In this document: piece by piece, positions 1-64,000 of the stretch | Layout: each line of letters starts with the position of its first letter | Position numbering within the stretch: the stretch's first letter is position 1 | NCBI RefSeq assembly: GCF_900302475.1 | Contig: NZ_OMOQ01000003.1 | Location: 434,001-498,000 of the forward strand | DNA length: 64,000 nt | Reading direction: 5' to 3' | DNA from: Defluviimonas aquaemixtae | GTDB taxonomy: Bacteria > Pseudomonadota > Alphaproteobacteria > Rhodobacterales > Rhodobacteraceae | The notes under the pieces: model-generated | Told to the model about the DNA's origin: nothing | The model's database searches: none | The model's input: the letters and a program-made list of their open reading frames with translations, nothing else | Made by a program: the position numbers and the translations under genes

Positions 1-955
1 TGAGGAAGGCCGCGGCGCCCATCACGGGCGGCATGATCTGGCCGTTGACGGACGAGGCGACCTCGACCGCGCCGGCCTTTTCGGACGAGAAGCCCACGCG
101 CTTCATCAGCGGGATGGTGAATGTGCCCGTGGTGACAACGTTCGCGATGGAGGAGCCGGAGATGAGGCCTGTCATGGCGGAGCCGACGACGGCCGCCTTG
201 GCCGGGCCGCCGCGGAGGTGGCCGAGGCCCGCGAAGGCGAGCTGGATGAAGTAATTGCCGGCGCCCGCCTTGTCGAGGATCGCGCCGAAGAGCACGAAGA
301 GGAAGACGAACGCGGTCGAGACGCCCAAGGGGATGCCGAAGACGCCGGTCGTGTCCAGCCACTGGGCGTTCACGATGGCGGTGAACGACAGCCCGTTATG
401 TTCGATGATGTCAGGGATCAGCCAGCCCTGGCCCATGTAGGCGTAGAGAAGGAAGAGAGAGCCGACGATTGTCAGCGCCGGGCCGAGCGCGCGGCGCGAT
501 GCCTCCAGAAGCACGACGATGCCGACCGCGCCGACGATGACCTGGAACTGCGTCGGAAGGCCCGACCGCGCGGTCAACGCGAGTTCGCGCGAGAAGGCGA
601 AGACGTAGAAGGCGCAAAGGAAGCCGATGAGCGCGAGCGCCCAATCAGCGAGCGGGATCCTGTCGCGCGGGGAATTCTTGAATGCCGGATAGGCGAGATA
701 GGCCAGGACGACCGCGAAGGCGAGGTGCATTGGCCGGGTCTGCGAGGAGTTCATCACGGGCAGGTACTGGCCGAACCAGAGCTGCGGCTGCGCGATCCAG
801 AGCTGGAAGAGCGACCAGGCGAGCGCGATGCCGGAAATCAGAAGCGCCACCGAGCGGTTTGTCGGAACGCGTCCCCCGGTATCGGACGAGGCGACCAGAT
901 CCTGGAGGTCCTCGTCGCTGAGCCCTTCGGTCTTGTCGTTGGCTTGCTCGCTCAT
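1..955 (-). CDS. TRAP transporter fused permease subunit (TAXI-associated), partial
   Basis: Reverse-strand reading frame that starts at ATG 955 and is still open at base 1, so the C-terminal part lies outside the window. At least 318 residues are visible. The N-terminus is polar (MSEQANDKTEG), followed by a series of hydrophobic segments typical of the fused small-plus-large (DctQM-like) permease of TRAP carriers; the last visible stretch contains GSAMTGLISGSSIANVVTTG, as in the large permease family. A GGGGGA-type ribosome site lies just upstream of the start. The gene follows the TAXI solute-binding gene on the same strand, which fits a secondary, ion-driven uptake system in the inner membrane. 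The substrate cannot be told from sequence. Confidence 0.9.
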   Translation of the reverse strand, partial: MSEQANDKTEGLSDEDLQDLVASSDTGGRVPTNRSVALLISGIALAWSLFQLWIAQPQLWFGQYLPVMNSSQTRPMHLAFAVVLAYLAYPAFKNSPRDRIPLADWALALIGFLCAFYVFAFSRELALTARSGLPTQFQVIVGAVGIVVLLEASRRALGPALTIVGSLFLLYAYMGQGWLIPDIIEHNGLSFTAIVNAQWLDTTGVFGIPLGVSTAFVFLFVLFGAILDKAGAGNYFIQLAFAGLGHLRGGPAKAAVVGSAMTGLISGSSIANVVTTGTFTIPLMKRVGFSSEKAGAVEVASSVNGQIMPPVMGAAAFL

Positions 956-993
956 TTCGTCCCCCTATCCGTCCGATAGCATTCGCTTCAGCC

Positions 994-1026
994 AAAAAAG
1001 GGGCGCCGCATGATATGCGGCGCCCC
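994..1026 (-). terminator. Intrinsic terminator/attenuator between TAXI binding protein and TRAP permease
   Basis: Bases 1000-1010 and 1016-1026 form a perfect 11-bp GC-rich stem with a 5-base loop. Read on the reverse strand the hairpin is followed by six T residues (complement of 994-999). It sits in the gap between the binding-protein stop (1071) and the permease start (955), so it probably lets most transcripts end after the binding-protein gene. That is inference from structure and position. Confidence 0.75.
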
Positions 1027-1070
1027 GGATTACGCTGACCGTGAACGCGGTCGCGATCAGGCGCCGCCGA

Positions 1071-2033
1071 TCATTCGATCAGGCCGGCTTCCTTGAAGTA
1101 CTTCTCGGCGCCCGGATGGAGCGGCGCGGAGAGGCCGTCGCTGGCCATTTCCTTCGGATCGAGATTGGCGAAGGCCGGGTGCAGGCCGCGGAACTGGTCG
1201 ATATCCGAGAACACTGCCTTGACGAGCGCGTAAACCGTGTCATCGGGCACCTGCGCGGAGGTCACGAGCGTGGCTCCGACGCCGAAGGTCGTAACGTCCT
1301 CGTCCGTGCCCCGGTACATGCCGCCCGGGATCGTCGCGACCCGGTAGAAGGGATTGTCGGCGACGAGTTGATCGACTTCCGGGCCGGTCACGTTCACCAG
1401 CACCGAGTCGCAGGCCGTCGTGGCTTCCTGGATCGACCCCGACGGGTGACCGACGGTGTAGATCATCGCGTCGATGTTGTTGTCGCAGAGCGCCTGGGAC
1501 TGTTCGGCCGCCTGAAGCTCGGAGGCGAGCGCGAAGTCGTCCATGGTCCAACCCTTGGCCTCCATCAGCACTTCCATCGTGCCGCGCTGGCCCGAACCGG
1601 GATTGCCCACGTTCACCCGCTTGCCCTTCAGATCGTCGAAGCTCGAGATGCCGGCATCGGCGCGGGCCACGACAGTGAAGGGTTCGGGATGGATCGAGAA
1701 GACAGCGCGCAAGTCCTCGAACGCGCCGGTTGCCTCGAATTCAGAAGTGCCGTTGAAGGCGTGATACTGCCAGTCGGACTGGGCGACGCCGAACTGGAGC
1801 TCGCCCGAGCGGATCGCGTTGATGTTGTAGACCGAGCCGCCGGTCGATTCGACGCCGCAGCGGACGCCGTGCTCCGACCGTGTCTTCGACATCATGCGGC
1901 AGATCGCGCCGCCGGTCGGATAGTAGACGCCGGTCACGCCGCCGGTGCCGATCGAGATGAAGCTTTCCTGGGCGATAGCGGGGGCCGCAGCCAGTCCTAG
2001 GGCGAGAAATGCCCCGAAGGCAGCATGTTTCAT
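1071..2033 (-). CDS. TAXI family TRAP transporter solute-binding protein
   Basis: 320 residues, the usual size for TAXI periplasmic binding proteins. An N-terminal Sec signal peptide (about residues 1-21, cleavage after AIA) precedes the hallmark [18 protein letters not shown], the motif that typifies the TAXI (TRAP-associated extracytoplasmic immunogenic) family. Later segments such as [16 protein letters not shown] and [11 protein letters not shown] fit the ligand-binding fold. An AGGAGA ribosome site precedes ATG 2033. It delivers a solute, often a carboxylate or amino acid in characterised members, to the permease encoded next. A hairpin downstream suggests that it is made in excess over the permease. 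The divergent RpiR regulator probably controls it. Confidence 0.95.
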
Positions 2034-2078
2034 CGTGATCTCCTCTCCTGTTGATTTTGTTTGATCTTACGAATGATG

Positions 2079-2095
2079 CATTTGCATTACAAATG
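2079..2095. promoter_or_regulatory. Candidate operator in the TAXI/RpiR divergent promoter region
   Basis: An AT-rich perfect inverted repeat, CATTTG-CATTA-CAAATG, lies between the start of the TAXI gene and the start of the divergent RpiR-type regulator. Position and symmetry make it a candidate binding site for that regulator. No consensus was available to test it. Confidence 0.4.
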
Positions 2096-2175
2096 TCAAC
2101 ATCAGAAAGCAATTGATTTATCATGCCGGTGCGGGTCATGTTAGAGTGCCGCGGAACTCGTGTCGGCATTGGAAT

Positions 2176-3039
2176 ATGTCATCAGAATCATTGGATAAAC
2201 TCAAACCGAATCTGACGAGGGTCGCCGCGAAAGGTACGCCCGTCGTGGCGAGATTCGCGTCGTGGGTGCTCGATCATTATGCCGAAGTGGCGTTCTCGTC
2301 GATTCGCGGATTGGCCGAAAAGGCGGGTGTAAACTCCAACACCGTGATCCGGCTGGCCAAGGAACTGGGCTATGAGGGCTACGACGCCTTCCGCGCCGAC
2401 ATCCAGGCCGCGTTCCGTCACCGGACGATAGGCTACGCGGCGCGCGCCGAGGCGTTGCACAATCGCGCCGGCAGCGACCTGTTCGGCGAGATCATCGCGG
2501 CGAACCGCGCCAACGCGGAGGCGGTCTTTTCGCCCGAGATGCAGGGGCTTCTGGAATCGCTGATCGAGCCGTTGCTGACCGCTCGGCGCGTCTATTCGAT
2601 CGGTGTGCGCAGCTGCTATTCGGTCGCGCATTACCTGTCCTACGTGGGCAGTATGGCGTTCGACAATTTCGTGACCGTCCCTGCCCAGCCGGGCGCGATC
2701 ATGGACCAGCTGTCACGCGCCGGGCCCGACGACATCGTCGTGGCGATCACGTTCGAGCACTACGCGACCGAGGTTGTCCGCGCCTGCCAGATCGCGCGCG
2801 ATTGCGGCGGCCGGGTGCTGGCGCTGACCGACAGCCACCGGTCGCCCATCGCACTGGGCGCGTGGCACGTCGTTCCGCTGCCCATGGCGGGCCCGCAATT
2901 CATTCCCTCGCTGAATTCGGCCTTCGTCGTGGTCGAAATGCTTCTGGCCGGCATGGCCGCACGGTCCGACCGCGCCGTCAGCAACGTCAGGAGCTTCGAG
3001 GAACGGATCCAGCGATTCGGCGGATACGTCCCGGTCTGA
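2176..3039 (+). CDS. MurR/RpiR family transcriptional regulator
   Basis: 287 residues from ATG 2176 (MSSESLDKLKPN). Upstream in-frame starts exist (2113), but the family-like sequence begins about here; no strong ribosome site is visible for either. The N-terminal part is the HTH_6 domain (roughly residues 5-80), with the recognition-helix region GVNSNTVIRLAKELGYEGYD. The C-terminal half is a SIS (sugar isomerase) domain, seen in YSIGVRSCYSVAHYLSYVG and DDIVVAITFEHYATEVV, which binds a metabolite effector. The gene is divergent from the TAXI-TRAP operon, so it is most likely the local regulator of that transporter. Confidence 0.9.
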   Translation: MSSESLDKLKPNLTRVAAKGTPVVARFASWVLDHYAEVAFSSIRGLAEKAGVNSNTVIRLAKELGYEGYDAFRADIQAAFRHRTIGYAARAEALHNRAGSDLFGEIIAANRANAEAVFSPEMQGLLESLIEPLLTARRVYSIGVRSCYSVAHYLSYVGSMAFDNFVTVPAQPGAIMDQLSRAGPDDIVVAITFEHYATEVVRACQIARDCGGRVLALTDSHRSPIALGAWHVVPLPMAGPQFIPSLNSAFVVVEMLLAGMAARSDRAVSNVRSFEERIQRFGGYVPV

Positions 3040-3189
3040 AGGCCGGTCGCAGCAAGGCGGAGGTCCGGCGCCTGAGGGCCGATTCGGACACGACCGCGAC
3101 GCCTCACCGCTTTCGCCCAACCTCCACGGCGGGCTGGATTCGGCGCGTCTTCATGGCATAGGCTTTCCGTAACGGGGGGCGAGGGGCCG

Positions 3190-3861
3190 ATGTGCGGACG
3201 GATGAGCCATGCGGGGCTGACGAGCCAGCAGCTGTTCGACTGGCTGGAACACGGGATCAAGCCCGAGGGATACGAGCCCGACATTCCGCAGAGCTGGAAC
3301 GTGCCGCCGACATCGATGATTCCGATCGTCCGCCGCATCGACGGCGAGTTGCGCATGGACATGGCGCGCTGGTGGCTCGTGCCGCATTGGCACCGGGGAG
3401 GCCTCAAGGAGCTGAAGGCGGCCACATTCAACGCGCGCTCGGAAACCGTCGCGAAGGTGCCGGCGTTCCGCGACGCCTACCGGCGCAACCGATGTGTCGT
3501 GCCCGCCGCCGGCTACTACGAATGGCAGGTGGGCGACCACGGCAAGCGTCCGCATTTCATCCATGCCGGCGGCAACGCGCCCGCGCTTGTGTTCGCCGGT
3601 CTCTGGACCTCGGTGAAGCTGCCGGACTACGAGGGACTGACCTGCACGATTCTCACCGAGGAATCGGCCGGGAAGCTGCGCGACATTCACTCACGTGCGC
3701 CGGTAATGCTCGACCCGGATGCGATCGCTGACTGGCTGGACGGCGCCGACATCGCGCAGGTGGTGCGACTGCCGGAAACGCGCCTTGCCTGGCACGAAGT
3801 CGGCCCGGACGTGGGCGCCGTCAGGAATGACGGCCCCCAACTGATCGAACCAGTCGGCTAG
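3190..3861 (+). CDS. SOS response-associated peptidase (SRAP, YedK/HMCES family)
   Basis: 223 residues, the normal size. It begins MCGR, so Cys2 becomes the N-terminal residue after methionine removal. This is the residue that forms a thiazolidine DNA-protein crosslink with abasic sites in YedK/HMCES. Other conserved catalytic positions are visible: Asn81 in ATFNARSE, Glu111 in GYYEWQ and His167 in DIHSRAPVM. A G-rich ribosome site precedes ATG 3190. The protein shields abasic sites in single-stranded DNA during replication. It stands alone, convergent with rppH; no LexA box was recognised upstream. Confidence 0.95.
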   Translation: MCGRMSHAGLTSQQLFDWLEHGIKPEGYEPDIPQSWNVPPTSMIPIVRRIDGELRMDMARWWLVPHWHRGGLKELKAATFNARSETVAKVPAFRDAYRRNRCVVPAAGYYEWQVGDHGKRPHFIHAGGNAPALVFAGLWTSVKLPDYEGLTCTILTEESAGKLRDIHSRAPVMLDPDAIADWLDGADIAQVVRLPETRLAWHEVGPDVGAVRNDGPQLIEPVG

Positions 3862-3874
3862 CGTCTTCGCCGCA

Positions 3875-4378
3875 TCAGGCGAGGTAGCGGCGGAACGCGG
3901 CCACGACCTGCTCGTACACCGCGCGCTTGAAGGGCACGATAGCGTGAAGCATCTCGTCGGCGGTGATCCAGCGCCATTCGGAGAATTCCGGGTGCTCGGT
4001 CGCGATGTCGATATGGTCGTCGCGGCCGAGGAAGCGGTAGAGGAACCAGCGCTGCTTCTGGCCGCGATACTTGCCGCCCCAAACCTTGCCCAGAAGCTCG
4101 GGCGGCAGGTCGTAGGTCACCCAGTCCGGCGATTTCGCGACGAATTCAACAAGGTCCTCCGTCACGCCGGATTCCTCGTGAAGTTCCCGCAGGGCGGCCT
4201 GGCGCGGCTTCTCGCCCTTGTCGATCCCGCCCTGCGGCATCTGCCAGGCCGGTGCCTCGGTGTCGTTGCGCCGGCCCGCGAAGATCCGGCCCTGCGCGTC
4301 GATCAGCATGACGCCGACGCAGGGCCGGTAGGGCAGATCCTCAGGCTTCGGCTTCGCGGCCTCCTTCGCCTTCGTCAT
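3875..4378 (-). CDS. rppH: RNA pyrophosphohydrolase RppH
   Basis: 167 residues, typical for the alphaproteobacterial RppH/NudH group. The Nudix box spans about residues 50-72 ([20 protein letters not shown]), matching Gx5Ex7REUXEExGU. The conserved start [12 protein letters not shown] and PEFSEWRW near the C-terminus also fit. The enzyme removes pyrophosphate from the 5' end of triphosphorylated mRNA, starting RNase E-dependent decay. It can also cleave dinucleoside polyphosphates. The start codon overlaps the ctpA stop (ATGA at 4378-4375), so it is translationally coupled as the last gene of a reverse-strand operon. Confidence 0.95.
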
Positions 4379-5715
4379 TCGGCGGCGGCGATGGCCGAAA
4401 GGCCCTTCAGGATGTCAATCGCGTAGGCGAGCTGGTAGTCTTCCTCGCGCAGCTTCGCGGCGTCCTCGGCGCGCTTCTGCTCGTCCTCGAACACGCGGAT
4501 CTCGTCCTCGGTCATCGAGTCGTTCGAGATCGCGCCGCGCAGGTCCGCCTCGGAGCGCGAGCGGTCGGTGATCGAGCCTTCCTCTTCCGCCTCGGCGGCG
4601 GCGGCGCGCTGCGGCTGCTCGACCACGATGTCGGGCGCGATGCCCAACGCCTGGATCGAGCGGCCGGACGGCGTGTAGTAGCGCGCCGTCGTGAGTCGCA
4701 TCGCGCCTTCGCCCCTGAGCGGGATTACGGTCTGGACCGAACCCTTGCCGAAGCTCTTCGTGCCAACCACGATCGCGCGGCGGTGGTCCTGAAGCGCCCC
4801 GGTGACGATTTCGGAGGCCGAGGCCGAGCCGCCGTTGATCAGCACGACGATGGGCTTGCCTTCGGTCAGGTCGCCGGGCGCGGCGTTGAAGCGCTCGCTG
4901 TCCTGCGGGTTGCGGCCACGGGTCGAGACGATCTCTCCCTTATCTAGGAAGGCGTCCGACACGGCGATCGCCTGGGTCAGGAGGCCGCCGGGATTGTTCC
5001 TCAGGTCAAGGACGAAGCCGTTTATCTTGTCAATGCCACCTGCCTCTTCGACGGTCTGGTTCAGGCCGTCTTCGAGGTTGTCGAAGGTCTGGTCGTTGAA
5101 AGTGGTGACGCGCAGCACGACGGTATTGCCTTCGAGACGGACGCGTGCGGCGGTCAGCTTGATCGTGTCGCGGATGATCGAGACGTCGAAGGGTTCATCG
5201 GCGCCTTCGCGCGCGACGGTGATGATGATCTCGGAGCCCACCGGCCCGCGCATCTTGTCTACCGCCTCGTCGAGTGTGAGGCCGAGGACGCTTTCGCCGT
5301 CCACATGGGTGATGAAGTCGCCCGCCTGGATCCCCGCGTCGAAGGCCGGCGTGCCGTCGATCGGCGAGACGACCTTGATGAAGCCTTCCTCCTGCGTGAC
5401 CTCGATGCCGAGACCGCCGAATTCGCCCCGCGTCTGGACGCGCATGTCCGAGAAGTCCTCGGGACTGAGGTAGCTCGAATGCGGATCGAGCGAAGTCAAC
5501 ATGCCGTTGATGGCCGCCTCGATCAGTTCGCCCTCATCGACTTCCTCTACATATTGCGCGCGGATGCGCTCGAAGATATCGCCGAAGAGATCGAGCTGCT
5601 CGTAGACGGTGCTGTTGGAGCCGGTTTCCTGCGCGACGAGCGGGCCCGCCACCTGTGTCGTCAGAACCAGCCCCGCGAGCGACCCGCCGATGGCCGCCAT
5701 CACGAATTTCCTCAT
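4375..5715 (-). CDS. ctpA: Carboxyl-terminal processing protease, S41 family
   Basis: 446 residues. An N-terminal signal segment (about 1-29) directs it to the periplasm. A PDZ domain covers about residues 95-180. The S41 core has the Ser/Lys dyad: Ser299 in [10 protein letters not shown] and Lys324 in [10 protein letters not shown], with Gln328 four residues on, at the expected spacing. The acidic C-terminal tail ([18 protein letters not shown]) resembles that of alphaproteobacterial CtpA. It degrades or trims periplasmic proteins and often controls peptidoglycan hydrolases. Placement next to an EnvC-like activator agrees with that. It lies three bases after the EnvC-like gene and overlaps rppH by four. 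Confidence 0.95.
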
Positions 5716-5718
5716 CGC

Positions 5719-6864
5719 TCAGTCTTCCTTTGTCGTTGCGAACCAGGGGCCGGGATCGACCGGCGTCTTGCCCTGTCTGAGTTCCATATAGAGTGTTTCG
5801 GTGCGTCCTGCGACACCCGTTTCCTCCGCGCCGGCGACGATCGGCTCAGCCGAGGCGGCCTTTGCCTCGGTCGCACCACCCATCAATCCGACGGGCGCCC
5901 CGGCCTCGAGCACGTCGCCGGTTTCGCCGAACACGGTGCCAAGACCCGCCAGGACCAGAAGATAGCCCGAAGCAGGCTCTACGATCATCACATTTCCGTA
6001 GTCGAGAAGCGGACCCCTGTAGCGGATCGTCGCAGGCCAGGGTGCGGTGACCAAGGCGCCCGGCTGCGTTGCCAGAATAATGCCGGGTCGGCGGATGCCG
6101 GCGGCATCGGCTTCGCCCGCGCGCCTGAGGGCGGTGCCGCGGACCGGCAGCGGAAGCGTGCCCTTCGCGCCCTCGAAATCATCCATCGGTGCGCCGATGT
6201 CGGTCTCCATCCGCGACAGTCCGGCGGCGAAGGCGTCGAGGCTTTCGGCGCTGGCCACGAGCTGGGTCAGCTCTTCGGGGTCTTCGAGGAATCGCCGGGG
6301 CAGATCGGTGCGGTCCTGGATCGCCTGGGACAAGGCGGTGCGCGCCGCCTGCGCGGCGCCAAGCCCGGCTTCGAGCGTCTCGGCGGTTTCCGTCTGAAGC
6401 TTGCGGAGCCGTCGCAACTCTTCCAGCGCCGCGCCGATCCCGGCGGCCTCGGCCTGAAGCGCAGGCGTCACCGAGCCGAGGATCATGCCCGAACGCGCCG
6501 CGCCCAGCGCGCCGTCGGGGTGGAAGAGGAGAAGCGGCTCGGGGTCGCGCTCCATCGCCGCCATGACGGCGAGAAGCTGGCCGATCTGCCCGCGCCGCGC
6601 TTCGAGCGTGGCAAGGATTTCCTTTTCGCGCACCGAGGCGCGGCGGAGCGCGTCGCGAAGCGCGGCGAGCCCCGCCTCGTAAGCCTGGATTGTGCGCGTG
6701 AGCGCGGCCACCCGGTCGCGCGACCCTCGTGCGGCATTGAGCGCGTCGATTGCCGCGCGCAGATCGGCCGCCGCGTCCTCGGCTGCCGGGATGGCGGCGT
6801 CCTGGGTCCGCCCCGGGGCGGCAAGGGCGAAGAGAAGCGCGAGGCAAAGGGCGGTCCGTCTCAT
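5719..6864 (-). CDS. Murein hydrolase activator, EnvC-like (degenerate LytM/M23)
   Basis: 381 residues with a signal peptide (about 1-20) and two long alpha-helical, coiled-coil-like stretches rich in Ala, Leu and Arg (about 30-200), followed by a C-terminal LytM-type domain ending in TETLYMELRQGKTPVDPGPW, a hallmark of EnvC proteins. The zinc-binding histidines of active M23 endopeptidases are not visible (for example AGLGTVFGETG where a histidine is expected). It is therefore probably non-catalytic and activates amidases during septal peptidoglycan splitting, as known for EnvC. The start overlaps the gpmI stop by four bases (ATGA), so it is translated with gpmI. Confidence 0.88.
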   Translation of the reverse strand: MRRTALCLALLFALAAPGRTQDAAIPAAEDAAADLRAAIDALNAARGSRDRVAALTRTIQAYEAGLAALRDALRRASVREKEILATLEARRGQIGQLLAVMAAMERDPEPLLLFHPDGALGAARSGMILGSVTPALQAEAAGIGAALEELRRLRKLQTETAETLEAGLGAAQAARTALSQAIQDRTDLPRRFLEDPEELTQLVASAESLDAFAAGLSRMETDIGAPMDDFEGAKGTLPLPVRGTALRRAGEADAAGIRRPGIILATQPGALVTAPWPATIRYRGPLLDYGNVMIVEPASGYLLVLAGLGTVFGETGDVLEAGAPVGLMGGATEAKAASAEPIVAGAEETGVAGRTETLYMELRQGKTPVDPGPWFATTKED

Positions 6865-8384
6865 CCCTGCCCGATCAGCGTGCGGCCCGTCATCTCGGGC
6901 GGCAGGTCGAGCCCCATGAGGTCGAGCAGCGTCGGCGCGAGATCGGCAAGGCGGCCGTTCCTGAGAGTCGCGCCCTTGGGCCCGCCCACCAGCGCGACCG
7001 GGACGGGGTTCGTCGTGTGCGCCGTGTGCGGACCGCCGGTTTCAGGGTCGACCATGGTTTCGCAGTTGCCATGATCGGCGGTCACGATCATCGCGCCGCC
7101 GGCCTTTTCGAGCGCCGCCACGGCCCGGCCGAGGCCGCGGTCGACTTCCTCGACCGCCGCGATGGCGGCGTCGAGGATGCCGGTATGCCCGACCATGTCG
7201 GGATTGGCGTAGTTGACAACGATAAGGTCGTAGCCGCGGCCGATCGCTTCGACGAGCTTGTCGGTCACTTCGGGGGCCGACATTTCCGGCTGAAGGTCAT
7301 AGGTCGCGACCTTGGGTGACGGGGCCATGTGGCGGTCCTCGCCTTCCGCCGGCACCTCCTTACCGCCATTCAGGAAGAACGTGACATGGGGGTATTTCTC
7401 CGTCTCGGCGAGGCGGAACTGCTTCAGTCCGTGGCCCGCGACCCAGGCGCCCAGCGTGTTGACGACGGGGCGTTTGGGATACGCGGCCGCCATGAAGGCG
7501 TCGTGGGTCTTGGAATAGTCGACCATGCCGAGAAGGGCAGCCCAGTGTGGGCGCTGGCCCCGGTCGAAGCCGTCGAAGTCGTCCTCGCCGACCGCAAGCA
7601 GGATCTGCCGCGCGCGGTCGGCGCGGAAGCTGAGGCAGAAGAAGCCGTCGCCGTCCTTAGCGCCCGAATAGTCGCCGATCACCGTGGGCCGGATGAACTC
7701 GTCGGTCTCGCCGCGTTCGTAGGCCGCTTCAATGGCGTTGGAGGCGCTGTCCGCGCTGTCGCCCTTGGCCTCGACGATCACGTCATAGGCACGCTCCACG
7801 CGGTCCCAGCGCTTGTCGCGATCCATTGCGAAGTAACGCCCGCTGAGAGTGGCGACGCGGGCGCCGTCGGGCAGACGTTTTTCGAGGTCCGCGATGAATC
7901 TGCCGGCCGATTTCGGCGGCACGTCGCGCCCGTCCGTTACAGCGTGCAGCGCGACCGGCACGCCCGCGCCCGCGATCAGCTCGCAGGCGGCGATCACGTG
8001 GTCGATGTGGCCATGCACGCCACCGTCGGAGATCACGCCCATCAGATGCGCGGTTCCGCCGTCCGCCTTCAGAGACTGGATGAAGGCCGAGATCGCGCAG
8101 TTCGAGAAGAAGCTCTTGTCCTCAATCGCGAGGTCGATCTGGCCGAGATCCATCGCCACGACGCGCCCCGCGCCGATATTGGTGTGCCCGACCTCGGAAT
8201 TGCCCATCTGGCCGGAGGGCAGCCCGACATCCGGCCCGTGCGTGACGAGCTGGGCATGTGGGCAGGTCGCCATGATCCGGTCGAAGTTCGGGGTGTCGGC
8301 TAGCGCGACGGCGTTCGCCTCGGTTTCGGCGCGCAAGCCCCAGCCGTCGAGTATACACAGCACGACGGGTTTGGGAGCGGTCAT
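6861..8384 (-). CDS. gpmI: 2,3-bisphosphoglycerate-independent phosphoglycerate mutase
   Basis: 507 residues from ATG 8384, chosen because AAGGA lies about seven bases upstream; an in-frame start five codons earlier (8399) has less support. The N-terminus PVVLCILDGWG and MGNSEVGHTNIGAGRVV carry the metal ligands and the phosphorylated Ser63. The C-terminal TADHGNCETM and HTTNPVPVALVG complete the alkaline-phosphatase-like metal site. It interconverts 3- and 2-phosphoglycerate in glycolysis/gluconeogenesis using two Mn2+ ions. The gene is central in the reverse-strand operon running from rsfS to rppH, overlapping the EnvC-like gene. Confidence 0.97.
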   Translation of the reverse strand: MTAPKPVVLCILDGWGLRAETEANAVALADTPNFDRIMATCPHAQLVTHGPDVGLPSGQMGNSEVGHTNIGAGRVVAMDLGQIDLAIEDKSFFSNCAISAFIQSLKADGGTAHLMGVISDGGVHGHIDHVIAACELIAGAGVPVALHAVTDGRDVPPKSAGRFIADLEKRLPDGARVATLSGRYFAMDRDKRWDRVERAYDVIVEAKGDSADSASNAIEAAYERGETDEFIRPTVIGDYSGAKDGDGFFCLSFRADRARQILLAVGEDDFDGFDRGQRPHWAALLGMVDYSKTHDAFMAAAYPKRPVVNTLGAWVAGHGLKQFRLAETEKYPHVTFFLNGGKEVPAEGEDRHMAPSPKVATYDLQPEMSAPEVTDKLVEAIGRGYDLIVVNYANPDMVGHTGILDAAIAAVEEVDRGLGRAVAALEKAGGAMIVTADHGNCETMVDPETGGPHTAHTTNPVPVALVGGPKGATLRNGRLADLAPTLLDLMGLDLPPEMTGRTLIGQG

Positions 8385-8461
8385 CTTCAGTCCTTGCAAT
8401 GGTCAGCGCGCTTGTAGCCGAGCTTCCCGGCGAGGAAAAGTCAAAGCCAGGGGAGGCGGAT

Positions 8462-8836
8462 CTACCCTTGGTCCCATGGCTGGCGAGCGGCCTCGAACAC
8501 CGGCTTGAACTCGGCCACGATCGCGGGGTTGTCGAGCGAGCCGACATAGAGAAAGGCGATCTCGGGCGCGCGGCTGGTGGATTTTGTCAGGGGCGAGCCG
8601 CATTCGCCGCAGAAGCCGAATTCGAGGTCGCTGCCGGATTCGGCCGTCCGGCGATGGATCTTCAGCGCCCCCGTCACGGTCAGCCCGTCGCGCCCGACCG
8701 CGATCTGCGGCGCATGCCCACCGCCCGAGACACGCTGGCAGTCGCGGCAATAGCAGCGTATCGCGAACCGCGGCGCGCCGCTGAAGACATAGCGTGTCGC
8801 GCCGCAGAGGCAGCCACCTTCGTGCTGTTCACTCAT
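8462..8836 (-). CDS. GFA family zinc protein (glutathione-dependent formaldehyde-activating-like)
   Basis: 124 residues. Cysteine motifs of the GFA/CENP-V beta-tent fold are all present: GGCLCG near the N-terminus, CYCRDCQRVSG, and GFCGECGSPL, which together bind two zinc ions. Only a few family members have a demonstrated role in S-hydroxymethylglutathione formation, so the substrate here is unknown. It starts 23 bases after rlmH and ends 77 bases before gpmI. That makes it an extra member in an otherwise standard rsfS-rlmH-gpmI order. Confidence 0.9.
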   Translation of the reverse strand: MSEQHEGGCLCGATRYVFSGAPRFAIRCYCRDCQRVSGGGHAPQIAVGRDGLTVTGALKIHRRTAESGSDLEFGFCGECGSPLTKSTSRAPEIAFLYVGSLDNPAIVAEFKPVFEAARQPWDQG

Positions 8837-8859
8837 CGTGGTCTCCCGCAGAGGGCCGG

Positions 8860-9330
8860 TCAGGCCCGGTGATAGGGCGCGCCGGCAAGGATCGAGGCAG
8901 CACGGTAGAGCTGCTCGGCGAGCATGACACGGACGAGCATGTGCGGCCAGACCATCGGCCCGAGCGAGACCGCCTGATCCGCCGCGTCGCGAAGCGCGGG
9001 CGCGAGCCCGTCCGCGCCACCGATCACGAAGGCCGCGTCCTGCCGCCCGGCATCGCGCCAGCGACCGAGCAGCGCGGCGAAGTCCGGCGAGGACATCATC
9101 CGTCCGCGTTCGTCGAGTGCGAGCGTGACCGCGCCCGAAGGCAGGGCGCGGGTGAGAAGCGCGGCCTCCGCTTCAATGCCGCCACCCTTCTTGTCCTCGA
9201 CCTCGTGCACCGCTGCGGGGCCGAGCCCCAAGGCCCGGCCGGTGCGGTCGAAGCGTGCGAGATAGTCGTCGATAAGCGCGCGTTCCGGGCCGGCCCTCAG
9301 CCGGCCCACCGCGCAGATATGCACCCGCAT
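8860..9330 (-). CDS. rlmH: 23S rRNA (pseudouridine1915-N3)-methyltransferase RlmH
   Basis: 156 residues, the usual RlmH length. The start [28 protein letters not shown] is the family N-terminus (shown here only to identify it: residues 1-28). SPOUT-fold trefoil-knot motifs follow: [25 protein letters not shown] and the C-terminal [19 protein letters not shown], which binds S-adenosylmethionine. It methylates pseudouridine 1915 in helix 69 of 23S rRNA on assembled ribosomes. It lies nine bases after rsfS, the standard pairing. Confidence 0.97.
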
Positions 9331-9339
9331 CGGCGGGTG

Positions 9340-9711
9340 TCAGACCGTCCGGGCCGACGCGCCCGCGCCCGACGGCAGCCACATCTTCTCGAGCTGGTAG
9401 AAGTCGCGCACTTCCGGGCGGAAGACATGGACGACCACGTCGGAGGCGTCGATCAGGACCCAGTCGCCCTGGTCCTTGCCCTCGATCTTGCAGATGCGCC
9501 CGAACTCCGACTTCAGCCGCTCGGTCAGCTTTTCGGCGATCGCGCTGACCTGGCGTGAGGAGCGGCCCGAGCAGATCACCATGTGATCGGCGACGGACGA
9601 CCGCCCGCGTAGGTCAATAACCACCACGTCCTCGGCTTTGTCGTCTTCGAGAGAGGATAGGATCCGCGCGAGCAACTCGTCGCTGGAAACCTGGTCGGGC
9701 TTCGCCGTCAT
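9340..9711 (-). CDS. rsfS: Ribosomal silencing factor RsfS
   Basis: 123 residues from ATG 9711 (MTAKPDQVSSDELL). A GTG two codons earlier (9717) is also possible; neither has a clear ribosome site. The family core is present: DVVVIDLRGRSSVADHMVI, CSGRSSRQVSAIAEKL and DWVLIDASDVVVHVFRPEVR. RsfS binds ribosomal protein L14 (uL14) and blocks 50S-30S joining when nutrients are short. It is the first gene of the reverse-strand operon rsfS-rlmH-GFA-gpmI-EnvC-ctpA-rppH. The 206-base gap upstream should hold the operon promoter. Confidence 0.95.
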   Translation of the reverse strand: MTAKPDQVSSDELLARILSSLEDDKAEDVVVIDLRGRSSVADHMVICSGRSSRQVSAIAEKLTERLKSEFGRICKIEGKDQGDWVLIDASDVVVHVFRPEVRDFYQLEKMWLPSGAGASARTV

Positions 9712-9923
9712 CGGCACCGGCCCTGCGGCCCGGGAATTGGCCGCCTTTGCGTTGTGAAACAGGACATTGTCCTCCTGGGTTGCGCGCCGACCTTCACCCC
9801 GGCGCCGGGCGTACCCTTAAGGTAACATCGCGATTGTAAAATCTCAATGTAGCGGAAATGGGGCCGGCTCGCGGCGTTCCGCCTGCCGCCGGGGAGGCCG
9901 GCACGGCGATTTGCCGCCCGGCC

Positions 9924-11249
9924 CTACCCGCCCTTTGCCGTCTCGAGAACCGAGCCGGGAAGCATCTTGACCTCGCGCTGCGGGAAGGGGATCGAGATCC
10001 CGTGTTCCTGGAACGCGTCCCAGAGCGCCAGATAGACGTTGCCGCGGATATTGGTCAGCCCCTCGGTCGGGTCGCGGATCCAGAAGCGCAGGATGTAGTC
10101 GACCGAACTGTCGCCGAAGCCGGTGATGTGGCAGACCGGGGCCTTGAAGCTCAGGACCCGGTTGACGCTCTGCGCCGCCTCGATCGCGATCTTCCTGACC
10201 TTGTGGGGATCGTCGCCATAGGCGGTGCCGAAGAAGATGTCGAGCCGCACGAATTCGTTCGAGTGCGACCAGTTCACCACCTGGCCGGTGATCAGGTCCT
10301 CGTTCGGGATGAGATATTCCTTGCCGTCCCGCGTGACGACTGAGACGTAGCGGGCGCCCAGCGCCTCGATCCAGCCGAACGTATCGCCGAGCGAGATCAC
10401 GTCGCCCGGCTTGATCGACTTGTCGAGGAGAATGATGACTCCCGAGACGAGGTTCGACACGACCTTCTGCAGGCCGAAGCCGAGGCCGACGCCGATGGCG
10501 CCGGAGAGCACCGCAAGCCCCGTCAGGTCGAAGCCCACCGCCTTCAGCCCGATGAAGAAGGCAGCCGAATAAAGCACGATCTGCAGGAACTTGACCGTCA
10601 GCACCCGCATCGAGGGGCTGATGTCCTGGTTCGTGCTGATCCGGCGCGACGCGGTCTGCGACAGCAGCCGCGCGCCGAAGAAGAGAAGCCCGGTGACGAT
10701 GATCGCCTTGAGGATCGCCAGAAGCGTCAGCCGGAAGTCGCCGAACTCTATCGCGACGCCGTCGAGGAAGGCCGTCGTCTCGTCGAGATAGCCTATGTAA
10801 TAGAGCGTCGCATAGATCGTGAGGCCCCAGATCACGATGCGCCTGAGGAAGCGGTTCTTCACGAGCTGCGCGGCGAGGCGGATGAAGAACCAGGCGGTCG
10901 CGATCGTGGCGACGAGCGTCAGGAGGTAGCGCCGGGACGGAAACGTGAACATATATGCGAAGCTGCCCGACCCTGCCCAGGCGAGAAGCGCGAAGATGGC
11001 GAGCGACAAGCGGTTGCGCAGCACGACTAGCCAGCGGAGCTGCCATTTCGGCCGGCCGGAGAGCGTCCTGATCCACTCCTCGAAGCGTGGGCCGAGCCAC
11101 CGCATGATCAGCCAGGCGAGCGCGGCGCAGCCGAGAAGGACCGCGACCTGGTAGAGCTGAACCGGCAGGGTCAGGAGCCCGAGATTGAGCCGGATCGTCC
11201 GCCAGAGCCCTTCCAGGGCACTCAATACGGTCTGGAGTTCGCTTTCCAT
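9924..11249 (-). CDS. MscS family mechanosensitive ion channel
   Basis: 441 residues with about five to six hydrophobic segments in the first 240. The MscS core includes the pore helix and following segment (AIGVGLGFGLQKVVSNLVSG, about residues 260-280) and the beta domain (DKSIKPGDVISLGDTFGWIE; LIPNEDLITGQVVNWS). It is longer than E. coli MscS because of extra N-terminal membrane helices. The protein opens on membrane tension to release solutes during hypo-osmotic shock. It stands alone, co-directional with the rsfS operon but separated by about 210 bases. That gap shows no gene and ends in GC-rich sequence. Confidence 0.93.
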   Translation of the reverse strand: MESELQTVLSALEGLWRTIRLNLGLLTLPVQLYQVAVLLGCAALAWLIMRWLGPRFEEWIRTLSGRPKWQLRWLVVLRNRLSLAIFALLAWAGSGSFAYMFTFPSRRYLLTLVATIATAWFFIRLAAQLVKNRFLRRIVIWGLTIYATLYYIGYLDETTAFLDGVAIEFGDFRLTLLAILKAIIVTGLLFFGARLLSQTASRRISTNQDISPSMRVLTVKFLQIVLYSAAFFIGLKAVGFDLTGLAVLSGAIGVGLGFGLQKVVSNLVSGVIILLDKSIKPGDVISLGDTFGWIEALGARYVSVVTRDGKEYLIPNEDLITGQVVNWSHSNEFVRLDIFFGTAYGDDPHKVRKIAIEAAQSVNRVLSFKAPVCHITGFGDSSVDYILRFWIRDPTEGLTNIRGNVYLALWDAFQEHGISIPFPQREVKMLPGSVLETAKGG

Positions 11250-11395
11250 GAAGCCTCGTTCGCGCGTCTGCCTCTTTGTGCCAGCAAGGCTGGCTAAGTG
11301 GCAAGGCCGCAGCGAGGCCGGTATGCTTTTCTGCAGACGGCCTCGTCCGAGCCGGGGCGCGCCGTCGCCGGACGCGAGGAGAAGGGGGCAGTGGA

Positions 11396-11821
11396 ATGGC
11401 GGACGAAACCGCGCTGATTGGGTCGTGGCGCATGATATCGTGGACTCGAACTTCCGTCGCGAGCGGCGAGGTCTCGGACGCGCTCGGTCCCGACCCGGTG
11501 GGCTACATCGCCTACCACGCCGATGGCCGGATGATGGCGACCGTGTTCGCGCGCAAGCGCCCCCGCGTCGACGACGGACGCTTGGGCGGTCCGCAGAAAG
11601 CGGAGCTCTTCGACACCATGCTCGCCTACGTCGCCTCCTATACGCTCGAGGCGGACCGTGTGGTGCACCATGTAGAGGCGGCGTGGAATCCGGCCTGGGA
11701 GATCGACCTGTCGCGCCCCTTCACGCTCGACGGCGACCGGCTGGTGATCAGCGGTGCGCCCGGCACCGATCCCGCAACCGGCGAGGAGGTCGTCTACCGG
11801 ATGGAGTTCCGCAAGGTCTGA
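11396..11821 (+). CDS. Lipocalin-like domain protein
   Basis: 141 residues from ATG 11396, preceded by AAGGGGG at good spacing. The pattern LIGSWRMISW at the N-terminus, PVGYIAYHADGRMMATVFA and YTLEADRVVHHVEAAWNP match the small cytosolic lipocalin-like family (Lipocalin_5). No signal peptide is seen. Members form a beta-barrel that probably binds a small hydrophobic ligand, but no specific ligand can be inferred. It is a single gene divergent from the MscS channel and upstream of leuC. Confidence 0.8.
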   Translation: MADETALIGSWRMISWTRTSVASGEVSDALGPDPVGYIAYHADGRMMATVFARKRPRVDDGRLGGPQKAELFDTMLAYVASYTLEADRVVHHVEAAWNPAWEIDLSRPFTLDGDRLVISGAPGTDPATGEEVVYRMEFRKV

Positions 11822-11886
11822 ACTGGTGCGTTTGCCACGTGAACGGACTTGCGAGACTCAGGGCGCCGGTGTATCTGCAACAGCCG

Positions 11887-11973
11887 ATGAAGCGCATTTT
11901 CGACATGGATGACCGTGCGCGCCTGCCCTGGCGTTTTTTCGGCGCGACGCTCAGCGTGCTCGCCCGCGCCTGA
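11887..11973 (+). CDS. Possible 28-residue small ORF upstream of leuC
   Basis: A short open frame starts at ATG 11887, encodes MKRIFDMDDRARLPWRFFGA plus eight more residues, and ends 60 bases before leuC. There is no clear ribosome site. It contains three Leu codons that are not clustered, so it does not look like a classical leucine attenuator peptide. It might be a real small protein or chance in GC-rich DNA. Confidence 0.2.
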   Translation: MKRIFDMDDRARLPWRFFGATLSVLARA

Positions 11974-12033
11974 CATTCCGCGCGTGGCGCGACTGTCTTT
12001 GGCTTCATACCCATTCTCAACGGGAGCGGACCG

Positions 12034-13437
12034 ATGTCCCCCAAGACCCTATATGACAAGATCTGGGACGCCCATGTCGTCGACGAACAGGACGATGGGA
12101 CCTGCCTTCTCTATATCGACCGTCACCTGGTCCACGAGGTAACGTCGCCCCAGGCGTTCGAAGGGCTGCGCATGGCTGGACGCGGCGTTCGCGCCCCGGA
12201 AAAGACCATCGCGGTGCCCGACCACAACGTGCCGACGACGCTCGACCGCGAGAAGGGAATCGAGAACGAGGAAAGCCGCATCCAAGTCGAGGCGCTCGAC
12301 AAGAACGCGAGGGATTTCGGCATCAACTACTACCCGGTTAACGATATCCGGCAGGGCATCGTCCACATCGTCGGACCGGAACAGGGCTGGACGCTGCCAG
12401 GCATGACAGTCGTTTGCGGTGACTCGCACACCGCGACCCACGGCGCGTTCGGGGCGCTCGCGCACGGGATCGGGACATCCGAGGTCGAGCACGTGCTCGC
12501 CACCCAGACGCTGATCCAGCGCAAGGGCAAGAACATGAAGGTCGAGATCACCGGTCGCTTACGCCCCGGCGTAACCGCCAAGGACATCACGCTCAGCGTG
12601 ATCGGCGCAACCGGCACGGCGGGCGGCACGGGCTATGTCATCGAGTATTGCGGCGAGGCGATCCGCGATCTGTCGATGGAAGGCCGCATGACCGTCTGCA
12701 ACATGGCGATCGAGGGCGGCGCGCGCGCGGGGCTGATCGCGCCGGACGAGGTGACGTTCGAGTATGTGAAAGGCCGGCCCCACGCGCCGAAGGGCGCGCA
12801 GTGGGAAGCCGCGATGGCCTGGTGGAAGACGCTGAGTTCCGACGACGGCGCGCACTGGGACAAGGTGGTGACGCTGAAGGGCGAGGATATCGCGCCCGTC
12901 GTGACGTGGGGCACTTCGCCAGAGGACGTTCTGCCGATCACCGGTGTCGTGCCCGCGCCGGAGGATTTCAAAGGCGGCAAGGTAGAGGCGGCGGCAAGGT
13001 CGCTCGACTATATGGGACTGAAGCCCGGCACGCCCCTCAAGGACATCAAGATCGACACCGTCTTCATCGGTTCCTGCACCAACGGACGGATCGAAGATCT
13101 GCGGGCCGCCGCGGCGATCCTGAAGGGGAAAAGGGTCAAGGAGGGAATGCGCGCGATGGTTGTGCCGGGTTCCGGCCTCGTCCGGGCCCAGGCCGAGGAA
13201 GAGGGCCTCGCGCAGATCTTCATCGACGCGGGCTTCGAATGGCGGCTCGCGGGCTGTTCCATGTGCCTTGCGATGAACCCCGATCAGCTTTCGCCGGGCG
13301 AGCGCTGCGCGGCGACTTCGAACCGCAACTTCGAGGGCCGTCAGGGCCGGGGCGGACGCACCCACCTGATGAGCCCCGCAATGGCGGCGGCGGCGGCGGT
13401 CACGGGGCACCTGACCGACGTGCGGGAAATGATGTAG
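12034..13437 (+). CDS. leuC: 3-isopropylmalate dehydratase large subunit
   Basis: 467 residues, full length. The aconitase-type Fe-S cysteines lie in GSCTNGR and [13 protein letters not shown], and [16 protein letters not shown] is the usual N-terminus. A GGGAGCG ribosome site precedes ATG 12034. With LeuD it isomerises 2-isopropylmalate to 3-isopropylmalate in leucine biosynthesis. The partner leuD follows at 14764, but a damaged patatin gene now separates them by about 1.3 kb. Confidence 0.97.
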
Positions 13438-13574
13438 CTCAGATGAGCCAAGTCGTGGAGCGAATGGGGCGGCGCTGGCGTGCCGCCCTCTCGTTTCAAT
13501 CGCCGGCAGCAAGCCTTGCCACACCAGCGCGACGGACATCCTTGATGCATTGATCTGCAGCAAGGAGGTGTTCA

Positions 13575-14693
13575 ATGACGTTCCGGCTCCTGTCCTGCGA
13601 CGGCGGCGGCATTCGCGGTTACATGTCCAGTCTGATCATCGAAGCCCTGAACAAGCAGACGGGCGGCAAGCTGCTGGGGAGTGCGGACGGATTTGCCGGT
13701 ACCTCCACGGGTGGACTTATCACGGTCGCGCTGGCCGATGCACGAACGCAAGGGCAGGACATGCCTGACCGGATAAAGGAGATCGTCGAAATCTACCGAT
13801 GTGACGCGGACAGGATATTCACCGAGAACGACCGGGGACTGTTCAGCCGGATCGAGGAAATGCTTCTGCGGCTGTTCGGACACCAGGGCGGCCCCGGCGT
13901 CCTTGAATGCCAATACACGGCAAACGGGCTGGTGTCGGTGGCGCATGATCTTGTCGGTGACCGTACCTCAGGCTCGATAGATCCCGCGCTTGTGCTGGCG
14001 GTCAATTCGGCCGCGCTGGAAGTGCCCAAAGGCCAGGTGCTGAAAGGCACGCGGGGATGAGAACTCGTGACGTTCACCAACCAGCAGGTCGACACCGGGC
14101 CTGGCAAGGGCATGGCGCATATCGCGCTGAAGGACGTGGCGCTGGCGACATCGGCGGCGCCGTCGTGTTTCCCGCCGCACCAGATCGTCGCGCAAGAGGG
14201 CGGGGCAGCGGTGAATTACGGGTTCTTCGCCGATGGCGGGACGTTTGCGAACAATCCGATCATGAATGCCATCGAGGTCGCGCTGGCCAACAACAAGATC
14301 TCCTCCAGTCACGAGACCTCGGCCATCTCAATCGGCATCGGCGACATGCCGATCGGGGTTCCTGGCACCGCGGTCGGCGATCCGCTTCAATGGGGGTTCT
14401 TCGAATGGATCGGGCTCGGCTCCAAGGCGCCCTACGCCGCGCTTCTGGAATTGTCGCTGGGTCTGTCTGCCGGCAATGACACCCGTATCGCTGGCGCCAT
14501 TCTCGGACAGAACATCGTGCGGCTGAATCCAAAGCTCTCGCAATCGGTTGCGCTGGATGGGCGTACTGCCGATGATTACAAGGTGATGCTGGACGCCGTT
14601 CAGCCCTGGATCGACTACGATCCCAGCCGCGACGCAGGCAATCCCGACCTGGAGGTCTGGCGCCGCGCGCTGGCACTTGTGAACGGCTGGTGA
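13575..14693 (+). pseudogene. Patatin-like phospholipase gene interrupted by an in-frame TGA
   Basis: One patatin reading frame of 372 codons runs from ATG 13575 (AAGGAGG ribosome site) to 14693 but contains TGA at 14058-14060 (codon 162). The first part has the oxyanion loop CDGGGIRGY and nucleophile Ser44 in AGTSTGG. The second part, in the same frame, has DVALATSAAPSCFPPH and the catalytic Asp in FFADGGTFANNP. Each half alone lacks part of the Ser-Asp dyad. A GTG at 14067 with GGGGATGAG just upstream could allow re-initiation, giving two polypeptides. Otherwise the gene is dead, or the base is a sequencing error. An intact protein would be a lipid acyl hydrolase. No CBASS cyclase is nearby. 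Confidence 0.8.
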
Positions 14694-14763
14694 CCGCCCG
14701 ACGTCTTGAACAACAGGGTTCGTAGGCGTACCACTCACCCGATCATCCAGAAAGGCCTTCGAC

Positions 14764-15369
14764 ATGGACAAGTTCACAGCCCTCACCGGGATCGCGGCGC
14801 CGATGCCTCTGGTCAATATCGACACCGACATGATCATCCCCAAGCAATTCCTGAAGACGATCAAACGGTCCGGCCTCGGCGTGAATCTCTTTGACGAGAT
14901 GCGCTATGCGCAGGATGGCAAGGAGATTCCGGATTTCGTGCTGAACCAGCCCGCCTACCGGAACGCCGAGATTCTTGTCGCGGGCGATAACTTTGGTTGC
15001 GGGTCAAGCCGCGAGCACGCGCCCTGGGCGCTTCTCGATTTCGGCATCCGTTGCGTCATCTCTACGAGCTTCGCGGACATCTTCTACAACAACTGCTTCA
15101 AGAACGGCATCCTGCCTATCGTTCTACCGCAGGATGCAGTCGACGTTCTGATGGACGATGCGCGGAAAGGTGCCAATGCGCGGATGACAGTCGATCTCGA
15201 ATCACAAACCGTGACGACCTCGGAAGGGCAGTCCTTCGGCTTCGACGTTGACCCGTTCCGCAAGCATTGCCTTATGAACGGGCTTGACGACATCGGGCTC
15301 ACGCTCGAAAAAGTGGCCGCGATTGACACGTTCGAAACGGCCGCAGCGCAGGCGCGTCCTTGGGTTTAA
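14764..15369 (+). CDS. leuD: 3-isopropylmalate dehydratase small subunit
   Basis: 201 residues, full length. [20 protein letters not shown] and [18 protein letters not shown] are diagnostic of LeuD. It forms the swivel domain of the isopropylmalate isomerase with LeuC. An AGAAAGG-type ribosome site is seen before ATG 14764. A strong terminator follows directly, closing the leuC-patatin-leuD unit. Confidence 0.97.
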
Positions 15370-15393
15370 CCACTGTAAATCCACAAGATATCG

Positions 15394-15416
15394 GGCCGCC
15401 CCTTTCGGGCGGCCTT
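15394..15416 (+). terminator. Intrinsic terminator after leuD
   Basis: An 8-bp perfect stem (15394-15401 with 15407-15414) with loop CTTTC is followed by TTATTGTTG. It lies 24 bases after the leuD stop. Confidence 0.75.
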
Positions 15417-15645
15417 ATTGTTGCGCCACTGTCGGCGGATTTTTGCTCATGAATTGATGCAAAGCCGCACCACTTCTTCCACGAAAACGCCCCATTGCCC
15501 CGCTTAACCTTAATCGAAAGTTGATGGGGAACGGGAAGTCGGCACAATTGGGGCAACAATGAGGCAGTTCGCCGCATCGGCGAGCCCAAGTTGGCCCGAG
15601 GAGCCCGACAATGTATCGGCCCCGGCCAGTTAAGGGTGTAGGGTA

Positions 15646-16482
15646 GTGATTTCGCAACTTACAGGGGCCATAGTGCGCGCCGCGCTCGTGATGGTGTTGA
15701 TTGCAACGCCGTCGTTGATGTTGCCGGGCGTGACCACCGACACCACGCAGATCGTGGCGCTCGTGGCGATCTTCGCCGCGGCGCTGACCTTCTTCGAATA
15801 CGCCTCTACCTATCCCGGCCTCGTGGAATTCCGCGACGCGCCGCCCTTTAACCGGGTGCGGTTCCTGTCGCTCTTCGTCACCGTGCTTCTCCTGTCGACG
15901 ATCGTGCGCGGCGCGACCATGCCGACCACGCTGACGGTGTTCATCGAAGCGCTCGGCAATAAGCTCGGCGAAGTCATCGACGTGCCCTACAGCCCGGTCC
16001 GTCTCGTGGTGCTGATGCTGCCGGACGACATGTCGCTCAGGCATCTCCTGCTTGTCAGGACAGCTGCGGGCCTGTCCTACATGATCTCGCTCATGACGCT
16101 GATCTTCTTCATCGTCGCGATGCGCGTCATTGGCTGGCCAAGCCGGATCGGCACGTTCAACGTCTGGATCAACCTGCCGACCTTCGATCCCACGACAGGC
16201 GGCGATGTGGTCGAGCGGCTGCAGCGCGACGCGCGGTTCAACATCGCTCTCGGCTTCCTGCTGCCCTTCCTCATTCCCGCAGCCGTCAAGATCGCCGCGC
16301 TGGCTTTCTCGCCGGTGACGCTCGAAAGCCCGCAGACGCTCATCTGGACGATGACCGCCTGGGCCTTCCTGCCAGCCTCGCTCTTCATGCGCGGCATCGC
16401 GATGGGCAGGATTGCCGGCATGATCGAGGAGAAGCGTCGGCTGAACAACGCCGCCGCCGAATCCGAACTGGTGCCAGCCTGA
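15646..16482 (+). CDS. Multi-pass membrane protein of unknown function
   Basis: 278 residues from GTG 15646, with AAGGG upstream. About six hydrophobic segments are visible (near residues 8-28, 37-53, 75-95, 118-160, 200-225, 235-255). Between them lie a hydrophilic loop with FNVWINLPTFDPTTGGD and a charged C-terminal tail. I do not recognise a characterised family. Its stop overlaps what appears to be the start of the following exported EEP-family protein (CTGA), so the two may work together at the cell envelope. Confidence 0.75.
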   Translation: MISQLTGAIVRAALVMVLIATPSLMLPGVTTDTTQIVALVAIFAAALTFFEYASTYPGLVEFRDAPPFNRVRFLSLFVTVLLLSTIVRGATMPTTLTVFIEALGNKLGEVIDVPYSPVRLVVLMLPDDMSLRHLLLVRTAAGLSYMISLMTLIFFIVAMRVIGWPSRIGTFNVWINLPTFDPTTGGDVVERLQRDARFNIALGFLLPFLIPAAVKIAALAFSPVTLESPQTLIWTMTAWAFLPASLFMRGIAMGRIAGMIEEKRRLNNAAAESELVPA

Positions 16483-17579
16483 TCCGTGCGACGCTGATCG
16501 CGGCCCTGTTCGCGACCGGCGCCACGCCGGTCGTGGCCGAGACGCTCAAGATCGCCACCTTCAATGCCGAACTGTCGCGCAAAGGGCCAGGGCTCTTGTT
16601 GCGCGACATCCTGTCGGGCAAGGACCCGCAGGTCGAGGCGGCGGCGGGCGTGATCGCGCGGGCAGCGCCGGACGCCCTGCTTCTCACCGGCTTCGACTAC
16701 GATCTGGATCTTGTGGCGCTGAACGCCTTTGCCCAGCGGATAGAGGCGCGTGGACTCAGCTATGACCATCTGTTCGCGTTCCGCCCCAACCGGGGCCGCG
16801 TGACCGAGGTCGATCTCGACGGCGACGGGCGGAGGGGCGGGCCGGGGGACGCGCAAGGCTGGGGTCGGTTCGCCGGCGCGGAAGGGATGGCGATCCTGTC
16901 GCGGCTGCCGGTGCTCGAGGCTGACGCCACGGACTATTCGGATCTCCTGTGGCGGGAGCTGCCCGGCAGCCTCATCGACGGGGCCGAGCTGAGCGCCGAG
17001 GCGGCGGCGGTCCAGCGCCTGTCTACGACGGGCCATTGGACGGTGCCCATCGCTCTGCCGGACGGGCAGAGTGTCACGCTCTTCGCCTGGTACGCGACGC
17101 CGCCGGTCTTCGACGGTCCGGAGGATCGGAACGGCCGCCGGAACCGCGACGAGACGGCGTTCTGGCTCAGGCTTCTGGACGGGGCGCTGCCCTATCCCGC
17201 ACCCGAGCGGCCTTTCGTGATCCTCGGCGACGCAAATCTCGATCCGGTCGACGGGGACGGGCGACCCGATGGTCTGGCGGCGCTGCTGGCCGATCCGAGA
17301 GTGCAGGATCCCGCACCGGCAAGCAGGGGCGGGCGGGCCGCGTCGGTGGCGCAGGGCGGGGTCAATGCCAGGCATGGCGGCGATCCCGCCCGAGACACGG
17401 CCGACTGGCCGGACGACGATGGGCCGGGGAACCTGCGCGTGGACTACGTCCTGCCGTCCGCAGGGCTGCGGGTGACGGATTCGGGTGTCTGGTGGCCCGA
17501 ACCGGGAAGCGAGGCGGCAGAGGAGGCCGAGGCGGCCTCACGCCACCGCCTGGTCTGGGTCGAGGTCGAGTTGCCCTGA
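16479..17579 (+). CDS. Exported endonuclease/exonuclease/phosphatase family protein, probable CTG start
   Basis: 366 residues if read from CTG 16479. The first ATG/GTG-type start is GTG 16533, but the frame is open upstream and encodes a classic signal peptide (IRATLIAALFATGATPVVA before ETLK) that the later start would cut off. CTG 16479 overlaps the preceding stop as CTGA, which suggests translational coupling. The mature part has EEP motifs: LKIATFNAEL near the start, VILGDANLDPVDGDG and LRVDYVLPSAGL towards the end. It probably hydrolyses a phosphodiester or phosphoester in the periplasm; the substrate is unknown. Its last 42 bases overlap the convergent epimerase-like gene. Confidence 0.85.
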   Translation: MIRATLIAALFATGATPVVAETLKIATFNAELSRKGPGLLLRDILSGKDPQVEAAAGVIARAAPDALLLTGFDYDLDLVALNAFAQRIEARGLSYDHLFAFRPNRGRVTEVDLDGDGRRGGPGDAQGWGRFAGAEGMAILSRLPVLEADATDYSDLLWRELPGSLIDGAELSAEAAAVQRLSTTGHWTVPIALPDGQSVTLFAWYATPPVFDGPEDRNGRRNRDETAFWLRLLDGALPYPAPERPFVILGDANLDPVDGDGRPDGLAALLADPRVQDPAPASRGGRAASVAQGGVNARHGGDPARDTADWPDDDGPGNLRVDYVLPSAGLRVTDSGVWWPEPGSEAAEEAEAASRHRLVWVEVELP

Positions 17580-18431
17580 AAACCGCTTCAGCACCTCTTG
17601 CAGCGGTGTGATCGGGAACTCCGGCAGGAGGCGGCGGAACTTGTCGCCGCCGAGCGCGTGCGGATGGTCGTAGAGATAACGCATCTCCTTAAGCTCGCGG
17701 GCGAGTTCCCAGAACGGCGACAAGGCATTCATGATCCACCACGGGAAACGCCTGATCCGCACGGCGTGGCCGGTCAGCTCGGTGACCGTCCGGGCGAGTT
17801 CTTCGGTGGAGAATGACAGGCCGGGGAAGGGCACGTCTTCAAAGGCGGCGAGTTCGTTCCGATTCGCGGCCAGGGCGGCAGCGGCGCGGGCCATGTCGGG
17901 TAGAAAGGCCCAGGCGTGGGTGGCACCGGGATCGCCGAATGTCGTGATCACGCCCTTGGCCGCCTTGCCGATGACGAAGCGGTCGAAAAGGCCGCCCGCC
18001 TGGTCGGGGTCGATGAAGTCGCCGCCGCGCAACACGATCGTGCGAAGACCGGTCGCCGCGGCCTCCTGGTAGCGCGCCTCCATCTCGGCGCGGATGCGGC
18101 CCTTGCGGGCGACCGGGCGGTGCGGGGTGTCTTCGTCCCAGGGCGCGGGTTCAGTCCCGAAGACATAGACATTGCCGGGGATGCACACCGTTGCTCCGGA
18201 CGCCTTCGCGGCGGCGAGAACAGAGGCCGTGATCTCGGGGACCAGTCGGTCCCAGGCATGGTAGTTCGGCGGGTTGAGGCCGTTGACGATGACTTGCGCG
18301 CCTGTAGCGGCACCGGTCATCTCGGTTCCGCGCCGGTAGCATTCGACGTGCCAGCCGGCGGTGGCGAAGGCGCGCGCCGCCTGGCCTCCGAAATGGCCCG
18401 ACGCGCCGAGGATGAGGGCTTTGTCTGGCAT
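17538..18431 (-). CDS. NAD(P)-dependent epimerase/dehydratase-like protein
   Basis: 297 residues from ATG 18431 (GGAG ribosome site); a longer in-frame extension to 18581 has no support. The N-terminal Rossmann motif is ALILGASGHFGGQAARAF. Later parts, VIVNGLNPPNYHAWDR and VRIRRFPWWIMNAL, fit the extended/atypical SDR group. The usual YxxxK triad is not obvious, so catalysis is uncertain. Its 3' end overlaps the EEP gene on the other strand by 42 bases, an unusual convergent arrangement that places both stop codons inside the partner gene. Confidence 0.85.
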   Translation of the reverse strand: MPDKALILGASGHFGGQAARAFATAGWHVECYRRGTEMTGAATGAQVIVNGLNPPNYHAWDRLVPEITASVLAAAKASGATVCIPGNVYVFGTEPAPWDEDTPHRPVARKGRIRAEMEARYQEAAATGLRTIVLRGGDFIDPDQAGGLFDRFVIGKAAKGVITTFGDPGATHAWAFLPDMARAAAALAANRNELAAFEDVPFPGLSFSTEELARTVTELTGHAVRIRRFPWWIMNALSPFWELARELKEMRYLYDHPHALGGDKFRRLLPEFPITPLQEVLKRFSGQLDLDPDQAVA

Positions 18432-18598
18432 GGTGATCTCCGAACGATTAGGGTTGGACCGCGCCTCAAGCGTGAATGTGATGCCCGGCCCGCGCGACTT
18501 CAACGGCGCAGCGTCCAGGAGCCGCGCCGCCCGCTTGACCGCGCGCCGGGCATTGGCTAGGCGGGCTGGGACCGTTTCCAAGCCTTAGGAGCCTCAGC

Positions 18599-19705
18599 GT
18601 GGCCAATCCTTCCATCCTCATCCTGCCGGGCGACGGCATCGGCCCCGAAGTCATGGCCGAGGTCAGGAAGATCATCGACTGGTTCGGCGCGAAGCGCGGA
18701 CTTACCTTCGACGTGAGCGAGGACCTGGTCGGCGGCGCGGCCTACGACAAGCACGGAACGCCCCTGACCGACGAGACGATGGAACGGGCGCAGGAGGCCG
18801 ACGCGGTGCTTCTGGGCGCGGTCGGCGGCCCGAAGTACGATAAGCTGGACTTCGCGGTGAAGCCCGAGCGCGGGCTTCTCAGGCTGCGCAAGGAGATGGA
18901 CCTTTACGCCAACTTGCGCCCCGCCCAGTGCTTCGATGCGCTGGCGGATTTCTCCTCGCTGAAGAAGGAGGTCGTCGCAGGCCTCGACATAATGATCGTG
19001 CGCGAGCTGACCTCGGGCGTCTATTTCGGCGAGCCGCGCGGCATTTTCACCGAAGGTAACGAGCGCGTGGGCATCAACACCCAGCGCTATACCGAAAGCG
19101 AGATCGCTCGGGTGGCACGGTCGGCCTTCGAGCTTGCAAAGCGGCGGTCGAACAAGGTCTGCTCGATGGAGAAGGCCAATGTGATGGAATCGGGCATTCT
19201 CTGGCGCGAAGTCGTGCAGAAGGTGCGTGACGAGGAATACCCGGATGTCGAACTGAGCCACATGTACGCCGACGCGGGCGCGATGCAGCTGACCCGCTGG
19301 CCGAAGCAGTTCGACGTGATCGTGACCGACAACCTGTTCGGCGATCTGCTGTCGGACCTCGCGGCGATGCTGACCGGCTCGCTCGGGATGCTGCCGTCCG
19401 CGAGCCTCGGCGCGCCGATGAAGAATGGCCGCCCCAAGGCGCTTTACGAACCCGTGCACGGGTCGGCGCCGGACATCGCGGGACAGGGCAAGGCCAATCC
19501 GATCGCCTGCATCCTGTCGTTCGCGATGGCGCTGCGCTACTCGTTCGATCAGGGCGACGAGGCCGACCGACTGGAAGCGGCGGTCGAGACGGTGCTGGCC
19601 GACGGCCTGCGCACGGCCGACCTGATGGGCCCCGAGGGCGGCAAGCCGGTCTCCACGAGCGAAATGGGCGATGCGATCGTCAAAGCGCTCGACGCGAGCG
19701 TCTGA
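18599..19705 (+). CDS. leuB: 3-isopropylmalate dehydrogenase
   Basis: 368 residues starting at GTG 18599 with TTAGGAG upstream. [19 protein letters not shown] is the family N-terminus, and [19 protein letters not shown] and [16 protein letters not shown] carry the substrate, Mg2+ and NAD sites. It oxidises and decarboxylates 3-isopropylmalate to 2-oxoisocaproate, following LeuCD. It is separated from leuD by about 3.2 kb of unrelated genes, as is common in Rhodobacterales. Confidence 0.97.
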
Positions 19706-19729
19706 CCGTCAGTCCATCTGGGGCGCGGT

Positions 19730-20890
19730 TCAGGCCGCCTGCTCCGGCGGCGGTGCCTCGGCGACGACGATGAGGCGGCTGATACGGCCCATTCGCGCAT
19801 GGTGCGTTGGGCTGTCGGGCGACTTCGCCGCAAACCGCAGCGCCGCGCTGAACACCTCGGCCGGGCGGCGAAGGCCGGGGTCCCTCTTTAGCACGGCGAG
19901 CCGTTCTTCCTGCCTTGCGCGGTACCACAGCCGGTGCAGGAGCGCCGCGCGCCGGATCAGCGTTGCGGACTGCCCTTCCGGAATGCGGATCTGGGTGGGG
20001 AAGTCTCCGATGTCGTCGGGATTGGCTGCCATGTGCGGGCCGAGGTCGTCGAGTGCGGCGGCGCGCCCGCGCCGGGGATGAGCAGCTCGATCAGCCGGGC
20101 GAAAGGCGTCGCCACTGGCAGCATGATGAGCGCACCGATCGTGTTGAAGAGGGTGTGGAACGCGACCAGCGCGGCAGCGGTCCGCCGCATGTCTCGCGTG
20201 CCGCCGAGCGTGGCTAGGACCGACTTGAACGTCGTGCCGATATTCATGCCGATCACCTTTGCCGCGGCCTGCGTCAGTGTGATCACGTCCGAACTCAAAA
20301 GGACGAGGGTCGCCGCGACGCCCGCGCTCGGGGACTGGATGACGTCGTGACTGCGACGCCGAGCAACAGGAGTCGGAGCCGCCCCCGACGCTGTCGGCGG
20401 GAGGTGTTTCGGGGATTATGATGTCCTGGAAACCGGCCGTGCCCGTCTGCGACCTGTCGAGACCGAGGAAGACGAGGCTGAAGCCCGCAAGCATCGTGAC
20501 GAACCGAGCCCAGCGACCCCGGCCGAGCGCCGACAGGCGGCCCGAGGCGAACAGGATCGGCAGCGCGGCAGTGGCGAGGGTGAGCTTGAAGCCGAGGAGC
20601 ACCACCATCCAGCCGGTCACCGTCGTGCCGACATTCGCGCCGAAGAGCACGCCCACTGCCTGCGGAAAGGTCGGCGGTCCGGCGCCCACGTAGCCGATCG
20701 TCATCAGCATAGTGGCGCTCGACGACTGGATGTCGGCGGTCGTCGCAGCCCCCGCAACGGCGTCCGTCGCCGGTGAGGTCGTCAGACGCCCGAGCGCGGC
20801 CCGGGTCTGGCGGCTCGCAAGACGGCCGAGGGCATTCGTCATCAGAAGCATGCCGATTTTGCCCGGAAGTATGAGAATGCCGCCCTGCAT
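19730..20890 (-). pseudogene. Na/Pi cotransporter family gene with three apparent 1-base frameshifts
   Basis: Homology to Na+/phosphate cotransporters runs through all three reverse frames. From about 20890 to 20390, one frame gives AGAATTADIQSSSATMLMTI and LGFKLTLATAALP. A second covers about 20390-20350 (RLRLLLLGVAVTT). A third covers about 20350-20065 (VIQSPSAGVAATLVLLSSDV, FHTLFNTIGALIMLP). The first frame then returns (ALDDLGPHMAANPDD) to the stop at 19730. Each switch is explained by one missing base in a GC-rich run (near 20390, 20350 and 20065). The three losses sum to one codon, so the first frame stays open over 387 codons while the middle third is nonsense. This is either a decayed gene or assembly error. 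Confidence 0.75.
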
Positions 20891-20981
20891 GCCGCCTCCG
20901 CCGCGGCGAAATACGCCCCGGCCACTTGTCAATTCCGGGCTGCCGGGCAATTAGAGGCGCGCGTCGCCGGGGAGACCGAAC

Positions 20982-21959
20982 ATGGCTGAAGTCGTCCAGA
21001 ACAACATACGCGGGGTGCTTCTGGCGCTGGCGGCGATGGGCATTTTCGCGACCCATGACGTCGTCGTCAAAACGCTCGGCGCGACCTATTCCCCGGTCCA
21101 GATCGTGTTCTTCGCCGCGCTTCTGAGCTTTCCTCTCGTCTCGGTCATCCTGCTTTACGATGCGAAAGAGGCGAGCCTGCGCCCGCGCCATCCGTGGTGG
21201 GTTCTCCTGCGTACGGGCTGCACGGTGGTTACCGGCGTGTCGGCCTTCTACGCATTTTCGACGCTGCCCCTCGCGCAGGTCTACGTAATCCTGTTCGCGT
21301 CGCCCCTGTTGATCACGGTCCTCGCCATCCCGATCCTTGGCGAGACTGTGCGGTTCCGGCGCTGGGCGGCGGTGATCGTCGGGCTGATCGGCGTCCTGAT
21401 CGTGATGCGGCCGGGAGAGGCGGATCTCTCGATGGGACATCTGGCGGCGCTCGCGGCGGCGATCTGCGGCGCGACGGCTTCGGTCATCGTGCGCAAGATC
21501 GGTGCCGACGAACGCTCGGTCGTGCTCTTGATGTTTCCGATGATGGGGAGTTTCCTCGCGATGGGTCTCGTGCTGCCCTTCGTGTATCGGCCGATGCCAG
21601 TAGAGCATCTGGGGCTTCTTGGCGTGATCGCGGTCTTCGGCCTGATCGGCTCGTTCCTCGTGATCCTCGCTTATCGGGCGGGCGAGGCGGTGGTCGTGGC
21701 GCCGATGCAGTACTCGCAGATACTCTGGGCGACCGGCTACGGCTACTTTCTGTTCTCCGAGCGCCTAGACCGCGCGACCGTGATCGGTGCGGCGGTGATC
21801 ATCGCCTCGGGTCTCTACATCGTTTTCCGCGAAAGTCGCGCGGGCGCGTCGGAGCACCGCCCGGTGACCGAGACGCGCGGGCGCAACGAGACCGTGACCA
21901 CACCGCGGTCGAGCGTGTTGCAGCGCGTCCTGCGCGGGCGGCTCAAGGCGGCAGAATGA
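20982..21959 (+). CDS. DMT family transporter (EamA domain)
   Basis: 325 residues with ten hydrophobic segments and two EamA repeats (about residues 12-145 and 155-290). The typical patterns VSAFYAFSTLPLAQVYVILF and FLVILAYRAGEAVVVAPMQY close each repeat. The C-terminal tail is hydrophilic and Arg-rich. It is an inner-membrane metabolite or amino-acid exporter of unknown substrate. It is divergent from the damaged Na/Pi gene and ends about 65 bases before tRNA-Pro. Confidence 0.92.
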   Translation: MAEVVQNNIRGVLLALAAMGIFATHDVVVKTLGATYSPVQIVFFAALLSFPLVSVILLYDAKEASLRPRHPWWVLLRTGCTVVTGVSAFYAFSTLPLAQVYVILFASPLLITVLAIPILGETVRFRRWAAVIVGLIGVLIVMRPGEADLSMGHLAALAAAICGATASVIVRKIGADERSVVLLMFPMMGSFLAMGLVLPFVYRPMPVEHLGLLGVIAVFGLIGSFLVILAYRAGEAVVVAPMQYSQILWATGYGYFLFSERLDRATVIGAAVIIASGLYIVFRESRAGASEHRPVTETRGRNETVTTPRSSVLQRVLRGRLKAAE

Positions 21960-22025
21960 CGGCCCGCCAGCGGCGACTGCCCCCTTGCCAAACCGTGTGG
22001 GAATCGCTAACCCGCACGCCACGGT

Positions 22026-22102
22026 CGGAGCGTAGCGCAGCCTGGTAGCGCACCTGCTTCGGGAGCAGGGGGTCGGAGGTTCGAATCCTCTCGCTCCGAC
22101 CA
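22026..22102 (+). tRNA. tRNA-Pro (anticodon CGG)
   Basis: A 77-base cloverleaf with encoded CCA. The acceptor stem CGGAGCG (22026-22032) pairs with CGCTCCG before ACCA. The anticodon stem CCTGC/GCAGG encloses loop TTCGGGA, giving anticodon CGG. The T-arm GGAGG-TTCGAAT-CCTCT has the universal TTCGA. It reads CCG proline codons. Confidence 0.97.
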
Positions 22103-22138
22103 ATTCCCGACCTTCCGAATCTTTCAGTGCCTAATTGA

Positions 22139-22156
22139 GCGCCCGTTTCCGGGCGC
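22139..22156 (+). terminator. Possible terminator after tRNA-Pro
   Basis: A 7-bp GC stem (GCGCCCG with CGGGCGC, loop TTTC) lies 37 bases after the tRNA. It is followed by GCCATTCCTTTC, a poor T-tract, so termination strength is uncertain. Confidence 0.45.
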
Positions 22157-22168
22157 GCCATTCCTTTC

Positions 22169-22235
22169 GGGCCCGGCGCGGCGGGCGCCGGGCCCTCGGG
22201 CTGCTTCCGGCGGAGGCATTTTCGCAATGAAGAAG
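22169..22235 (+). repeat. Dispersed intergenic repeat, copy 1
   Basis: A perfect 11-bp GC hairpin (22169-22179 with 22185-22195) is followed by a conserved tail, CGGAGGCATTTTCGCAATGA AGAAG (22211-22235, split here). The same hairpin-plus-tail layout occurs at about 46973-47029 and 58531-58587. The function is unknown; it resembles REP-type palindromic units of Rhodobacterales intergenic regions. Confidence 0.6.
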
Positions 22236-22246
22236 CGGTTACGGCA

Positions 22247-22813
22247 CTACGGCGCGTCGCTCGCGCCCGACACTTCGAGCGGGTAGCGCGCAAGCTCCTC
22301 GTAGACCGGCGGTCCGGAGCCGAGCATCGAGCGGAAGAGCGAGAAATGCGCGACCGGGAAGGGCGCGAGCCGGGTGTCGGCGCGCAAGGCTAGGAAGTGG
22401 CCGAGCCGCGCGAGGTCGCTCGATGAGATGTTGCGTCGAAACCGGGCGAGCGTCACATGCGGCGCGAACCGTTCCCGCGCGAGCATCAGACCCGTGCCGT
22501 GTATCCGGTTCCGGAGACGTACGTGAAGGTCGCGGAGTGACCCGCTGCGCGCAGCCGCGATGTGAAGGATCGCCGGAGCGCGTCCGCCAAGTGTGCCGAG
22601 CCCGGCAAGCTCGAGATCGAATACGTTCGCGCGGAATTGCAGAAGCGCCTCGTGGACGCTTTCGATCACGCCCTCGGGCTCCTCGCCAAGAAACGCGAGC
22701 GTGAGGTGCAGGTTCTCGCGCGGCACGATGCGGCCGACGGGAAGCTCGGCCTGTAGATCCTCGAGCGCGTCGGCGACCGCGTCGGGCAGCGGGATGGCGA
22801 GGAAGGCGCGCAT
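22247..22813 (-). CDS. thpR: RNA 2',3'-cyclic phosphodiesterase ThpR
   Basis: 188 residues, the normal size. The two 2H phosphoesterase motifs are visible: HLTLAFLG (about residue 41) and HVTLARF (about residue 130). MRAFLAIPLPDAVADALEDL is the usual N-terminus. The family hydrolyses 2',3'-cyclic phosphates on RNA ends and was first described as a 2'-5' RNA ligase. It is a single gene between repeat copy 1 and a divergent MFS gene. Confidence 0.93.
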   Translation of the reverse strand: MRAFLAIPLPDAVADALEDLQAELPVGRIVPRENLHLTLAFLGEEPEGVIESVHEALLQFRANVFDLELAGLGTLGGRAPAILHIAAARSGSLRDLHVRLRNRIHGTGLMLARERFAPHVTLARFRRNISSSDLARLGHFLALRADTRLAPFPVAHFSLFRSMLGSGPPVYEELARYPLEVSGASDAP

Positions 22814-22930
22814 GGCGGATCAGTAGCGCAGGCGGCGGTTCGATCCAAGCGGGCCGAGTGGCTTCGATGCGGACTTGCGTGCGCATGGCTTCTGACGCAG
22901 GGTCTCGCCGTTCGAGCGAGGGGCGGGGCA

Positions 22931-24115
22931 ATGCGGGCGGGATTGATGGTTCTGGTGGCGGGCTATGTGCTCAGCCAGTTCTACCGCGCCTTCCTCGCGG
23001 TGCTCACGCCGGTCCTTGGCGCGGAAATAGGGGCACAGCCGAGTGACCTCGCGCTGTCCTCGGGCATATGGTTCCTGGTCTTCGCGCTGATGCAGATGCC
23101 GGTCGGCGCCGCGCTCGACCGGCTCGGGCCGAGGATGACGGCGTCGGTCCTGCTCGGCCTCGGCGGGGGGGGCGGCGCGCTGGTCTTCGCTCTCGCGGAC
23201 GGCCCGGTGGCGGTCCATCTCGCGATGGCGCTGATCGGGATCGGCTGCTCGCCCGTGCTCATGGCTTCCTATTACATCTTCGCGCGAATCTACCAGCCGG
23301 AGCTGTTCGGAACATTGGCCGGCGCGATGATCGGTGCGGGATCACTCGGCAACATTCTCGGCGCCGCGCCGCTCGCCTGGCTTGTCGAAGCGGTCGGCTG
23401 GCGCGAAACGCTGTTCGGGCTCGCGGTGGTCACGGCGGGCGTCGCGCTCGCGCTCTACCTCTTCGTGCGCGACCCCGACCGGCTCGAAGCGCCGAGCGGG
23501 GGGCGCGGATCGGTGCGCGATCTCTTGCGCCTCCCGGGGTTCTGGGCGCTCCTCCCACTGATGGCGGTCGCCTACGCGCCGGCGGCGGCGATAAGGGGTC
23601 TGTGGGCGGGACCATATCTCGCGGAGGTCTTCGGCGCGGACGCGCTTGCGATCGGTCGCTCAACGCTCGTTATGGCGCTCGCGATGGTTGCGGGCAGTTT
23701 CGTCTACGGGCCGCTCGACAGGGTATTCCGGACGCGGAAATGGGTGGTCGTCGCGGGCAACATGCTGGCCGCGATCTGCCTTGCCGCGCTCGCGGCTATC
23801 CCCTCCGCCGGGTTCTGGACCGCGACGGCGCTGCTTGCGGCGCTCGGGCTCTTTGGGGCGTCTTTTCCGGTCATCATGGCGCATGGAAGGGCGTTCTTTC
23901 CGCCGCATCTGATCGGGCGCGGCGTGACGTTCATGAACATGTTCGGCATCGGCGGCGCGGGGGTTCTGCAATTCGCGTCGGGCCCCTTCCACCGGACCGT
24001 CGCGTCGGGGGCGTTGGCCCCGGAGACATCGTTCAGCGCGCTCTTTCTCTTCTTCCTCGTGCCATTGCTGATCGGTGTGGCGCTCTACCTCTTCAGCCGT
24101 GCCTCCGTGGACTAG
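22931..24115 (+). CDS. MFS transporter
   Basis: 394 residues with 12 predicted membrane segments. The inter-TM2/3 motif appears as GAALDRLGPRMTASVLLGLG, and NMFGIGGAGVLQFASGPFHR is near the end. The start ATG 22931 follows GAGGGGCGGGGCA. It is an inner-membrane secondary transporter; the substrate is not inferable. It is 45 bases ahead of the glycosyltransferase pair on the same strand, so possibly co-transcribed with it. Confidence 0.9.
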   Translation: MRAGLMVLVAGYVLSQFYRAFLAVLTPVLGAEIGAQPSDLALSSGIWFLVFALMQMPVGAALDRLGPRMTASVLLGLGGGGGALVFALADGPVAVHLAMALIGIGCSPVLMASYYIFARIYQPELFGTLAGAMIGAGSLGNILGAAPLAWLVEAVGWRETLFGLAVVTAGVALALYLFVRDPDRLEAPSGGRGSVRDLLRLPGFWALLPLMAVAYAPAAAIRGLWAGPYLAEVFGADALAIGRSTLVMALAMVAGSFVYGPLDRVFRTRKWVVVAGNMLAAICLAALAAIPSAGFWTATALLAALGLFGASFPVIMAHGRAFFPPHLIGRGVTFMNMFGIGGAGVLQFASGPFHRTVASGALAPETSFSALFLFFLVPLLIGVALYLFSRASVD

Positions 24116-24160
24116 CCTTGCCCTGCCGCTTCGGCTAACCATCGGGCCGGAGGAGAGAGC

Positions 24161-25216
24161 ATGGCCCCCGACATCGACGCCACCGAGGTGATCGCGCCGA
24201 ACCTGAAGCGGCGGCTGTCGGGCGTGACGGCGACGATCGTGCGGCTGGTGCCGTTGCAGTCAAAACTGATCGGCATCGTGGCCAGCGGACCGGGTCTGCC
24301 GGACCACGTGCCGCACATTCCGCTCTCGCGGTGCTTCGTTCTGCCGCGCGACCGGGAGAGAGTGTGGCACGCCCGGCGCAATATCGAGATGCTTCTGGGG
24401 ATCGTGCTTCGCGGGCTCTTCCGGCGGCGGCTGAGTCTCTTGTTCACCTCTGCCTCGCAGCGCAGACACACCGGCTATAGCCGGTGGCTGATCGGCCAGA
24501 TGGATGGCTTGATCGCCACGTCGAACAAGTCTGCCGCTTATCTCGAGCGCGCGCCAGTCGTGATTCTGCACGGAATCGACACCAAGGGATTCTCACCGGC
24601 TGGGGACCGCGCGGCTGTGCGGCGGAAGCTGGGGTTGCCGGAAGACCACATGATCCTTGGTTGCTATGGCCGTATCCGGGCGCAAAAGGGCACGGATGCC
24701 TTCGTCGAGGCCGCCTTCTCTCTGCTGCCGGAACGGCCGGATGTGACTGCGCTGGTGATGGGCCGCGCGACCGAGGGGCATGAGGGGTTCCTGACCGGGC
24801 TGAAGGAGAAGGTCGCGGCGGCAGGGCTCTCTGAGCGCATCCGCTTCCTGCCCGAAGTGCCGGTGCACGCGATGGCGGACTGGTACCGCGCTCTCGATCT
24901 CTATGTCGCGCCTCAGCGCTGGGAGGGGTTCGGGCTGACGCCGATCGAGGCGATGGCATGCGGCGTGCCAGTCGTGGCGACGCGGGTCGGCGCCTTCGAG
25001 GAGATCGTCGTGCAGGGCGAGACCGGGGCGCTGGTGCCTGCCGGCGATATTCCTGCCATTGCGGCGGCGGCCGCGCCTTATCTTGACGACGCGGAGCTGC
25101 GCATGAAGGCGGGCGAGGCGTCGCTGGCGCGCGTGCGCGAGAAATTCAGTATTGAGCGCGAGGCGGCGGCTATAGTGGACGTCTATCGCCGCCTTCTGGA
25201 GGGAGAGCGCTGGTGA
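24161..25216 (+). CDS. Glycosyltransferase family 4
   Basis: 351 residues with a GGAGGAGAG ribosome site. The C-terminal GT-B nucleotide-sugar domain is clear: ILGCYGRIRAQKGTDAFVEA, IRFLPEVPVHAMADWYRALD and GFGLTPIEAMACGVPVVATR, the last containing the Ex7E motif of retaining GT4 enzymes. The first ~120 residues form the acceptor domain. It probably adds a hexose, perhaps mannose, to a lipid or polysaccharide precursor on the cytoplasmic side. The stop overlaps the start of the sialyltransferase-like gene (GTGA), so the two are made together. Confidence 0.93.
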   Translation: MAPDIDATEVIAPNLKRRLSGVTATIVRLVPLQSKLIGIVASGPGLPDHVPHIPLSRCFVLPRDRERVWHARRNIEMLLGIVLRGLFRRRLSLLFTSASQRRHTGYSRWLIGQMDGLIATSNKSAAYLERAPVVILHGIDTKGFSPAGDRAAVRRKLGLPEDHMILGCYGRIRAQKGTDAFVEAAFSLLPERPDVTALVMGRATEGHEGFLTGLKEKVAAAGLSERIRFLPEVPVHAMADWYRALDLYVAPQRWEGFGLTPIEAMACGVPVVATRVGAFEEIVVQGETGALVPAGDIPAIAAAAAPYLDDAELRMKAGEASLARVREKFSIEREAAAIVDVYRRLLEGERW

Positions 25217-25833
25217 CACGGGCCGGTTTTTATCTCGCACGGACACTCAGGCGGGAGAGGCCGCTTGTCGCAATGTCGGTGCCGCGGGCTGACCTGATGG
25301 CGCAGCTTCGGGACAAGCGCGTGGCTTTGGTCGGCAATGCGCGGTCGCTCGCAGACCGGGCCGAGGGGATCGAGATAGACGCGGCCGATCTGGTGATCCG
25401 GATCAACCGTGCACCGATGCCCGCGTCGCGTACGCATGGTAGGCGAACCGACTGGCTTGCGCTCGCCACCTCGATCGGGCCCGAGGATCTCGACCGGATC
25501 CGGCCCAAACGCATCCTTTGGATGTCGCACAAGCGCAAGCGCCTGCCTTGGCCGGTGGCGACCTCCACGGGGTTCTACCTTCATCCGGTTTCCGAGTTCA
25601 CGCGCCTGCGTGCTGGGCTCCGGGCGCCGCCGACGACGGGATTGATGATGATCGACCTTCTGGCGATGAGCGGGCTCGCCTCGCTCAGGCTGCACGGCTT
25701 CGACTTTTTCTCCTCGCTGTCGCTGACCGGCTCGCGCAGCGCCGATCAGGTTCCGCACGACTTCAACGCCGAACGTGCGTTCGTGGAGGATCTGATGGTG
25801 CGCGATGCGCGGATCACTCTGGCCGGGGCGTAA
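25213..25833 (+). CDS. Sialyltransferase-like protein (GT29 family)
   Basis: 206 residues from GTG 25213, which overlaps the GT4 stop by four bases. Features recalling GT29 sialylmotifs are visible. KRVALVGNARSLADR with DAADLVIRINRAPMP resembles sialylmotif L. PTTGLMMIDLLA with LRLHGFDFFSS resembles sialylmotif S. The short C-terminal VPHDFNAERAFVEDL provides the conserved His region. Bacterial members transfer sialic acid or a related nonulosonic/Kdo-type sugar. No CMP-sugar synthetase is nearby, so the donor must come from elsewhere. The family call rests on motif recognition, not alignment. Confidence 0.75.
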   Translation: MTRAGFYLARTLRRERPLVAMSVPRADLMAQLRDKRVALVGNARSLADRAEGIEIDAADLVIRINRAPMPASRTHGRRTDWLALATSIGPEDLDRIRPKRILWMSHKRKRLPWPVATSTGFYLHPVSEFTRLRAGLRAPPTTGLMMIDLLAMSGLASLRLHGFDFFSSLSLTGSRSADQVPHDFNAERAFVEDLMVRDARITLAGA

Positions 25834-25996
25834 TCGGCACGACGCTGGAACATACGCTGCAATCGGGACGCGTCGCGCGACGGAGAGTTTGCCAGCCCGC
25901 GGCCCCCATGGCTTTTCTGCGCCGCGGCATCGGGAGGACTTTCCTTGTTCTCACCGATCGGATATGGGGCCTCGTCCATAGTGATAGGAGACCTCA

Positions 25997-27019
25997 ATGG
26001 GCTACAAGGTGGTTGTCGCCGGCGCCACGGGGAATGTGGGCCGCGAAATGCTGAACATCCTCGCCGAACGGGAATTCCCTGTCGACGAGATCGCAGCGCT
26101 TGCCAGCCGCAAGTCGCTCGGCACTGAAGTCAGCTTTGGCGATAAGACCCTGAAAACCAAGGATATCGAGGGTTTCGACTTCACCGGATGGGACATCGCC
26201 TTGTTCGCCATCGGCTCGGACGCCACGAAGAAATACGCGCCGATCGCGGCCAAGCAGGGCTGCGTCGTGATCGACAATTCCTCGCTCTACCGCTACGACC
26301 CGGAGATCCCGCTCGTGGTGCCGGAGGTGAACCCCGAGGCCGTCGAGCGGTACAAGACCAAGAACATCATCGCAAACCCCAACTGCTCGACCGCACAGAT
26401 GGTGGTCGCGCTTAAGCCCTTGCACGACCGCGCGAAGATCAAGCGCGTCGTCGTCTCGACCTATCAGTCAGTGTCGGGTGCCGGAAAGGAAGGCATCGAC
26501 GAGCTTTGGGACCAAACCAAGTCGATCTACAATCCGACCGAAGAGCACCAGCCCAAGAAGTTCACCAAGCAGATCGCCTTCAACGTGATCCCGCACATTG
26601 ACGTCTTCATGGAGGACGGCCAGACCAAGGAAGAGTGGAAGATGGTCGCCGAGACGAAGAAGATCGTCGATCCGAAGATCAAGATCACCGCGACCTGCGT
26701 CCGCGTGCCGGTCTTCGTCGGCCATTCCGAGGCGGTGAACATCGAGTTCGAGGATTTCCTCGACGAGGACGAGGCGCGCGACATCCTGCGCGAGGCGCCG
26801 GGCGTCATGGTCGTCGACAAGCGTGAGAACGGCGGCTACGTCACGCCAATCGAATGCGTCGGTGACTACGCGACCTTCATCAGCCGCATCCGGCAGGATT
26901 CGACCATCGAGAACGGTCTGAACCTGTGGTGCGTGTCGGACAACCTGCGCAAGGGCGCGGCGCTGAACGCGGTGCAGATCGCCGAGACGCTTGGCAATCG
27001 CTGCCTGAAGAAGGGCTGA
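25997..27019 (+). CDS. asd: Aspartate-semialdehyde dehydrogenase
   Basis: 340 residues with GATAGGAGA upstream. The NADP-binding start is MGYKVVVAGATGNVGREMLN. The catalytic Cys lies in NPNCSTAQMV, and VPVFVGHSEAVN and NLWCVSDNLRKGAALNAVQI are conserved. It converts aspartyl phosphate to aspartate semialdehyde, the branch point to lysine/diaminopimelate, threonine and methionine. It stands as a single gene; its stop lies three bases from the end of the convergent TPR gene. Confidence 0.97.
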   Translation: MGYKVVVAGATGNVGREMLNILAEREFPVDEIAALASRKSLGTEVSFGDKTLKTKDIEGFDFTGWDIALFAIGSDATKKYAPIAAKQGCVVIDNSSLYRYDPEIPLVVPEVNPEAVERYKTKNIIANPNCSTAQMVVALKPLHDRAKIKRVVVSTYQSVSGAGKEGIDELWDQTKSIYNPTEEHQPKKFTKQIAFNVIPHIDVFMEDGQTKEEWKMVAETKKIVDPKIKITATCVRVPVFVGHSEAVNIEFEDFLDEDEARDILREAPGVMVVDKRENGGYVTPIECVGDYATFISRIRQDSTIENGLNLWCVSDNLRKGAALNAVQIAETLGNRCLKKG

Positions 27020-27022
27020 GGG

Positions 27023-27541
27023 TTAGGACCCGGGCGCCTTGAGGCGCTTCGCGCCGGTCGCTGATTGGCCGGCGCGAACAAGCGCCTGTTGAAGATCGCC
27101 ATGTTCCTCGCATGCGCCGCAAAGGTCGAAGAGCCGCGTCAGATTGGCTTTGGCCGCATCGTAGCGGCGCATGAGGATGAACAGTTCGCCCTGGTACTCC
27201 AGTGCGCCGAGATGGTTGGGATTCAGGTCCAGCGCCCGCGCATACGCCGCATCGGCGGCGACGTAGTTGCGCAGCCGGCGGCTGGAATAGCCCAGAAGGT
27301 TCCAGGCATCGGCGTTCCGCGGCTCGGCCTGCACCAGTGCGCTGAGTTCGCGTGTCGCGGCGTCGTAGTCGCGTTGCGCGACATAGGACTCGGCGCGCGT
27401 ATAGCTCGGTGCGGCCTGGCGCGGCGTGTCATTGTGGCTGCCGCCGTAGTAGCTGCCGCCGACCGCGAGCGACGGGGCGGAGTGCAATGACGCGGCACAG
27501 GCGAGAAGCGCCACGAGGAACGGCGTGCGGCGGAGAGGCAT
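27023..27541 (-). CDS. Exported TPR protein, paralogue A
   Basis: 172 residues. A signal peptide (about 1-26, ending SLAVGG) is followed by two to three TPR units; EPRNADAWNLLGYSSRR and HLGALEYQGELFILMRRYD are typical. A C-terminal pair of cysteines lies in DLCGACEEH. The protein shares long identical stretches with the product of 27972-28445, so the two are tandem paralogues. TPR proteins mediate protein contacts; this one should act in the periplasm. It is convergent with asd. Confidence 0.88.
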   Translation of the reverse strand: MPLRRTPFLVALLACAASLHSAPSLAVGGSYYGGSHNDTPRQAAPSYTRAESYVAQRDYDAATRELSALVQAEPRNADAWNLLGYSSRRLRNYVAADAAYARALDLNPNHLGALEYQGELFILMRRYDAAKANLTRLFDLCGACEEHGDLQQALVRAGQSATGAKRLKAPGS

Positions 27542-27714
27542 GACAGGTCTCGCGTCGGTTCGAGGCCGACGATAGCACGGTACTGCCGCACCAGCCGGTC
27601 ACGTTGCGGCGACCGGATTACACGACCGCAGGTGCGCATCAGCGCGCTCGGCTTCGGCCTGCGCCGTGTGGAAATGGCCCGACATGCGGCCGCGCTTCCA
27701 TGCGAAACGGTTAG

Positions 27715-27879
27715 ACGTATTGCCTGCTCGACAGGCGTCCGCGGGTCGGTCCCGGGCTTCCAGCGGCGAAGGCGGGAGCGGCGGCCAAAGACCTCCATCG
27801 CGCGGGTGATGGCTTCTGAATCACGGCGGTTCTGTCCCGACCCCGGATTGGCGATCACACAGATGCGTCCATAAGCGAC
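27715..27879 (-). pseudogene. Remnant of a diacylglycerol kinase-family gene (N-terminal fragment)
   Basis: Between the two TPR paralogues the reverse strand encodes RICVIANPGSGQNRRDSEAI followed by TRAMEVFGRRSRLRRWKPGT and ending PVEQAIR. This is the start of a DAGK catalytic domain (NPxSG motif). The expected GGDGT nucleotide-binding loop never follows in any frame, and no good start codon is present. It is therefore a truncated relic. A functional relative would phosphorylate a lipid. Confidence 0.55.
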
Positions 27880-27971
27880 GACCCCCGTCGGCGCGGGCCG
27901 CGGCGCCGGAGGACCGGCGACCGCGCTTGGCGATAAACTTCGATGGCCTGTCCCGGGTTCCGTGAACCGCG

Positions 27972-28445
27972 TCAGCTTTGCCCGGCTGCGTCGAAGGCAG
28001 CGATCAGGTCCTTATATTCATCGCAGGTCCGGCAAAGCCCGCGCAGCATGCTCAGGTTCTGCCGCGCGCGGTCGACGTCGCCGCGCTCGAGGAACAGCTC
28101 GCCCTGATACTCCAGCGCGCCCATATGCCGGGGATCGATTCTAAGCGCCGTTGCGTAGTAGCGGTCGGCTTCGTCCAGCCGGTTCATCTTTCGGCTTGCA
28201 TAGCCCATCAGGTTCCAGGCATCGGCATTGCGCGGTTCAGCCTTCACTACGCCGGCGAGTATCCTGAGGGCCTGGACGTAGCTGCCGGAATCGACGGCGG
28301 CTTGGGCTTCCGCATAGTTCGGGCGAGAAGTGTTCGTCGCGCTGTCGCTGCCGCCGCTGCCGGCAGAGAGAGCGGGTAGGCAAGAGAACATCAGCGCGGC
28401 AACTGCGGCGGCCGCGAGAGATGCGCGGCGGGGAGTTTCAATCAT
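27972..28445 (-). CDS. Exported TPR protein, paralogue B
   Basis: 157 residues from ATG 28445 (GGAGG ribosome site); an upstream extension to 28562 is not needed. A signal peptide (about 1-27, ending ALSAGS) precedes TPR units with EPRNADAWNLMGYASRKM and HMGALEYQGELFLERGD. The cysteine pair is in GLCRTCDEYKD. It matches paralogue A closely over the whole TPR part. It probably arose by duplication, with the DAGK relic caught between the copies. Confidence 0.88.
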   Translation of the reverse strand: MIETPRRASLAAAAVAALMFSCLPALSAGSGGSDSATNTSRPNYAEAQAAVDSGSYVQALRILAGVVKAEPRNADAWNLMGYASRKMNRLDEADRYYATALRIDPRHMGALEYQGELFLERGDVDRARQNLSMLRGLCRTCDEYKDLIAAFDAAGQS

Positions 28446-28531
28446 GGCGCGGACCTCCTTCGTCAGGCCGGCCCAAGCTAGCACGCAGAAGGGCGCGCCG
28501 GCACTCACTTTGTGGCGACCGGCGCGGCGCC

Positions 28532-28843
28532 TCAGAACCGCTCGGCGCGGAGCACCTCGCAATCGGTGACCGAAACCACGCCGATGTGGCGTTCGACCAC
28601 CGAGAAAGCCGCTTCGAGCAGCGTGTCCAGACGCTCGGGCCGGATGATGCAGACGACGGCGACCATGCCTCCCGCGGTCGAGACCTGACCCTCGCGGCTC
28701 CAGCGGCCCGAGCGGCCGGACCCGCCGCGCACCGGCAGGATGGTGAAGCCGGATACGTCCGCGGCGGTGATCGCGTCGGTCAGGCGGCGCTCGAGCGGCG
28801 CTTCGATGATGATCTCGACGCGTTTGGCCTTGTGTGTCTGCAT
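28532..28843 (-). CDS. PII-like regulator of SbtA (SbtB-like)
   Basis: 103 residues, the size of a PII-fold protein. KRVEIIIEAPLERRLTDAIT begins the ferredoxin-like fold, and the T-loop region GFTILPVRGGSGRSGRW is like that of SbtB proteins rather than GlnB (no uridylylated Tyr motif). The C-terminal CGPEGC redox loop of some cyanobacterial SbtB proteins is absent; it ends DCEVLRAERF. SbtB binds adenine nucleotides, including cAMP, and blocks SbtA. The gene lies two bases after the SbtA-like gene, which strongly supports this partner. Confidence 0.8.
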   Translation of the reverse strand: MQTHKAKRVEIIIEAPLERRLTDAITAADVSGFTILPVRGGSGRSGRWSREGQVSTAGGMVAVVCIIRPERLDTLLEAAFSVVERHIGVVSVTDCEVLRAERF

Positions 28844-28845
28844 GG

Positions 28846-29823
28846 TCAGCCTCCGCTGAGGCGCTCGGCCACCGTGACGTAGAGCGGGATGCCGAGCGCG
28901 AGGTTGAACGGGAAGGTGACGCCGAGCGAGAGCGTCAGGTAGATTGAGGGATTGGCCTCGGGCAGCGCCACCCGCATCGCGGCGGGCACGGCGATGTAGG
29001 AGGCCGAGGCGGCGAGCGTCATGAAAAGCGCCACGCCGCCCGCGCTGAGGCCGAGCACCATGCCCACAGGCAGCGCGAGCGCTGCGCCGACGAGCGGCAT
29101 GAGAACCGCGAAGACGACGGCGCCGCCGGAGAGGACGCCGCGCGCCTGTTTCAGCCCGCGCCCCGCGACGAGTCCCATGTCCAGAAGGAAGAGGCAGAGC
29201 ACCCCCTTGAACGGCGAGACGATGAAGCTCTCGATTTCGGCTAGCCCGCGCTCGCCGGTAATCGCGCCGATCACGAAAGCGCCGACGAGAAGCACGATCG
29301 AGCCATTGAGCAGGACTTCGCGCCAGAGTTCCCAGTCCATCTTCACGCCGGTTCCCGACCGCGCCGCGAGCCAGAGGGCGGCGACGATGGCGGGCGCCTC
29401 CATCGCGGCGGCGACGGCGACCATATAGCCTTCGTGGCCGATCGCGCGGCTGGTGAGGATCGCGGTCGCCGAGACGAAGGTGACGATCGAGATCGAACCG
29501 TAGTGGCCCGCGACCGCCGCCGCGTCGACCGCGGAAAGGCGCGTGAGACCGCGCAGGAGCGCGAAGGCGATGACCGGAATCACCAAGCTGAGCGCAAGGC
29601 CCGCGATGAGCGCGAACCCGAGCGTCCAGTCGAGCCCGTGCGCGGCGACGCTCGCGCCGCCCTTGAAGCCGATGGCGAAGAGAAGATAGATCGACAGCGC
29701 CTTCGCGGCGGCCTCAGGAACCGAGAGGCTCGACCGTGCGACGGCGGCGAGAAGCCCCAGCGCGAAGCTTAGGATGATGGGCGAGACGAGGTTCTGCGCC
29801 ATCACGGAAAGAATGGCGTCCAT
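28846..29823 (-). CDS. Sodium-dependent bicarbonate transporter, SbtA family
   Basis: 325 residues with about ten membrane segments in two halves. SbtA hallmarks are SPIILSFALGLLAAVARSSL near the start and YLLFAIGFKGGASVAAHGLD. The second half includes FIVSPFKGVLCLFLLDMGLV. In cyanobacteria SbtA imports bicarbonate with Na+ at high affinity. Here it lies between a beta-carbonic anhydrase gene (upstream, same strand, 92-base gap) and a PII-like gene, forming a compact inorganic-carbon module. Whether the substrate is bicarbonate in this organism is inference. Confidence 0.88.
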   Translation of the reverse strand: MDAILSVMAQNLVSPIILSFALGLLAAVARSSLSVPEAAAKALSIYLLFAIGFKGGASVAAHGLDWTLGFALIAGLALSLVIPVIAFALLRGLTRLSAVDAAAVAGHYGSISIVTFVSATAILTSRAIGHEGYMVAVAAAMEAPAIVAALWLAARSGTGVKMDWELWREVLLNGSIVLLVGAFVIGAITGERGLAEIESFIVSPFKGVLCLFLLDMGLVAGRGLKQARGVLSGGAVVFAVLMPLVGAALALPVGMVLGLSAGGVALFMTLAASASYIAVPAAMRVALPEANPSIYLTLSLGVTFPFNLALGIPLYVTVAERLSGG

Positions 29824-29915
29824 GCGTCCTCCGAGTCAGGTTTTGGCGCTACATAAAGCGATCCGCCACACACGCAATGGTCCGGCCAAAATATTCCCGA
29901 CCTGGGGCCGCACAG

Positions 29916-30563
29916 TCAGATCGGCACGAACTTGCCCGATCCGGGATCGTACTGTTCCAATCCACCCTCGCCGATATCGTTCCAAAGACCGTGAAGCGTC
30001 ATCTCGCCGGCTTCGACGGCGGTGCGCAGCCAGGGGAAGGTCATTAGGTTCTCGAGGCTGACGAGCACCGCCTCTTTCTCGAGCGCACGGAGACGTTCGG
30101 CTTCGGGCAGGTCCTTCACGCGTTCGAAGCCGGGGCGCAGTATGTCCATCCAGCGGCCGACGAAGCTCGTCTTCTCCTCGAGAGCGGGCGCCTGTCCGGT
30201 GCACATGTCGTGGCAGCCCTGCACGCCGCCGCAATAGGAGTGGCCCACCACGATCATATGCGCGACTTTCAGCGTGGTGACGGCATATTCCACCGCCGCC
30301 GAGGTGCCGTGATGCTCGCCGTCCGGGTTGTGCGGCGGCACGAGACTCGCGATGTTGCGGTGGATGAAGAACTCGCCCTGATCCGCGCCGAAGATCGAGG
30401 TGACGTGGACGCGGCTGTCGCAACAGGAAATCACCATCGCGCGCGGACGCTGGCCCTCGGCTGCGAGGCGCCGGTACCAAGCGCTATTCTCGGCCCACGT
30501 CGTCGCCTTCCACCCATGGTAGCGGTGCACCAAGTAGGTCGGCAGCGGCTTTGCATGTTCCAT
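29916..30563 (-). CDS. Beta-carbonic anhydrase
   Basis: 215 residues. Zinc ligands are visible as Cys48 with Asp49 and Arg51 in CCDSRV, and His108 and Cys111 in VVGHSYCGGV; FFIHRNIASLV is also conserved. It interconverts CO2 and bicarbonate in the cytoplasm. It is first in a reverse-strand group with the SbtA-like transporter and its PII-like regulator. Supply of bicarbonate to anaplerotic carboxylases is a reasonable role, since no carboxysome or Rubisco gene is in the window. Confidence 0.93.
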   Translation of the reverse strand: MEHAKPLPTYLVHRYHGWKATTWAENSAWYRRLAAEGQRPRAMVISCCDSRVHVTSIFGADQGEFFIHRNIASLVPPHNPDGEHHGTSAAVEYAVTTLKVAHMIVVGHSYCGGVQGCHDMCTGQAPALEEKTSFVGRWMDILRPGFERVKDLPEAERLRALEKEAVLVSLENLMTFPWLRTAVEAGEMTLHGLWNDIGEGGLEQYDPGSGKFVPI

Positions 30564-30710
30564 CTTGCTCGCCTCGCGTTCAGTCCGCGCACCCCCTTAC
30601 TGGCACTGCTGTTCGAATTCGAGGGATTTTTGCCTTGGCTGGCAAGATTTTCTTGAGGCGCGGCGGTCACGATGCACTGGCGCGTGGGGCGCGATGCTGG
30701 AGGGTGATGG

Positions 30711-31091
30711 GTGGCGAAACTTGCAGTTTTGCGCCACGAGGAAGGGGTTCGGCTGAACCCGGACTGTCTCGTGGCTTTGTATGCCGAACTGGGCGAGACG
30801 GGCGCCGAGCAGATCGTCGCGCGGGCGATGGAGGAACTGGCGGCACGGCTGAGCGAGATCCAGCGCCATGCCGACGAGCGCAATGCGGCCGGTGTCGCGC
30901 GGGCGGCGCGTCTGCTGATCAAGGTCGCGGAACAGATCGGGATGACAAGTTTCGCGAGCGTGGCCGGCGACGTGTTGACTACAAGCGCGGCGGGCGAGGC
31001 CGTCGCACAGGCGGCAACGCTCGCGCGGCTCGTCCGGATCGGGGACCGCTCTCTGACCGCGGTGTGGGACCTGCGTGACATGACGATCTGA
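30711..31091 (+). CDS. Small Hpt-like helical protein lacking the phospho-histidine
   Basis: 126 residues from GTG 30711, preceded by GGAGGG. The sequence is almost wholly helical. ARAARLLIKVAEQIGMTSFA aligns by eye with the Hpt consensus AHtLKGsAxxlG, with Arg where the phosphorylated His should be. It may therefore be a pseudo-Hpt scaffold or an unrelated helical bundle. No kinase or receiver gene is adjacent. It is 60 bases ahead of leucyl aminopeptidase. The similarity is inference. Confidence 0.6.
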   Translation: MAKLAVLRHEEGVRLNPDCLVALYAELGETGAEQIVARAMEELAARLSEIQRHADERNAAGVARAARLLIKVAEQIGMTSFASVAGDVLTTSAAGEAVAQAATLARLVRIGDRSLTAVWDLRDMTI

Positions 31092-31151
31092 GGGCCTTGC
31101 GGATAGCGGTTGGACCGCTAGTCTGACCCCGCAAACAGACCGGGGTCCGAC

Positions 31152-32537
31152 ATGCCGCTTTCCTTCGCCGAAGCCTCCGCCACGACCCGCCCGCTTCATC
31201 TGGTCGAGGCCGATAGCGCGGCCGGCTTTTTGGCGGGGCGCACGGCGGCCGAACGGGCGTGGCTGGATGCCGCCGGGTTCCAGGGCGCACTAGGCAAGCT
31301 CGTCCTGCTGCCGGGCGAGGGCGGCGCGCCGTCGGGCGCCGCGTTCGGCCTCGGCAACGCGGCGGACCGCGCGCGCGGGCGGTTTCACGTCGCCCGCGCC
31401 CTGGGCGAACTGCCCGAGGGTGACTGGCGGCTCGAAGGCGACGTCGCGGCGGCGGGGGCGGAGGAAAGCGCGCTCGGTTGGCTGCTCGCGCAGTATCGGT
31501 TCACGCGCTACAAGTCGGCGAAGCCCTCCGCCGCGCGGCTGGTCCCGCCCGCTGGCGTAGACGCCGACCTTATATGCGCCATCGCCGAGGGCGAGGCGCT
31601 GACGCGCGACCTGATCAACACGCCCGCCTCTGACATGGGACCCGCCGAGTTGGAGGCGGCGGCCACGGAGCTTGCAAAAGGCTTCGGCGCCGAGGCGCGC
31701 GTCATCCGGGGCGATGACCTGCTGACCGAGGGTTTTCCCATGATCCATGCGGTTGGTCGCGCCTCGGATCGGGCGCCGAGGCTCATCGACATGCGCTGGG
31801 GCACCGAGGGGCCTCGCCTGACGCTCGTCGGCAAAGGCGTGTGCTTCGACACCGGCGGGCTCGATATCAAGCCGGCGCTCTCGATGGGGCTGATGAAAAA
31901 GGACATGGGCGGGGCGGCAACAGTCCTCGGCCTCGCGCGAATGATCATGGCGCTAGGGTTGAAGCTCAGGCTGCGCATCCTGATCCCCGCGGTGGAGAAC
32001 GCGGTCTCGGGCAATGCCTTCCGGCCGCAGGATGTCCTGACGAGCCGCAAAGGGCTGACGGTTGAGGTCAACAACACCGATGCCGAGGGGCGTTTGGTGC
32101 TGGCCGATGCACTCGCGTTCGCAGATGAAGAAGTTCCCGACCTGATCGTGTCGATGGCGACGCTCACAGGCGCGGCCCGGGTCGCCGTCGGCCCCGACCT
32201 CGCGCCCTTCTACTGCGATGACGAAGCCATTGCCGGAGCGATCCTCGCCGCGGGCGCGGCGGTGGCAGATCCGGTATGGCGGATGCCGTTCTGGACGCCC
32301 TACGAGGCGTTGATCGAACCCACGATAGCCGATCTCGACAATGCGCCTGCGGGGGGGATGGCGGGGTCCATCACCGCCGCGCTTTTCCTCAGGCGCTTCG
32401 TGACCGGAACCTCGCGATACGTCCATTTCGACATCTACGGCTGGCAGCCGAAGGCCGAGCCGGCGCGGCCCAAGGGCGGTGTCGGTCAAGGCGCGCGCGC
32501 GATCCTCGCTGCGCTGCCGGGGATCGTCGGCGCGTGA
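31152..32537 (+). CDS. Leucyl aminopeptidase family protein (M17)
   Basis: 461 residues. The M17 signature NTDAEGRLVLADAL and GKGVCFDTGGLDIKPA give the two-metal site, and ALSMGLMKKDMGGAAT carries the catalytic Lys. The N-terminal domain (about 1-140) is the divergent macro-like part. It removes N-terminal residues from peptides in the cytoplasm. Its stop overlaps the start of an NlpC/P60 hydrolase (GTGA), a pairing seen in Rhodobacterales that suggests joint recycling of peptidoglycan-derived peptides. Confidence 0.95.
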   Translation: MPLSFAEASATTRPLHLVEADSAAGFLAGRTAAERAWLDAAGFQGALGKLVLLPGEGGAPSGAAFGLGNAADRARGRFHVARALGELPEGDWRLEGDVAAAGAEESALGWLLAQYRFTRYKSAKPSAARLVPPAGVDADLICAIAEGEALTRDLINTPASDMGPAELEAAATELAKGFGAEARVIRGDDLLTEGFPMIHAVGRASDRAPRLIDMRWGTEGPRLTLVGKGVCFDTGGLDIKPALSMGLMKKDMGGAATVLGLARMIMALGLKLRLRILIPAVENAVSGNAFRPQDVLTSRKGLTVEVNNTDAEGRLVLADALAFADEEVPDLIVSMATLTGAARVAVGPDLAPFYCDDEAIAGAILAAGAAVADPVWRMPFWTPYEALIEPTIADLDNAPAGGMAGSITAALFLRRFVTGTSRYVHFDIYGWQPKAEPARPKGGVGQGARAILAALPGIVGA

Positions 32538-33361
32538 ACGACCGGAGGATAACGCCCGCGAACGGGCGCGTGGCCCATGTCTCGCTCCAGGGCCTCGTCA
32601 AGGCTGATCGCTTCGTGGAGGGGGAGCACGCGCGGATCGCGCTGTCCGTCGCCGATATTCTAGACGCGCCAGAGGGCAAGCGCGACCGGCAGCTTTTGTT
32701 CGGCGACCGCGCGCGCATTCTCGAACGGCGGGCCGGCTGGGCGTTCCTCCAGGCGGCGAAGGACGGCTACTGTGGCTATGTTGCGGAAGAGGCGCTCGGT
32801 ACCGACGGCGCGGCCACGCATTGGGTCAGTGCGCCGGCAACGCATCTTTACGAAGCGCCCGACATGAAGTCGCGCGACCTCGCGATGTTGAGCCTTGGCG
32901 CAAGGCTCACCGCCCGGGCGGAGCACGAGCGGTTCGTCGAGACCGACGACGGCCGCTTCGCGCCGCGCGTCCATCTCGGGCGCGAGGGCGAGAGAGCGGA
33001 CGACCCCGCGGCGGTCGCTGAAAGCCTGATCGGAACGCCGTATCTCTGGGGCGGGAATTCCCGCTCGGGCATCGATTGTTCCGGTCTCGTTCAGGCTGCG
33101 CTTCTCGCTTGCGGGATAGCTTGTCCGGGCGACAGCGATCTGCAGGAGGAGGCGCTCGGACGTGCACTGCCCGCGGGCGCGCCGCCGGTCAGGGGTGATC
33201 TGATCTTCTGGAAGGGTCATGTCGCGATGGCAATGAGTGCTGACACGCTCATCCATGCCAACGCCCATCACATGGCAGTGCGGCTGGAAGGGATCGGCGC
33301 GGCCATTGCGCGCATCGAAGCACAGGGCGAGGGGCAGGTGCGCATCGTTAGGCGTCTTTGA
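32534..33361 (+). CDS. C40 family peptidase (SH3-like plus NlpC/P60)
   Basis: 275 residues from GTG 32534, which overlaps the aminopeptidase stop. The N-terminal half has SH3b-like repeats (about 15-70 and 95-145). The C-terminal NlpC/P60 domain has GTPYLWGGNSRSGIDCSGLV with the catalytic Cys, KGHVAMAM with the His, and HANAHH as third polar residue. No signal peptide is present, so it likely cleaves gamma-D-Glu-diamino acid bonds of imported muropeptides in the cytoplasm. Coupling with the M17 peptidase supports this. Confidence 0.92.
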   Translation: MNDRRITPANGRVAHVSLQGLVKADRFVEGEHARIALSVADILDAPEGKRDRQLLFGDRARILERRAGWAFLQAAKDGYCGYVAEEALGTDGAATHWVSAPATHLYEAPDMKSRDLAMLSLGARLTARAEHERFVETDDGRFAPRVHLGREGERADDPAAVAESLIGTPYLWGGNSRSGIDCSGLVQAALLACGIACPGDSDLQEEALGRALPAGAPPVRGDLIFWKGHVAMAMSADTLIHANAHHMAVRLEGIGAAIARIEAQGEGQVRIVRRL

Positions 33362-33388
33362 ACGTCGAATGGACCATTCTGCCGAAGG

Positions 33389-33736
33389 TCAGTTCACAGG
33401 CCGGATCAGCTGGCGTTCAAGAACGCGCAGGACGACCGGTAGCTCATGCCCGCGCTTCAGGATCCGCCCGTCCATGCCGATGACGGCATACATTCCTTGG
33501 CGGTTCCTCAGCCGCGGCCGCTTCTCGATCCGGTAGATTGGGAACTCCGCGGCGCGGCGGAAGACCGCGAACACGGCCATGTCGCGCAGAAACGACAGCG
33601 CGTAGTCGCGCCACTCGCCAGCCGCGACCATGCGACCGTAGAGCCCCAGTATCAGACCAAGTTCTGCACGGTTGAAGGAGACCTGCTCCTGCGGGTGGGG
33701 ATGGGCACGGAAGGGAGGCGGTGGCTGGACCGTCAT
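33389..33736 (-). CDS. DUF2794 family protein
   Basis: 115 residues from ATG 33736; an in-frame extension to 33841 is open but unsupported. NRAELGLILGLYGRMVAAGE and AVFAVFRRAAEFPIYRIEKR are the core of this short alphaproteobacterial family of unknown function. QGMYAVIGMDGRILKRGHEL follows. No motif suggests catalysis. It is convergent with the NlpC/P60 gene, 27 bases apart. Confidence 0.85.
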   Translation of the reverse strand: MTVQPPPPFRAHPHPQEQVSFNRAELGLILGLYGRMVAAGEWRDYALSFLRDMAVFAVFRRAAEFPIYRIEKRPRLRNRQGMYAVIGMDGRILKRGHELPVVLRVLERQLIRPVN

Positions 33737-34287
33737 GGAAAAGATGTTATCGCCGTTTCGCGGCAAATCAAGCCTGCCCGCTTCACGCCGCGAAAACACC
33801 TCGCCACCGTCGCCTTCTGTCCGCAGCGCCGCCGCGATCATGGGCGATGCATTGCCGCAGCGACAACGCTAGGTTCCGGCGGTGCGGTCAACAGCCCCCA
33901 CCCATCCGTGCCGCCGGGCCTGCGTCGCGCTCAGGCCCCGCTTCGGCGGGGCTTTTCTTATTGGTCACGTCGCATGGCCATGTCGGTCCGGTCCACATTA
34001 CAGGCATGGGGGTTGGCATCTTGAGAACACCGGCTTCGGATGCTCGATGAGATTGTTCGTCAGCCGTGCGACGCCGAAGCGGCGCAGACGGACGGCTAAA
34101 GTTTCACTCATCACAGCGAAACAACAGCTCGAACCGCAATATGGCCTTATTCCCAGCCATATTTTGGGCGGCTTTTGCTGGTTATGTAGGACCGTCAAGA
34201 AAGCAGAGTTTGAGCCCGAAAACATGGCTCGACAGAGCCGTAGTCTCTTGATTTTTGGGGTACCTGTCCTGTTCGGCGGGGGAGACG
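33737..34287. other. Gene-poor spacer, left edge of an AT-richer island
   Basis: No convincing gene is seen in this 551-base stretch. The first part is GC-rich and contains a strong forward terminator at 33935-33956. After about 34000 the composition drops visibly (for example 34120-34200) up to the ClpP-like gene. Short open frames on both strands show no recognisable domain. Confidence 0.6.
33935..33956 (+). terminator. Intrinsic terminator with no obvious upstream gene
   Basis: A 7-bp stem GCCCCGC/GCGGGGC with loop TTCG (33935-33952) is followed by TTTTCTTATT. No forward gene ends nearby; the nearest, the NlpC/P60 gene, stops 570 bases upstream. An unannotated short RNA could lie upstream. 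Confidence 0.7.
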
Positions 34288-34935
34288 ATGAAAAAGCTTG
34301 TAGCCGCACTTTCAGTAGTGCTTCTCGGTACGCTCACTATCGACTGGTTTGCCGGAGAAGCGACAACGGCGATTCCGGCCATTGAAACGACCAAGGTGGA
34401 CGAGGGCGACAAGCTCAAGTGCACCGGAAAACACAAGCGATTTGTGCTCGATGACAAGGTCGACTGGGGTCTAACCGGCAAAATCTTCGATACGGTCATC
34501 CCCTGCCTGGAAGGCGGCTTCTCCCAAGAGATCGTCATCAATTCACCCGGCGGCAGCCCGACGACGGCGCACGGCGTCTACGAAGCGCTTCGGATCGCAG
34601 ACACACAGAACAGGCTGACCACGACCGTCTACGGCAACAGCCACTCGGCGGCCGTGTACGTGTTCCTCGCCGGCGCAACCCGGAACATCAGCTGCAGCAG
34701 CACGATGCAGATACACCCCGTCACGCTCAGGGTAGTGGCCAGTTCAAACGACAGGACTGAGCTCAACAGCTTCCCGGAACGGTGGGAGAAGACCGAAGAA
34801 CGTTCGATCAACATTTTGGCCCACCGTACAAAGCTTACCAAGGACGAGGTCCGTGAACTCAAGCTGGGGCACCGCCTGCTTACGGCCGAAGACGCTCTGG
34901 GGCATGGCATCGCCACCGAGATCATCGGCTGCTGA
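34288..34935 (+). CDS. Exported ClpP-like serine protease
   Basis: 215 residues from ATG 34288 with GGGGGAGA upstream. An N-terminal hydrophobic segment (about residues 2-18) indicates export or membrane anchoring, unlike cytoplasmic ClpP. The ClpP/crotonase fold shows in VINSPGGSPTTAHGVYEALR, the probable nucleophile Ser in GNSHSAAVYVFLAGA, and the His in MQIHPVTL. KLGHRLLTAEDALGHGIATE corresponds to the C-terminal ClpP helix. The substrate is unknown. The gene and its flanks are lower in GC than the surroundings and no partner is adjacent, so acquisition by transfer is plausible. Confidence 0.8.
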   Translation: MKKLVAALSVVLLGTLTIDWFAGEATTAIPAIETTKVDEGDKLKCTGKHKRFVLDDKVDWGLTGKIFDTVIPCLEGGFSQEIVINSPGGSPTTAHGVYEALRIADTQNRLTTTVYGNSHSAAVYVFLAGATRNISCSSTMQIHPVTLRVVASSNDRTELNSFPERWEKTEERSINILAHRTKLTKDEVRELKLGHRLLTAEDALGHGIATEIIGC

Positions 34936-35005
34936 GCCTCGTTATCTGAGACGGAGCGCCGCCAGGGAGTGAACCCGGAGAGCCAGTAACGGCGAAAGAC
35001 CGGTG

Positions 35006-35191
35006 TTATCGGAATAGCGCGTCACGAAGCGGCGGCCGATACAGCCGCGCGATAATGCGACCATCCCAGCCCAGCTTCGGGTCGGGCAAGGAATCCTGTG
35101 CAACAAACGCAAGGCAACGTTGCCCGCGATCCGGACCAATATCGTCCGTGGATAGATCAAAGGCAAAGCGGGTGGCTTCTTTTACGTGCAC
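35006..35191 (-). CDS. Possible small protein after gabD
   Basis: A 61-residue frame from GTG 35191, 26 bases after the gabD stop on the same strand, encodes VHVKEATRFAFDLSTDDIGP and ends RPPLRDALFR. The frame stays open upstream into gabD, so it may be a remnant of a longer gene. No domain is recognised and the ribosome site is weak. Confidence 0.35.
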   Translation of the reverse strand: MHVKEATRFAFDLSTDDIGPDRGQRCLAFVAQDSLPDPKLGWDGRIIARLYRPPLRDALFR

Positions 35192-35216
35192 CCGCTCGCC
35201 AAGTCGTTCCGGCCCC

Positions 35217-36695
35217 TCAGACCGACAGACAGATGTACTTCATCTCGAGGTAGTCCTCGACCCCATGGCGCGAACCTTCGCGACCGAGGCCTGACTGCTT
35301 CACGCCGCCGAAGGGCGCGACCTCGGTGGAGATGAGGCCAGTGTTTACGCCCACCATGCCGTATTCCAATCCCTCCTGCACCCGCGTGATGCGGCCGATA
35401 TCGCGGGCATAGAAATACGAGGCGAGGCCGAAGATCGTGTCGTTGGCGAGCCGGATCGCCTCTTCCTCGGTCTCGAACTTGAACAGCGGCGCGAGCGGCC
35501 CGAAGGTTTCTTCGGTGGAAACCTTCATCTCTTGCGTGACCCCCGTCACCACGGTTGGCTCGAAGAACGTGCCGCCAAGCGTGTGACGCTTGCCGCCCGT
35601 CAGGACGTTGCCGCCACCCGCCAGCGCGTCGGCCAGATGCTCCTCGACCTTGGCGACGGCCGAATCGTTGATCAGCGGGCCAGTGGTCACGCCTTCCTGC
35701 AATCCGTCGCCGACATTGAGCTTCGCCACCGCCTCGGCCAACTTGCGGGCGAATTCGTCATAGACGCCCGCCTGCACGTAGATCCGGTTCGCGCAGACGC
35801 AGGTCTGACCGTTGTTGCGGAACTTGGAAATCATGGCGCCCTCGACCGCCGCGTCGAGATCGGCGTCGTCGAAGACGATGAAAGGCGCATTGCCGCCAAG
35901 CTCCATCGAGCATTTCATGACCTGGTCGGCCGCCTGACGCAGGAGAATGCGACCGACTTCGGTCGAGCCGGTGAAGGTCAGTTTTCGGACGATCGGGTTC
36001 TCGCAGAATTCCTTGCCGATCTCTGAGGATTTCTTCGATGTGATAACCGAAATGAGCCCCGCGGGAATGCCCGCGCGGTCGGCCAGCACCGCCATGGCGA
36101 GTGCCGAGAGCGGCGTCTCGGCCGCGGGCCGTGCGACAAAGCCGCAGCCGACGGCGAGCGCGGGCGCGACCTTCCGCGCGATCATGGCGTTCGGGAAGTT
36201 CCACGGCGTGATCGAGGCCGCGACCCCGATCGGCTGCCTAATCACTGTGATCCGCTTGTCAGGCTGATGGCCGGGGATGGTCTCGCCGTAGACGCGCTTG
36301 GCCTCCTCCGCGAACCATTCGACGAAGGAGGCGCCGTAGAGAATCTCGCCCTTCGCTTCGGCCAAGGGCTTGCCCATCTCGGCCGTCAGGATCGCGCCCA
36401 GGTCGTCGGCGTTGGCGACCATGAGATCGTGCCACTTGCGCAGGACGCCTGCGCGGTCCTTGCCGGTGCGCGCCGCCCAGTCCTTCTGCGCTGCGGCAGC
36501 CGCCTCGATGGCACGGGCGGTTTCGACGCGGCTGAGATCGGGTACGGAACAGATGACGTCGCCTCGCGCCGGATTGGTGACCTCAAAGCTCGTGCCGTCG
36601 TCAGCATCAATCCATTGCCCGGCGACATAGGCCTTTGTAACCAGAAGCGAGGGGTCTTTCAGGAGCGAGCGGAGATCGGTAGCGGTATCAAGCAT
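35217..36695 (-). CDS. gabD: NAD(P)-dependent succinate-semialdehyde dehydrogenase
   Basis: 492 residues, the GabD size. The aldehyde dehydrogenase fold shows ITPWNFPNAMIARKVAPALA (cofactor site), the general base Glu in MELGGNAPFIVFDDADLDAA and the catalytic Cys in NNGQTCVCANRIYVQ. The GabD-type end GREGSRHGVEDYLEMKYICL is present. It oxidises succinate semialdehyde to succinate at the end of GABA and related degradation. No GABA transaminase is beside it. Related aldehyde substrates cannot be excluded. Confidence 0.88.
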   Translation of the reverse strand: MLDTATDLRSLLKDPSLLVTKAYVAGQWIDADDGTSFEVTNPARGDVICSVPDLSRVETARAIEAAAAAQKDWAARTGKDRAGVLRKWHDLMVANADDLGAILTAEMGKPLAEAKGEILYGASFVEWFAEEAKRVYGETIPGHQPDKRITVIRQPIGVAASITPWNFPNAMIARKVAPALAVGCGFVARPAAETPLSALAMAVLADRAGIPAGLISVITSKKSSEIGKEFCENPIVRKLTFTGSTEVGRILLRQAADQVMKCSMELGGNAPFIVFDDADLDAAVEGAMISKFRNNGQTCVCANRIYVQAGVYDEFARKLAEAVAKLNVGDGLQEGVTTGPLINDSAVAKVEEHLADALAGGGNVLTGGKRHTLGGTFFEPTVVTGVTQEMKVSTEETFGPLAPLFKFETEEEAIRLANDTIFGLASYFYARDIGRITRVQEGLEYGMVGVNTGLISTEVAPFGGVKQSGLGREGSRHGVEDYLEMKYICLSV

Positions 36696-36781
36696 GGGAA
36701 TCCCCCTAAGTTTGAAATTTGATCAAATGCACGGGACCGGGCGAATGTCCAGAACCGCCACAAGACGAGAGGATGTCGGGC

Positions 36782-37570
36782 ATGAGATATGACGAGGCAT
36801 TCGAGAATGCAAAGCATATTCCCGGAGGCGCCGGTTATCCGCCGCGCTGGGCGGCAAAGGCGGCAGAGTTTCGCGACAGCCTCGGCGACCGGGCGCGGCT
36901 CGGCCTGAGTTATGGCGGGTCAGGGGCGAACTGGTTCGACCTTTTCCTGCCCGCCGATGTGCCGGAGGGCCTTCTGGTCTTCATTCATGGCGGCTACTGG
37001 CTGCGTTTCGGGCCGCGCGATTTCTCGCACCTCGCCCAGGGCGCTCTCGCGCACGGCTGGGCAGTGGCGATGCCGGCCTACACGCTCGCGCCCGCAGCGA
37101 AGATTTCAGCGATGACGGCCGAGATCGCGGCGGCGCTCGGTGTGGTGGCGACTGAAGTCGCGGGGCCCATTGTCGTTGCGGGCCATTCCGCCGGCGGCCA
37201 TCTGGCCGCACGGATAGCCTGCCTGGGTCTCAAACTGCCCGGCGACGTGGCAGAGCACCTGCGTCGCGTCGCGCCCATTTCGCCGCTCTCGGACCTGCGC
37301 CCGCTCATGGAGACGACGATGAACGACGAGCTGAGGCTTGACGCGGCCGAGGCGCGGGCCGAGAGCCCGGCACTTCTGGCGCGCCGCCCGGGCCTTCCCG
37401 TCCACATCTGGGTCGGTGGAGATGAGCGGCCAGTCTTCCTCGACCAGGCGCGGCGGCTCGGAAATGCCTGGGCCTGCCCCGTCACCATCGATCCCGGCAA
37501 GCATCATTTCGACGTGATCGAAGGGCTGGAGGACGCGGCTAGCCCGCTTCTGAGCGCGCTTCTCGGCTGA
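36782..37570 (+). CDS. Alpha/beta hydrolase (kynurenine formamidase-like)
   Basis: 262 residues from ATG 36782, chosen because GAGGA lies at proper distance; ATG 36773 has the ribosome site too close. The HGGYW oxyanion motif is in FIHGGYWLRFGPRDFSHLA. The nucleophile Ser is in VAGHSAGGHLAARIA, with Asp and His towards the end (GGDERPVF, KHHFDVIEGL). The pattern is close to arylformamidase-type esterases, but no kynurenine-pathway gene is adjacent, so the substrate is open. Confidence 0.85.
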   Translation: MRYDEAFENAKHIPGGAGYPPRWAAKAAEFRDSLGDRARLGLSYGGSGANWFDLFLPADVPEGLLVFIHGGYWLRFGPRDFSHLAQGALAHGWAVAMPAYTLAPAAKISAMTAEIAAALGVVATEVAGPIVVAGHSAGGHLAARIACLGLKLPGDVAEHLRRVAPISPLSDLRPLMETTMNDELRLDAAEARAESPALLARRPGLPVHIWVGGDERPVFLDQARRLGNAWACPVTIDPGKHHFDVIEGLEDAASPLLSALLG

Positions 37571-37573
37571 CTC

Positions 37574-38320
37574 TCACGCGCGACGCCCGAGCGGAATGAA
37601 CTCGGCGCTGTCTGCGGCAAGCGGCGCGCCGGTCCAGTCGCCGAACCAAGTGTCGACGGTGAGTCCGGCCGCAGCAATCAGCCGCTTGAGCTCCTTCAGC
37701 GACGGAAAGGCGATCTGCGACGAGGCGCGGAATTCGTGGCCATCCGACGTCACAAGATAGACGGTTTCGTAGGTCGCAATGTAGTTAGCCGAATCCCAGG
37801 CAACATCGTTCCAGGCGGCGACGGAGCCGAATTCAGGATCGGCGATCTCGCGGCGGGAGAGGGCGGGCCGCCATTCGCGCCATTCGCACCGGGCGGGATT
37901 GCGGCTGTCGAAGATGAACCGCCCCTCCGGCGCGAGGTGTCGTGCGAAGGCGGTTAGGCACGCTGCGCGATCCCGTTCGGACAGCAGAGATTGGAATGCG
38001 TGGCCGGTCATCACGATCAGATCGAAGCTGCGCCCGAGGTCGAGGTCTCGGGCGTCCGCCTCCACCCACGTGACCCGGCCCGCGCCCCGCTTGGACCGCG
38101 CGAGATTCAACATCGCGAGGGCGGGATCGACCGCGGTGACGGCAGTGTGGTAATCGCCTGCGATCCGGATCGCGAGCTCGCCAGTGCCACAGCCGAGATC
38201 AAGCACGGAGGCGCACCCGCGAGCCATGTTCAGACAGAAGCTGCGGTCGTCCGTCCAGCCGTTGTCGAGATCGTAGAACCGGGCCAGCGCGGCATCGCGA
38301 TAAAGCCGGTCTTCATCCAT
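37574..38320 (-). CDS. Class I SAM-dependent methyltransferase
   Basis: 248 residues from ATG 38320. The SAM-binding motif I is VLDLGCGTGELAIRIAG, with the acidic motif in TAVDPALAMLNLAR and motif II near FDLIVMTGHAFQSLL. The acceptor is unknown. The start overlaps the end of the P1 peptidase gene by eight bases, so it is coupled to the reverse-strand string SDR-cupin-P1 peptidase-methyltransferase. Confidence 0.9.
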   Translation of the reverse strand: MDEDRLYRDAALARFYDLDNGWTDDRSFCLNMARGCASVLDLGCGTGELAIRIAGDYHTAVTAVDPALAMLNLARSKRGAGRVTWVEADARDLDLGRSFDLIVMTGHAFQSLLSERDRAACLTAFARHLAPEGRFIFDSRNPARCEWREWRPALSRREIADPEFGSVAAWNDVAWDSANYIATYETVYLVTSDGHEFRASSQIAFPSLKELKRLIAAAGLTVDTWFGDWTGAPLAADSAEFIPLGRRA

Positions 38321-39308
38321 GGCCGAATCGGTCGGACCATGCCGGCAGCACATCGCCGGGCCGCGCCTCCGCCGCATAGACTGCGCGGGCGATGGCCCGG
38401 GCGAGGCACGCGGCGGCGGCGTGGCCAATTAGGAAGAGCGCCGAGGACCGGTCGGCGAGCGGCTTCTCCCCCGTCGCCGCTGCAAACACCAGATCTCCGT
38501 CAAAGGGAGTATGCGAGGGCACGATTGCTCGGGCCATGCCGTCATGGGCCGCGACCGCCATGCGCAGCGTCTCGGCCTGACTGAGGACGGCGTCGGTCGC
38601 GACGACGGCGATCGTGGTGGCCTCCTTTGCCCGCTTGTCGGCGGCGGGCTCACGTGCAGGTTCGAACTGCGCCGGCAGGCCGAGCCCGCCGAACTCTACG
38701 CCGATCTCCCACGGCGCAGCCCAAAACTGTGGACTGTGACCAATGGTTACCGAGCCGAGCGCGTTGACCGCGACGAGCGCGCCTACAGTGACGCCGTTCT
38801 CGAGGATCGCCGAGGCGGAGCCCAGGCCGCCCTTCAGCCCCTGCGTTGTAGCACCGGTGCCCGCCCCCGCCGTCCCGAGCGCGAAATCCGGAGCGACCGC
38901 GGCGAGCGCGGCGCGGCCGAGCCGCTTATAGGGGTTCTCGGCCCAACTTTTGTCACCGCCGTTCAGAAGATCGAAGAGGATCGCCCCCGGAACGATCGGT
39001 ACGCGGGCGTCACCCACGGCGAAGCCGCGCCCCATTGCCCGGAGCCCGTCGGCGACGCCCGAGGCGGCATCGAGGCCGAAGGCCGACCCGCCCGACAGCA
39101 CCAGCGCGTCGACCTCGTGGACGAGCTTGTCCGGTGCCAGCAGGTCGGTTTCGCGTGTGCCGGGCGCGCCGCCCATGACGTGAACTGCGGCCGTGAACGG
39201 CCGTGCGCCCAGAAGGACGGTCGCGCCGGTTCGGATCACGTGATCTTCGGCATTCCCGACGCTGAGGCCCGCGACATCCGTGATGAGGTTTCGCGCGCCC
39301 GGCCGCAT
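38313..39308 (-). CDS. P1 family peptidase (DmpA/S58-like)
   Basis: 331 residues. NLITDVAGLSVGNAEDHVIR is the family N-terminus. LVLSGGSAFGLDAASGVADG, FDLLNGGDKSW and GALVAVNALGSVTIG, the region where these Ntn-type enzymes self-cleave before a Ser or Thr, are present. Members are aminopeptidases or amidases, including D-aminopeptidase and nylon-oligomer hydrolase. Its ATG shares one base with the stop of the upstream cupin gene (TGATG). Confidence 0.88.
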   Translation of the reverse strand: MRPGARNLITDVAGLSVGNAEDHVIRTGATVLLGARPFTAAVHVMGGAPGTRETDLLAPDKLVHEVDALVLSGGSAFGLDAASGVADGLRAMGRGFAVGDARVPIVPGAILFDLLNGGDKSWAENPYKRLGRAALAAVAPDFALGTAGAGTGATTQGLKGGLGSASAILENGVTVGALVAVNALGSVTIGHSPQFWAAPWEIGVEFGGLGLPAQFEPAREPAADKRAKEATTIAVVATDAVLSQAETLRMAVAAHDGMARAIVPSHTPFDGDLVFAAATGEKPLADRSSALFLIGHAAAACLARAIARAVYAAEARPGDVLPAWSDRFGHG

Positions 39309-39658
39309 CAGATCCGGTCCTTCGGAGCGGCGGTGGTCGGGTCGCCGGTGTTCGGCGTGCCCCTGGGTTCGATGAGCAGAACTTTTGCCTCCCGCTCGGC
39401 CCGCGGCCGGTGGCGCACGCCCTTCGGCACGACGAAAAGCTCGCCTGGGTGCAGCACGTGCGTCTCGTTCTCGACATCGAGCAACACCTCGCCCTCGATC
39501 ACGAAAAAGAAATCATCGGTGTCGGGATGGTCGTGGAAGGGGAACTCGCCTTCGAACTTCACCACCATGATGTCGTTGCCGTTGTATTCGGCGACGACCT
39601 TCGGGTCCCAGTGCGTGTCGAACGTCGAGAACTTCTCGGCGAGATTGACGATTTTCAT
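39308..39658 (-). CDS. Cupin domain protein
   Basis: 116 residues from ATG 39658 (GGAG upstream); ATG 39679, seven codons earlier, also has GGAG and is an alternative. The two cupin motifs are FPFHDHPDTDDFFFVIEGEV and HPGELFVVPKGVRHRP, with the metal-binding histidines in place. A small single-domain cupin binds or converts a small molecule; the reaction is unknown. It is coupled to the P1 peptidase and follows the SDR gene by 64 bases. Confidence 0.88.
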   Translation of the reverse strand: MKIVNLAEKFSTFDTHWDPKVVAEYNGNDIMVVKFEGEFPFHDHPDTDDFFFVIEGEVLLDVENETHVLHPGELFVVPKGVRHRPRAEREAKVLLIEPRGTPNTGDPTTAAPKDRI

Positions 39659-39722
39659 CCCGGCTCCACTTTCTGTCATCAAATACTCCAGGGGTCCGAA
39701 GACAGAGCCCCCGGTTCCGGCC

Positions 39723-40463
39723 TCAGATGCAGCGCCCGCCATCGACCTCGAGCGCCACGCCGGTGATCATCGACGCCTCGTCCGAACAGAGAAAGACGGC
39801 GGCGTTTCCCATGTCCTCAGGCGTCGAGAAGCGCCCGATGGGGATCGTGGCGAGGAACTTCGCCCGCATCTCGGGCGTGTCCTCGCCGAGGAAGCTCTTC
39901 AGAAGCGGCGTCTCGCCCGCCACCGGGCAGATCGCGTTGACCCGCAGGCCGGCAGGCGCCAGTTCCACCGCCATCGCCTTCGTCGCGGTGACCATCCAAC
40001 CCTTCGAGGCGTTGTACCAGTTGAGCCGGGGCCGGGGCGACAGCCCCGCGGTCGAGGCGACGTTTAGGATCGCCCCCGCGCCCCGCGCCTTCATGGCCGG
40101 CACAAGCGCACAGGCAGTTAGGTAAACGGATTTGCAGTTGACCGCGAAGACCCGGTCGAAATCGGCCTCCGTCACGTCTTCGAGCGCTGCGGGCGCGTGG
40201 GTCACGCCGGCGTTGTTGACCAAGATATCGACTCCACCGAGGCCGTGCTCGGCCAACGTGGCCAGCTCAGCCACGCTTTCGGCCATCGAGACATCGACGC
40301 GCTGCGCAATGCCGCCAATCTCGGCCGCGACCGCTTCGGCGGCCCCCGAATTGATGTCGGCAACCATGACCCGTGCGCCTTCGGCCGCGAACCTGCGCGC
40401 GATACCGGCGCCAAAGCCCGATCCTGCTCCGGTCACGATCGCCGTCTTTCCAGTCAGTCGCAT
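39723..40463 (-). CDS. SDR family oxidoreductase (FabG-like)
   Basis: 246 residues from ATG 40463 with GGAGGA upstream. The cofactor motif TGAGSGFGAGIARRF, NNAGVTHAP, the catalytic Ser in NVASTAGLSPR and YNASKGW for the Tyr/Lys pair make a complete classical SDR. The end LEVDGGRCI is typical of glucose- or 3-oxoacyl-reductase-like members. It is the first of four reverse-strand genes. The divergent VOC gene starts 70 bases away. Confidence 0.92.
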   Translation of the reverse strand: MRLTGKTAIVTGAGSGFGAGIARRFAAEGARVMVADINSGAAEAVAAEIGGIAQRVDVSMAESVAELATLAEHGLGGVDILVNNAGVTHAPAALEDVTEADFDRVFAVNCKSVYLTACALVPAMKARGAGAILNVASTAGLSPRPRLNWYNASKGWMVTATKAMAVELAPAGLRVNAICPVAGETPLLKSFLGEDTPEMRAKFLATIPIGRFSTPEDMGNAAVFLCSDEASMITGVALEVDGGRCI

Positions 40464-40533
40464 GGTTTTCCTCCGCCACCGGGCGTATCTTAGCCGCGCG
40501 CCGTTCTTTGCCAACCGAGATTGGAGGGCCGAC

Positions 40534-40872
40534 ATGATCAACGGAGCGCATGTCGTCGTCTATTCCGCCGATGCTGGTGCCGACCGCGCCTTCCTGCGCG
40601 AGGTGATGGGCCTGTCCTCCGTCGACGCCGGCGACGGCTGGCTGATATTCGCGCTGCCGCCCGCCGAGGTGGCGGTCCACCCGGCCGAGACGGGTGGAAG
40701 CCACGAACTCTTCCTTATGTGCGACGACATCGACGGGCTCCGCACCGATCTGCTCGCCAAGTACATCGAGATCGGCGATGTCAGCGACGAGGGCTGGGGT
40801 CGGCTCGCGGTGATGGTACTTCCGGGTGGTGGAAAGCTCGGCATCTACGAGCCGCGCCACGCGCGGCCCTGA
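40534..40872 (+). CDS. VOC (glyoxalase) family protein
   Basis: 112 residues from ATG 40534 with TTGGAGG upstream. A beta-alpha-beta-beta-beta pattern is visible: INGAHVVVYSADAGADRAFL at the start, GSHELFLMCDDIDGL in the middle and VMVLPGGGKLGIYEP at the end. Few metal-binding residues are evident, so it may bind a ligand rather than catalyse. It is a single gene divergent from the SDR string. Confidence 0.85.
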   Translation: MINGAHVVVYSADAGADRAFLREVMGLSSVDAGDGWLIFALPPAEVAVHPAETGGSHELFLMCDDIDGLRTDLLAKYIEIGDVSDEGWGRLAVMVLPGGGKLGIYEPRHARP

Positions 40873-40993
40873 GCCGGGTTGCCGATGCCGAGACCCCTAC
40901 CGAGCATAACGGCGACATCGCACCTTCCGTTGGCTTCCGTGCTGGGCAGTTGTTCTGTACGGCGTTAGACTTTTGAGCGGCAAGGAGGATCGG

Positions 40994-41788
40994 ATGGCGG
41001 GCAGGATCGGCATCGGAATCGGCGGGTGGACCTTTGAACCCTGGCGCGGATCTTTCTATCCAGAAGGCCTCGCGCGGAAGCGCGAGTTGGAATATGCCGC
41101 GAGCCGGCTCACCTCGATCGAGATCAACGGCACCTACTACGGTTCGCAGAAGCCGGAAAGCTTCGCGCGCTGGCGCGACGAGACGCCAGACGGTTTCGTC
41201 TTTGCGGTCAAGGGGCCGCGGTTCGCAACCAACCGCCGCGTCCTGGCCGAAGCGGGGGATTCGATCGAGCGGTTCTTTGCGAGTGGCCTGCTGCTGCTCG
41301 GCGACAAGCTTGGCCCGGTGAACTGGCAATTCATGGCCACCAAGAAGTTCGATCCCGAGGACTTCGCGGCTTTCCTCAATCTTCTGCCGAAAAGCGTCGA
41401 AGGCCGCGCGATCCGCCATGCGGTAGAAGTCCGGCACGAGAGTTTCCGGTCGCCGGACTTCGTGGCGCTCGTGCGCGACTACGGCGTCGCCATCGTGCTG
41501 GCGGGGGACAGCGAGTTTCCCCAGATCGCCGATCCGACCGCGCCATTCGCCTATCTGCGGATCATGGGCACGACAGAGGCGGAGCCTGCAGGCTATTCCG
41601 CCGCTGCGCTCGACCTCTGGGCAGCGCGGGCACGGGCGCTGGCGGAAGGGAGGGTGCCGGAGGGACTGGTGATGGTGGAGGAGCCGCCCGCCGTACCGGC
41701 GCCGCGCGATGTGTTCCTCTACGTGATCGCCGGACACAAGGCGACCAATCCGGCCACCGCCCAGGCGCTGATTACGCGCCTCGGCTGA
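40994..41788 (+). CDS. DUF72 family protein
   Basis: 264 residues from ATG 40994, with AAGGAGG six bases upstream. The start IGIGIGGWTFEPWRGSFYP and TSIEINGTYYGSQKPESFARW are family hallmarks. FVFAVKGPRFATNRR and AVEVRHESFRSPDFV follow, consistent with a TIM-barrel fold. The function of DUF72 proteins is not established. It is a single gene, convergent with the ABC transporter operon. Confidence 0.92.
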   Translation: MAGRIGIGIGGWTFEPWRGSFYPEGLARKRELEYAASRLTSIEINGTYYGSQKPESFARWRDETPDGFVFAVKGPRFATNRRVLAEAGDSIERFFASGLLLLGDKLGPVNWQFMATKKFDPEDFAAFLNLLPKSVEGRAIRHAVEVRHESFRSPDFVALVRDYGVAIVLAGDSEFPQIADPTAPFAYLRIMGTTEAEPAGYSAAALDLWAARARALAEGRVPEGLVMVEEPPAVPAPRDVFLYVIAGHKATNPATAQALITRLG

Positions 41789-41912
41789 ATGCTTCTCCGG
41801 CCGGCGCCTTGGAGGCGCCCGATCTCGGACCCGTCGAGGGGTTCTCGATCGGCAGCGTCTGCAATGCTGGCCGCCAAGCCACGCCGATACCGGTGTCCAT
41901 GGCGTCTGACTT

Positions 41913-43502
41913 CTACGCACTTTCCTTCCAGTCGGCCGGGATCACCGGCGTCGCCGCGATGAGCCGTTGTGTATACGGATGGCTTGGCGCCGCGAAGACG
42001 CGTTCCGTCTCGCCCTCTTCCACGATGCGGCCGGACTGCATGACGAGGACGCGGTCGGTGATCGAGCGCACGACCGAAAGGTCGTGGCTGACGAACAGGT
42101 AGGCGAGTCCGTGGCTTTCCTGAAGCCGCACGAGGAGGTCGAGGACCTGGGCGCGGACCCGGACGTCGAGCGCGGAGACGGCTTCGTCCAGCACGATAAG
42201 GTCGGGCCGGATGATGAGCGCCCGTGCGATGGCGATGCGCTGGCGCTGGCCACCGGAGAATTCGTGGATGTACTTTTCCATGTCGGAGGCCGCAAGGCCG
42301 ACTTCCTCGAGCGCCGCCGCGACGCGGTCGCGGGCGTCGTTCGGGGTTCCGGTCAGGTGGAATGGTTCGGCAATCAGCCTGCTGACCTGGTGGCGCGGAT
42401 TGAAGCTGCCATAGGGGTCCTGAAACACGACCTGCATTCGCGCGCGCACTGCGCGGGGCATTGCGCGGCCTGCCGTGACCGCGGCGCTCTCGAGGCGGAT
42501 CGTGCCGGACTGGACCGGGTCGAGCCCGAGAATGGCGCGGGTGAGCGTGGACTTGCCGCAACCGGATTCGCCGACAAGGCCCACGCTTTCGCCCTGCCGG
42601 ATCCTCAGACTCACGCCGTCGACGGCGCGGAGCCGGGGGTGTGGCGCGAAAGGGGAGGGTCGGGGCAGCACGTACTCCCGCACGGCGTCTTCCACGGTCA
42701 GGAGCGTGTCGGGGCGGGTCTGTGGTCGGCGCAGAGGCTGGTGTTCGGACGCGGCGAAGAGCCGTCGCGTGTAGTCGTGCGCCCGCCGCCGGAAGACGGT
42801 ATCCGTCCTGCCGTTCTCGACGATCCGGCCAGATTGCATGACCGCGACATGGCTCGCCATGCCCGCCACGACGGCGAGGTCGTGCGTGATGAGCATGAGC
42901 GCCATTTCCTCGTCTTTCGTCAGCCCTTCGAGAAGATCGAGGATCTGCGCCTGGGTCGTGACGTCGAGCGCCGTCGTGGGTTCGTCGGCGATGAGGAGCT
43001 TCGGCCTCAGTGCGATGGCCATGGCGATCGCGACCCGCTGACGCTGGCCCCCGGAAAGCTCATGGGGGTAGCGCGAGAGCGGGAAGCGGTCCCCGGGCAG
43101 GCCGACGCGGGCGAGCTTCTCGCGGGCGACCGCGCGCGCCTCGGCGCGGGTGGCGGCGCGGTGGATGAGAAGCGTCTCGGCGACCTGGTCGCCGATGGTC
43201 TTCATCGGATTGAGCGCGGTCATGGGCTCCTGAAAGATCATGCCGATCTCGTTGCCGCGGATACGGGTCAGTCGGCGCTCGGGCAGCGCCAGGAGATTGT
43301 CGCCGGTGAAGCGGGCCTCGCCCGAAACGCGTGCCCCGGGCGGCAGAAGCCCCAGCACGGCGAGCGCCGTCATAGACTTGCCCGAGCCGGATTCGCCCAC
43401 AAGGCCGAAGGTCTCGCCCGGGGCAATATCGAAGGAGACATCCGAAAGGATGGGGAGCCCGTGGATCGCCAGCGAGAGGTTCCGGACCGACAGCAGCGTC
43501 AT
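41913..43502 (-). CDS. Peptide/nickel-type ABC transporter, fused double ATPase (DppD-DppF)
   Basis: 529 residues containing two ABC domains. The first has Walker [17 protein letters not shown] and signature [15 protein letters not shown]. The second has Walker [17 protein letters not shown] and signature [15 protein letters not shown]; Walker B motifs [14 protein letters not shown] and [13 protein letters not shown] follow. This fusion of DppD- and DppF-like units energises opine/peptide/nickel importers. Its ATG overlaps the DppC-like stop by four bases, so it is the last gene of a three-gene reverse operon. Confidence 0.95.
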
Positions 43503-44307
43503 CGGACGCGTCTCAGGCGAGGGTCGAGATGATCGCGGAGGCCGTCGCCAAGGAGGTTGAGGCCGAGGACGGTGAAGACGATGGCGAGGCCCGGGAAGAT
43601 CGCGACGTGAGGGGCGAGCGTCACCATCGTCTGCGCCTCGGCCAGCATCCGCCCCCAGGACGGTGTCGGCGGCTGGGCGCCGAGCCCGACATAGCTGAGG
43701 CCCGCTTCGGCGAGGATGCCGAGGGAGAACTGGATCGTGCCCTGCACGATCAGCAGATTCGTGACATTGGGCAGGATGTGCTCGACCGAGATGCGGGCGG
43801 CGCGTTTGCCTGCGACCTCGGCGGCACGGATGAAGTCGAGCGTCCAGAGAGAAAGCGCGCCGCCGCGGGTCACGCGGGCGAAGACCGGGATGTTGAAGAT
43901 GCCGATGGCGAGGATCGCGTTGACGGCCGAGGGCCCGAAGACGGCGGTGATCAGGATTGCGATGACGAGAGAAGGGAAGGCGAAGATCAGATCGTTGCCG
44001 CGCATCACGACCTCGTCGATCAGGCTGCCCCGGTTGGCGGCGGCGAGGAGCCCGAGCGGCACGCCGAGCCCCATGCCGATGCCGACGGCGACGAGCGCGA
44101 CGGCGATCGAGGTCTGGGCGCCCGACATCAGCATCGAGCCGATGTCGCGGCCGAAATGGTCGGTGCCGAGCCAGTGGTTGGGCGAGGGGGGCTCTAGGCG
44201 CTCCGCGATGGTGAGCGCGGTGACGTCGTGGGGCGTCCAGACGAGCGAGATGGCGGCGGCGAGAAGGGCCGCGAGCGAGAGCGCGATTCCGAGGACGAAG
44301 GACAGCC

Positions 44308-44311
<4 letters not shown>
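43499..44311 (-). CDS. Peptide/nickel-type ABC transporter permease (DppC-like)
   Basis: 270 residues with about six membrane segments. PPSPNHWLGTDHFGRDIGSM is the diagnostic DppC/OppC N-terminal region, and EVAGKRAARISVEHILPNV carries the EAA loop that contacts the ATPase. It overlaps its neighbours by four bases on both sides (DppB-like upstream, ATPase downstream). It forms the inner-membrane pore with the DppB-like subunit. Confidence 0.95.
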
Positions 44312-45255
<944 letters not shown>

Positions 45256-45635
45256 GCCCGGCCCCTTTCCGGGGCGAGGCTAGGGGGAAGGGGGCGGGCG
45301 GTCCAGAGGGGAGTCGGTGCGTTCGGGGGCCGGTACGGGGCTGTCGGGACGGCGGCCGAGGGTGTGAAACGGAGGGGATTTCACGCGTGAAACAATGGCC
45401 AAGAGGTTGAAAAGACTTGTGTTTGCCTCTTTCGTAAGGGGATTTTAGGGATTTCACGGGAAAGGGCATTCCCATCCTCCCCGTGTTGACGCCCGCATTA
45501 ACGCAGGGAAGCCGAAATCCCAAGAGGGATTGGCGATGTCGCGAAAGCATGTCCGTCCGCTTTGAGCCCTAATCTACCGGATGATGCATCAAGATTGAAT
45601 GAGCGCAAAAAGCGACAATGCGGACCATTCGGGGT
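45256..45635. other. 380-base spacer with palindromes, no gene
   Basis: This gap between divergent genes contains the reverse-strand ABC promoter side and the forward promoter of the OYE gene. I see no coding frame. It holds the 14-bp palindrome at 45379-45392 and an inverted repeat AATCCC-AAGA-GGGATT at 45516-45531. Composition falls after about 45390. Confidence 0.5.
45379..45392. promoter_or_regulatory. Perfect palindrome TTTCACGCGTGAAA, candidate operator
   Basis: A 14-bp perfect palindrome in the divergent region between the ABC operon and the OYE gene. It resembles the ParB site core TTTCACGTGAAA but has two extra central bases. A half-site-like GTGTGAAAC lies just upstream at 45362-45370. 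It is most likely a regulator binding site. Confidence 0.4.
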
Positions 45636-46880
45636 ATGGATCGCTTCATGGAAAATCATCACTACGCAACACTGTTCCAACCGCTCGAATTGCCGTGCGG
45701 GACTGTCTTGAAGAACCGGATTGCCAAGTCGGCCATGTCGGATTCGCTGGGGGACGGTCGCGGCGATCCTACGGATGCACAAATCCGGCTCTACGAACGT
45801 TGGGCGGAAGGTGGGTTGGCCGTGTCGATTATTGGCGAGGTGCAGGGCAATCCGAACTTCGCCGAAAAGCCCGGAAATCTCGTTCTGCGATCGGATTCTG
45901 ATCTGCGTCGTTTCCAAACCCTCGCCCGCAGGGGGTCTGCCAATAGAGCGCAGCTATGGCTTCAGCTTGGCCATGCAGGCGCGATGGCGCATCCTCCAAT
46001 CAGCGATCCAAAAGGTCCGAGCGCGCTCGACATTCCCGGCCTGATCTGTTCGGCCCTGACCCAGGACGAGGTGCGCGCCCTGCCGTCCGAGTTTGCCCGG
46101 ACAGCGCGCCTCGCCAAGGATCTTGGATTCGGCGGAGTTCAGGTCCACGCAGCCCACGGGTTTCTGTTGAGCCAGTTTCTCTCGCCTCTGTTCAACAGGC
46201 GGGATGACAAACATGGCGGGTCCATAGCGAACCGGATGCGACTGTTGCTTGAAGTCGTTGATGAGGTGCGCGGCGCTGTCGGCCCCGGCTTTCCAACCGC
46301 CATCAAGCTGAACGCGACCGATCAACTGGAAGGGGGCTTTGACAAGAAAGATGCCCTTGCAGTGATCGCGGCGTTGGATGGGACGGGGATCGATCTGATC
46401 GACATCAGCGGTGGAACCTACTTTCCCGGCGCGCGGTCCGCCTCAGACAGTGCGGGCACGGGGCCTTATTTCCTTGATTTTGCAGAACGCGCCCGGCCCC
46501 TGACCCGCAAGCCGCTAATGGCGACGGGTGGATTCAAAACCCTGCAGCACGCGACCGATGCAGTCGCCCGAGGCAGCGTTGACATGGTCGGCCTCGCGCG
46601 GGCACTCGTTCTCGACCCGACGCTTCCAAATGGGTGGCGGTCCGGCACGAAGGGTGCCCCCAAGTTCCCGAGGTTCTCTGACCCGCCCGAGGGCGGGATC
46701 ACGGCTTGGTACACGATGCGACTGACAGAGCTTGGCGAAGATCGTGAACCAGCTGACTCAACGGAACTTGAGGCGTCGATCAGAGAATATGAGGATCGCG
46801 ACAGCGACCGTATTTCCACATGGAACGCCCGCTTTCGGGCGAGACGTGTTTCCCGGCCCAAGGTGCGGCTGCGTAAATGA
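45636..46880 (+). CDS. Old yellow enzyme family NADH:flavin oxidoreductase
   Basis: 414 residues from ATG 45636; ATG 45618 and 45648 are alternatives and none has a strong ribosome site. The OYE TIM-barrel motifs are YATLFQPLELPCGTVLKNRI, AQLWLQLGHAGAM, FGGVQVHAAHGFLLSQFLSP and MATGGFKTLQHATDAV, giving the FMN and substrate sites. No C-terminal Fe-S domain is present, so it is a single-domain ene-reductase type. Substrates are unknown. It is a lone forward gene. A palindrome overlaps its stop codon. Confidence 0.9.
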   Translation: MDRFMENHHYATLFQPLELPCGTVLKNRIAKSAMSDSLGDGRGDPTDAQIRLYERWAEGGLAVSIIGEVQGNPNFAEKPGNLVLRSDSDLRRFQTLARRGSANRAQLWLQLGHAGAMAHPPISDPKGPSALDIPGLICSALTQDEVRALPSEFARTARLAKDLGFGGVQVHAAHGFLLSQFLSPLFNRRDDKHGGSIANRMRLLLEVVDEVRGAVGPGFPTAIKLNATDQLEGGFDKKDALAVIAALDGTGIDLIDISGGTYFPGARSASDSAGTGPYFLDFAERARPLTRKPLMATGGFKTLQHATDAVARGSVDMVGLARALVLDPTLPNGWRSGTKGAPKFPRFSDPPEGGITAWYTMRLTELGEDREPADSTELEASIREYEDRDSDRISTWNARFRARRVSRPKVRLRK

Positions 46881-46889
46881 CCGGTCATT
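46876..46889. promoter_or_regulatory. Perfect palindrome AATGACCGGTCATT overlapping the OYE stop
   Basis: A 14-bp perfect palindrome that contains the OYE TGA stop. TGACCGGTCA-type symmetry is common in TetR-family operators, but no TetR gene is nearby. It could be chance or an operator for the region ahead of creatinase. Confidence 0.3.
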
Positions 46890-46972
46890 CGAGCTTGATT
46901 TTTTGAAAGCCCGCTTCGTTCCGCCGAGCGGACCAACGCGGCACCGGCGCCGGTGAACCGGTGGACGGGCGC

Positions 46973-47029
46973 AGGCGCCGGGGGCTTTGCGCCCCCGGAC
47001 CGCCGCAGGGTATTTGCGCAATGAAGAAG
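46973..47029 (+). repeat. Dispersed intergenic repeat, copy 2
   Basis: A GC hairpin CCGGGGGC-TTTGC-GCCCCCGG is followed by the tail CCGCAGGGTATTTGCGCAAT and GAAGAAG, ending at 47029. It matches copies at 22169-22235 and 58531-58587. The rest of the 46881-47221 spacer shows no gene. Confidence 0.65.
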
Positions 47030-47221
47030 CCGGACGCGTGTCGTTTTTCGACTAGCGCCGGTTCGGGCGGTCGGGATAAAAGGTGCGCGAGCCCGTGGCG
47101 ATGGCGTCGCCGCAGGGGCATCCGCCCCGACGCTCGCGGAGATATCCGCCTGAAGTCCTGTACGCCGGGACCTTTCGGGGTTCCGGGCGAGGTCCGAGAC
47201 CCCACAATGTGAGGTCTGAAC

Positions 47222-48475
47222 ATGACGAAACGTCCACAACACGAGAATTTCCAGCAGGGCGACAGCACGATGGCGACACGTCCGCAGCAATACCGGTTTC
47301 ACCAGGGCGAGAAGGTTCTGCCCTTCGCTGCATCGGAATATGACGCAAGGCTCGGCGGGCTGCGCGCGATCATGGATGCGCAGGGGGTCGAGGCGGTGGT
47401 GCTCACCTCGATGCACAACATCGCCTATTATTCGGGGTTCCTCTATTGCGCGTTCGGGCGGCCTTATGCGCTCGTCGTCACCGCGACCGAGGATGTGACG
47501 ATCAGCGCGGGCATCGATGCGGCCCAGCCGTGGCGGCGGTCACATGGAGACAACGTCACCTACACCGACTGGCAGCGCGACAACTACTGGCGCGCGATCC
47601 TGTCGGTGACCGGTTCGGGCAAAGTGGTCGGCTATGAGGGCGATCATCTGACGCTTTTGCAGTCGGAAAAGCTCAAGTCGTTCCTGTCGCCGTCGAAACT
47701 GGTCGATATCGCGCCCACCACGATGAAGCAGCGGATGCACAAGTCGGCCGCCGAGATCGCGCTGATCACGCATGGCGCCAATGTCGCCGACGTGGGCGGC
47801 TACGCCATCCGCGAGGCGGTGAAGGCCGGCGTGCGCGAGATCGACGTCGCGATGGCGGGACGTGACGCGATGGAGCTGGAGATCGCCAAACGCTTTCCAG
47901 ATGCCGAGTACCGCGACACCTGGGTCTGGTTCCAGTCGGGGATCAACACCGACGGGGCGCACAACCCGGTCACGGGACGTCAGTTGCAAGTGGGCGATAT
48001 CCTCAGCCTCAACACTTTCCCGATGATCTCGGGCTACTACACGGCGCTGGAGCGGACGATGTTCGTGCGCGAGGTGGACGACGCGTCCTTGAATATCTGG
48101 GAGGCGAACGTTGCGGCGCATGAACTCGGCATGAGCCTTCTGAAGCCGGGCGTCTCCTGCGCCGAGGTGACGGCGAAGGTCAACGACTTCTTCGCCGAGC
48201 GCGACCTGCTGCAGTACCGGACCTTCGGCTATGGCCATTCGTTTGGTGTTCTCAGCCACTACTATGGCCGCGAGGCGGGGCTGGAACTGCGCGAGGACAT
48301 CGACACGGTGCTGGAGCCCGGCATGGTGATATCAATGGAGCCGATGCTGACGATCCCAGAAGGCCAGCCGGGCGCCGGGGGCTACCGCGAGCATGACATC
48401 CTCGTCATTACCGAGGAGGGCAACGAGGACATCACCAAGTATCCCTACGGGCCCGAGTTCAACACCGTCGGCTGA
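47222..48475 (+). CDS. Creatinase (creatine amidinohydrolase)
   Basis: 417 residues from ATG 47222 (GAGG at six bases); ATG 47270 would give a product nearer the 403-residue Pseudomonas enzyme. Recalled creatinase segments are closely matched: HNIAYYSGFLYCAFGRPYAL, QPWRRSHGDNVTYTDWQRDN, FQSGINTDGAHNPVTGRQL with the catalytic His, and LQYRTFGYGHSFGVLSHYYG. The fold is the pita-bread peptidase fold without metal. It hydrolyses creatine to sarcosine and urea. No sarcosine oxidase or creatininase gene is adjacent. Confidence 0.9.
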   Translation: MTKRPQHENFQQGDSTMATRPQQYRFHQGEKVLPFAASEYDARLGGLRAIMDAQGVEAVVLTSMHNIAYYSGFLYCAFGRPYALVVTATEDVTISAGIDAAQPWRRSHGDNVTYTDWQRDNYWRAILSVTGSGKVVGYEGDHLTLLQSEKLKSFLSPSKLVDIAPTTMKQRMHKSAAEIALITHGANVADVGGYAIREAVKAGVREIDVAMAGRDAMELEIAKRFPDAEYRDTWVWFQSGINTDGAHNPVTGRQLQVGDILSLNTFPMISGYYTALERTMFVREVDDASLNIWEANVAAHELGMSLLKPGVSCAEVTAKVNDFFAERDLLQYRTFGYGHSFGVLSHYYGREAGLELREDIDTVLEPGMVISMEPMLTIPEGQPGAGGYREHDILVITEEGNEDITKYPYGPEFNTVG

Positions 48476-48510
48476 CGGCGCTTGACGGACGGAAAATCGG
48501 CACTAAGTTG

Positions 48511-48541
48511 AAAGGTGGCGGCCAGACGGCCCGCCACCTTT
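48511..48541 (+). terminator. Strong hairpin after creatinase
   Basis: An 11-bp perfect stem AAAGGTGGCGG (48511-48521) with CCGCCACCTTT (48531-48541) lies 35 bases after the creatinase stop. The A- and T-rich ends of the stem can serve as the T-tract (CTTT), although CCCG follows. It is a probable terminator. Confidence 0.55.
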
Positions 48542-48623
48542 CCCGTTCATATTAAGCGTTAGCCGGCCCTCCGCGCTTCCGCGCCGGAGTCCGGCCCACG
48601 CATCCCCAACCAGGAGACGGATC

Positions 48624-49157
48624 ATGTCCGATATCATCACGCGCGCGGAGGAGTTCGCGCGCAACGCCCATTCCGGCCAGACGCGCAAGGGCGCAGCTAT
48701 GGAACCCTATGTCGTCCACCTCGAAGAGGTCGCGTCCTTCGTGCGCCGGCACGGGGGCGACAGCGCGGCCATCGCGGCGGCTTGGCTGCACGACACGGTC
48801 GAGGATTGCGACGGCGTTGAGCCTGCCGACATCCACCACGCGTTCGGCGCAGACATCGCGGGGGTCGTGGCCGAGGTTACGGATGACAAGTCCCTGCCGA
48901 AGGCCCGGCGCAAGGAGCTTCAGATCGTGACTGCACCTCGGAAGTCGGGGCGCGCGGCGCTCGTTAAACTCGGCGACAAGACTTCAAACATCCGCTCCGT
49001 GAATCGGTCGCGGCCCGTAGACTGGGATTTCGAGCGCTGCCGGACCTATGTCGACTGGGCCGAGGCAGTGGTAGCGGCGCTGCCCGGTGGCTTCTGCACT
49101 GCCCGGGCGGAGTTGGCGGTCGCGATCGCCGAAACGCGGCGCGGGATCGGGGCCTGA
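48624..49157 (+). CDS. HD-domain phosphohydrolase (RelA/SpoT-hydrolase-like, Mesh1 type)
   Basis: 177 residues with AGGAGA upstream. HSGQTRKGAAMEPYVVHLEE and the HD motif in AAAWLHDTVEDCDGVEPADI, followed by LVKLGDKTSNIRSV, match the stand-alone hydrolase domain of RelA/SpoT proteins. No synthetase or TGS domain is present. Small relatives hydrolyse (p)ppGpp or NADPH; which applies here is unknown. It is a single gene. Confidence 0.88.
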   Translation: MSDIITRAEEFARNAHSGQTRKGAAMEPYVVHLEEVASFVRRHGGDSAAIAAAWLHDTVEDCDGVEPADIHHAFGADIAGVVAEVTDDKSLPKARRKELQIVTAPRKSGRAALVKLGDKTSNIRSVNRSRPVDWDFERCRTYVDWAEAVVAALPGGFCTARAELAVAIAETRRGIGA

Positions 49158-49581
49158 GCCCGCCGGGGGCTATTCGGCGGGTTTCACGAAACTGACTCCG
49201 CCCGCTAGCCTGGTCGCGTAGCAAACTTGGAACGCTCTCGGCCAGTGGGGCGACAAGGGGAAGGAAAGACGCACCAGGGATTGCTTGCTGCAAGATAGAT
49301 ACTCGACTCGGCCAGTGCCGAGACTTGATCGGCTTGGGCCTATCGGGCCTTACAGACGAGTCCGGGAAGCTTCGAACTCCTTAGACCAAGACGAGACCCC
49401 ATTGCGGATGCCGGGCGACATCCTGTCTCTCGCCGACTGAACGCCCCTCGATCACGTCCGTGTGACACCCGCGCCCCGTGCGGGGGTTTTTCATGGGCTG
49501 GGGTCAACAGGGGGTTGACGGGTTGTGCATCGCGGGGGTCATGTGCCAAAACCCGCATGAAACTTGAGGATCGAAGCTGCC
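49158..49581 (+). other. 424-base spacer with hairpins and a terminal terminator; possible unannotated RNA
   Basis: No coding frame is convincing. The stretch has a weak hairpin after the HD gene (49159-49165 with 49175-49181), a stem CTCGGC-CAGT-GCCGAG near 49308-49323, a GGCC-TATCG-GGCC element, and a terminator-like hairpin with TTTTT at 49474-49491. This could be a small RNA transcript, but no known RNA family was recognised. Confidence 0.35.
49474..49491 (+). terminator. Terminator-like hairpin with T5 upstream of the L,D-transpeptidase gene
   Basis: CCCC-GTGC-GGGG is followed directly by GTTTTTC. The forward gene upstream (HD hydrolase) ends about 315 bases earlier, so this may end a separate short transcript. 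Confidence 0.5.
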
Positions 49582-50388
49582 ATGCCCGTTTCGCTGCGCG
49601 CCCTCAGCCGCATCCGCTCGGCAACCATTCTGCCTGTCATCCTGCTTATCGCCGCCTGCGGCGGGCAGCCCGAGGTCACACGCGCGCCGGTTGCCGCCGA
49701 ACCGTTGCGAGGATATGAGGCCGTTCAGGATGGCGACATCCTGATCCCCGAAGTCCACCCGGGCTATACGAACGAACACAACCGCCGGATCCGCGTTGCC
49801 TGGACGGGCGCCGAAGGACCCGGCACGATCGTCGTCGATCCTTGGGCGCGTTGGCTCTACTATGTCGAGGAGGGCGGAACGGCGATCCGTTACGGCATCG
49901 CCGTCGGGCGCGAGGGCCGCGGCTTCCGCGGCAATGCCGTCATCAAGCGCAAGGAAGAGTGGCCATTCTGGCGGCCCACCGCCAACATGATCCGGACCGA
50001 GCCCGAACACTACGCCCAGTTCGCCGACGGGCTCGAGGGTGGTCTCGACAACCCCTTGGGTGCCCGAGCGCTCTATCTTTACCGGGGCGGGAGAGACACG
50101 AAGTACCGTATCCACGGCACTAATGCGTCCCAGACGATCGGGCGTAGGACTTCGGCGGGCTGCATCCGGCTCTTCAACCAGGATGCGCTCGACCTCTATC
50201 AGCGTGCACCCATGGGCACGCCGGTCGTCGTGCGCACGCCTGAAGAGTCGCTTGCCATCGAAGGGGCTTTCGTCGAACTCGAGAACGGCTACCTAGTGCC
50301 TGAAGGGTCGCTTGAAGCCGAGGAATTCTATCAGCGCCAGTCCGTGGCCACGGCGGAGGCGTCTGATATTTTCACCCAGATCAATTGA
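49582..50388 (+). CDS. L,D-transpeptidase lipoprotein (YkuD domain)
   Basis: 268 residues from ATG 49582; a TTG at 49564 is less likely. The N-terminus is a lipoprotein signal with lipobox LIAAC in VILLIAACGG. The YkuD domain carries YRIHGTNASQTIGRRTSAGC ending in IRL, giving the catalytic His and Cys of the HG(x)n SxGC motif. It forms 3-3 peptidoglycan crosslinks or attaches proteins to the wall from the periplasmic face. Ser-less Ala-Ala before Cys leaves sorting open. It is a single gene, convergent with a cupin gene. Confidence 0.93.
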   Translation: MPVSLRALSRIRSATILPVILLIAACGGQPEVTRAPVAAEPLRGYEAVQDGDILIPEVHPGYTNEHNRRIRVAWTGAEGPGTIVVDPWARWLYYVEEGGTAIRYGIAVGREGRGFRGNAVIKRKEEWPFWRPTANMIRTEPEHYAQFADGLEGGLDNPLGARALYLYRGGRDTKYRIHGTNASQTIGRRTSAGCIRLFNQDALDLYQRAPMGTPVVVRTPEESLAIEGAFVELENGYLVPEGSLEAEEFYQRQSVATAEASDIFTQIN

Positions 50389-50397
50389 CCGGCGACA

Positions 50398-50739
50398 TCA
50401 GAGGCGAATGACGTAGTCCTTGCGCGTCGTCTCGATTACCTCCCATGTGCCAGTGAAGCCGGGTCGGAGAATGAAACTGTCGCCGGGGCGGAGCGCATGT
50501 TCCACCCCTTCGGCGTCGGTGATGACCGAGCGGCCCGAAAGGATACGGCAGTATTCCCATTCCTCGTACGCGATGCGCCACTTGCCGGGCGTCGCCTCCC
50601 AGATGCCGCAGTAGAGGCCGTCGCGCTCCTCCAGGTTCCAGGTCGTGAAGCGCGGATCGCCGGAGATCACCTTGTCGGGGGAGGGCCGGTCGCGTTCGGC
50701 CTCTGCGGCGTCGGGGGACAGGTGGAGGAAGGTGGACAT
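50398..50739 (-). CDS. Cupin domain protein (DUF861-like)
   Basis: 113 residues from ATG 50739 with GGAGA upstream; an extension to 50793 is not needed. WEYCRILSGRSVITDAEGVE and ALRPGDSFILRPGFTGTWEV match the Cupin_3/DUF861 group, which includes ureidoglycine-type and EutQ-like enzymes. Usual metal histidines are mostly replaced, so catalysis is uncertain. It follows a methyltransferase gene on the same strand by about 100 bases. Confidence 0.87.
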   Translation of the reverse strand: MSTFLHLSPDAAEAERDRPSPDKVISGDPRFTTWNLEERDGLYCGIWEATPGKWRIAYEEWEYCRILSGRSVITDAEGVEHALRPGDSFILRPGFTGTWEVIETTRKDYVIRL

Positions 50740-50839
50740 GTCGTCTCCGTGAACCAATCGGGTGCGGCACCGGATTACAGTGCCGTGCGCCAATCAGCCA
50801 GCCCTCGCGGATTTGTCTCGGACCGGTGCTGACGGCGCC

Positions 50840-51481
50840 TCACAGACGGCGTATACAGAACGAGAAATGCCCGTGGCTTTCGAGCGTCACGCTGTCGTAA
50901 CGCCATCCGTGTGAAAGGCAGAACTCGTTGACGGCCGGGATCACGCCATAGACGACCGGTGTCACGACATTGCCGGTGCAGAAGTCGTGTCCGGCGATGA
51001 ATCCGCCGGGCCTGACGACGCGGTCGCACAGCGAGAGTTCCTCTGCGGTCATCGCAAATGTATGGCTGGTGTCGAGATAGACCCAGTCGAAATAGACCGG
51101 ATCGAAGGTGGCGAGCATGTCAGTCGACCTGCCCTTGTCGAGCCGGACCTGCCCGCGTGCGATCTCGCCCGCGAAACGTGCGCGCACCTCCGCCTCGCAC
51201 GTGGCGTAGCGCTCGGTGTCCCATGCGTCGATCAGGTGCAGCCGGGACGGGGCGGTTCGGTCGAGGATCTCGGCCGTGAACTCTCCGCCCGCGACGCCGA
51301 TCTCGGCCACCACCGCATCCTTGGGCATCCGATCGAGCAGCGCCAGCCGGTTCGGGAGGAGAACGCCGCCCGCTGTGTGGCGCGCATCGAGCAGCGCTTT
51401 TGGGTGGCTGTCGACCTGCCTGCGTCGGGTGTATTTCAGATCATCCGAAGGCGCAGCGCCTGCGTCGTCGTCCCCGCTCAT
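50840..51481 (-). CDS. Class I SAM-dependent methyltransferase (Methyltransf_24-like)
   Basis: 213 residues. The cofactor motif is AVVAEIGVAGGEFTAEILDR, followed by FDWVYLDTSHTFAMTAEEL and VRPGGFIAGHDFC, the pattern of metal-aided O-methyltransferase-like proteins. The methyl acceptor is unknown. It lies 34 bases after the ABC binding-protein gene on the same strand, so the two could share a transcript. Confidence 0.87.
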   Translation of the reverse strand: MSGDDDAGAAPSDDLKYTRRRQVDSHPKALLDARHTAGGVLLPNRLALLDRMPKDAVVAEIGVAGGEFTAEILDRTAPSRLHLIDAWDTERYATCEAEVRARFAGEIARGQVRLDKGRSTDMLATFDPVYFDWVYLDTSHTFAMTAEELSLCDRVVRPGGFIAGHDFCTGNVVTPVVYGVIPAVNEFCLSHGWRYDSVTLESHGHFSFCIRRL

Positions 51482-51515
51482 TGGTCGAGTGCGCCGGTCA
51501 TCTGCGACTGCCCGC

Positions 51516-52988
51516 CTAGTCGACCCAACGCACGGCTGTCAGGTCGTTGGCCTGGGTGGGCGAATTTTCCCATAGTCCCTCGATTCTTGCATTCGCCACG
51601 CCCGTCTTGGCAAGCTGGAACAGGAAGCCATTGACATAATCGTTCGCAATCATCTCTTGCGCGTCCTTGAGGATCGCGGAGCGTTCGGCGGCATCCGTTG
51701 TCACCGTAAGCTTGTCCATCAAGGCCACGAAGTCCTGCTTGGCGTACTGGAAGTAGTAATCGGGCCGGGCGTAAATGTTGATGTCGGCAGGCTCGGTATG
51801 GCTGACGATGGTGAGGTCGAAATCCTTGCCCTTGAAGACCTGCTCCAGCCACTGCGCCCATTCGACATTAGTAATCTCGGTTGCGATGCCAACCGTGGCA
51901 AGCTGTGCCGCGATGATCTCTCCGCCGCGCCGTGCATAGGTGGGCGGCGGTAGGGCAAGTCGCAGCTTCAGGTCGCTAACACCGGCTTCTTCGAGAAGTT
52001 CTTTCGATCGTTCGGGATCGTAGTCGGAAAGCCCGATCAGATCGACATAGTCGGGATTGTGCGGCGCGAAATGGGTGCCGATCGGCGTGCCGTAGCCAAA
52101 CATCGCACCGTCGATTATGTCCTGACGATTGATCGCGTGCGCGATCGCCTCGCGTACGCGCACGTCGTCCAAGGGCGGCTGCTTGTTGTTCATCGCCAGG
52201 ATCGTCTCGCCCTCGGTCGAGCCGACGATGACCTTGAAGCGAGGGTCGGCGGCGAGCTGTGCCAGGGTCTCGGGAGCGGGGAAGTTCGGGAAGGCGTCGA
52301 CATCCTCGGCCATCATCGCGGCGAAGGCGGCGGTCGGATCGGAGATGAAGCGAAATGTGGCCTTGGAGAGCGCGACCGGCTCGCCCCAGTAGTCGGGATT
52401 GCGTTCGATCTCCACCCGGTCGCCTTGGGTCCAACTCGAAAACCTGAACGGCCCGGTGCCGACGGGATTGGTCGCGGCGCCGTCGATCGACTCGGGCGCG
52501 ACGATGACCGCGTCGCCCCAGGCCATATTGAAGGGGAAGCTGCCGTCGGCGGAGGAGAGCGTCACCTTCACAGTCAGAGGATCCACGACCTCGACCGCCT
52601 CGATCCCGGCGAAGAGCGCCTTCTGCGCGTTCGCGCTGTCTTCGGCCCGCGCCCGGTCGAGCGAGAACTTCACGTCCTCGCCGTCCATCGCGGTTCCGTC
52701 GTGAAAGGTCACGCCGTCCTGCAAGTGGAAGACATAGATCTTGCCGTCCTCCTCGATGTCCCAGCTTGTCGCGAGCGCCGGGCGGACCGCGCCGTCCGGG
52801 CCGAACCGCGTCAGCCCCTCGAATATGTTGGCGTACACCACCTCGTCGATCGCGGCCGCGGCGCCCGCGGTCGGGTCGAGCCCCGGCGGTTCGAGCGCCA
52901 TGCCGAGCGTGATCGTGTCCTCGGCGGCGAAAGCCATGCCGGCTGTGAGCGCGAGCGCCGCGGCGCTCCTTTTCAGATGGTCGAGCAT
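51516..52988 (-). CDS. ABC transporter substrate-binding protein, family 5 (peptide/nickel/opine)
   Basis: 490 residues. A signal peptide (about 1-21, ending AFA) precedes family-5 motifs: LEPPGLDPTAGAAAAIDEVV, GLTRFGPDGAVRPALATSW, VTFHDGTAMDGEDVKFSLDR and GTGPFRFSSW. It captures oligopeptides or similar solutes in the periplasm. No permease is adjacent; the DppB-DppC-ATPase set at 41913-45255, on the same strand, lacks its own binding protein and is the obvious partner, about 6 kb away. Confidence 0.95.
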   Translation of the reverse strand: MLDHLKRSAAALALTAGMAFAAEDTITLGMALEPPGLDPTAGAAAAIDEVVYANIFEGLTRFGPDGAVRPALATSWDIEEDGKIYVFHLQDGVTFHDGTAMDGEDVKFSLDRARAEDSANAQKALFAGIEAVEVVDPLTVKVTLSSADGSFPFNMAWGDAVIVAPESIDGAATNPVGTGPFRFSSWTQGDRVEIERNPDYWGEPVALSKATFRFISDPTAAFAAMMAEDVDAFPNFPAPETLAQLAADPRFKVIVGSTEGETILAMNNKQPPLDDVRVREAIAHAINRQDIIDGAMFGYGTPIGTHFAPHNPDYVDLIGLSDYDPERSKELLEEAGVSDLKLRLALPPPTYARRGGEIIAAQLATVGIATEITNVEWAQWLEQVFKGKDFDLTIVSHTEPADINIYARPDYYFQYAKQDFVALMDKLTVTTDAAERSAILKDAQEMIANDYVNGFLFQLAKTGVANARIEGLWENSPTQANDLTAVRWVD

Positions 52989-53151
52989 GGCGCCCCTCCT
53001 TCATGCCGCTTCGCGCGGAAGTTAGTCGAATGCGGTATCTTTGGCCGGTTTCGCGCGCCGATCAAGCGCCAGCGGAGATCGGGAGAGAAGGGTGGAAAGG
53101 ATGCTGCGCCGCAGCTATAGTCGCTCTGCATCTGCATGAGGGACGGCGGAT

Positions 53152-53979
53152 ATGAGCGCGACGGGCGGGGCGAAGCGGCTGGTGCCGGGTGATATCCGGG
53201 CGGCGAAGGGCGGCACGCCGATCGTCATGCTGACCGCCTACACGACCCCCATCGCGAAGCTCGTCGATCAGCATTGCGAAATGGCACTTGTCGGCGACAG
53301 CGTCGGCATGGTGCTGCACGGTCTTCCGACGACGCTTGGCGTGACTATGGAGATGATGATCCTGCACGGCCAGGCCGTAGCGCGAGGGCTGAAGCGGGCG
53401 ATGATGGTCATCGACATGCCCTTCGGGTCGTTTGAGGAGAGCCCCGACCAGGCGTTCCGCAACGCCGCCCGGCTGATGGCGGAGACCGGGGCGGGCGCGG
53501 TCAAGCTGGAGGGCGGCACGCATATGGCCGAGACCATCGCCTTCCTGACCGAGCGCGGCATCCCGGTCATGGGTCATGTCGGTCTGACGCCGCAATCGGT
53601 CAACACGCTCGGAGGTTACAAGGTTCAGGGGCGCGGCGAGGACGGCGACAGGGTGCGCGCCGATGCCATTTCAGTGGCCGAGGCGGGCGCGTTCTCGATT
53701 GTGCTCGAAAAAGTTCCCGATACGCTCGCGCGCGCGATCACGAAGGCGGTCGACGTGCCCACGATCGGCATCGGCGCCTCGGCCGATTGCGATGGGCAGG
53801 TGCTGGTGGTCGACGACATGCTGGGGCTATTCGCAGATTTCCGCCCCAAGTTTGTCAAGCGCTACGCGGAACTCTCCGAGACGGCCGAGCGCGCCATTGC
53901 CACCTATGCCGCCGAAGTGCGCCTGCGTCGCTTTCCGGCGACCGAGCATGTCTTCGGCGACGATTCCAAGGCGAAATGA
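53152..53979 (+). CDS. panB: 3-methyl-2-oxobutanoate hydroxymethyltransferase
   Basis: 275 residues, full length. [44 protein letters not shown] and [15 protein letters not shown] are the PanB signatures. A GGCGG(AT) ribosome site precedes ATG 53152. It makes ketopantoate from 2-oxoisovalerate and methylene-tetrahydrofolate, the first step to pantothenate and CoA. The stop overlaps the panC start (ATGA). Confidence 0.97.
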
Positions 53980-54818
53980 AGACGGTTCGCGAGGTGGAAA
54001 GCCTGCGCGAGGTCGTCGCAGGCTGGAAGGCGGCGGGCGCGGGCGTCGGCGTCGTCCCGACGATGGGCGCACTGCATGCGGGCCACACGAGCCTGATCGA
54101 TGCCGCGCGGGCCCGCGCGGACCGGGTGATCGCCACGATCTTCGTCAATCCCAAGCAGTTCAACAACCCCGAAGACCTGGACAAGTACCCGCGCGACGAG
54201 GCGGGCGACGCGGATCTTCTGTCCGCCGCAGGCGCCGACCTTCTGTTCGCGCCGCCGCCCGAGGCGGTCTATCCCGAGGGTTTTGCCACTGCGGTCAGCG
54301 TGGCCGACCTGACGGCCGATCTTGAGGGCACGTTCCGTCCGGGCCATTTCGACGGCGTGGCGACGGTAGTGACAAAGCTCTTGCTGATGACCGGGGCGGA
54401 TGCCGCCTATTTCGGCGAGAAGGACTGGCAGCAGTTGCAGATCGTCCGGCGGCTCGTGCGCGACCTGAACATCCCGGTCGAGATCGTGGGCTGCCCGATC
54501 CTGCGAGAAGCCGACGGCCTTGCCATGTCGTCGCGAAATTTGCGGCTTTCTATGGAGGAGCGAGCAATAGCACCTGCCCTTCACCGTGCCATGGAAGCTG
54601 CCGCCAAAGCAATCCGGAGCGGGGGGCAGGTGCCCGCCGCGCTGCAATCGGCGCGCGAGGCCGTCCTGGCCGCCGGCTTCCGCGCGATCGAATATCTCGA
54701 ACTGCGCGACGCGGAACGTCTGACGCCGCTCGACCGGCCCGAGCGCCCCGCGCGGCTTCTGGCGGCGGCTTGGCTCGGCGGCGTTCGGCTCATAGACAAT
54801 GTCGCGGTTTCGCCCTGA
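53976..54818 (+). CDS. panC: Pantothenate synthetase
   Basis: 280 residues from ATG 53976, which overlaps the panB stop by four bases. [20 protein letters not shown] holds the HIGH-like nucleotide motif, and [20 protein letters not shown] and [16 protein letters not shown] complete the active site. It joins pantoate and beta-alanine using ATP. PanBC form a two-gene operon. Confidence 0.97.
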
Positions 54819-54873
54819 TACCGATTAATGCGGCTGTCGCCCCCACACCCGTGGTAGTTGGGCTATGCAGAAG

Positions 54874-56160
54874 TCAGGGCGCGAGGAGTTCGGCAAGAAC
54901 GAGCGCCATCACCTTCGCGCTGTCCTCCATGTCCCCGATACCGACCCACTCGTCGGGCTGATGGGCGAGGTCGAGGACGCCCGGTCCGTAGGCAATGCAG
55001 TTCTTCAGCCGTCCGATTCGGTCGATATGTTTCTGATCGTAAGTGCCGGGCGAGACAACGAAAGCTGCCTCGCGCCCGAGCACCTTTTCGATCGCGGCGG
55101 CGGTTGACTTCACGATCGGCGCTTCCTTTTCGGTCATCGTGGGCTGGACCTCGAAAAGGTCGCGGACCTCGTAATCGAAGGTCGGTCGCGCCGCCTTGAC
55201 GCGTTCGAGCATCGCGCTCATTTCGCGCTTCACCTCGGCGAGATCCTCCTCGATCAGGAACCGCCGGTCGATCGTGATCCGGCAGCGGTCGGGGACGCAA
55301 GGCGCCGGGAGGCCGGTATAGTCCTCGTCCTGCTCGCTCTCGCCGCCGTGAATCGCGTTGACGTTAAGCGTCGATTGCTTTGCGCCTTCGGGGATGACCG
55401 GCATGTCGGTGCGCTTGGTGGCGAGAAGCGGAAACAGCGTCGCCTCCATCTCGGCCAGGACCGCGCCCATGTGGCGGACCGCGCAGTCCCCGAGGAAGGG
55501 CATCGAGCCATGGGCGATCCGGCCCTTGGTCTCGATCTCGGCCCACCAGACGCCCCGGTGGCCCAGGCAGATGCGGTCCTTGTGCAGCGGCTCTGGGATG
55601 ATCACGTGCTGGACGCGCTCGGGATCGAACCAGCCCTTTTCGGCGAGGTAAGCGACGCCGCCGAAGCCGCCCGATTCCTCGTCCGCGGTGGCGGAAATCT
55701 CGATGGCTCCGCGGTAATCGGGGCAGGCGGCCATGAACGCCTCGGCGGCAATGACCGAGGCCGCAAGACCGCCCTTCATGTCACAGGCGCCGCGGCCGTA
55801 GATTCGGCCGTCCTCGATCTTGGCGCCGAATGGGTCGCGCGTCCAGCCGTGGCCGACGGCGACCACATCGTGGTGCGAATTGAAATGGACGCAGTCGCCC
55901 GCGCCGGTCCCAACGGCCCGCGCGACGAGGTTCCAGCGCGGATGTGCGATGCTGTCTCCGAGTGCACCCTCCGCGCGGATCAGATCGACCTTGAAGCCAG
56001 CCCGCCCGAGTCGTTCGGCGAGGTAGACGCAGATCTCGTGATAGTTCCGGCCCGGCGGATTGAGCGTCGGGATGCGGATCAGGTCCTGCGTCAGTGAGAT
56101 CAGATCGTCACGCCGGGCAGCGATTTCGCTCTGAATGCGGTTCTCGATATCGGCTTGCAT
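54874..56160 (-). CDS. M20 family deacylase (ArgE/DapE-type)
   Basis: 428 residues. The dinuclear metal site shows in VHFNSHHDVVAVGHGWTRDP, YGRGACDMKGGLAASVIAA and the catalytic Glu in ATADEESGGFGG; VVSPGTYDQKHIDRIGRL is near the end. The length and motifs are those of the acetylornithine deacetylase/succinyl-diaminopimelate desuccinylase group, often annotated as ArgE/DapE family deacylases of unassigned substrate. It is convergent with panC and divergent from the TelA operon. Confidence 0.9.
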   Translation of the reverse strand: MQADIENRIQSEIAARRDDLISLTQDLIRIPTLNPPGRNYHEICVYLAERLGRAGFKVDLIRAEGALGDSIAHPRWNLVARAVGTGAGDCVHFNSHHDVVAVGHGWTRDPFGAKIEDGRIYGRGACDMKGGLAASVIAAEAFMAACPDYRGAIEISATADEESGGFGGVAYLAEKGWFDPERVQHVIIPEPLHKDRICLGHRGVWWAEIETKGRIAHGSMPFLGDCAVRHMGAVLAEMEATLFPLLATKRTDMPVIPEGAKQSTLNVNAIHGGESEQDEDYTGLPAPCVPDRCRITIDRRFLIEEDLAEVKREMSAMLERVKAARPTFDYEVRDLFEVQPTMTEKEAPIVKSTAAAIEKVLGREAAFVVSPGTYDQKHIDRIGRLKNCIAYGPGVLDLAHQPDEWVGIGDMEDSAKVMALVLAELLAP

Positions 56161-56324
56161 GCGCCAAGGCTAATCGTCCCGGCAGCGGGGCCGCAACGGC
56201 AAAACGACCGGAATGCAGGTGACGGGTGCGCTGCTTTTGGGCTAAGAAATTCTCGAGCGAGAGGGATGAAAAGCGAAAGCAGCGTCCCTATCATTGTAAA
56301 TGTGATTAACATCGGGGAGAGCCC

Positions 56325-57401
56325 ATGTCCGATTTCGATGCCCAGATTCTGGAAAGCCAAAAGCAGGTTTCCGAGGCGCAGTCGAAGATTTCCGAGCTGA
56401 CGAGCCGGATTGAAACGGCGCGCCAGAAGCTCAAAGCGGGCGACGACGTGTCGATCGACATCGAGAATGCGACACTCGACGACGTCCACAAGCATGCCGA
56501 GATCATGAATGCGAATATCGCCGAGCTAATCATGGGGCTCGACGACGTAACGGCGGGCTTCTCCAAGGATTTCGACGAGATGCGGTCGAAGACCGGCTGG
56601 GAGAGCTTCGTCGGCATCTTCGCCGCCGGCAAGTCCGAGGCGATGCGGCAGGAGCGCCTGCGCGGCGCCTCCATCGACGACAAGCTTCAGGACCTGATCG
56701 GTAAGTCCGACGTGATCGTGAAGCTGCTGGAAAGCCAACTTAACGTGCTGAACGAGCACAAGAACAAGGTCGAAGGGAACCTCACCGAGACGCTCGGCGA
56801 GCGCGAGGTTACGGTGGGCGAGCTCGAGACGCTTCGCGCCGACATCCAGGCGATGGACCCGAAGATCATCGAGCTCGAAAACCGGATCTCGATGGAGCAG
56901 GACGCCGCTGCGCGGACGAAGCTGGAAAGCGAGCTCGCCGAGCTCAACAAGCAATACAACGCCATGGTGCAGGACGAGCAGGTGAAGCTCGCCAAGTCCC
57001 AGACGCTGGAGCGCTATATCGAGAAGGGCAAGACCTGGGTCGACTCGCTTCAGAACCAGGCGGCGACGCAGATGGTGCTGATCAACAAGCTGCAGACGGA
57101 TACGAAGCAGCGGGTCGTGCTCTACGACGCGCTGACCAAGTCCTTGAAGACCGCGCAGCAACAGGATGTGGCGCACAAGATCAACGAGATCGGGGTTAAG
57201 ACCGACCAGGAGGCGCAGGCGGCGATGGCCGGGATCGGGTCGGCGACGAACACCCGGATGGCCGAGATGCTCGAGGCGCATGAGGACCAGATGGTCTTCG
57301 CCCGCAAGGTGCTGGAGCAGAAGGCCAAGGCCGACGAGCGTTTCGCGCGGCGCTTCGCCGAGATCGTCGAGAAGCACGACAAGAACCTCTACGGTGGCTA
57401 A
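56325..57401 (+). CDS. TelA/toxic anion resistance family protein
   Basis: 358 residues with GGGGAGAG upstream. It is nearly all helical, with heptad-rich coiled coils (about 1-45 and 120-240) and the TelA-type core QNQAATQMVLINKLQTDTKQ. The end FARKVLEQKAKADERFARRF is also helical. TelA-family proteins are linked to tellurite or toxic-compound tolerance and often accompany ATPases or Ter proteins, but the mechanism is unknown. It is the first gene of a seven-gene forward operon; its TAA is followed at once by the GTG of the next gene. Confidence 0.88.
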   Translation: MSDFDAQILESQKQVSEAQSKISELTSRIETARQKLKAGDDVSIDIENATLDDVHKHAEIMNANIAELIMGLDDVTAGFSKDFDEMRSKTGWESFVGIFAAGKSEAMRQERLRGASIDDKLQDLIGKSDVIVKLLESQLNVLNEHKNKVEGNLTETLGEREVTVGELETLRADIQAMDPKIIELENRISMEQDAAARTKLESELAELNKQYNAMVQDEQVKLAKSQTLERYIEKGKTWVDSLQNQAATQMVLINKLQTDTKQRVVLYDALTKSLKTAQQQDVAHKINEIGVKTDQEAQAAMAGIGSATNTRMAEMLEAHEDQMVFARKVLEQKAKADERFARRFAEIVEKHDKNLYGG

Positions 57402-58529
57402 GTGCCCGAACTGGACCTGACCACCGACCACAAGTCGCTCGACGACGACCTCGCCGCGCGGCGCTACTTCGCGAAGTTCGAGCGGATCACCCGGCTTCTG
57501 ACGGGCGTCGCCGAGGAAATGGAGAAGGACCGCTCCTTCTCGGCCATGGACAGCGCGGTGCTGGAGGGCTACGTCCGGGCGATTTCGGGCACGTTCAAGG
57601 CGCTGAGCCTGAAATACCTCGTCTCTGGCCGGATCGACGGGATCGGGCAGAAGCATCTCACGATCGACCTGCACGACAGCGGATTCCCGATCTTCCAGGA
57701 GATCGTGACGATGGCGAATGACGCCGCGCAGGCGGGAAAGCACCTGGACGGCATGCCCGATGCGCTGCGGCTCAAGGACGAGATGGTGCGCCAGATCGTG
57801 GGCGAACGAGTGGTGCCGACGCGCCTGCAATATGCAATGTCGCAGCGGCTGTATTACGAGGCATTGCTGAAAGGCGGCATGTACTTCGCCCAGATGCATC
57901 CGCAGGCGCAGTTCATCGCCGACGTGTCGGGCGGGCGAAAGGGCTACCTCGTGCACTGGGCGGTCTATGACAGCCAATTGAACGTCCCCGTCGTCTACCT
58001 GATGGAGGTCGTGGATTCGGGGCGCAAGGCGCTGCCCTTGGACGAGCGCCGCTGGCCCGAAGCGCAGGCGCATCTGATGGCGCAGTCGGTGGGCGGGCTG
58101 AAGCTTCTGACAATCGCAAAGGGCTTCGACACCGATTTCGACGACCTTCATCCGAAGCGGCTGAGGCGGCTGCACCTCGGGCCGATGTATTCCTCGGCCT
58201 TCACACTTCAGACCGGGCCGATCCGCGAGGTTCTGGAGGAGGCGCGGTCACCCGTGGGGGAGGACTGGGCGCTTGCCTGGACGATCGAGGAACTGCTGAG
58301 CGAACGGGTCGAAGTCGAGAAAGGCTGGTTCTCGAGCGTCGAGCGCGAGGTCTTCAAGCTCGACCCGTTCTCAGGGCGCGGGGCGGAGACCGGCGCCACG
58401 CGGATCACACGGTCGCTGATCCTGCCGCAGCGTCCGTTCCAGGTGCTCGCGGAAATGGATCCGGCCGGGTTCCGGGACGTGCGTAAATTCGTGGTCGGAA
58501 AAGAGGGCCGGGTGCTTGTCTACGGCTGA
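57402..58529 (+). CDS. Uncharacterised protein of the TelA/AAA operon
   Basis: 375 residues from GTG 57402, directly after the TelA stop. No signal peptide or membrane segment is seen. The protein is a soluble mixed alpha/beta sequence; LEGYVRAISGTFKALSLKYL and GGMYFAQMHPQAQFIADVSG are notable, and no catalytic motif is recognised. Its place between TelA and the ATPase suggests a structural or adaptor role in one complex. A repeat unit lies in the 75 bases that follow. Confidence 0.8.
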   Translation: MPELDLTTDHKSLDDDLAARRYFAKFERITRLLTGVAEEMEKDRSFSAMDSAVLEGYVRAISGTFKALSLKYLVSGRIDGIGQKHLTIDLHDSGFPIFQEIVTMANDAAQAGKHLDGMPDALRLKDEMVRQIVGERVVPTRLQYAMSQRLYYEALLKGGMYFAQMHPQAQFIADVSGGRKGYLVHWAVYDSQLNVPVVYLMEVVDSGRKALPLDERRWPEAQAHLMAQSVGGLKLLTIAKGFDTDFDDLHPKRLRRLHLGPMYSSAFTLQTGPIREVLEEARSPVGEDWALAWTIEELLSERVEVEKGWFSSVEREVFKLDPFSGRGAETGATRITRSLILPQRPFQVLAEMDPAGFRDVRKFVVGKEGRVLVYG

Positions 58530-58530
58530 T

Positions 58531-58587
58531 GCCGCCCCGCGGGCTGCCTGCCCCCGGACCCCCAGAGGTATGTCGGCAATGAAGAAG
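58531..58587 (+). repeat. Dispersed intergenic repeat, copy 3 (inside operon)
   Basis: GCCCCGCGGGC-type GC-rich arms and CCCCCGGACC are followed by the tail CCCAGAGGTATGTCGGCAAT and GAAGAAG, ending at 58587. The tail matches copies 1 and 2. It lies 18 bases before the AAA gene start, within an otherwise tight operon. Confidence 0.6.
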
Positions 58588-58604
58588 ATGTGTGAGGGAA
58601 ATGA

Positions 58605-60542
58605 ATGACGGCGCCGCGCAACGAGATGGAGCTGAAGGAAGACGAGATCCGGGCGCACTATGCGGCGGCGGCTTCGATGCTGGACGGCCTCGATCACGCG
58701 CCGCGGCTCGCCAAGGCGCAAGTCGTGGATCAGCCGCGCGAGCGATCGCCCGGAATCGGGGCGCGCCCGCGCTTCCGCTCGACGACACCTGGACTTGTGA
58801 CCCGGTCGACGGCGCGGGCGGAGGGTGTACGGCTCATCGAGCGGATTGAGGGGATCGGCGGCGACGACCCGATCGTCGCGCCGGTCGAGGCCACCGTGTT
58901 GCAGGCGCTGCGGCGGGCGCTGGCGATCGCTCTGGCAATGGGCGAGGCGTTTTCCGACCAGACCGGGCTTACGGAACTGAAAAAGGCGAATCTCGAGAAC
59001 CGGTTGCCGGCCGGGCGGAAGAACGAGTTTTCCGAACTGCTGGCGGCGGAGGCGCTGGCAGTCCTGTCGGTCTTCGCCAATGCGACGGCGTTTCTTTTGG
59101 CGGCGCACGCGACCGAAGAGACAGTCGAGATCGGCTCGGTCGAGGAGGTGCTGACGGACAATGCACAGCTTGCATTGCATGGCGCACTTTGGGAGCTGGA
59201 TCAGGACGTCGCCTTGTTCGCGACCGAGGAGCCGAAGCTGGTGGCGACGGTTCTCGCATATGCCGAGCAGTTGATGGAGAAGGTGCGGCTGCGCGCGGAT
59301 TCCGCATCGCGCCTCGAGGCCTTTACCGGCGCCAATTACCGGGTCGAGGCAGACGACTTCCCGATTTCGGGCTTCGAGCCTGCGCGGAAGGCGCGCGGCT
59401 CGGCGCTGGTCATGACGTTCAAGAAGCCGCACGAGGTCGTGGGCAACCACATCGCCAAGTACCAAGCGATGCGGCTTGCCAAGATGCTGATGGCCTATGA
59501 TTTCGAGCGGAAGCTCAACCCCTTCGCTGAGCTGGGCGGTTTCATCTTCACCTTCATGGGCGACGGCAAGCCGGGGACGGGAAAGACGACGCTGATCCAG
59601 ATGATGGCGGGGCTGCTGAACGACTACTGCAAGGTGGCGGGCTATCCGTTCCGCTTCGCCAACCTCTCCATCGACAATGTGGATTCGTACCAGGGCAAGT
59701 CGGGGCAGAACGCCAAGGCGTTCATCAACAACGTGATGGACCCCGCCGTGATCGGCTTCGGCACGGTCGACGACATCGACCAGGTGGCGGGCAAGCGCGG
59801 CGACCGGCAGTCCTCGGCGGGCCAGCAGGAGATCACGGCGGTGCTGATGGAGGCGTTCGCCGGGGCAAACACGGTCGTGCGGGGGAACTGCACGTTCGGG
59901 ATGTTCTCGAACTACCCGGAAAACGTGGACGACGCGTTGCGCCAGCGGGCGGGAGCGCGGTTTCTGGTCGATGGCCCCCAGACGCGCGAGGATTACATCG
60001 ACATCCTCGCGCTTCTGCTGGGGAAGAACCACCAGATCGCGCTGGGGGAGCACGAGCTCTATGCGGCGCAGGAGATAAAGCGGGCGGTGGCTGAGAGCTT
60101 CGAAAAGCATTCGCGGCCGATGGAGGATGTCTTGCAAAAGGTCTTTGATCAGGTTCGCGGCGAGATCGGGGAACTCGACACGATCGCCAAGCTCGGAACC
60201 TATCTCAAAGCGATCCAGGAGGCGGACGAGCGTTTCACCGGCCGGGCGATCAAGAACATCACCGACGCGGTGAAGGTGCGCGCTATGGATTTCGAACTGC
60301 CGGACGAATGGATGGAGGAGCCGGAGCTGTTCCTCTCTAAGGCCTACGACGAGAAGAAGGCGATGATCTCGGAATTGCGCCGCCCGATCACGGTCGAGAT
60401 GGTGGTGCAGGAGATCAACCGCTATGCGGATTCGGAATTCCGCTATGCCGACAAGTCGGACGAGGTGGCGATCGAGAATGCGGTGCGCGAGATGGGCCGG
60501 ATGGAGGAGGCCAAGCGGCGGTATCTGGAGGGGAAGGGGTGA
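58605..60542 (+). CDS. Large AAA family ATPase of the TelA operon
   Basis: 645 residues from ATG 58605 (GAGGG upstream). The first ~280 residues are mostly helical and Ala-rich without a known domain. The AAA core follows: Walker A GKPGTGKTT at 321-329, Walker B-like IGFGTVDDID at about 383-392, sensor 1 Asn in MFSNYPEN and the Arg pair in DDALRQRAGARFLV. The C-terminal ~180 residues are a helical lid plus charged tail. It probably remodels a protein partner, perhaps the TelA-like protein. Only three bases separate it from the HEPN gene. Confidence 0.88.
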   Translation: MTAPRNEMELKEDEIRAHYAAAASMLDGLDHAPRLAKAQVVDQPRERSPGIGARPRFRSTTPGLVTRSTARAEGVRLIERIEGIGGDDPIVAPVEATVLQALRRALAIALAMGEAFSDQTGLTELKKANLENRLPAGRKNEFSELLAAEALAVLSVFANATAFLLAAHATEETVEIGSVEEVLTDNAQLALHGALWELDQDVALFATEEPKLVATVLAYAEQLMEKVRLRADSASRLEAFTGANYRVEADDFPISGFEPARKARGSALVMTFKKPHEVVGNHIAKYQAMRLAKMLMAYDFERKLNPFAELGGFIFTFMGDGKPGTGKTTLIQMMAGLLNDYCKVAGYPFRFANLSIDNVDSYQGKSGQNAKAFINNVMDPAVIGFGTVDDIDQVAGKRGDRQSSAGQQEITAVLMEAFAGANTVVRGNCTFGMFSNYPENVDDALRQRAGARFLVDGPQTREDYIDILALLLGKNHQIALGEHELYAAQEIKRAVAESFEKHSRPMEDVLQKVFDQVRGEIGELDTIAKLGTYLKAIQEADERFTGRAIKNITDAVKVRAMDFELPDEWMEEPELFLSKAYDEKKAMISELRRPITVEMVVQEINRYADSEFRYADKSDEVAIENAVREMGRMEEAKRRYLEGKG

Positions 60543-60545
60543 GCG

Positions 60546-61082
60546 ATGGCAGACCTAAGTCTTCAAGCATTTGATGAAGTAATTAATGCGCGTCGGACTT
60601 TGCACGGAGGTAATCGAGGAGCCCCAGTTAAACTCGCTGATGGTTCTCGCGAGGGCATTGCCCTCAACAACGCGTGTGTGGTGATGCTTTCATCGGCGCT
60701 GCAATCTTTTGTTGAAGAAGTCTTTCTGGATTGCTCTTTCAAGGCGTTTGGTCGCGTGCTCGTTGAACCGGAACTTAGGAACTACCGAGCGACTTGGAGC
60801 CGTTGGGGTAACCCTAGCCCCAGTAACATCGTTAGCCTGTTTAGACGGTTGGGAGTAGACGATGTCTTCGAAGGATTGAGTTGGCAGAAGCAAGCTGCCG
60901 GAACTCTCAAATCCACGCTCGACACGATCAACCAAGTCAGAAACTGCATTGCGCACGGAAGTGCACTCACGGTTAATAGGCAACCCTACTCCTTGCAGCT
61001 CAATAACATCACTAGATGGCGGAACACAGCTGAGCAGTTTGGAAAGAGATTTCAGGCGCATGCGGAAGCGAAAATCAGATGA
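60546..61082 (+). CDS. HEPN-domain protein (putative RNase) embedded in the TelA operon
   Basis: 178 residues from ATG 60546. The last third carries Rx4H, Arg132 to His137, in QVRNCIAHGSAL, the ribonuclease motif of HEPN proteins. An upstream helix ALNNACVVMLSSALQSFVEE fits the RiboL-PSP/MAE-type HEPN fold. Codon use and base composition are clearly more AT-rich than in the flanking genes, which suggests recent transfer. Yet it is fitted exactly into the operon: three bases after the ATPase stop, and its TGA overlaps the next ATG (ATGA). HEPN proteins are often toxins or abortive-infection effectors. No separate antitoxin is evident. Domain call by eye. Confidence 0.7.
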   Translation: MADLSLQAFDEVINARRTLHGGNRGAPVKLADGSREGIALNNACVVMLSSALQSFVEEVFLDCSFKAFGRVLVEPELRNYRATWSRWGNPSPSNIVSLFRRLGVDDVFEGLSWQKQAAGTLKSTLDTINQVRNCIAHGSALTVNRQPYSLQLNNITRWRNTAEQFGKRFQAHAEAKIR

Positions 61083-62452
61083 AACGCCTCATCGAAAAAG
61101 GCCTGATGTTCGGCAATCTCGTCCATGTCGAGAGCCCGGCGCTGGTCGAGCGCTACAACCGCGCGCTGAAGGCGCTGACGGGGAAGGAGACCAAGCTTGC
61201 CGATTTCCATATTGACGTCTCGGGCTATTCGCCCGAGATCGGCGACGAGTTCTCCGATCATCTCTATCTCAACCACAATGGCTGCAACCGGCAGTTCATC
61301 CTTCTGACGACCGACCAGAAGAACGCGCCGCTACTGAACGCCAGGTTTTCCACTTCGCGCGGCATCCTCACCCGCTTCATCGAGGAAAACGAGGCGCAGC
61401 TTTTCACGCTGACCGCTCGCGACGCGGTGGCGGGGGAGCTTGAGAACACTGTCTACGACCTCGAAAGCCCTGCGCGGCTTTTTGATATCCGCCGCATCAC
61501 TGTCATCGCCGACACGACCGGGAACCATGTCGCCGAAGGGCAGAAGCTGTCGGGCCTGATTGAGAGGTTCCGCACCGAGGAGGACGGCTGGTGGGATGAC
61601 GTGCTGATCGCCGAGATGATCACGTTGGCCGAAAGGACCGGCGACGTGACGCGGAACCCGATCGAGCTGAAATCGACAAGGTTCGACCAGGGCAACTTCT
61701 GGACCGCGCATTTCGGCGGCATCTACGTCTTCCGCGACGTGAAGCACCCGGCGGCGATTTCGGTCGGGCAGAAGCAGGCGCTCGGCCAGTTGCCTATCAA
61801 GTATGTATTCGACATGGACGACCGCAACCAGATCGCCAAGTTCCTTGAAATCAACGACCTCGTGGAGCCGATCGTGAATGCGCCCGGCGCGGATGCGGCG
61901 GCGATCCTGCGCCAGAAGATGGACTTCATTGTGGTCACGGCGGCGGCGGGCCTTGGGCTGGAGATCGGCCACGGGTCGCGGCGCGAGCTGCGGCAGGCGG
62001 CGGCGGCGCTGGGCGCGCGGCTTCCCGACGAGTTCCAAGGCCTCGCAGCACTTCTGCGCTGGGTCGAGACGGGCGCCGACTGGCCACGCATCACCTCGTC
62101 GCACCCCTCCTATTTCTACACGCTACGCGCCAAGCCGCATGCCGACCGGGATCTCGTCAACATGCTCCTGTCGGAGTTGTCGCCCTTGGACGTCCGGCAG
62201 CTTTTCATCTGCCACAAGGAGCTATTCTACCACCTCTACCGGTCGTGGCCGGAGCCGAAGAAGGCCTTCGTCGCCGACTACCTCGAACGCGAATACCAGA
62301 TCGACAAGGCGGGCGCGCGACGAGCGCTCTTCGGCTCGGAACCGGATATGCGTGAACCCGGAGATTCCCGGCCGGGTTGGCCGTCTGGGCGCGAGGACGA
62401 TATTGTCGACATCGTCGGCCCATGGGGCGCCGTGAGGAAGGAGCGCAGATGA
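61079..62452 (+). CDS. Uncharacterised protein of the TelA/AAA operon
   Basis: 457 residues from ATG 61079, coupled to the HEPN stop. No membrane segment or signal peptide is seen. LIEKGLMFGNLVHVESPALV, FHIDVSGYSPEIGDEFSDHL and MDDRNQIAKFLEINDLVEPI look conserved in character. Near the end, SPLDVRQLFICHKELFYHLY precedes a charged tail. No catalytic motif is recognised. It returns to the high GC of the other operon genes. The stop overlaps the start of a small membrane protein gene (ATGA). Confidence 0.8.
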   Translation: MKRLIEKGLMFGNLVHVESPALVERYNRALKALTGKETKLADFHIDVSGYSPEIGDEFSDHLYLNHNGCNRQFILLTTDQKNAPLLNARFSTSRGILTRFIEENEAQLFTLTARDAVAGELENTVYDLESPARLFDIRRITVIADTTGNHVAEGQKLSGLIERFRTEEDGWWDDVLIAEMITLAERTGDVTRNPIELKSTRFDQGNFWTAHFGGIYVFRDVKHPAAISVGQKQALGQLPIKYVFDMDDRNQIAKFLEINDLVEPIVNAPGADAAAILRQKMDFIVVTAAAGLGLEIGHGSRRELRQAAAALGARLPDEFQGLAALLRWVETGADWPRITSSHPSYFYTLRAKPHADRDLVNMLLSELSPLDVRQLFICHKELFYHLYRSWPEPKKAFVADYLEREYQIDKAGARRALFGSEPDMREPGDSRPGWPSGREDDIVDIVGPWGAVRKERR

Positions 62453-62727
62453 TCGCCTTTGTCCGTCTTGCCGTTTTCGGCTTCATCGCGATGACGATCA
62501 TGTATGTACTGCTGTCGATCTATTCGCGCTCGGTCGAACGCGAGCGGCTTGAGAAGGAATGGGACGCCAATCACGGCGGCGGGGGTGATAGTGCCGCAAG
62601 GGACGCCTATATCGAGGCGGGAATGCGCGCGTACCAAGGGAGTTTGCGCCGGAAGCTCATATGGCTCGTCTATGTCATCCCAACGGTGCTGGTGCTTGTC
62701 CTCGTCTATCTGACGAACGTTTATTGA
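62449..62727 (+). CDS. Small two-TM membrane protein
   Basis: 92 residues from ATG 62449, overlapping the previous stop by four bases. Two hydrophobic segments, MIAFVRLAVFGFIAMTIMYV and LIWLVYVIPTVLVLVLVYLT, flank a charged loop with SRSVERERLEKEWDANHGGG. It could anchor the operon's soluble proteins to the inner membrane. No family is recognised. Confidence 0.8.
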   Translation: MIAFVRLAVFGFIAMTIMYVLLSIYSRSVERERLEKEWDANHGGGGDSAARDAYIEAGMRAYQGSLRRKLIWLVYVIPTVLVLVLVYLTNVY

Positions 62728-62734
62728 GGCGATA

Positions 62735-63409
62735 ATGAGATACGCAAAATGGACTTTCCTCACTCTGATCGCGCTGATCGTCTTTGGCTTTCTGCACTAC
62801 ACGTTGCCGCAGCATGACATCGTCAGGATCGTTAACACCTACCAGGAACGGCAGGACTTGAACGACTGGACACGCATCTTCTGGTCAAGCCCGGACGACC
62901 AGTCTGGCGGGCTGATCAACCGCGATGTCCAGTTCATTCAGGCCGTGAAGGCCAACGGCAAGCCGATGGTCTACAGAAACGAGGATACGAGCTGGTCCTG
63001 GCCGCCGTACTTCAAGTTCGACACGGCCAATCTTCAGACCGAGGCGGAGGACCAGAAGTCGACCGCGGCGGACCCGCAATGGGTCTCGGTCACGCATTAC
63101 GGTTGGCGCATCGTGTATTTCTCCGCCTTCCCGAACGCGATTGCGATCAAGCCCGTGGATGGCCCTGACGTGACGGTCATCCCGTGGTTCAACATCTTCT
63201 TCTTCATCGTTCTGCTGCTTATCATCTTCATGATCCGCCGCATGTGGCTGCAGTTCCGCGAGCGCATGATCGATCCTGTCATCGAGGATGTCGGCGAGGC
63301 CTGGGACAGCGTCGATCAGCGTGCCGACGACGCGGCGGACCGGGCGCGCGGCACCTGGGGGCGTTTCAAGGCATGGCTTGGCACCTGGAAGGGCAGGCCG
63401 CGGCACTAG
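62735..63409 (+). CDS. DUF1523 family membrane protein
   Basis: 224 residues. An N-terminal membrane segment is followed by HYTLPQHDIVRIVNTYQERQ and INRDVQFIQAV, hallmarks of DUF1523. Then come a periplasmic-like domain, a second TM (FFFIVLLLIIFMIRRMWLQF) and a charged cytoplasmic tail. The function is unknown. It is the last gene of the TelA operon, seven bases after the small membrane protein. Its TAG stop shares CTAG with the stop of the convergent gene. Confidence 0.87.
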   Translation: MRYAKWTFLTLIALIVFGFLHYTLPQHDIVRIVNTYQERQDLNDWTRIFWSSPDDQSGGLINRDVQFIQAVKANGKPMVYRNEDTSWSWPPYFKFDTANLQTEAEDQKSTAADPQWVSVTHYGWRIVYFSAFPNAIAIKPVDGPDVTVIPWFNIFFFIVLLLIIFMIRRMWLQFRERMIDPVIEDVGEAWDSVDQRADDAADRARGTWGRFKAWLGTWKGRPRH

Positions 63410-63744
63410 AGGTTCCGAAAGTAGGGGTCGATCAGCCAGTAGCCGGCCAGATCCGCCGCCTTCGTTCGCGGCAACCCCACCGCCTCCATCGCGTAGAAGT
63501 CGACGCCGAGCAAGGCTGCCAGGCGCCAGGCGTGATCTGCGGCTGCGCGGGACGGGCTGCCGTCGGCGAAGGTCGCCTCGATCTCGGTCGCGGCACTGAC
63601 AAGGACATAGACCAGTTCCGCCGCCGGCGCCTCGGGCCAGCGCGCCACCATGTCCCGGACGAGAGGCCGCCATCCATCGGGCGTTTCGAGCAGGCGCTCG
63701 ATCGCAAACTCCACCTTCTCGGAACGTGTCGACCCGTCCGACAT
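63406..63744 (-). CDS. Small uncharacterised protein
   Basis: 112 residues from ATG 63744 (MSDGSTRSEKVEFAIERLLE); GTG 63801 with GGAAGG upstream is an alternative that gives 131 residues. It is helical and soluble; AAELVYVLVSAATEIEATFA and RAAADHAWRLAALLGVDFYA are typical parts. No domain is recognised. It is convergent with the DUF1523 gene, sharing the CTAG tetranucleotide for both stops. Confidence 0.65.
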   Translation of the reverse strand: MSDGSTRSEKVEFAIERLLETPDGWRPLVRDMVARWPEAPAAELVYVLVSAATEIEATFADGSPSRAAADHAWRLAALLGVDFYAMEAVGLPRTKAADLAGYWLIDPYFRNL

Positions 63745-63848
63745 CCAACCGTCCAGCCCTTCAAACGGCCTAAAGGCCGCCGCCACCCACTTCCTTGGCA
63801 CCCGGTTTGTCCTTCCAAGTCAACAGCAATCGCGGAAACAAACGGTTT

Positions 63849-63866
63849 TTTGACTTTCTGGTCAAA
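63849..63866. promoter_or_regulatory. Inverted repeat TTTGAC-N6-GTCAAA, candidate operator/promoter element
   Basis: An 18-bp element with perfect 6-bp arms lies about 80 bases ahead of the gene that starts at 63947. Its first arm can also be read as a TTGAC -35 box. This suggests a regulated promoter for the divergent pair here. Confidence 0.4.
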
Positions 63867-63946
63867 TGTGTAGATTGCGGAGATGCGAGACATTCGCTAG
63901 CGTGCCGCGTTATGATCCCATAGCGCCCGCGAGACAGGATTGCCCG

Positions 63947-64000
63947 ATGTCGATCCAAGGGACCGAAGAGGTCCACGTCATTCCCAATTCAGAGCGGAAC
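63947..64000 (+). CDS. N-terminal start of a gene cut by the window edge
   Basis: ATG 63947 opens a frame of 18 codons (MSIQGTEEVHVIPNSERN) that runs off the window. The upstream bases GACAGGATTGCCCG give a modest ribosome site. Too little is visible to assign a family. Confidence 0.5.
   Translation, partial: MSIQGTEEVHVIPNSERN

Follow-up and report, generated by a model that had tools for sequence, protein, structure and literature searches.

At positions 56325 to 63409 of the window, the 64,000-nucleotide stretch of the Defluviimonas aquaemixtae genome analysed here, lie seven open reading frames on one strand, none with an internal stop, where a preliminary description of this DNA had placed them. 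They are designated A to G and are separated by 0 (A-B), 75 (B-C), 3 (C-D) and 7 bases (F-G), with ATGA overlaps of 4 bases at D-E and E-F; the preliminary description had given the short gaps and both overlaps correctly and had left out the 75-base B-C gap. The operon's neighbours here, panBC and an M20 peptidase gene, are housekeeping genes. The features are as follows:

56325..57401, + strand: gene A, 358-residue coiled-coil protein, core gene; open reading frame without a Pfam family above cut-off
57401..57402, + strand: A-B junction, second variable slot, 0 bases and empty here; variable in other loci
57402..58529, + strand: gene B, 375 residues, GTG start, core gene; without a family above cut-off
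58605..60542, + strand: gene C, 645-residue AAA ATPase, core gene (PF00004, 7.5e-13)
59565..59588, + strand: Walker A of C, GKPGTGKT, residues 321-328; read as a motif
60543..61078, + strand: C-E slot, between the C stop and E start codons, 536 bp in this genome; from comparison of loci
60546..61082, + strand: gene D, 178-residue HEPN_RiboL-PSP protein, slot occupant here (PF18735, 4e-10)
60939..60956, + strand: HEPN R-x4-H motif of D, RNCIAH, residue 132; single motif in D
61079..62452, + strand: gene E, 457-residue DUF6638 protein, core gene (PF20343, 2.6e-226)
62449..62727, + strand: gene F, 92-residue small hydrophobic protein; open reading frame, position kept in relatives
62735..63409, + strand: gene G, 224-residue DUF1523 protein (PF07509, 7.4e-75)

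The six genes A, B, C, E, F and G are a conserved operon, and the HEPN gene D lies outside this conserved unit. Among 395 Rhodobacteraceae genomes A is present in 173 and E in 177, and A always occurs with E, as expected of the conserved unit that had been proposed; in one genome (G292, locus L108) A-B-C and E are on separate contigs. The earlier assertion that all seven genes must act together fits the six conserved genes and not D, since the C-E junction in relatives holds other genes or none. The same description had named independent occurrence of the flanking genes as a finding that would count against it. A and E show no such independence; G stands beside a small membrane gene, without A-B-C-E, in all seven fetched loci of genomes lacking E, three of which also carry F, and part of that adverse finding is therefore present. 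The core adjoins mfd in Vibrio, and thymidine kinase and formate-THF ligase genes in Sinorhizobium, all housekeeping functions. C was found on ten plasmid records, from five of which the gene order was taken.

A is 75-91% identical across 27 aligned relatives and C 74-88% across 19. A PF00004 match, a Walker A motif in which seven of eight residues are invariant among the 19 relatives (the second varies) and a Walker-B-like stretch, IGFGTVDDID, with DD rather than DE, identify C as an AAA ATPase, in agreement with its first assignment. E and G are members of DUF6638 and DUF1523 respectively, E by a full-length profile match (752 bits, positions 1-439 of 439), while a Pfam profile search placed A, B and F in no family above its cut-off. 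The AlphaFold model of B has a pLDDT of 86.5, and its structural comparison with the PDB returned no convincing match; A is predicted, in a low-confidence model, to be a long helical protein. No credible relative of solved structure came out of the profile searches with A, B, C and E, and PADLOC profiles did not recognise the core as a known defence system, its best matches being C to TRIP13 (4.5e-6) and A to LmuB (1.3e-4), with no match for B, E, F or G at E<=0.1. Both results accord with the original view of an uncharacterised system. The core is strongly conserved, yet neither a function for DUF6638 nor the name itself was found in the literature searched; no function was found for DUF1523, and the papers naming it concern, by their titles, other organisms or phages.

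Comparison of close relatives shows the C-E junction to be a slot: whole genes replace one another there, with limits set exactly by where C stops and E starts. The preliminary description, made from this one sequence, could not have revealed it. Of 218 loci, 15 offered no usable slot, because the stretch lacked C or E, no start could be located or the insert was large; dropping these and 25 copies left 178. The pairs L062/L135 and L082/L113 turned out to be copies as well, which brings the number to 176; one copy of each pair is left out of the 176-locus counts, the locus-pair counts and the unweighted strand count and remains in the other slot and cargo counts. Of at least 584 loci the best 80 are the named ones, and slot content played no part in choosing any locus. 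The C-E gap exceeds 150 bp in 158 of the 176 distinct loci (median 613), whereas at the control junctions E-F and F-G the medians are -1 and 10 and no gap exceeds 67 (105 loci each); panB-panC likewise spans only -22 to +26 in 27/27 loci with both genes. Directly past the stop of C, column identity over 157 slots drops from 0.64 to 0.26; at the start of E it climbs from 0.31 to 0.79.

The occupants run mostly in the direction of the operon and often overlap both neighbours by a few bases. Slot reading frames of at least 90 residues, counted without weighting, are on the operon strand in 160/185 cases, and those of at least 60 residues in 205/213 when that strand is preferred 1.25-fold. The occupant's start overlaps the stop of C by 4 nt in 64/151 slots, and its stop overlaps the ATG of E by 4 nt in 92/151, although the latter overlap is partly built in, because the start of E supplies a stop codon in that frame. 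Of the 160 filled slots, 82 have a Shine-Dalgarno-like motif ahead of E; four control windows gave 11-20 of 160.

Gene D is the occupant in this genome. It scores 40.3 bits against PF18735, above the curated cut-off of 28.4, and carries the R-x4-H motif of the family, which confirms its earlier naming as a HEPN protein; its GC content is 50.5% compared with 65.3% for the window. D is uncommon, with forty-eight proteins at E<=1e-6, itself included, among 135 candidates; homologues are carried by a Mesorhizobium plasmid and by a conjugative plasmid from Roseovarius. D differs from other HEPN_RiboL-PSP proteins in being an insert in this operon, and the earlier phrase "armed in this strain" was apt insofar as this genome has the HEPN gene as an extra member of the operon. 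As an effector, D would be a putative RNase that cuts RNA.

Occupants fall into up to 86 sequence clusters, an upper bound since single-linkage clustering at 1e-4 splits diverged homologues. The commonest are small membrane proteins: 86 of 104 slot reading frames of 90-149 residues have at least two predicted transmembrane segments, compared with 7/104 mechanically called flank reading frames and 36/2099 in shuffled slot DNA. A W-x-P motif is common to clusters 1 (45 reading frames) and 6 (7 reading frames) and is found in 56 of 92 small membrane reading frames against 7.8 after shuffling; these 52 occupants look like one fast-evolving family. Occupants of at least 150 residues fill 83 slots (81 once two duplicates are dropped). 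At 1e-3 they include three putAbiC, three AbiJ_NTD4 and one each of Mrr, HEPN, DUF2971 and DUF433, and at least 63 of the 83 have no Pfam family at that threshold. PADLOC matched single members strongly to mREase_IV (9e-33), PDC-S02 (1.6e-31) and PDC-S31 (1.2e-23), where 83 control flank proteins gave nothing stronger than 5.8e-8; weak matches were no fewer in the control set, so the two sets differ in strength alone. Unrelated defence-type genes thus sit at one fixed operon position, as in embedded defence genes.

A-B is a second, smaller variable slot. Its gap exceeds 150 bp in 43 of 77 loci, 41 of which hold an operon-strand reading frame, mostly for membrane proteins; this cargo forms 35 clusters and has no phmmer match at 1e-3 to the C-E cargo.

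Turnover in the C-E slot is rapid. The same occupant cluster is shared by 6/38 locus pairs whose cores are at least 95% identical, 8/98 at 90-95% and 33/138 at 85-90%, pairs that are not independent, L157 and L162 each entering 14 of the 38. All occupants together require 111 changes on the core tree against a shuffled mean of 129, which indicates some inheritance, and cluster 2 requires 19 changes for 21 rows. This cluster combines a constant membrane stretch (61% identity) with a diverged C-terminal part (15%) in an alignment that leaves out L135. Of its five strong in-slot matches, three belong to the query alignment itself, which leaves two (G155, G083) as independent.

We tentatively favour, at slightly less than even confidence, a constant AAA+ envelope or stress module with exchangeable effector genes in the C-E slot and the smaller A-B slot. 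The constant part would be a cytoplasmic AAA+/coiled-coil machine at the inner membrane, its probable membrane partners being F, G and the small membrane protein that usually fills the slot. The occupants, presumably without promoters of their own, would be transcribed and translated with the operon and may act as effectors, either membrane proteins acting on the envelope or growth-stopping nuclease, HEPN or Abi-type proteins, which the ATPase might release or position once envelope or phage stress is sensed. That the occupants work with the core is weakly suggested. Observations on the side of the effector reading are a non-random cargo, a C-E junction that is hypervariable where E-F and F-G are not, and a cluster 2 whose strong matches in 199 genomes all lie in the slot. 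On the other side, occupants are dispensable (18/176 slots are shorter than 150 bp, and five of seven operons examined outside Rhodobacteraceae have no room for a gene), several also live elsewhere, the core lies beside housekeeping genes and PADLOC is blind to it.

It is possible, though doubtful, that incoming genes are simply tolerated at the C-E junction, function independently of the core and are kept because a stable operon expresses them. The plasmid-borne HEPN homologues fit such passive embedding, as does the position of D's matches besides the query, outside the slot in 3/4 genomes and within it in 1/4. For cluster 4, the three matches in the slot all come from the query alignment, and the three independent ones (G172, G078, G000) lie elsewhere; plasmids carry relatives of AbiJ, and the S. 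meliloti slot holds an annotated endonuclease-domain gene beside an insertion sequence. Some slots are empty, and one tolerates a 5.9 kb insert with a 1314-residue protein. Indifferent landing sits poorly, however, with the heavy over-representation of small membrane proteins, the failure to find a strong match (E<1e-60) to cluster 2 outside the slot in 199 genomes, and the freedom of E-F and F-G from cargo in 105 loci each.

A stronger claim, that this is an unrecognised polymorphic immune or envelope-stress system in which a constant core with membrane proteins and two hypervariable slots deploys cognate, ATPase-gated effectors, seems unlikely; its effectors would be the small membrane proteins, the membrane module with diverging C-terminal parts and the HEPN, Abi and Mrr-type proteins. 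Less probable again is that one fast-evolving orthologous small membrane subunit, working alongside F and G in an envelope complex, owns the slot, other genes being occasional replacements or passengers. The W-x-P motif shared by clusters 1 and 6, and the position of cluster 1 beside the DUF1523 gene in 7/7 fetched loci of E-less genomes, speak for it; the 83 slots with larger occupants, the 36 small membrane reading frames without W-x-P and the separate, diverse A-B cargo speak against it. The first proposal, a Ter/TelA toxic-anion resistance operon, is scarcely credible: A is predicted to be long and helical but at E<=1 does not match PF05816, the sole match in a search of this whole genome (G000) lies on contig 1, a different contig from the operon, and hhalign of A against TelA of 20 relatives gave a probability of 0.4%, albeit from shallow profiles (Neff 1.5 and 1.9). 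The tellurite argument falls with it, because A is not shown to be TelA.

The envelope stress operons that pair PspA/ESCRT-III with AAA+ proteins (PMC11237479) resemble the favoured module in workings only, as an AAA+ ATPase with coiled-coil and membrane proteins; A has no PspA family match in the Pfam search, and DUF6638, DUF1523, TelA and Rhodobacter are absent from the main text of that paper. A closer likeness is to guilt-by-embedding, in which single-gene defence candidates (PADLOC PDC, Hma-embedded candidates) are recognised inside the operon of another system (PMC12988326). The present case shares PDC-S02 and PDC-S31, both strongly matched by occupants, and differs in that the host operon is not a known defence system and the commonest occupants are small membrane proteins rather than recognised defence genes. 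The slot is one predictable address at which a widespread family of aquatic bacteria holds single genes that are exchanged fast and mostly lack annotation. If its occupants are anti-phage, reading it across genomes would uncover new defence genes cheaply; should they be cognate effectors, a new modular defence or stress machine would come to light.

The preliminary description of a seven-gene TelA/AAA-ATPase/HEPN/membrane operon holds for the genes themselves, all seven of which are as described, although the gaps between them are, in order, 0, 75, 3, -4, -4 and 7 bases, and so include one of 75 that had been passed over. Gene A, previously taken to be TelA-like, is not PF05816 TelA. Pfam identifies C as AAA, D as HEPN_RiboL-PSP, E as DUF6638 and G as DUF1523, while no family exceeds its cut-off for the coiled-coil protein A, for B or for the small hydrophobic protein F, and the defence-gene profiles of PADLOC do not recognise the core genes (A, B, C, E, F and G). 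GC content is 50.5% in D, 56.5–64.5% in the six core genes and 65.3% in the window.

The core genes identified in 110 loci lie on a single strand in the order A-B-C-E-F-G, several loci being shortened by contig ends or short flanks. Of 395 family genomes at least 90% complete, 177 have E and 173 have A, the latter all being among the former; in a class-wide sample of 289 genomes, A occurs in seven, of which two lie outside the family. The order A-B-C-E recurs in both outside genomes, in three plasmid records from Rhizobiaceae and in two plasmid-filed Vibrio records, gene order having been examined in five of ten plasmid records. Identity to the window's proteins in aligned relatives is 75–91% for A and 74–88% for C, which is high for an operon of patchy occurrence. 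In the Vibrio records (L253:7128-12676 and L258:5128-10676) the C-E gap is 48 bp, the next gene is mfd, and the F and G profiles have no match. Genome G292 carries A-B-C (locus L108) and its DUF6638 gene on separate contigs (C11 and C17), the L108 stretch having no E, so the operon is split there; genome G016 has two DUF6638 matches (contigs 56 and 6).

The C-E junction, from C stop to E start, forms a slot of variable content, filled in the window by D. It exceeds 150 bp in 96 of the 105 loci having both genes and, after copy removal, has a median of 613 bp over 176 distinct junctions (158 above 150 bp, 18 under). Neither E-F nor F-G is longer than 67 bp in these operons (105 loci for each junction), and 5 of 80 B-C gaps are above 250 bp; the panB-panC junction, from the sole operon surveyed for comparison, lies between -22 and +26 in 27/27 loci with both genes (30 loci, three without a panC match). 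Ungapped column identity over 157 slots falls from 0.64 in the final 15 bases of C to 0.26 in the next 15, and rises from 0.31 in the 15 bases preceding E to 0.79 in its first 15; these steps show that slot content is exchanged exactly, in units of entire genes that fit between the C stop and the E start. Mean GC is 0.545 in the slot against 0.597 at the end of C, the slot being lower in 94 of 140. Of 160 filled slots, 82 have a Shine-Dalgarno-like motif upstream of E, compared with 11, 14, 12 and 20 in four control windows, although the motif falls within the 3' ends of unrelated occupants. The predominant direction of occupants is that of the operon: with the operon strand preferred 1.25, 205 of 213 ORFs of at least 60 aa in 178 slots lie on it (86 single-linkage clusters), as do 160 of 185 ORFs of at least 90 aa without strand preference. 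Of the 178 slots, 83 hold an occupant of 150 aa or more, 58 only small membrane proteins, 10 other small proteins and 9 no operon-strand ORF of 90 aa; 18 are empty.

Small occupants are strongly biased towards membrane proteins: of 104 slot ORFs of 90–149 aa, 86 have two or more hydrophobic segments, against 7 of 104 mechanically called flank ORFs of the same size, 36 of 2099 ORFs from shuffled slot DNA and 0 of 13 reverse-strand ORFs of real slots. Two clusters (52 ORFs) have a W-x-P motif in common and are probably one diverging family. In seven loci (L289-L294 and L298), fetched from among 11 genomes that match cluster 1 but have no DUF6638 (gene E) match, the cluster-1 membrane gene adjoins DUF1523, F being present in three; from this position, cluster 1 seems a natural companion for F and G.

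Some of the 83 larger occupants, taken one per slot, match defence-type families. At a Pfam threshold of 1e-3 they include putAbiC and AbiJ_NTD4 (three each), DUF559 and HATPase_c_2 (two each), and Mrr, HEPN, DUF3825, DUF2971, a thioredoxin-like family and DUF433 (one each), and at least 63 have no Pfam family at that threshold. PADLOC gives AbiP in three (best 2.1e-9), DrmA in three (best 7.6e-9) and strong matches to mREase_IV, PDC-S02 and PDC-S31, one each. For 83 control flank proteins, metabolic and regulatory Pfam families are among the matches listed (25 of 65), and weak PADLOC matches (best 5.8e-8) are no fewer than for occupants. At L057 a PIN-like protein comes after the DUF433 protein, and in L123 an Mrr-cluster occupant is present as two ORFs of a single slot, L123:504-935 and its neighbour, possibly a broken gene. 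A 5.9 kb slot (L231:1944-7857) holds, on the operon strand, a 1314-aa protein with C-terminal calcium-binding-type repeats and a 327-aa sulfotransferase-looking protein, both judged by eye. On pSymB of Sinorhizobium meliloti Ak57 (L252:8974-14309) the slot is occupied by an ISRm16 transposase together with a gene annotated as having an endonuclease domain, and a DUF2333 gene lies 3' of E; that of Sinorhizobium sp. K101 (L256:8891-9652) contains a 147-aa ORF, DUF559-like by eye.

Across 199 genomes, all five strong cluster-2 matches (E-value below 1e-60) are at the slot, judged by the coordinates of gene E, three being rows of the query alignment (G233, G078, G160) and two independent (G155, G083); six weaker matches lie away from any listed E gene. 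The three slot matches of cluster 4 are all query rows and its other three (4e-58, 7e-26 and 3e-7) lie outside the slot, while HEPN D, the query aside, has four matches, one of them in a slot (G165), and relatives of D occur on two plasmids, one from Mesorhizobium and a conjugative one from Roseovarius. From these locations, one occupant family looks dedicated to the slot, and others are general mobile genes. The 20 cluster-2 members combine a constant membrane stretch (61% mean identity) with a C-terminal part at 15%, and three carry a putAbiC domain. Cluster 4 has no Pfam family; R124 and H130, six residues apart, are invariant in an alignment of seven slot proteins, a spacing that we read as HEPN-like and that may mark a new HEPN group. 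A weak cluster-4 relative (3.3e-7) lies away from the slot in the window's own genome (G000:C1:637954-638622), and a 66% relative of D at L296, about 6800-7330, sits amid genes that look phage-structural by eye.

Mapped on a FastTree phylogeny built from C plus E, the 56 states of 169 labelled loci require 111 changes, against a shuffled mean of 129 and minimum of 123, which shows some inheritance beside much turnover. Cluster 2 accounts for 19 changes (21 loci), cluster 3 for 9 (9) and cluster 4 for 7 (7). After copy removal, an occupant cluster is common to 6 of 38 pairs at 95% core protein identity or above, 8 of 98 at 90–95%, 33 of 138 at 85–90% and 117 of 1190 at 80–85%; since locus pairs overlap, these counts are descriptions and not probabilities.

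ATPases of the AAA+ class act by remodelling their protein partners, and HEPN proteins commonly act as growth-arresting RNases. Occupants would be co-transcribed with the core and gated by the ATPase, and F, G and the small membrane occupants would give the system its place at the envelope. That they are exchangeable effectors linked to the core is our tentative reading, held at a little under even chances; their passive embedding in the operon has perhaps one chance in three. That defence candidates are embedded in other systems is a known idea (PMC12988326). No mention of the name DUF6638 was found in the literature searched and, together with the PADLOC and TelA negatives, this suggests a variant of the embedding idea that is itself new; it may conceivably be a modular system of a new category altogether.

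The A-B junction is a second slot, empty in the window, since long gaps with operon-strand ORFs are found here against tight control junctions. It exceeds 150 bp in 43 of 77 loci, and 41 of these gaps contain an ORF of 60 aa or more on the operon strand (35 clusters), with no match to C-E occupants at 1e-3; two or more membrane segments are predicted in 31 of the 41. The B-C junctions of L077 and L108, with gaps of 1.6 kb, also hold an ORF, of 521 or 522 aa.
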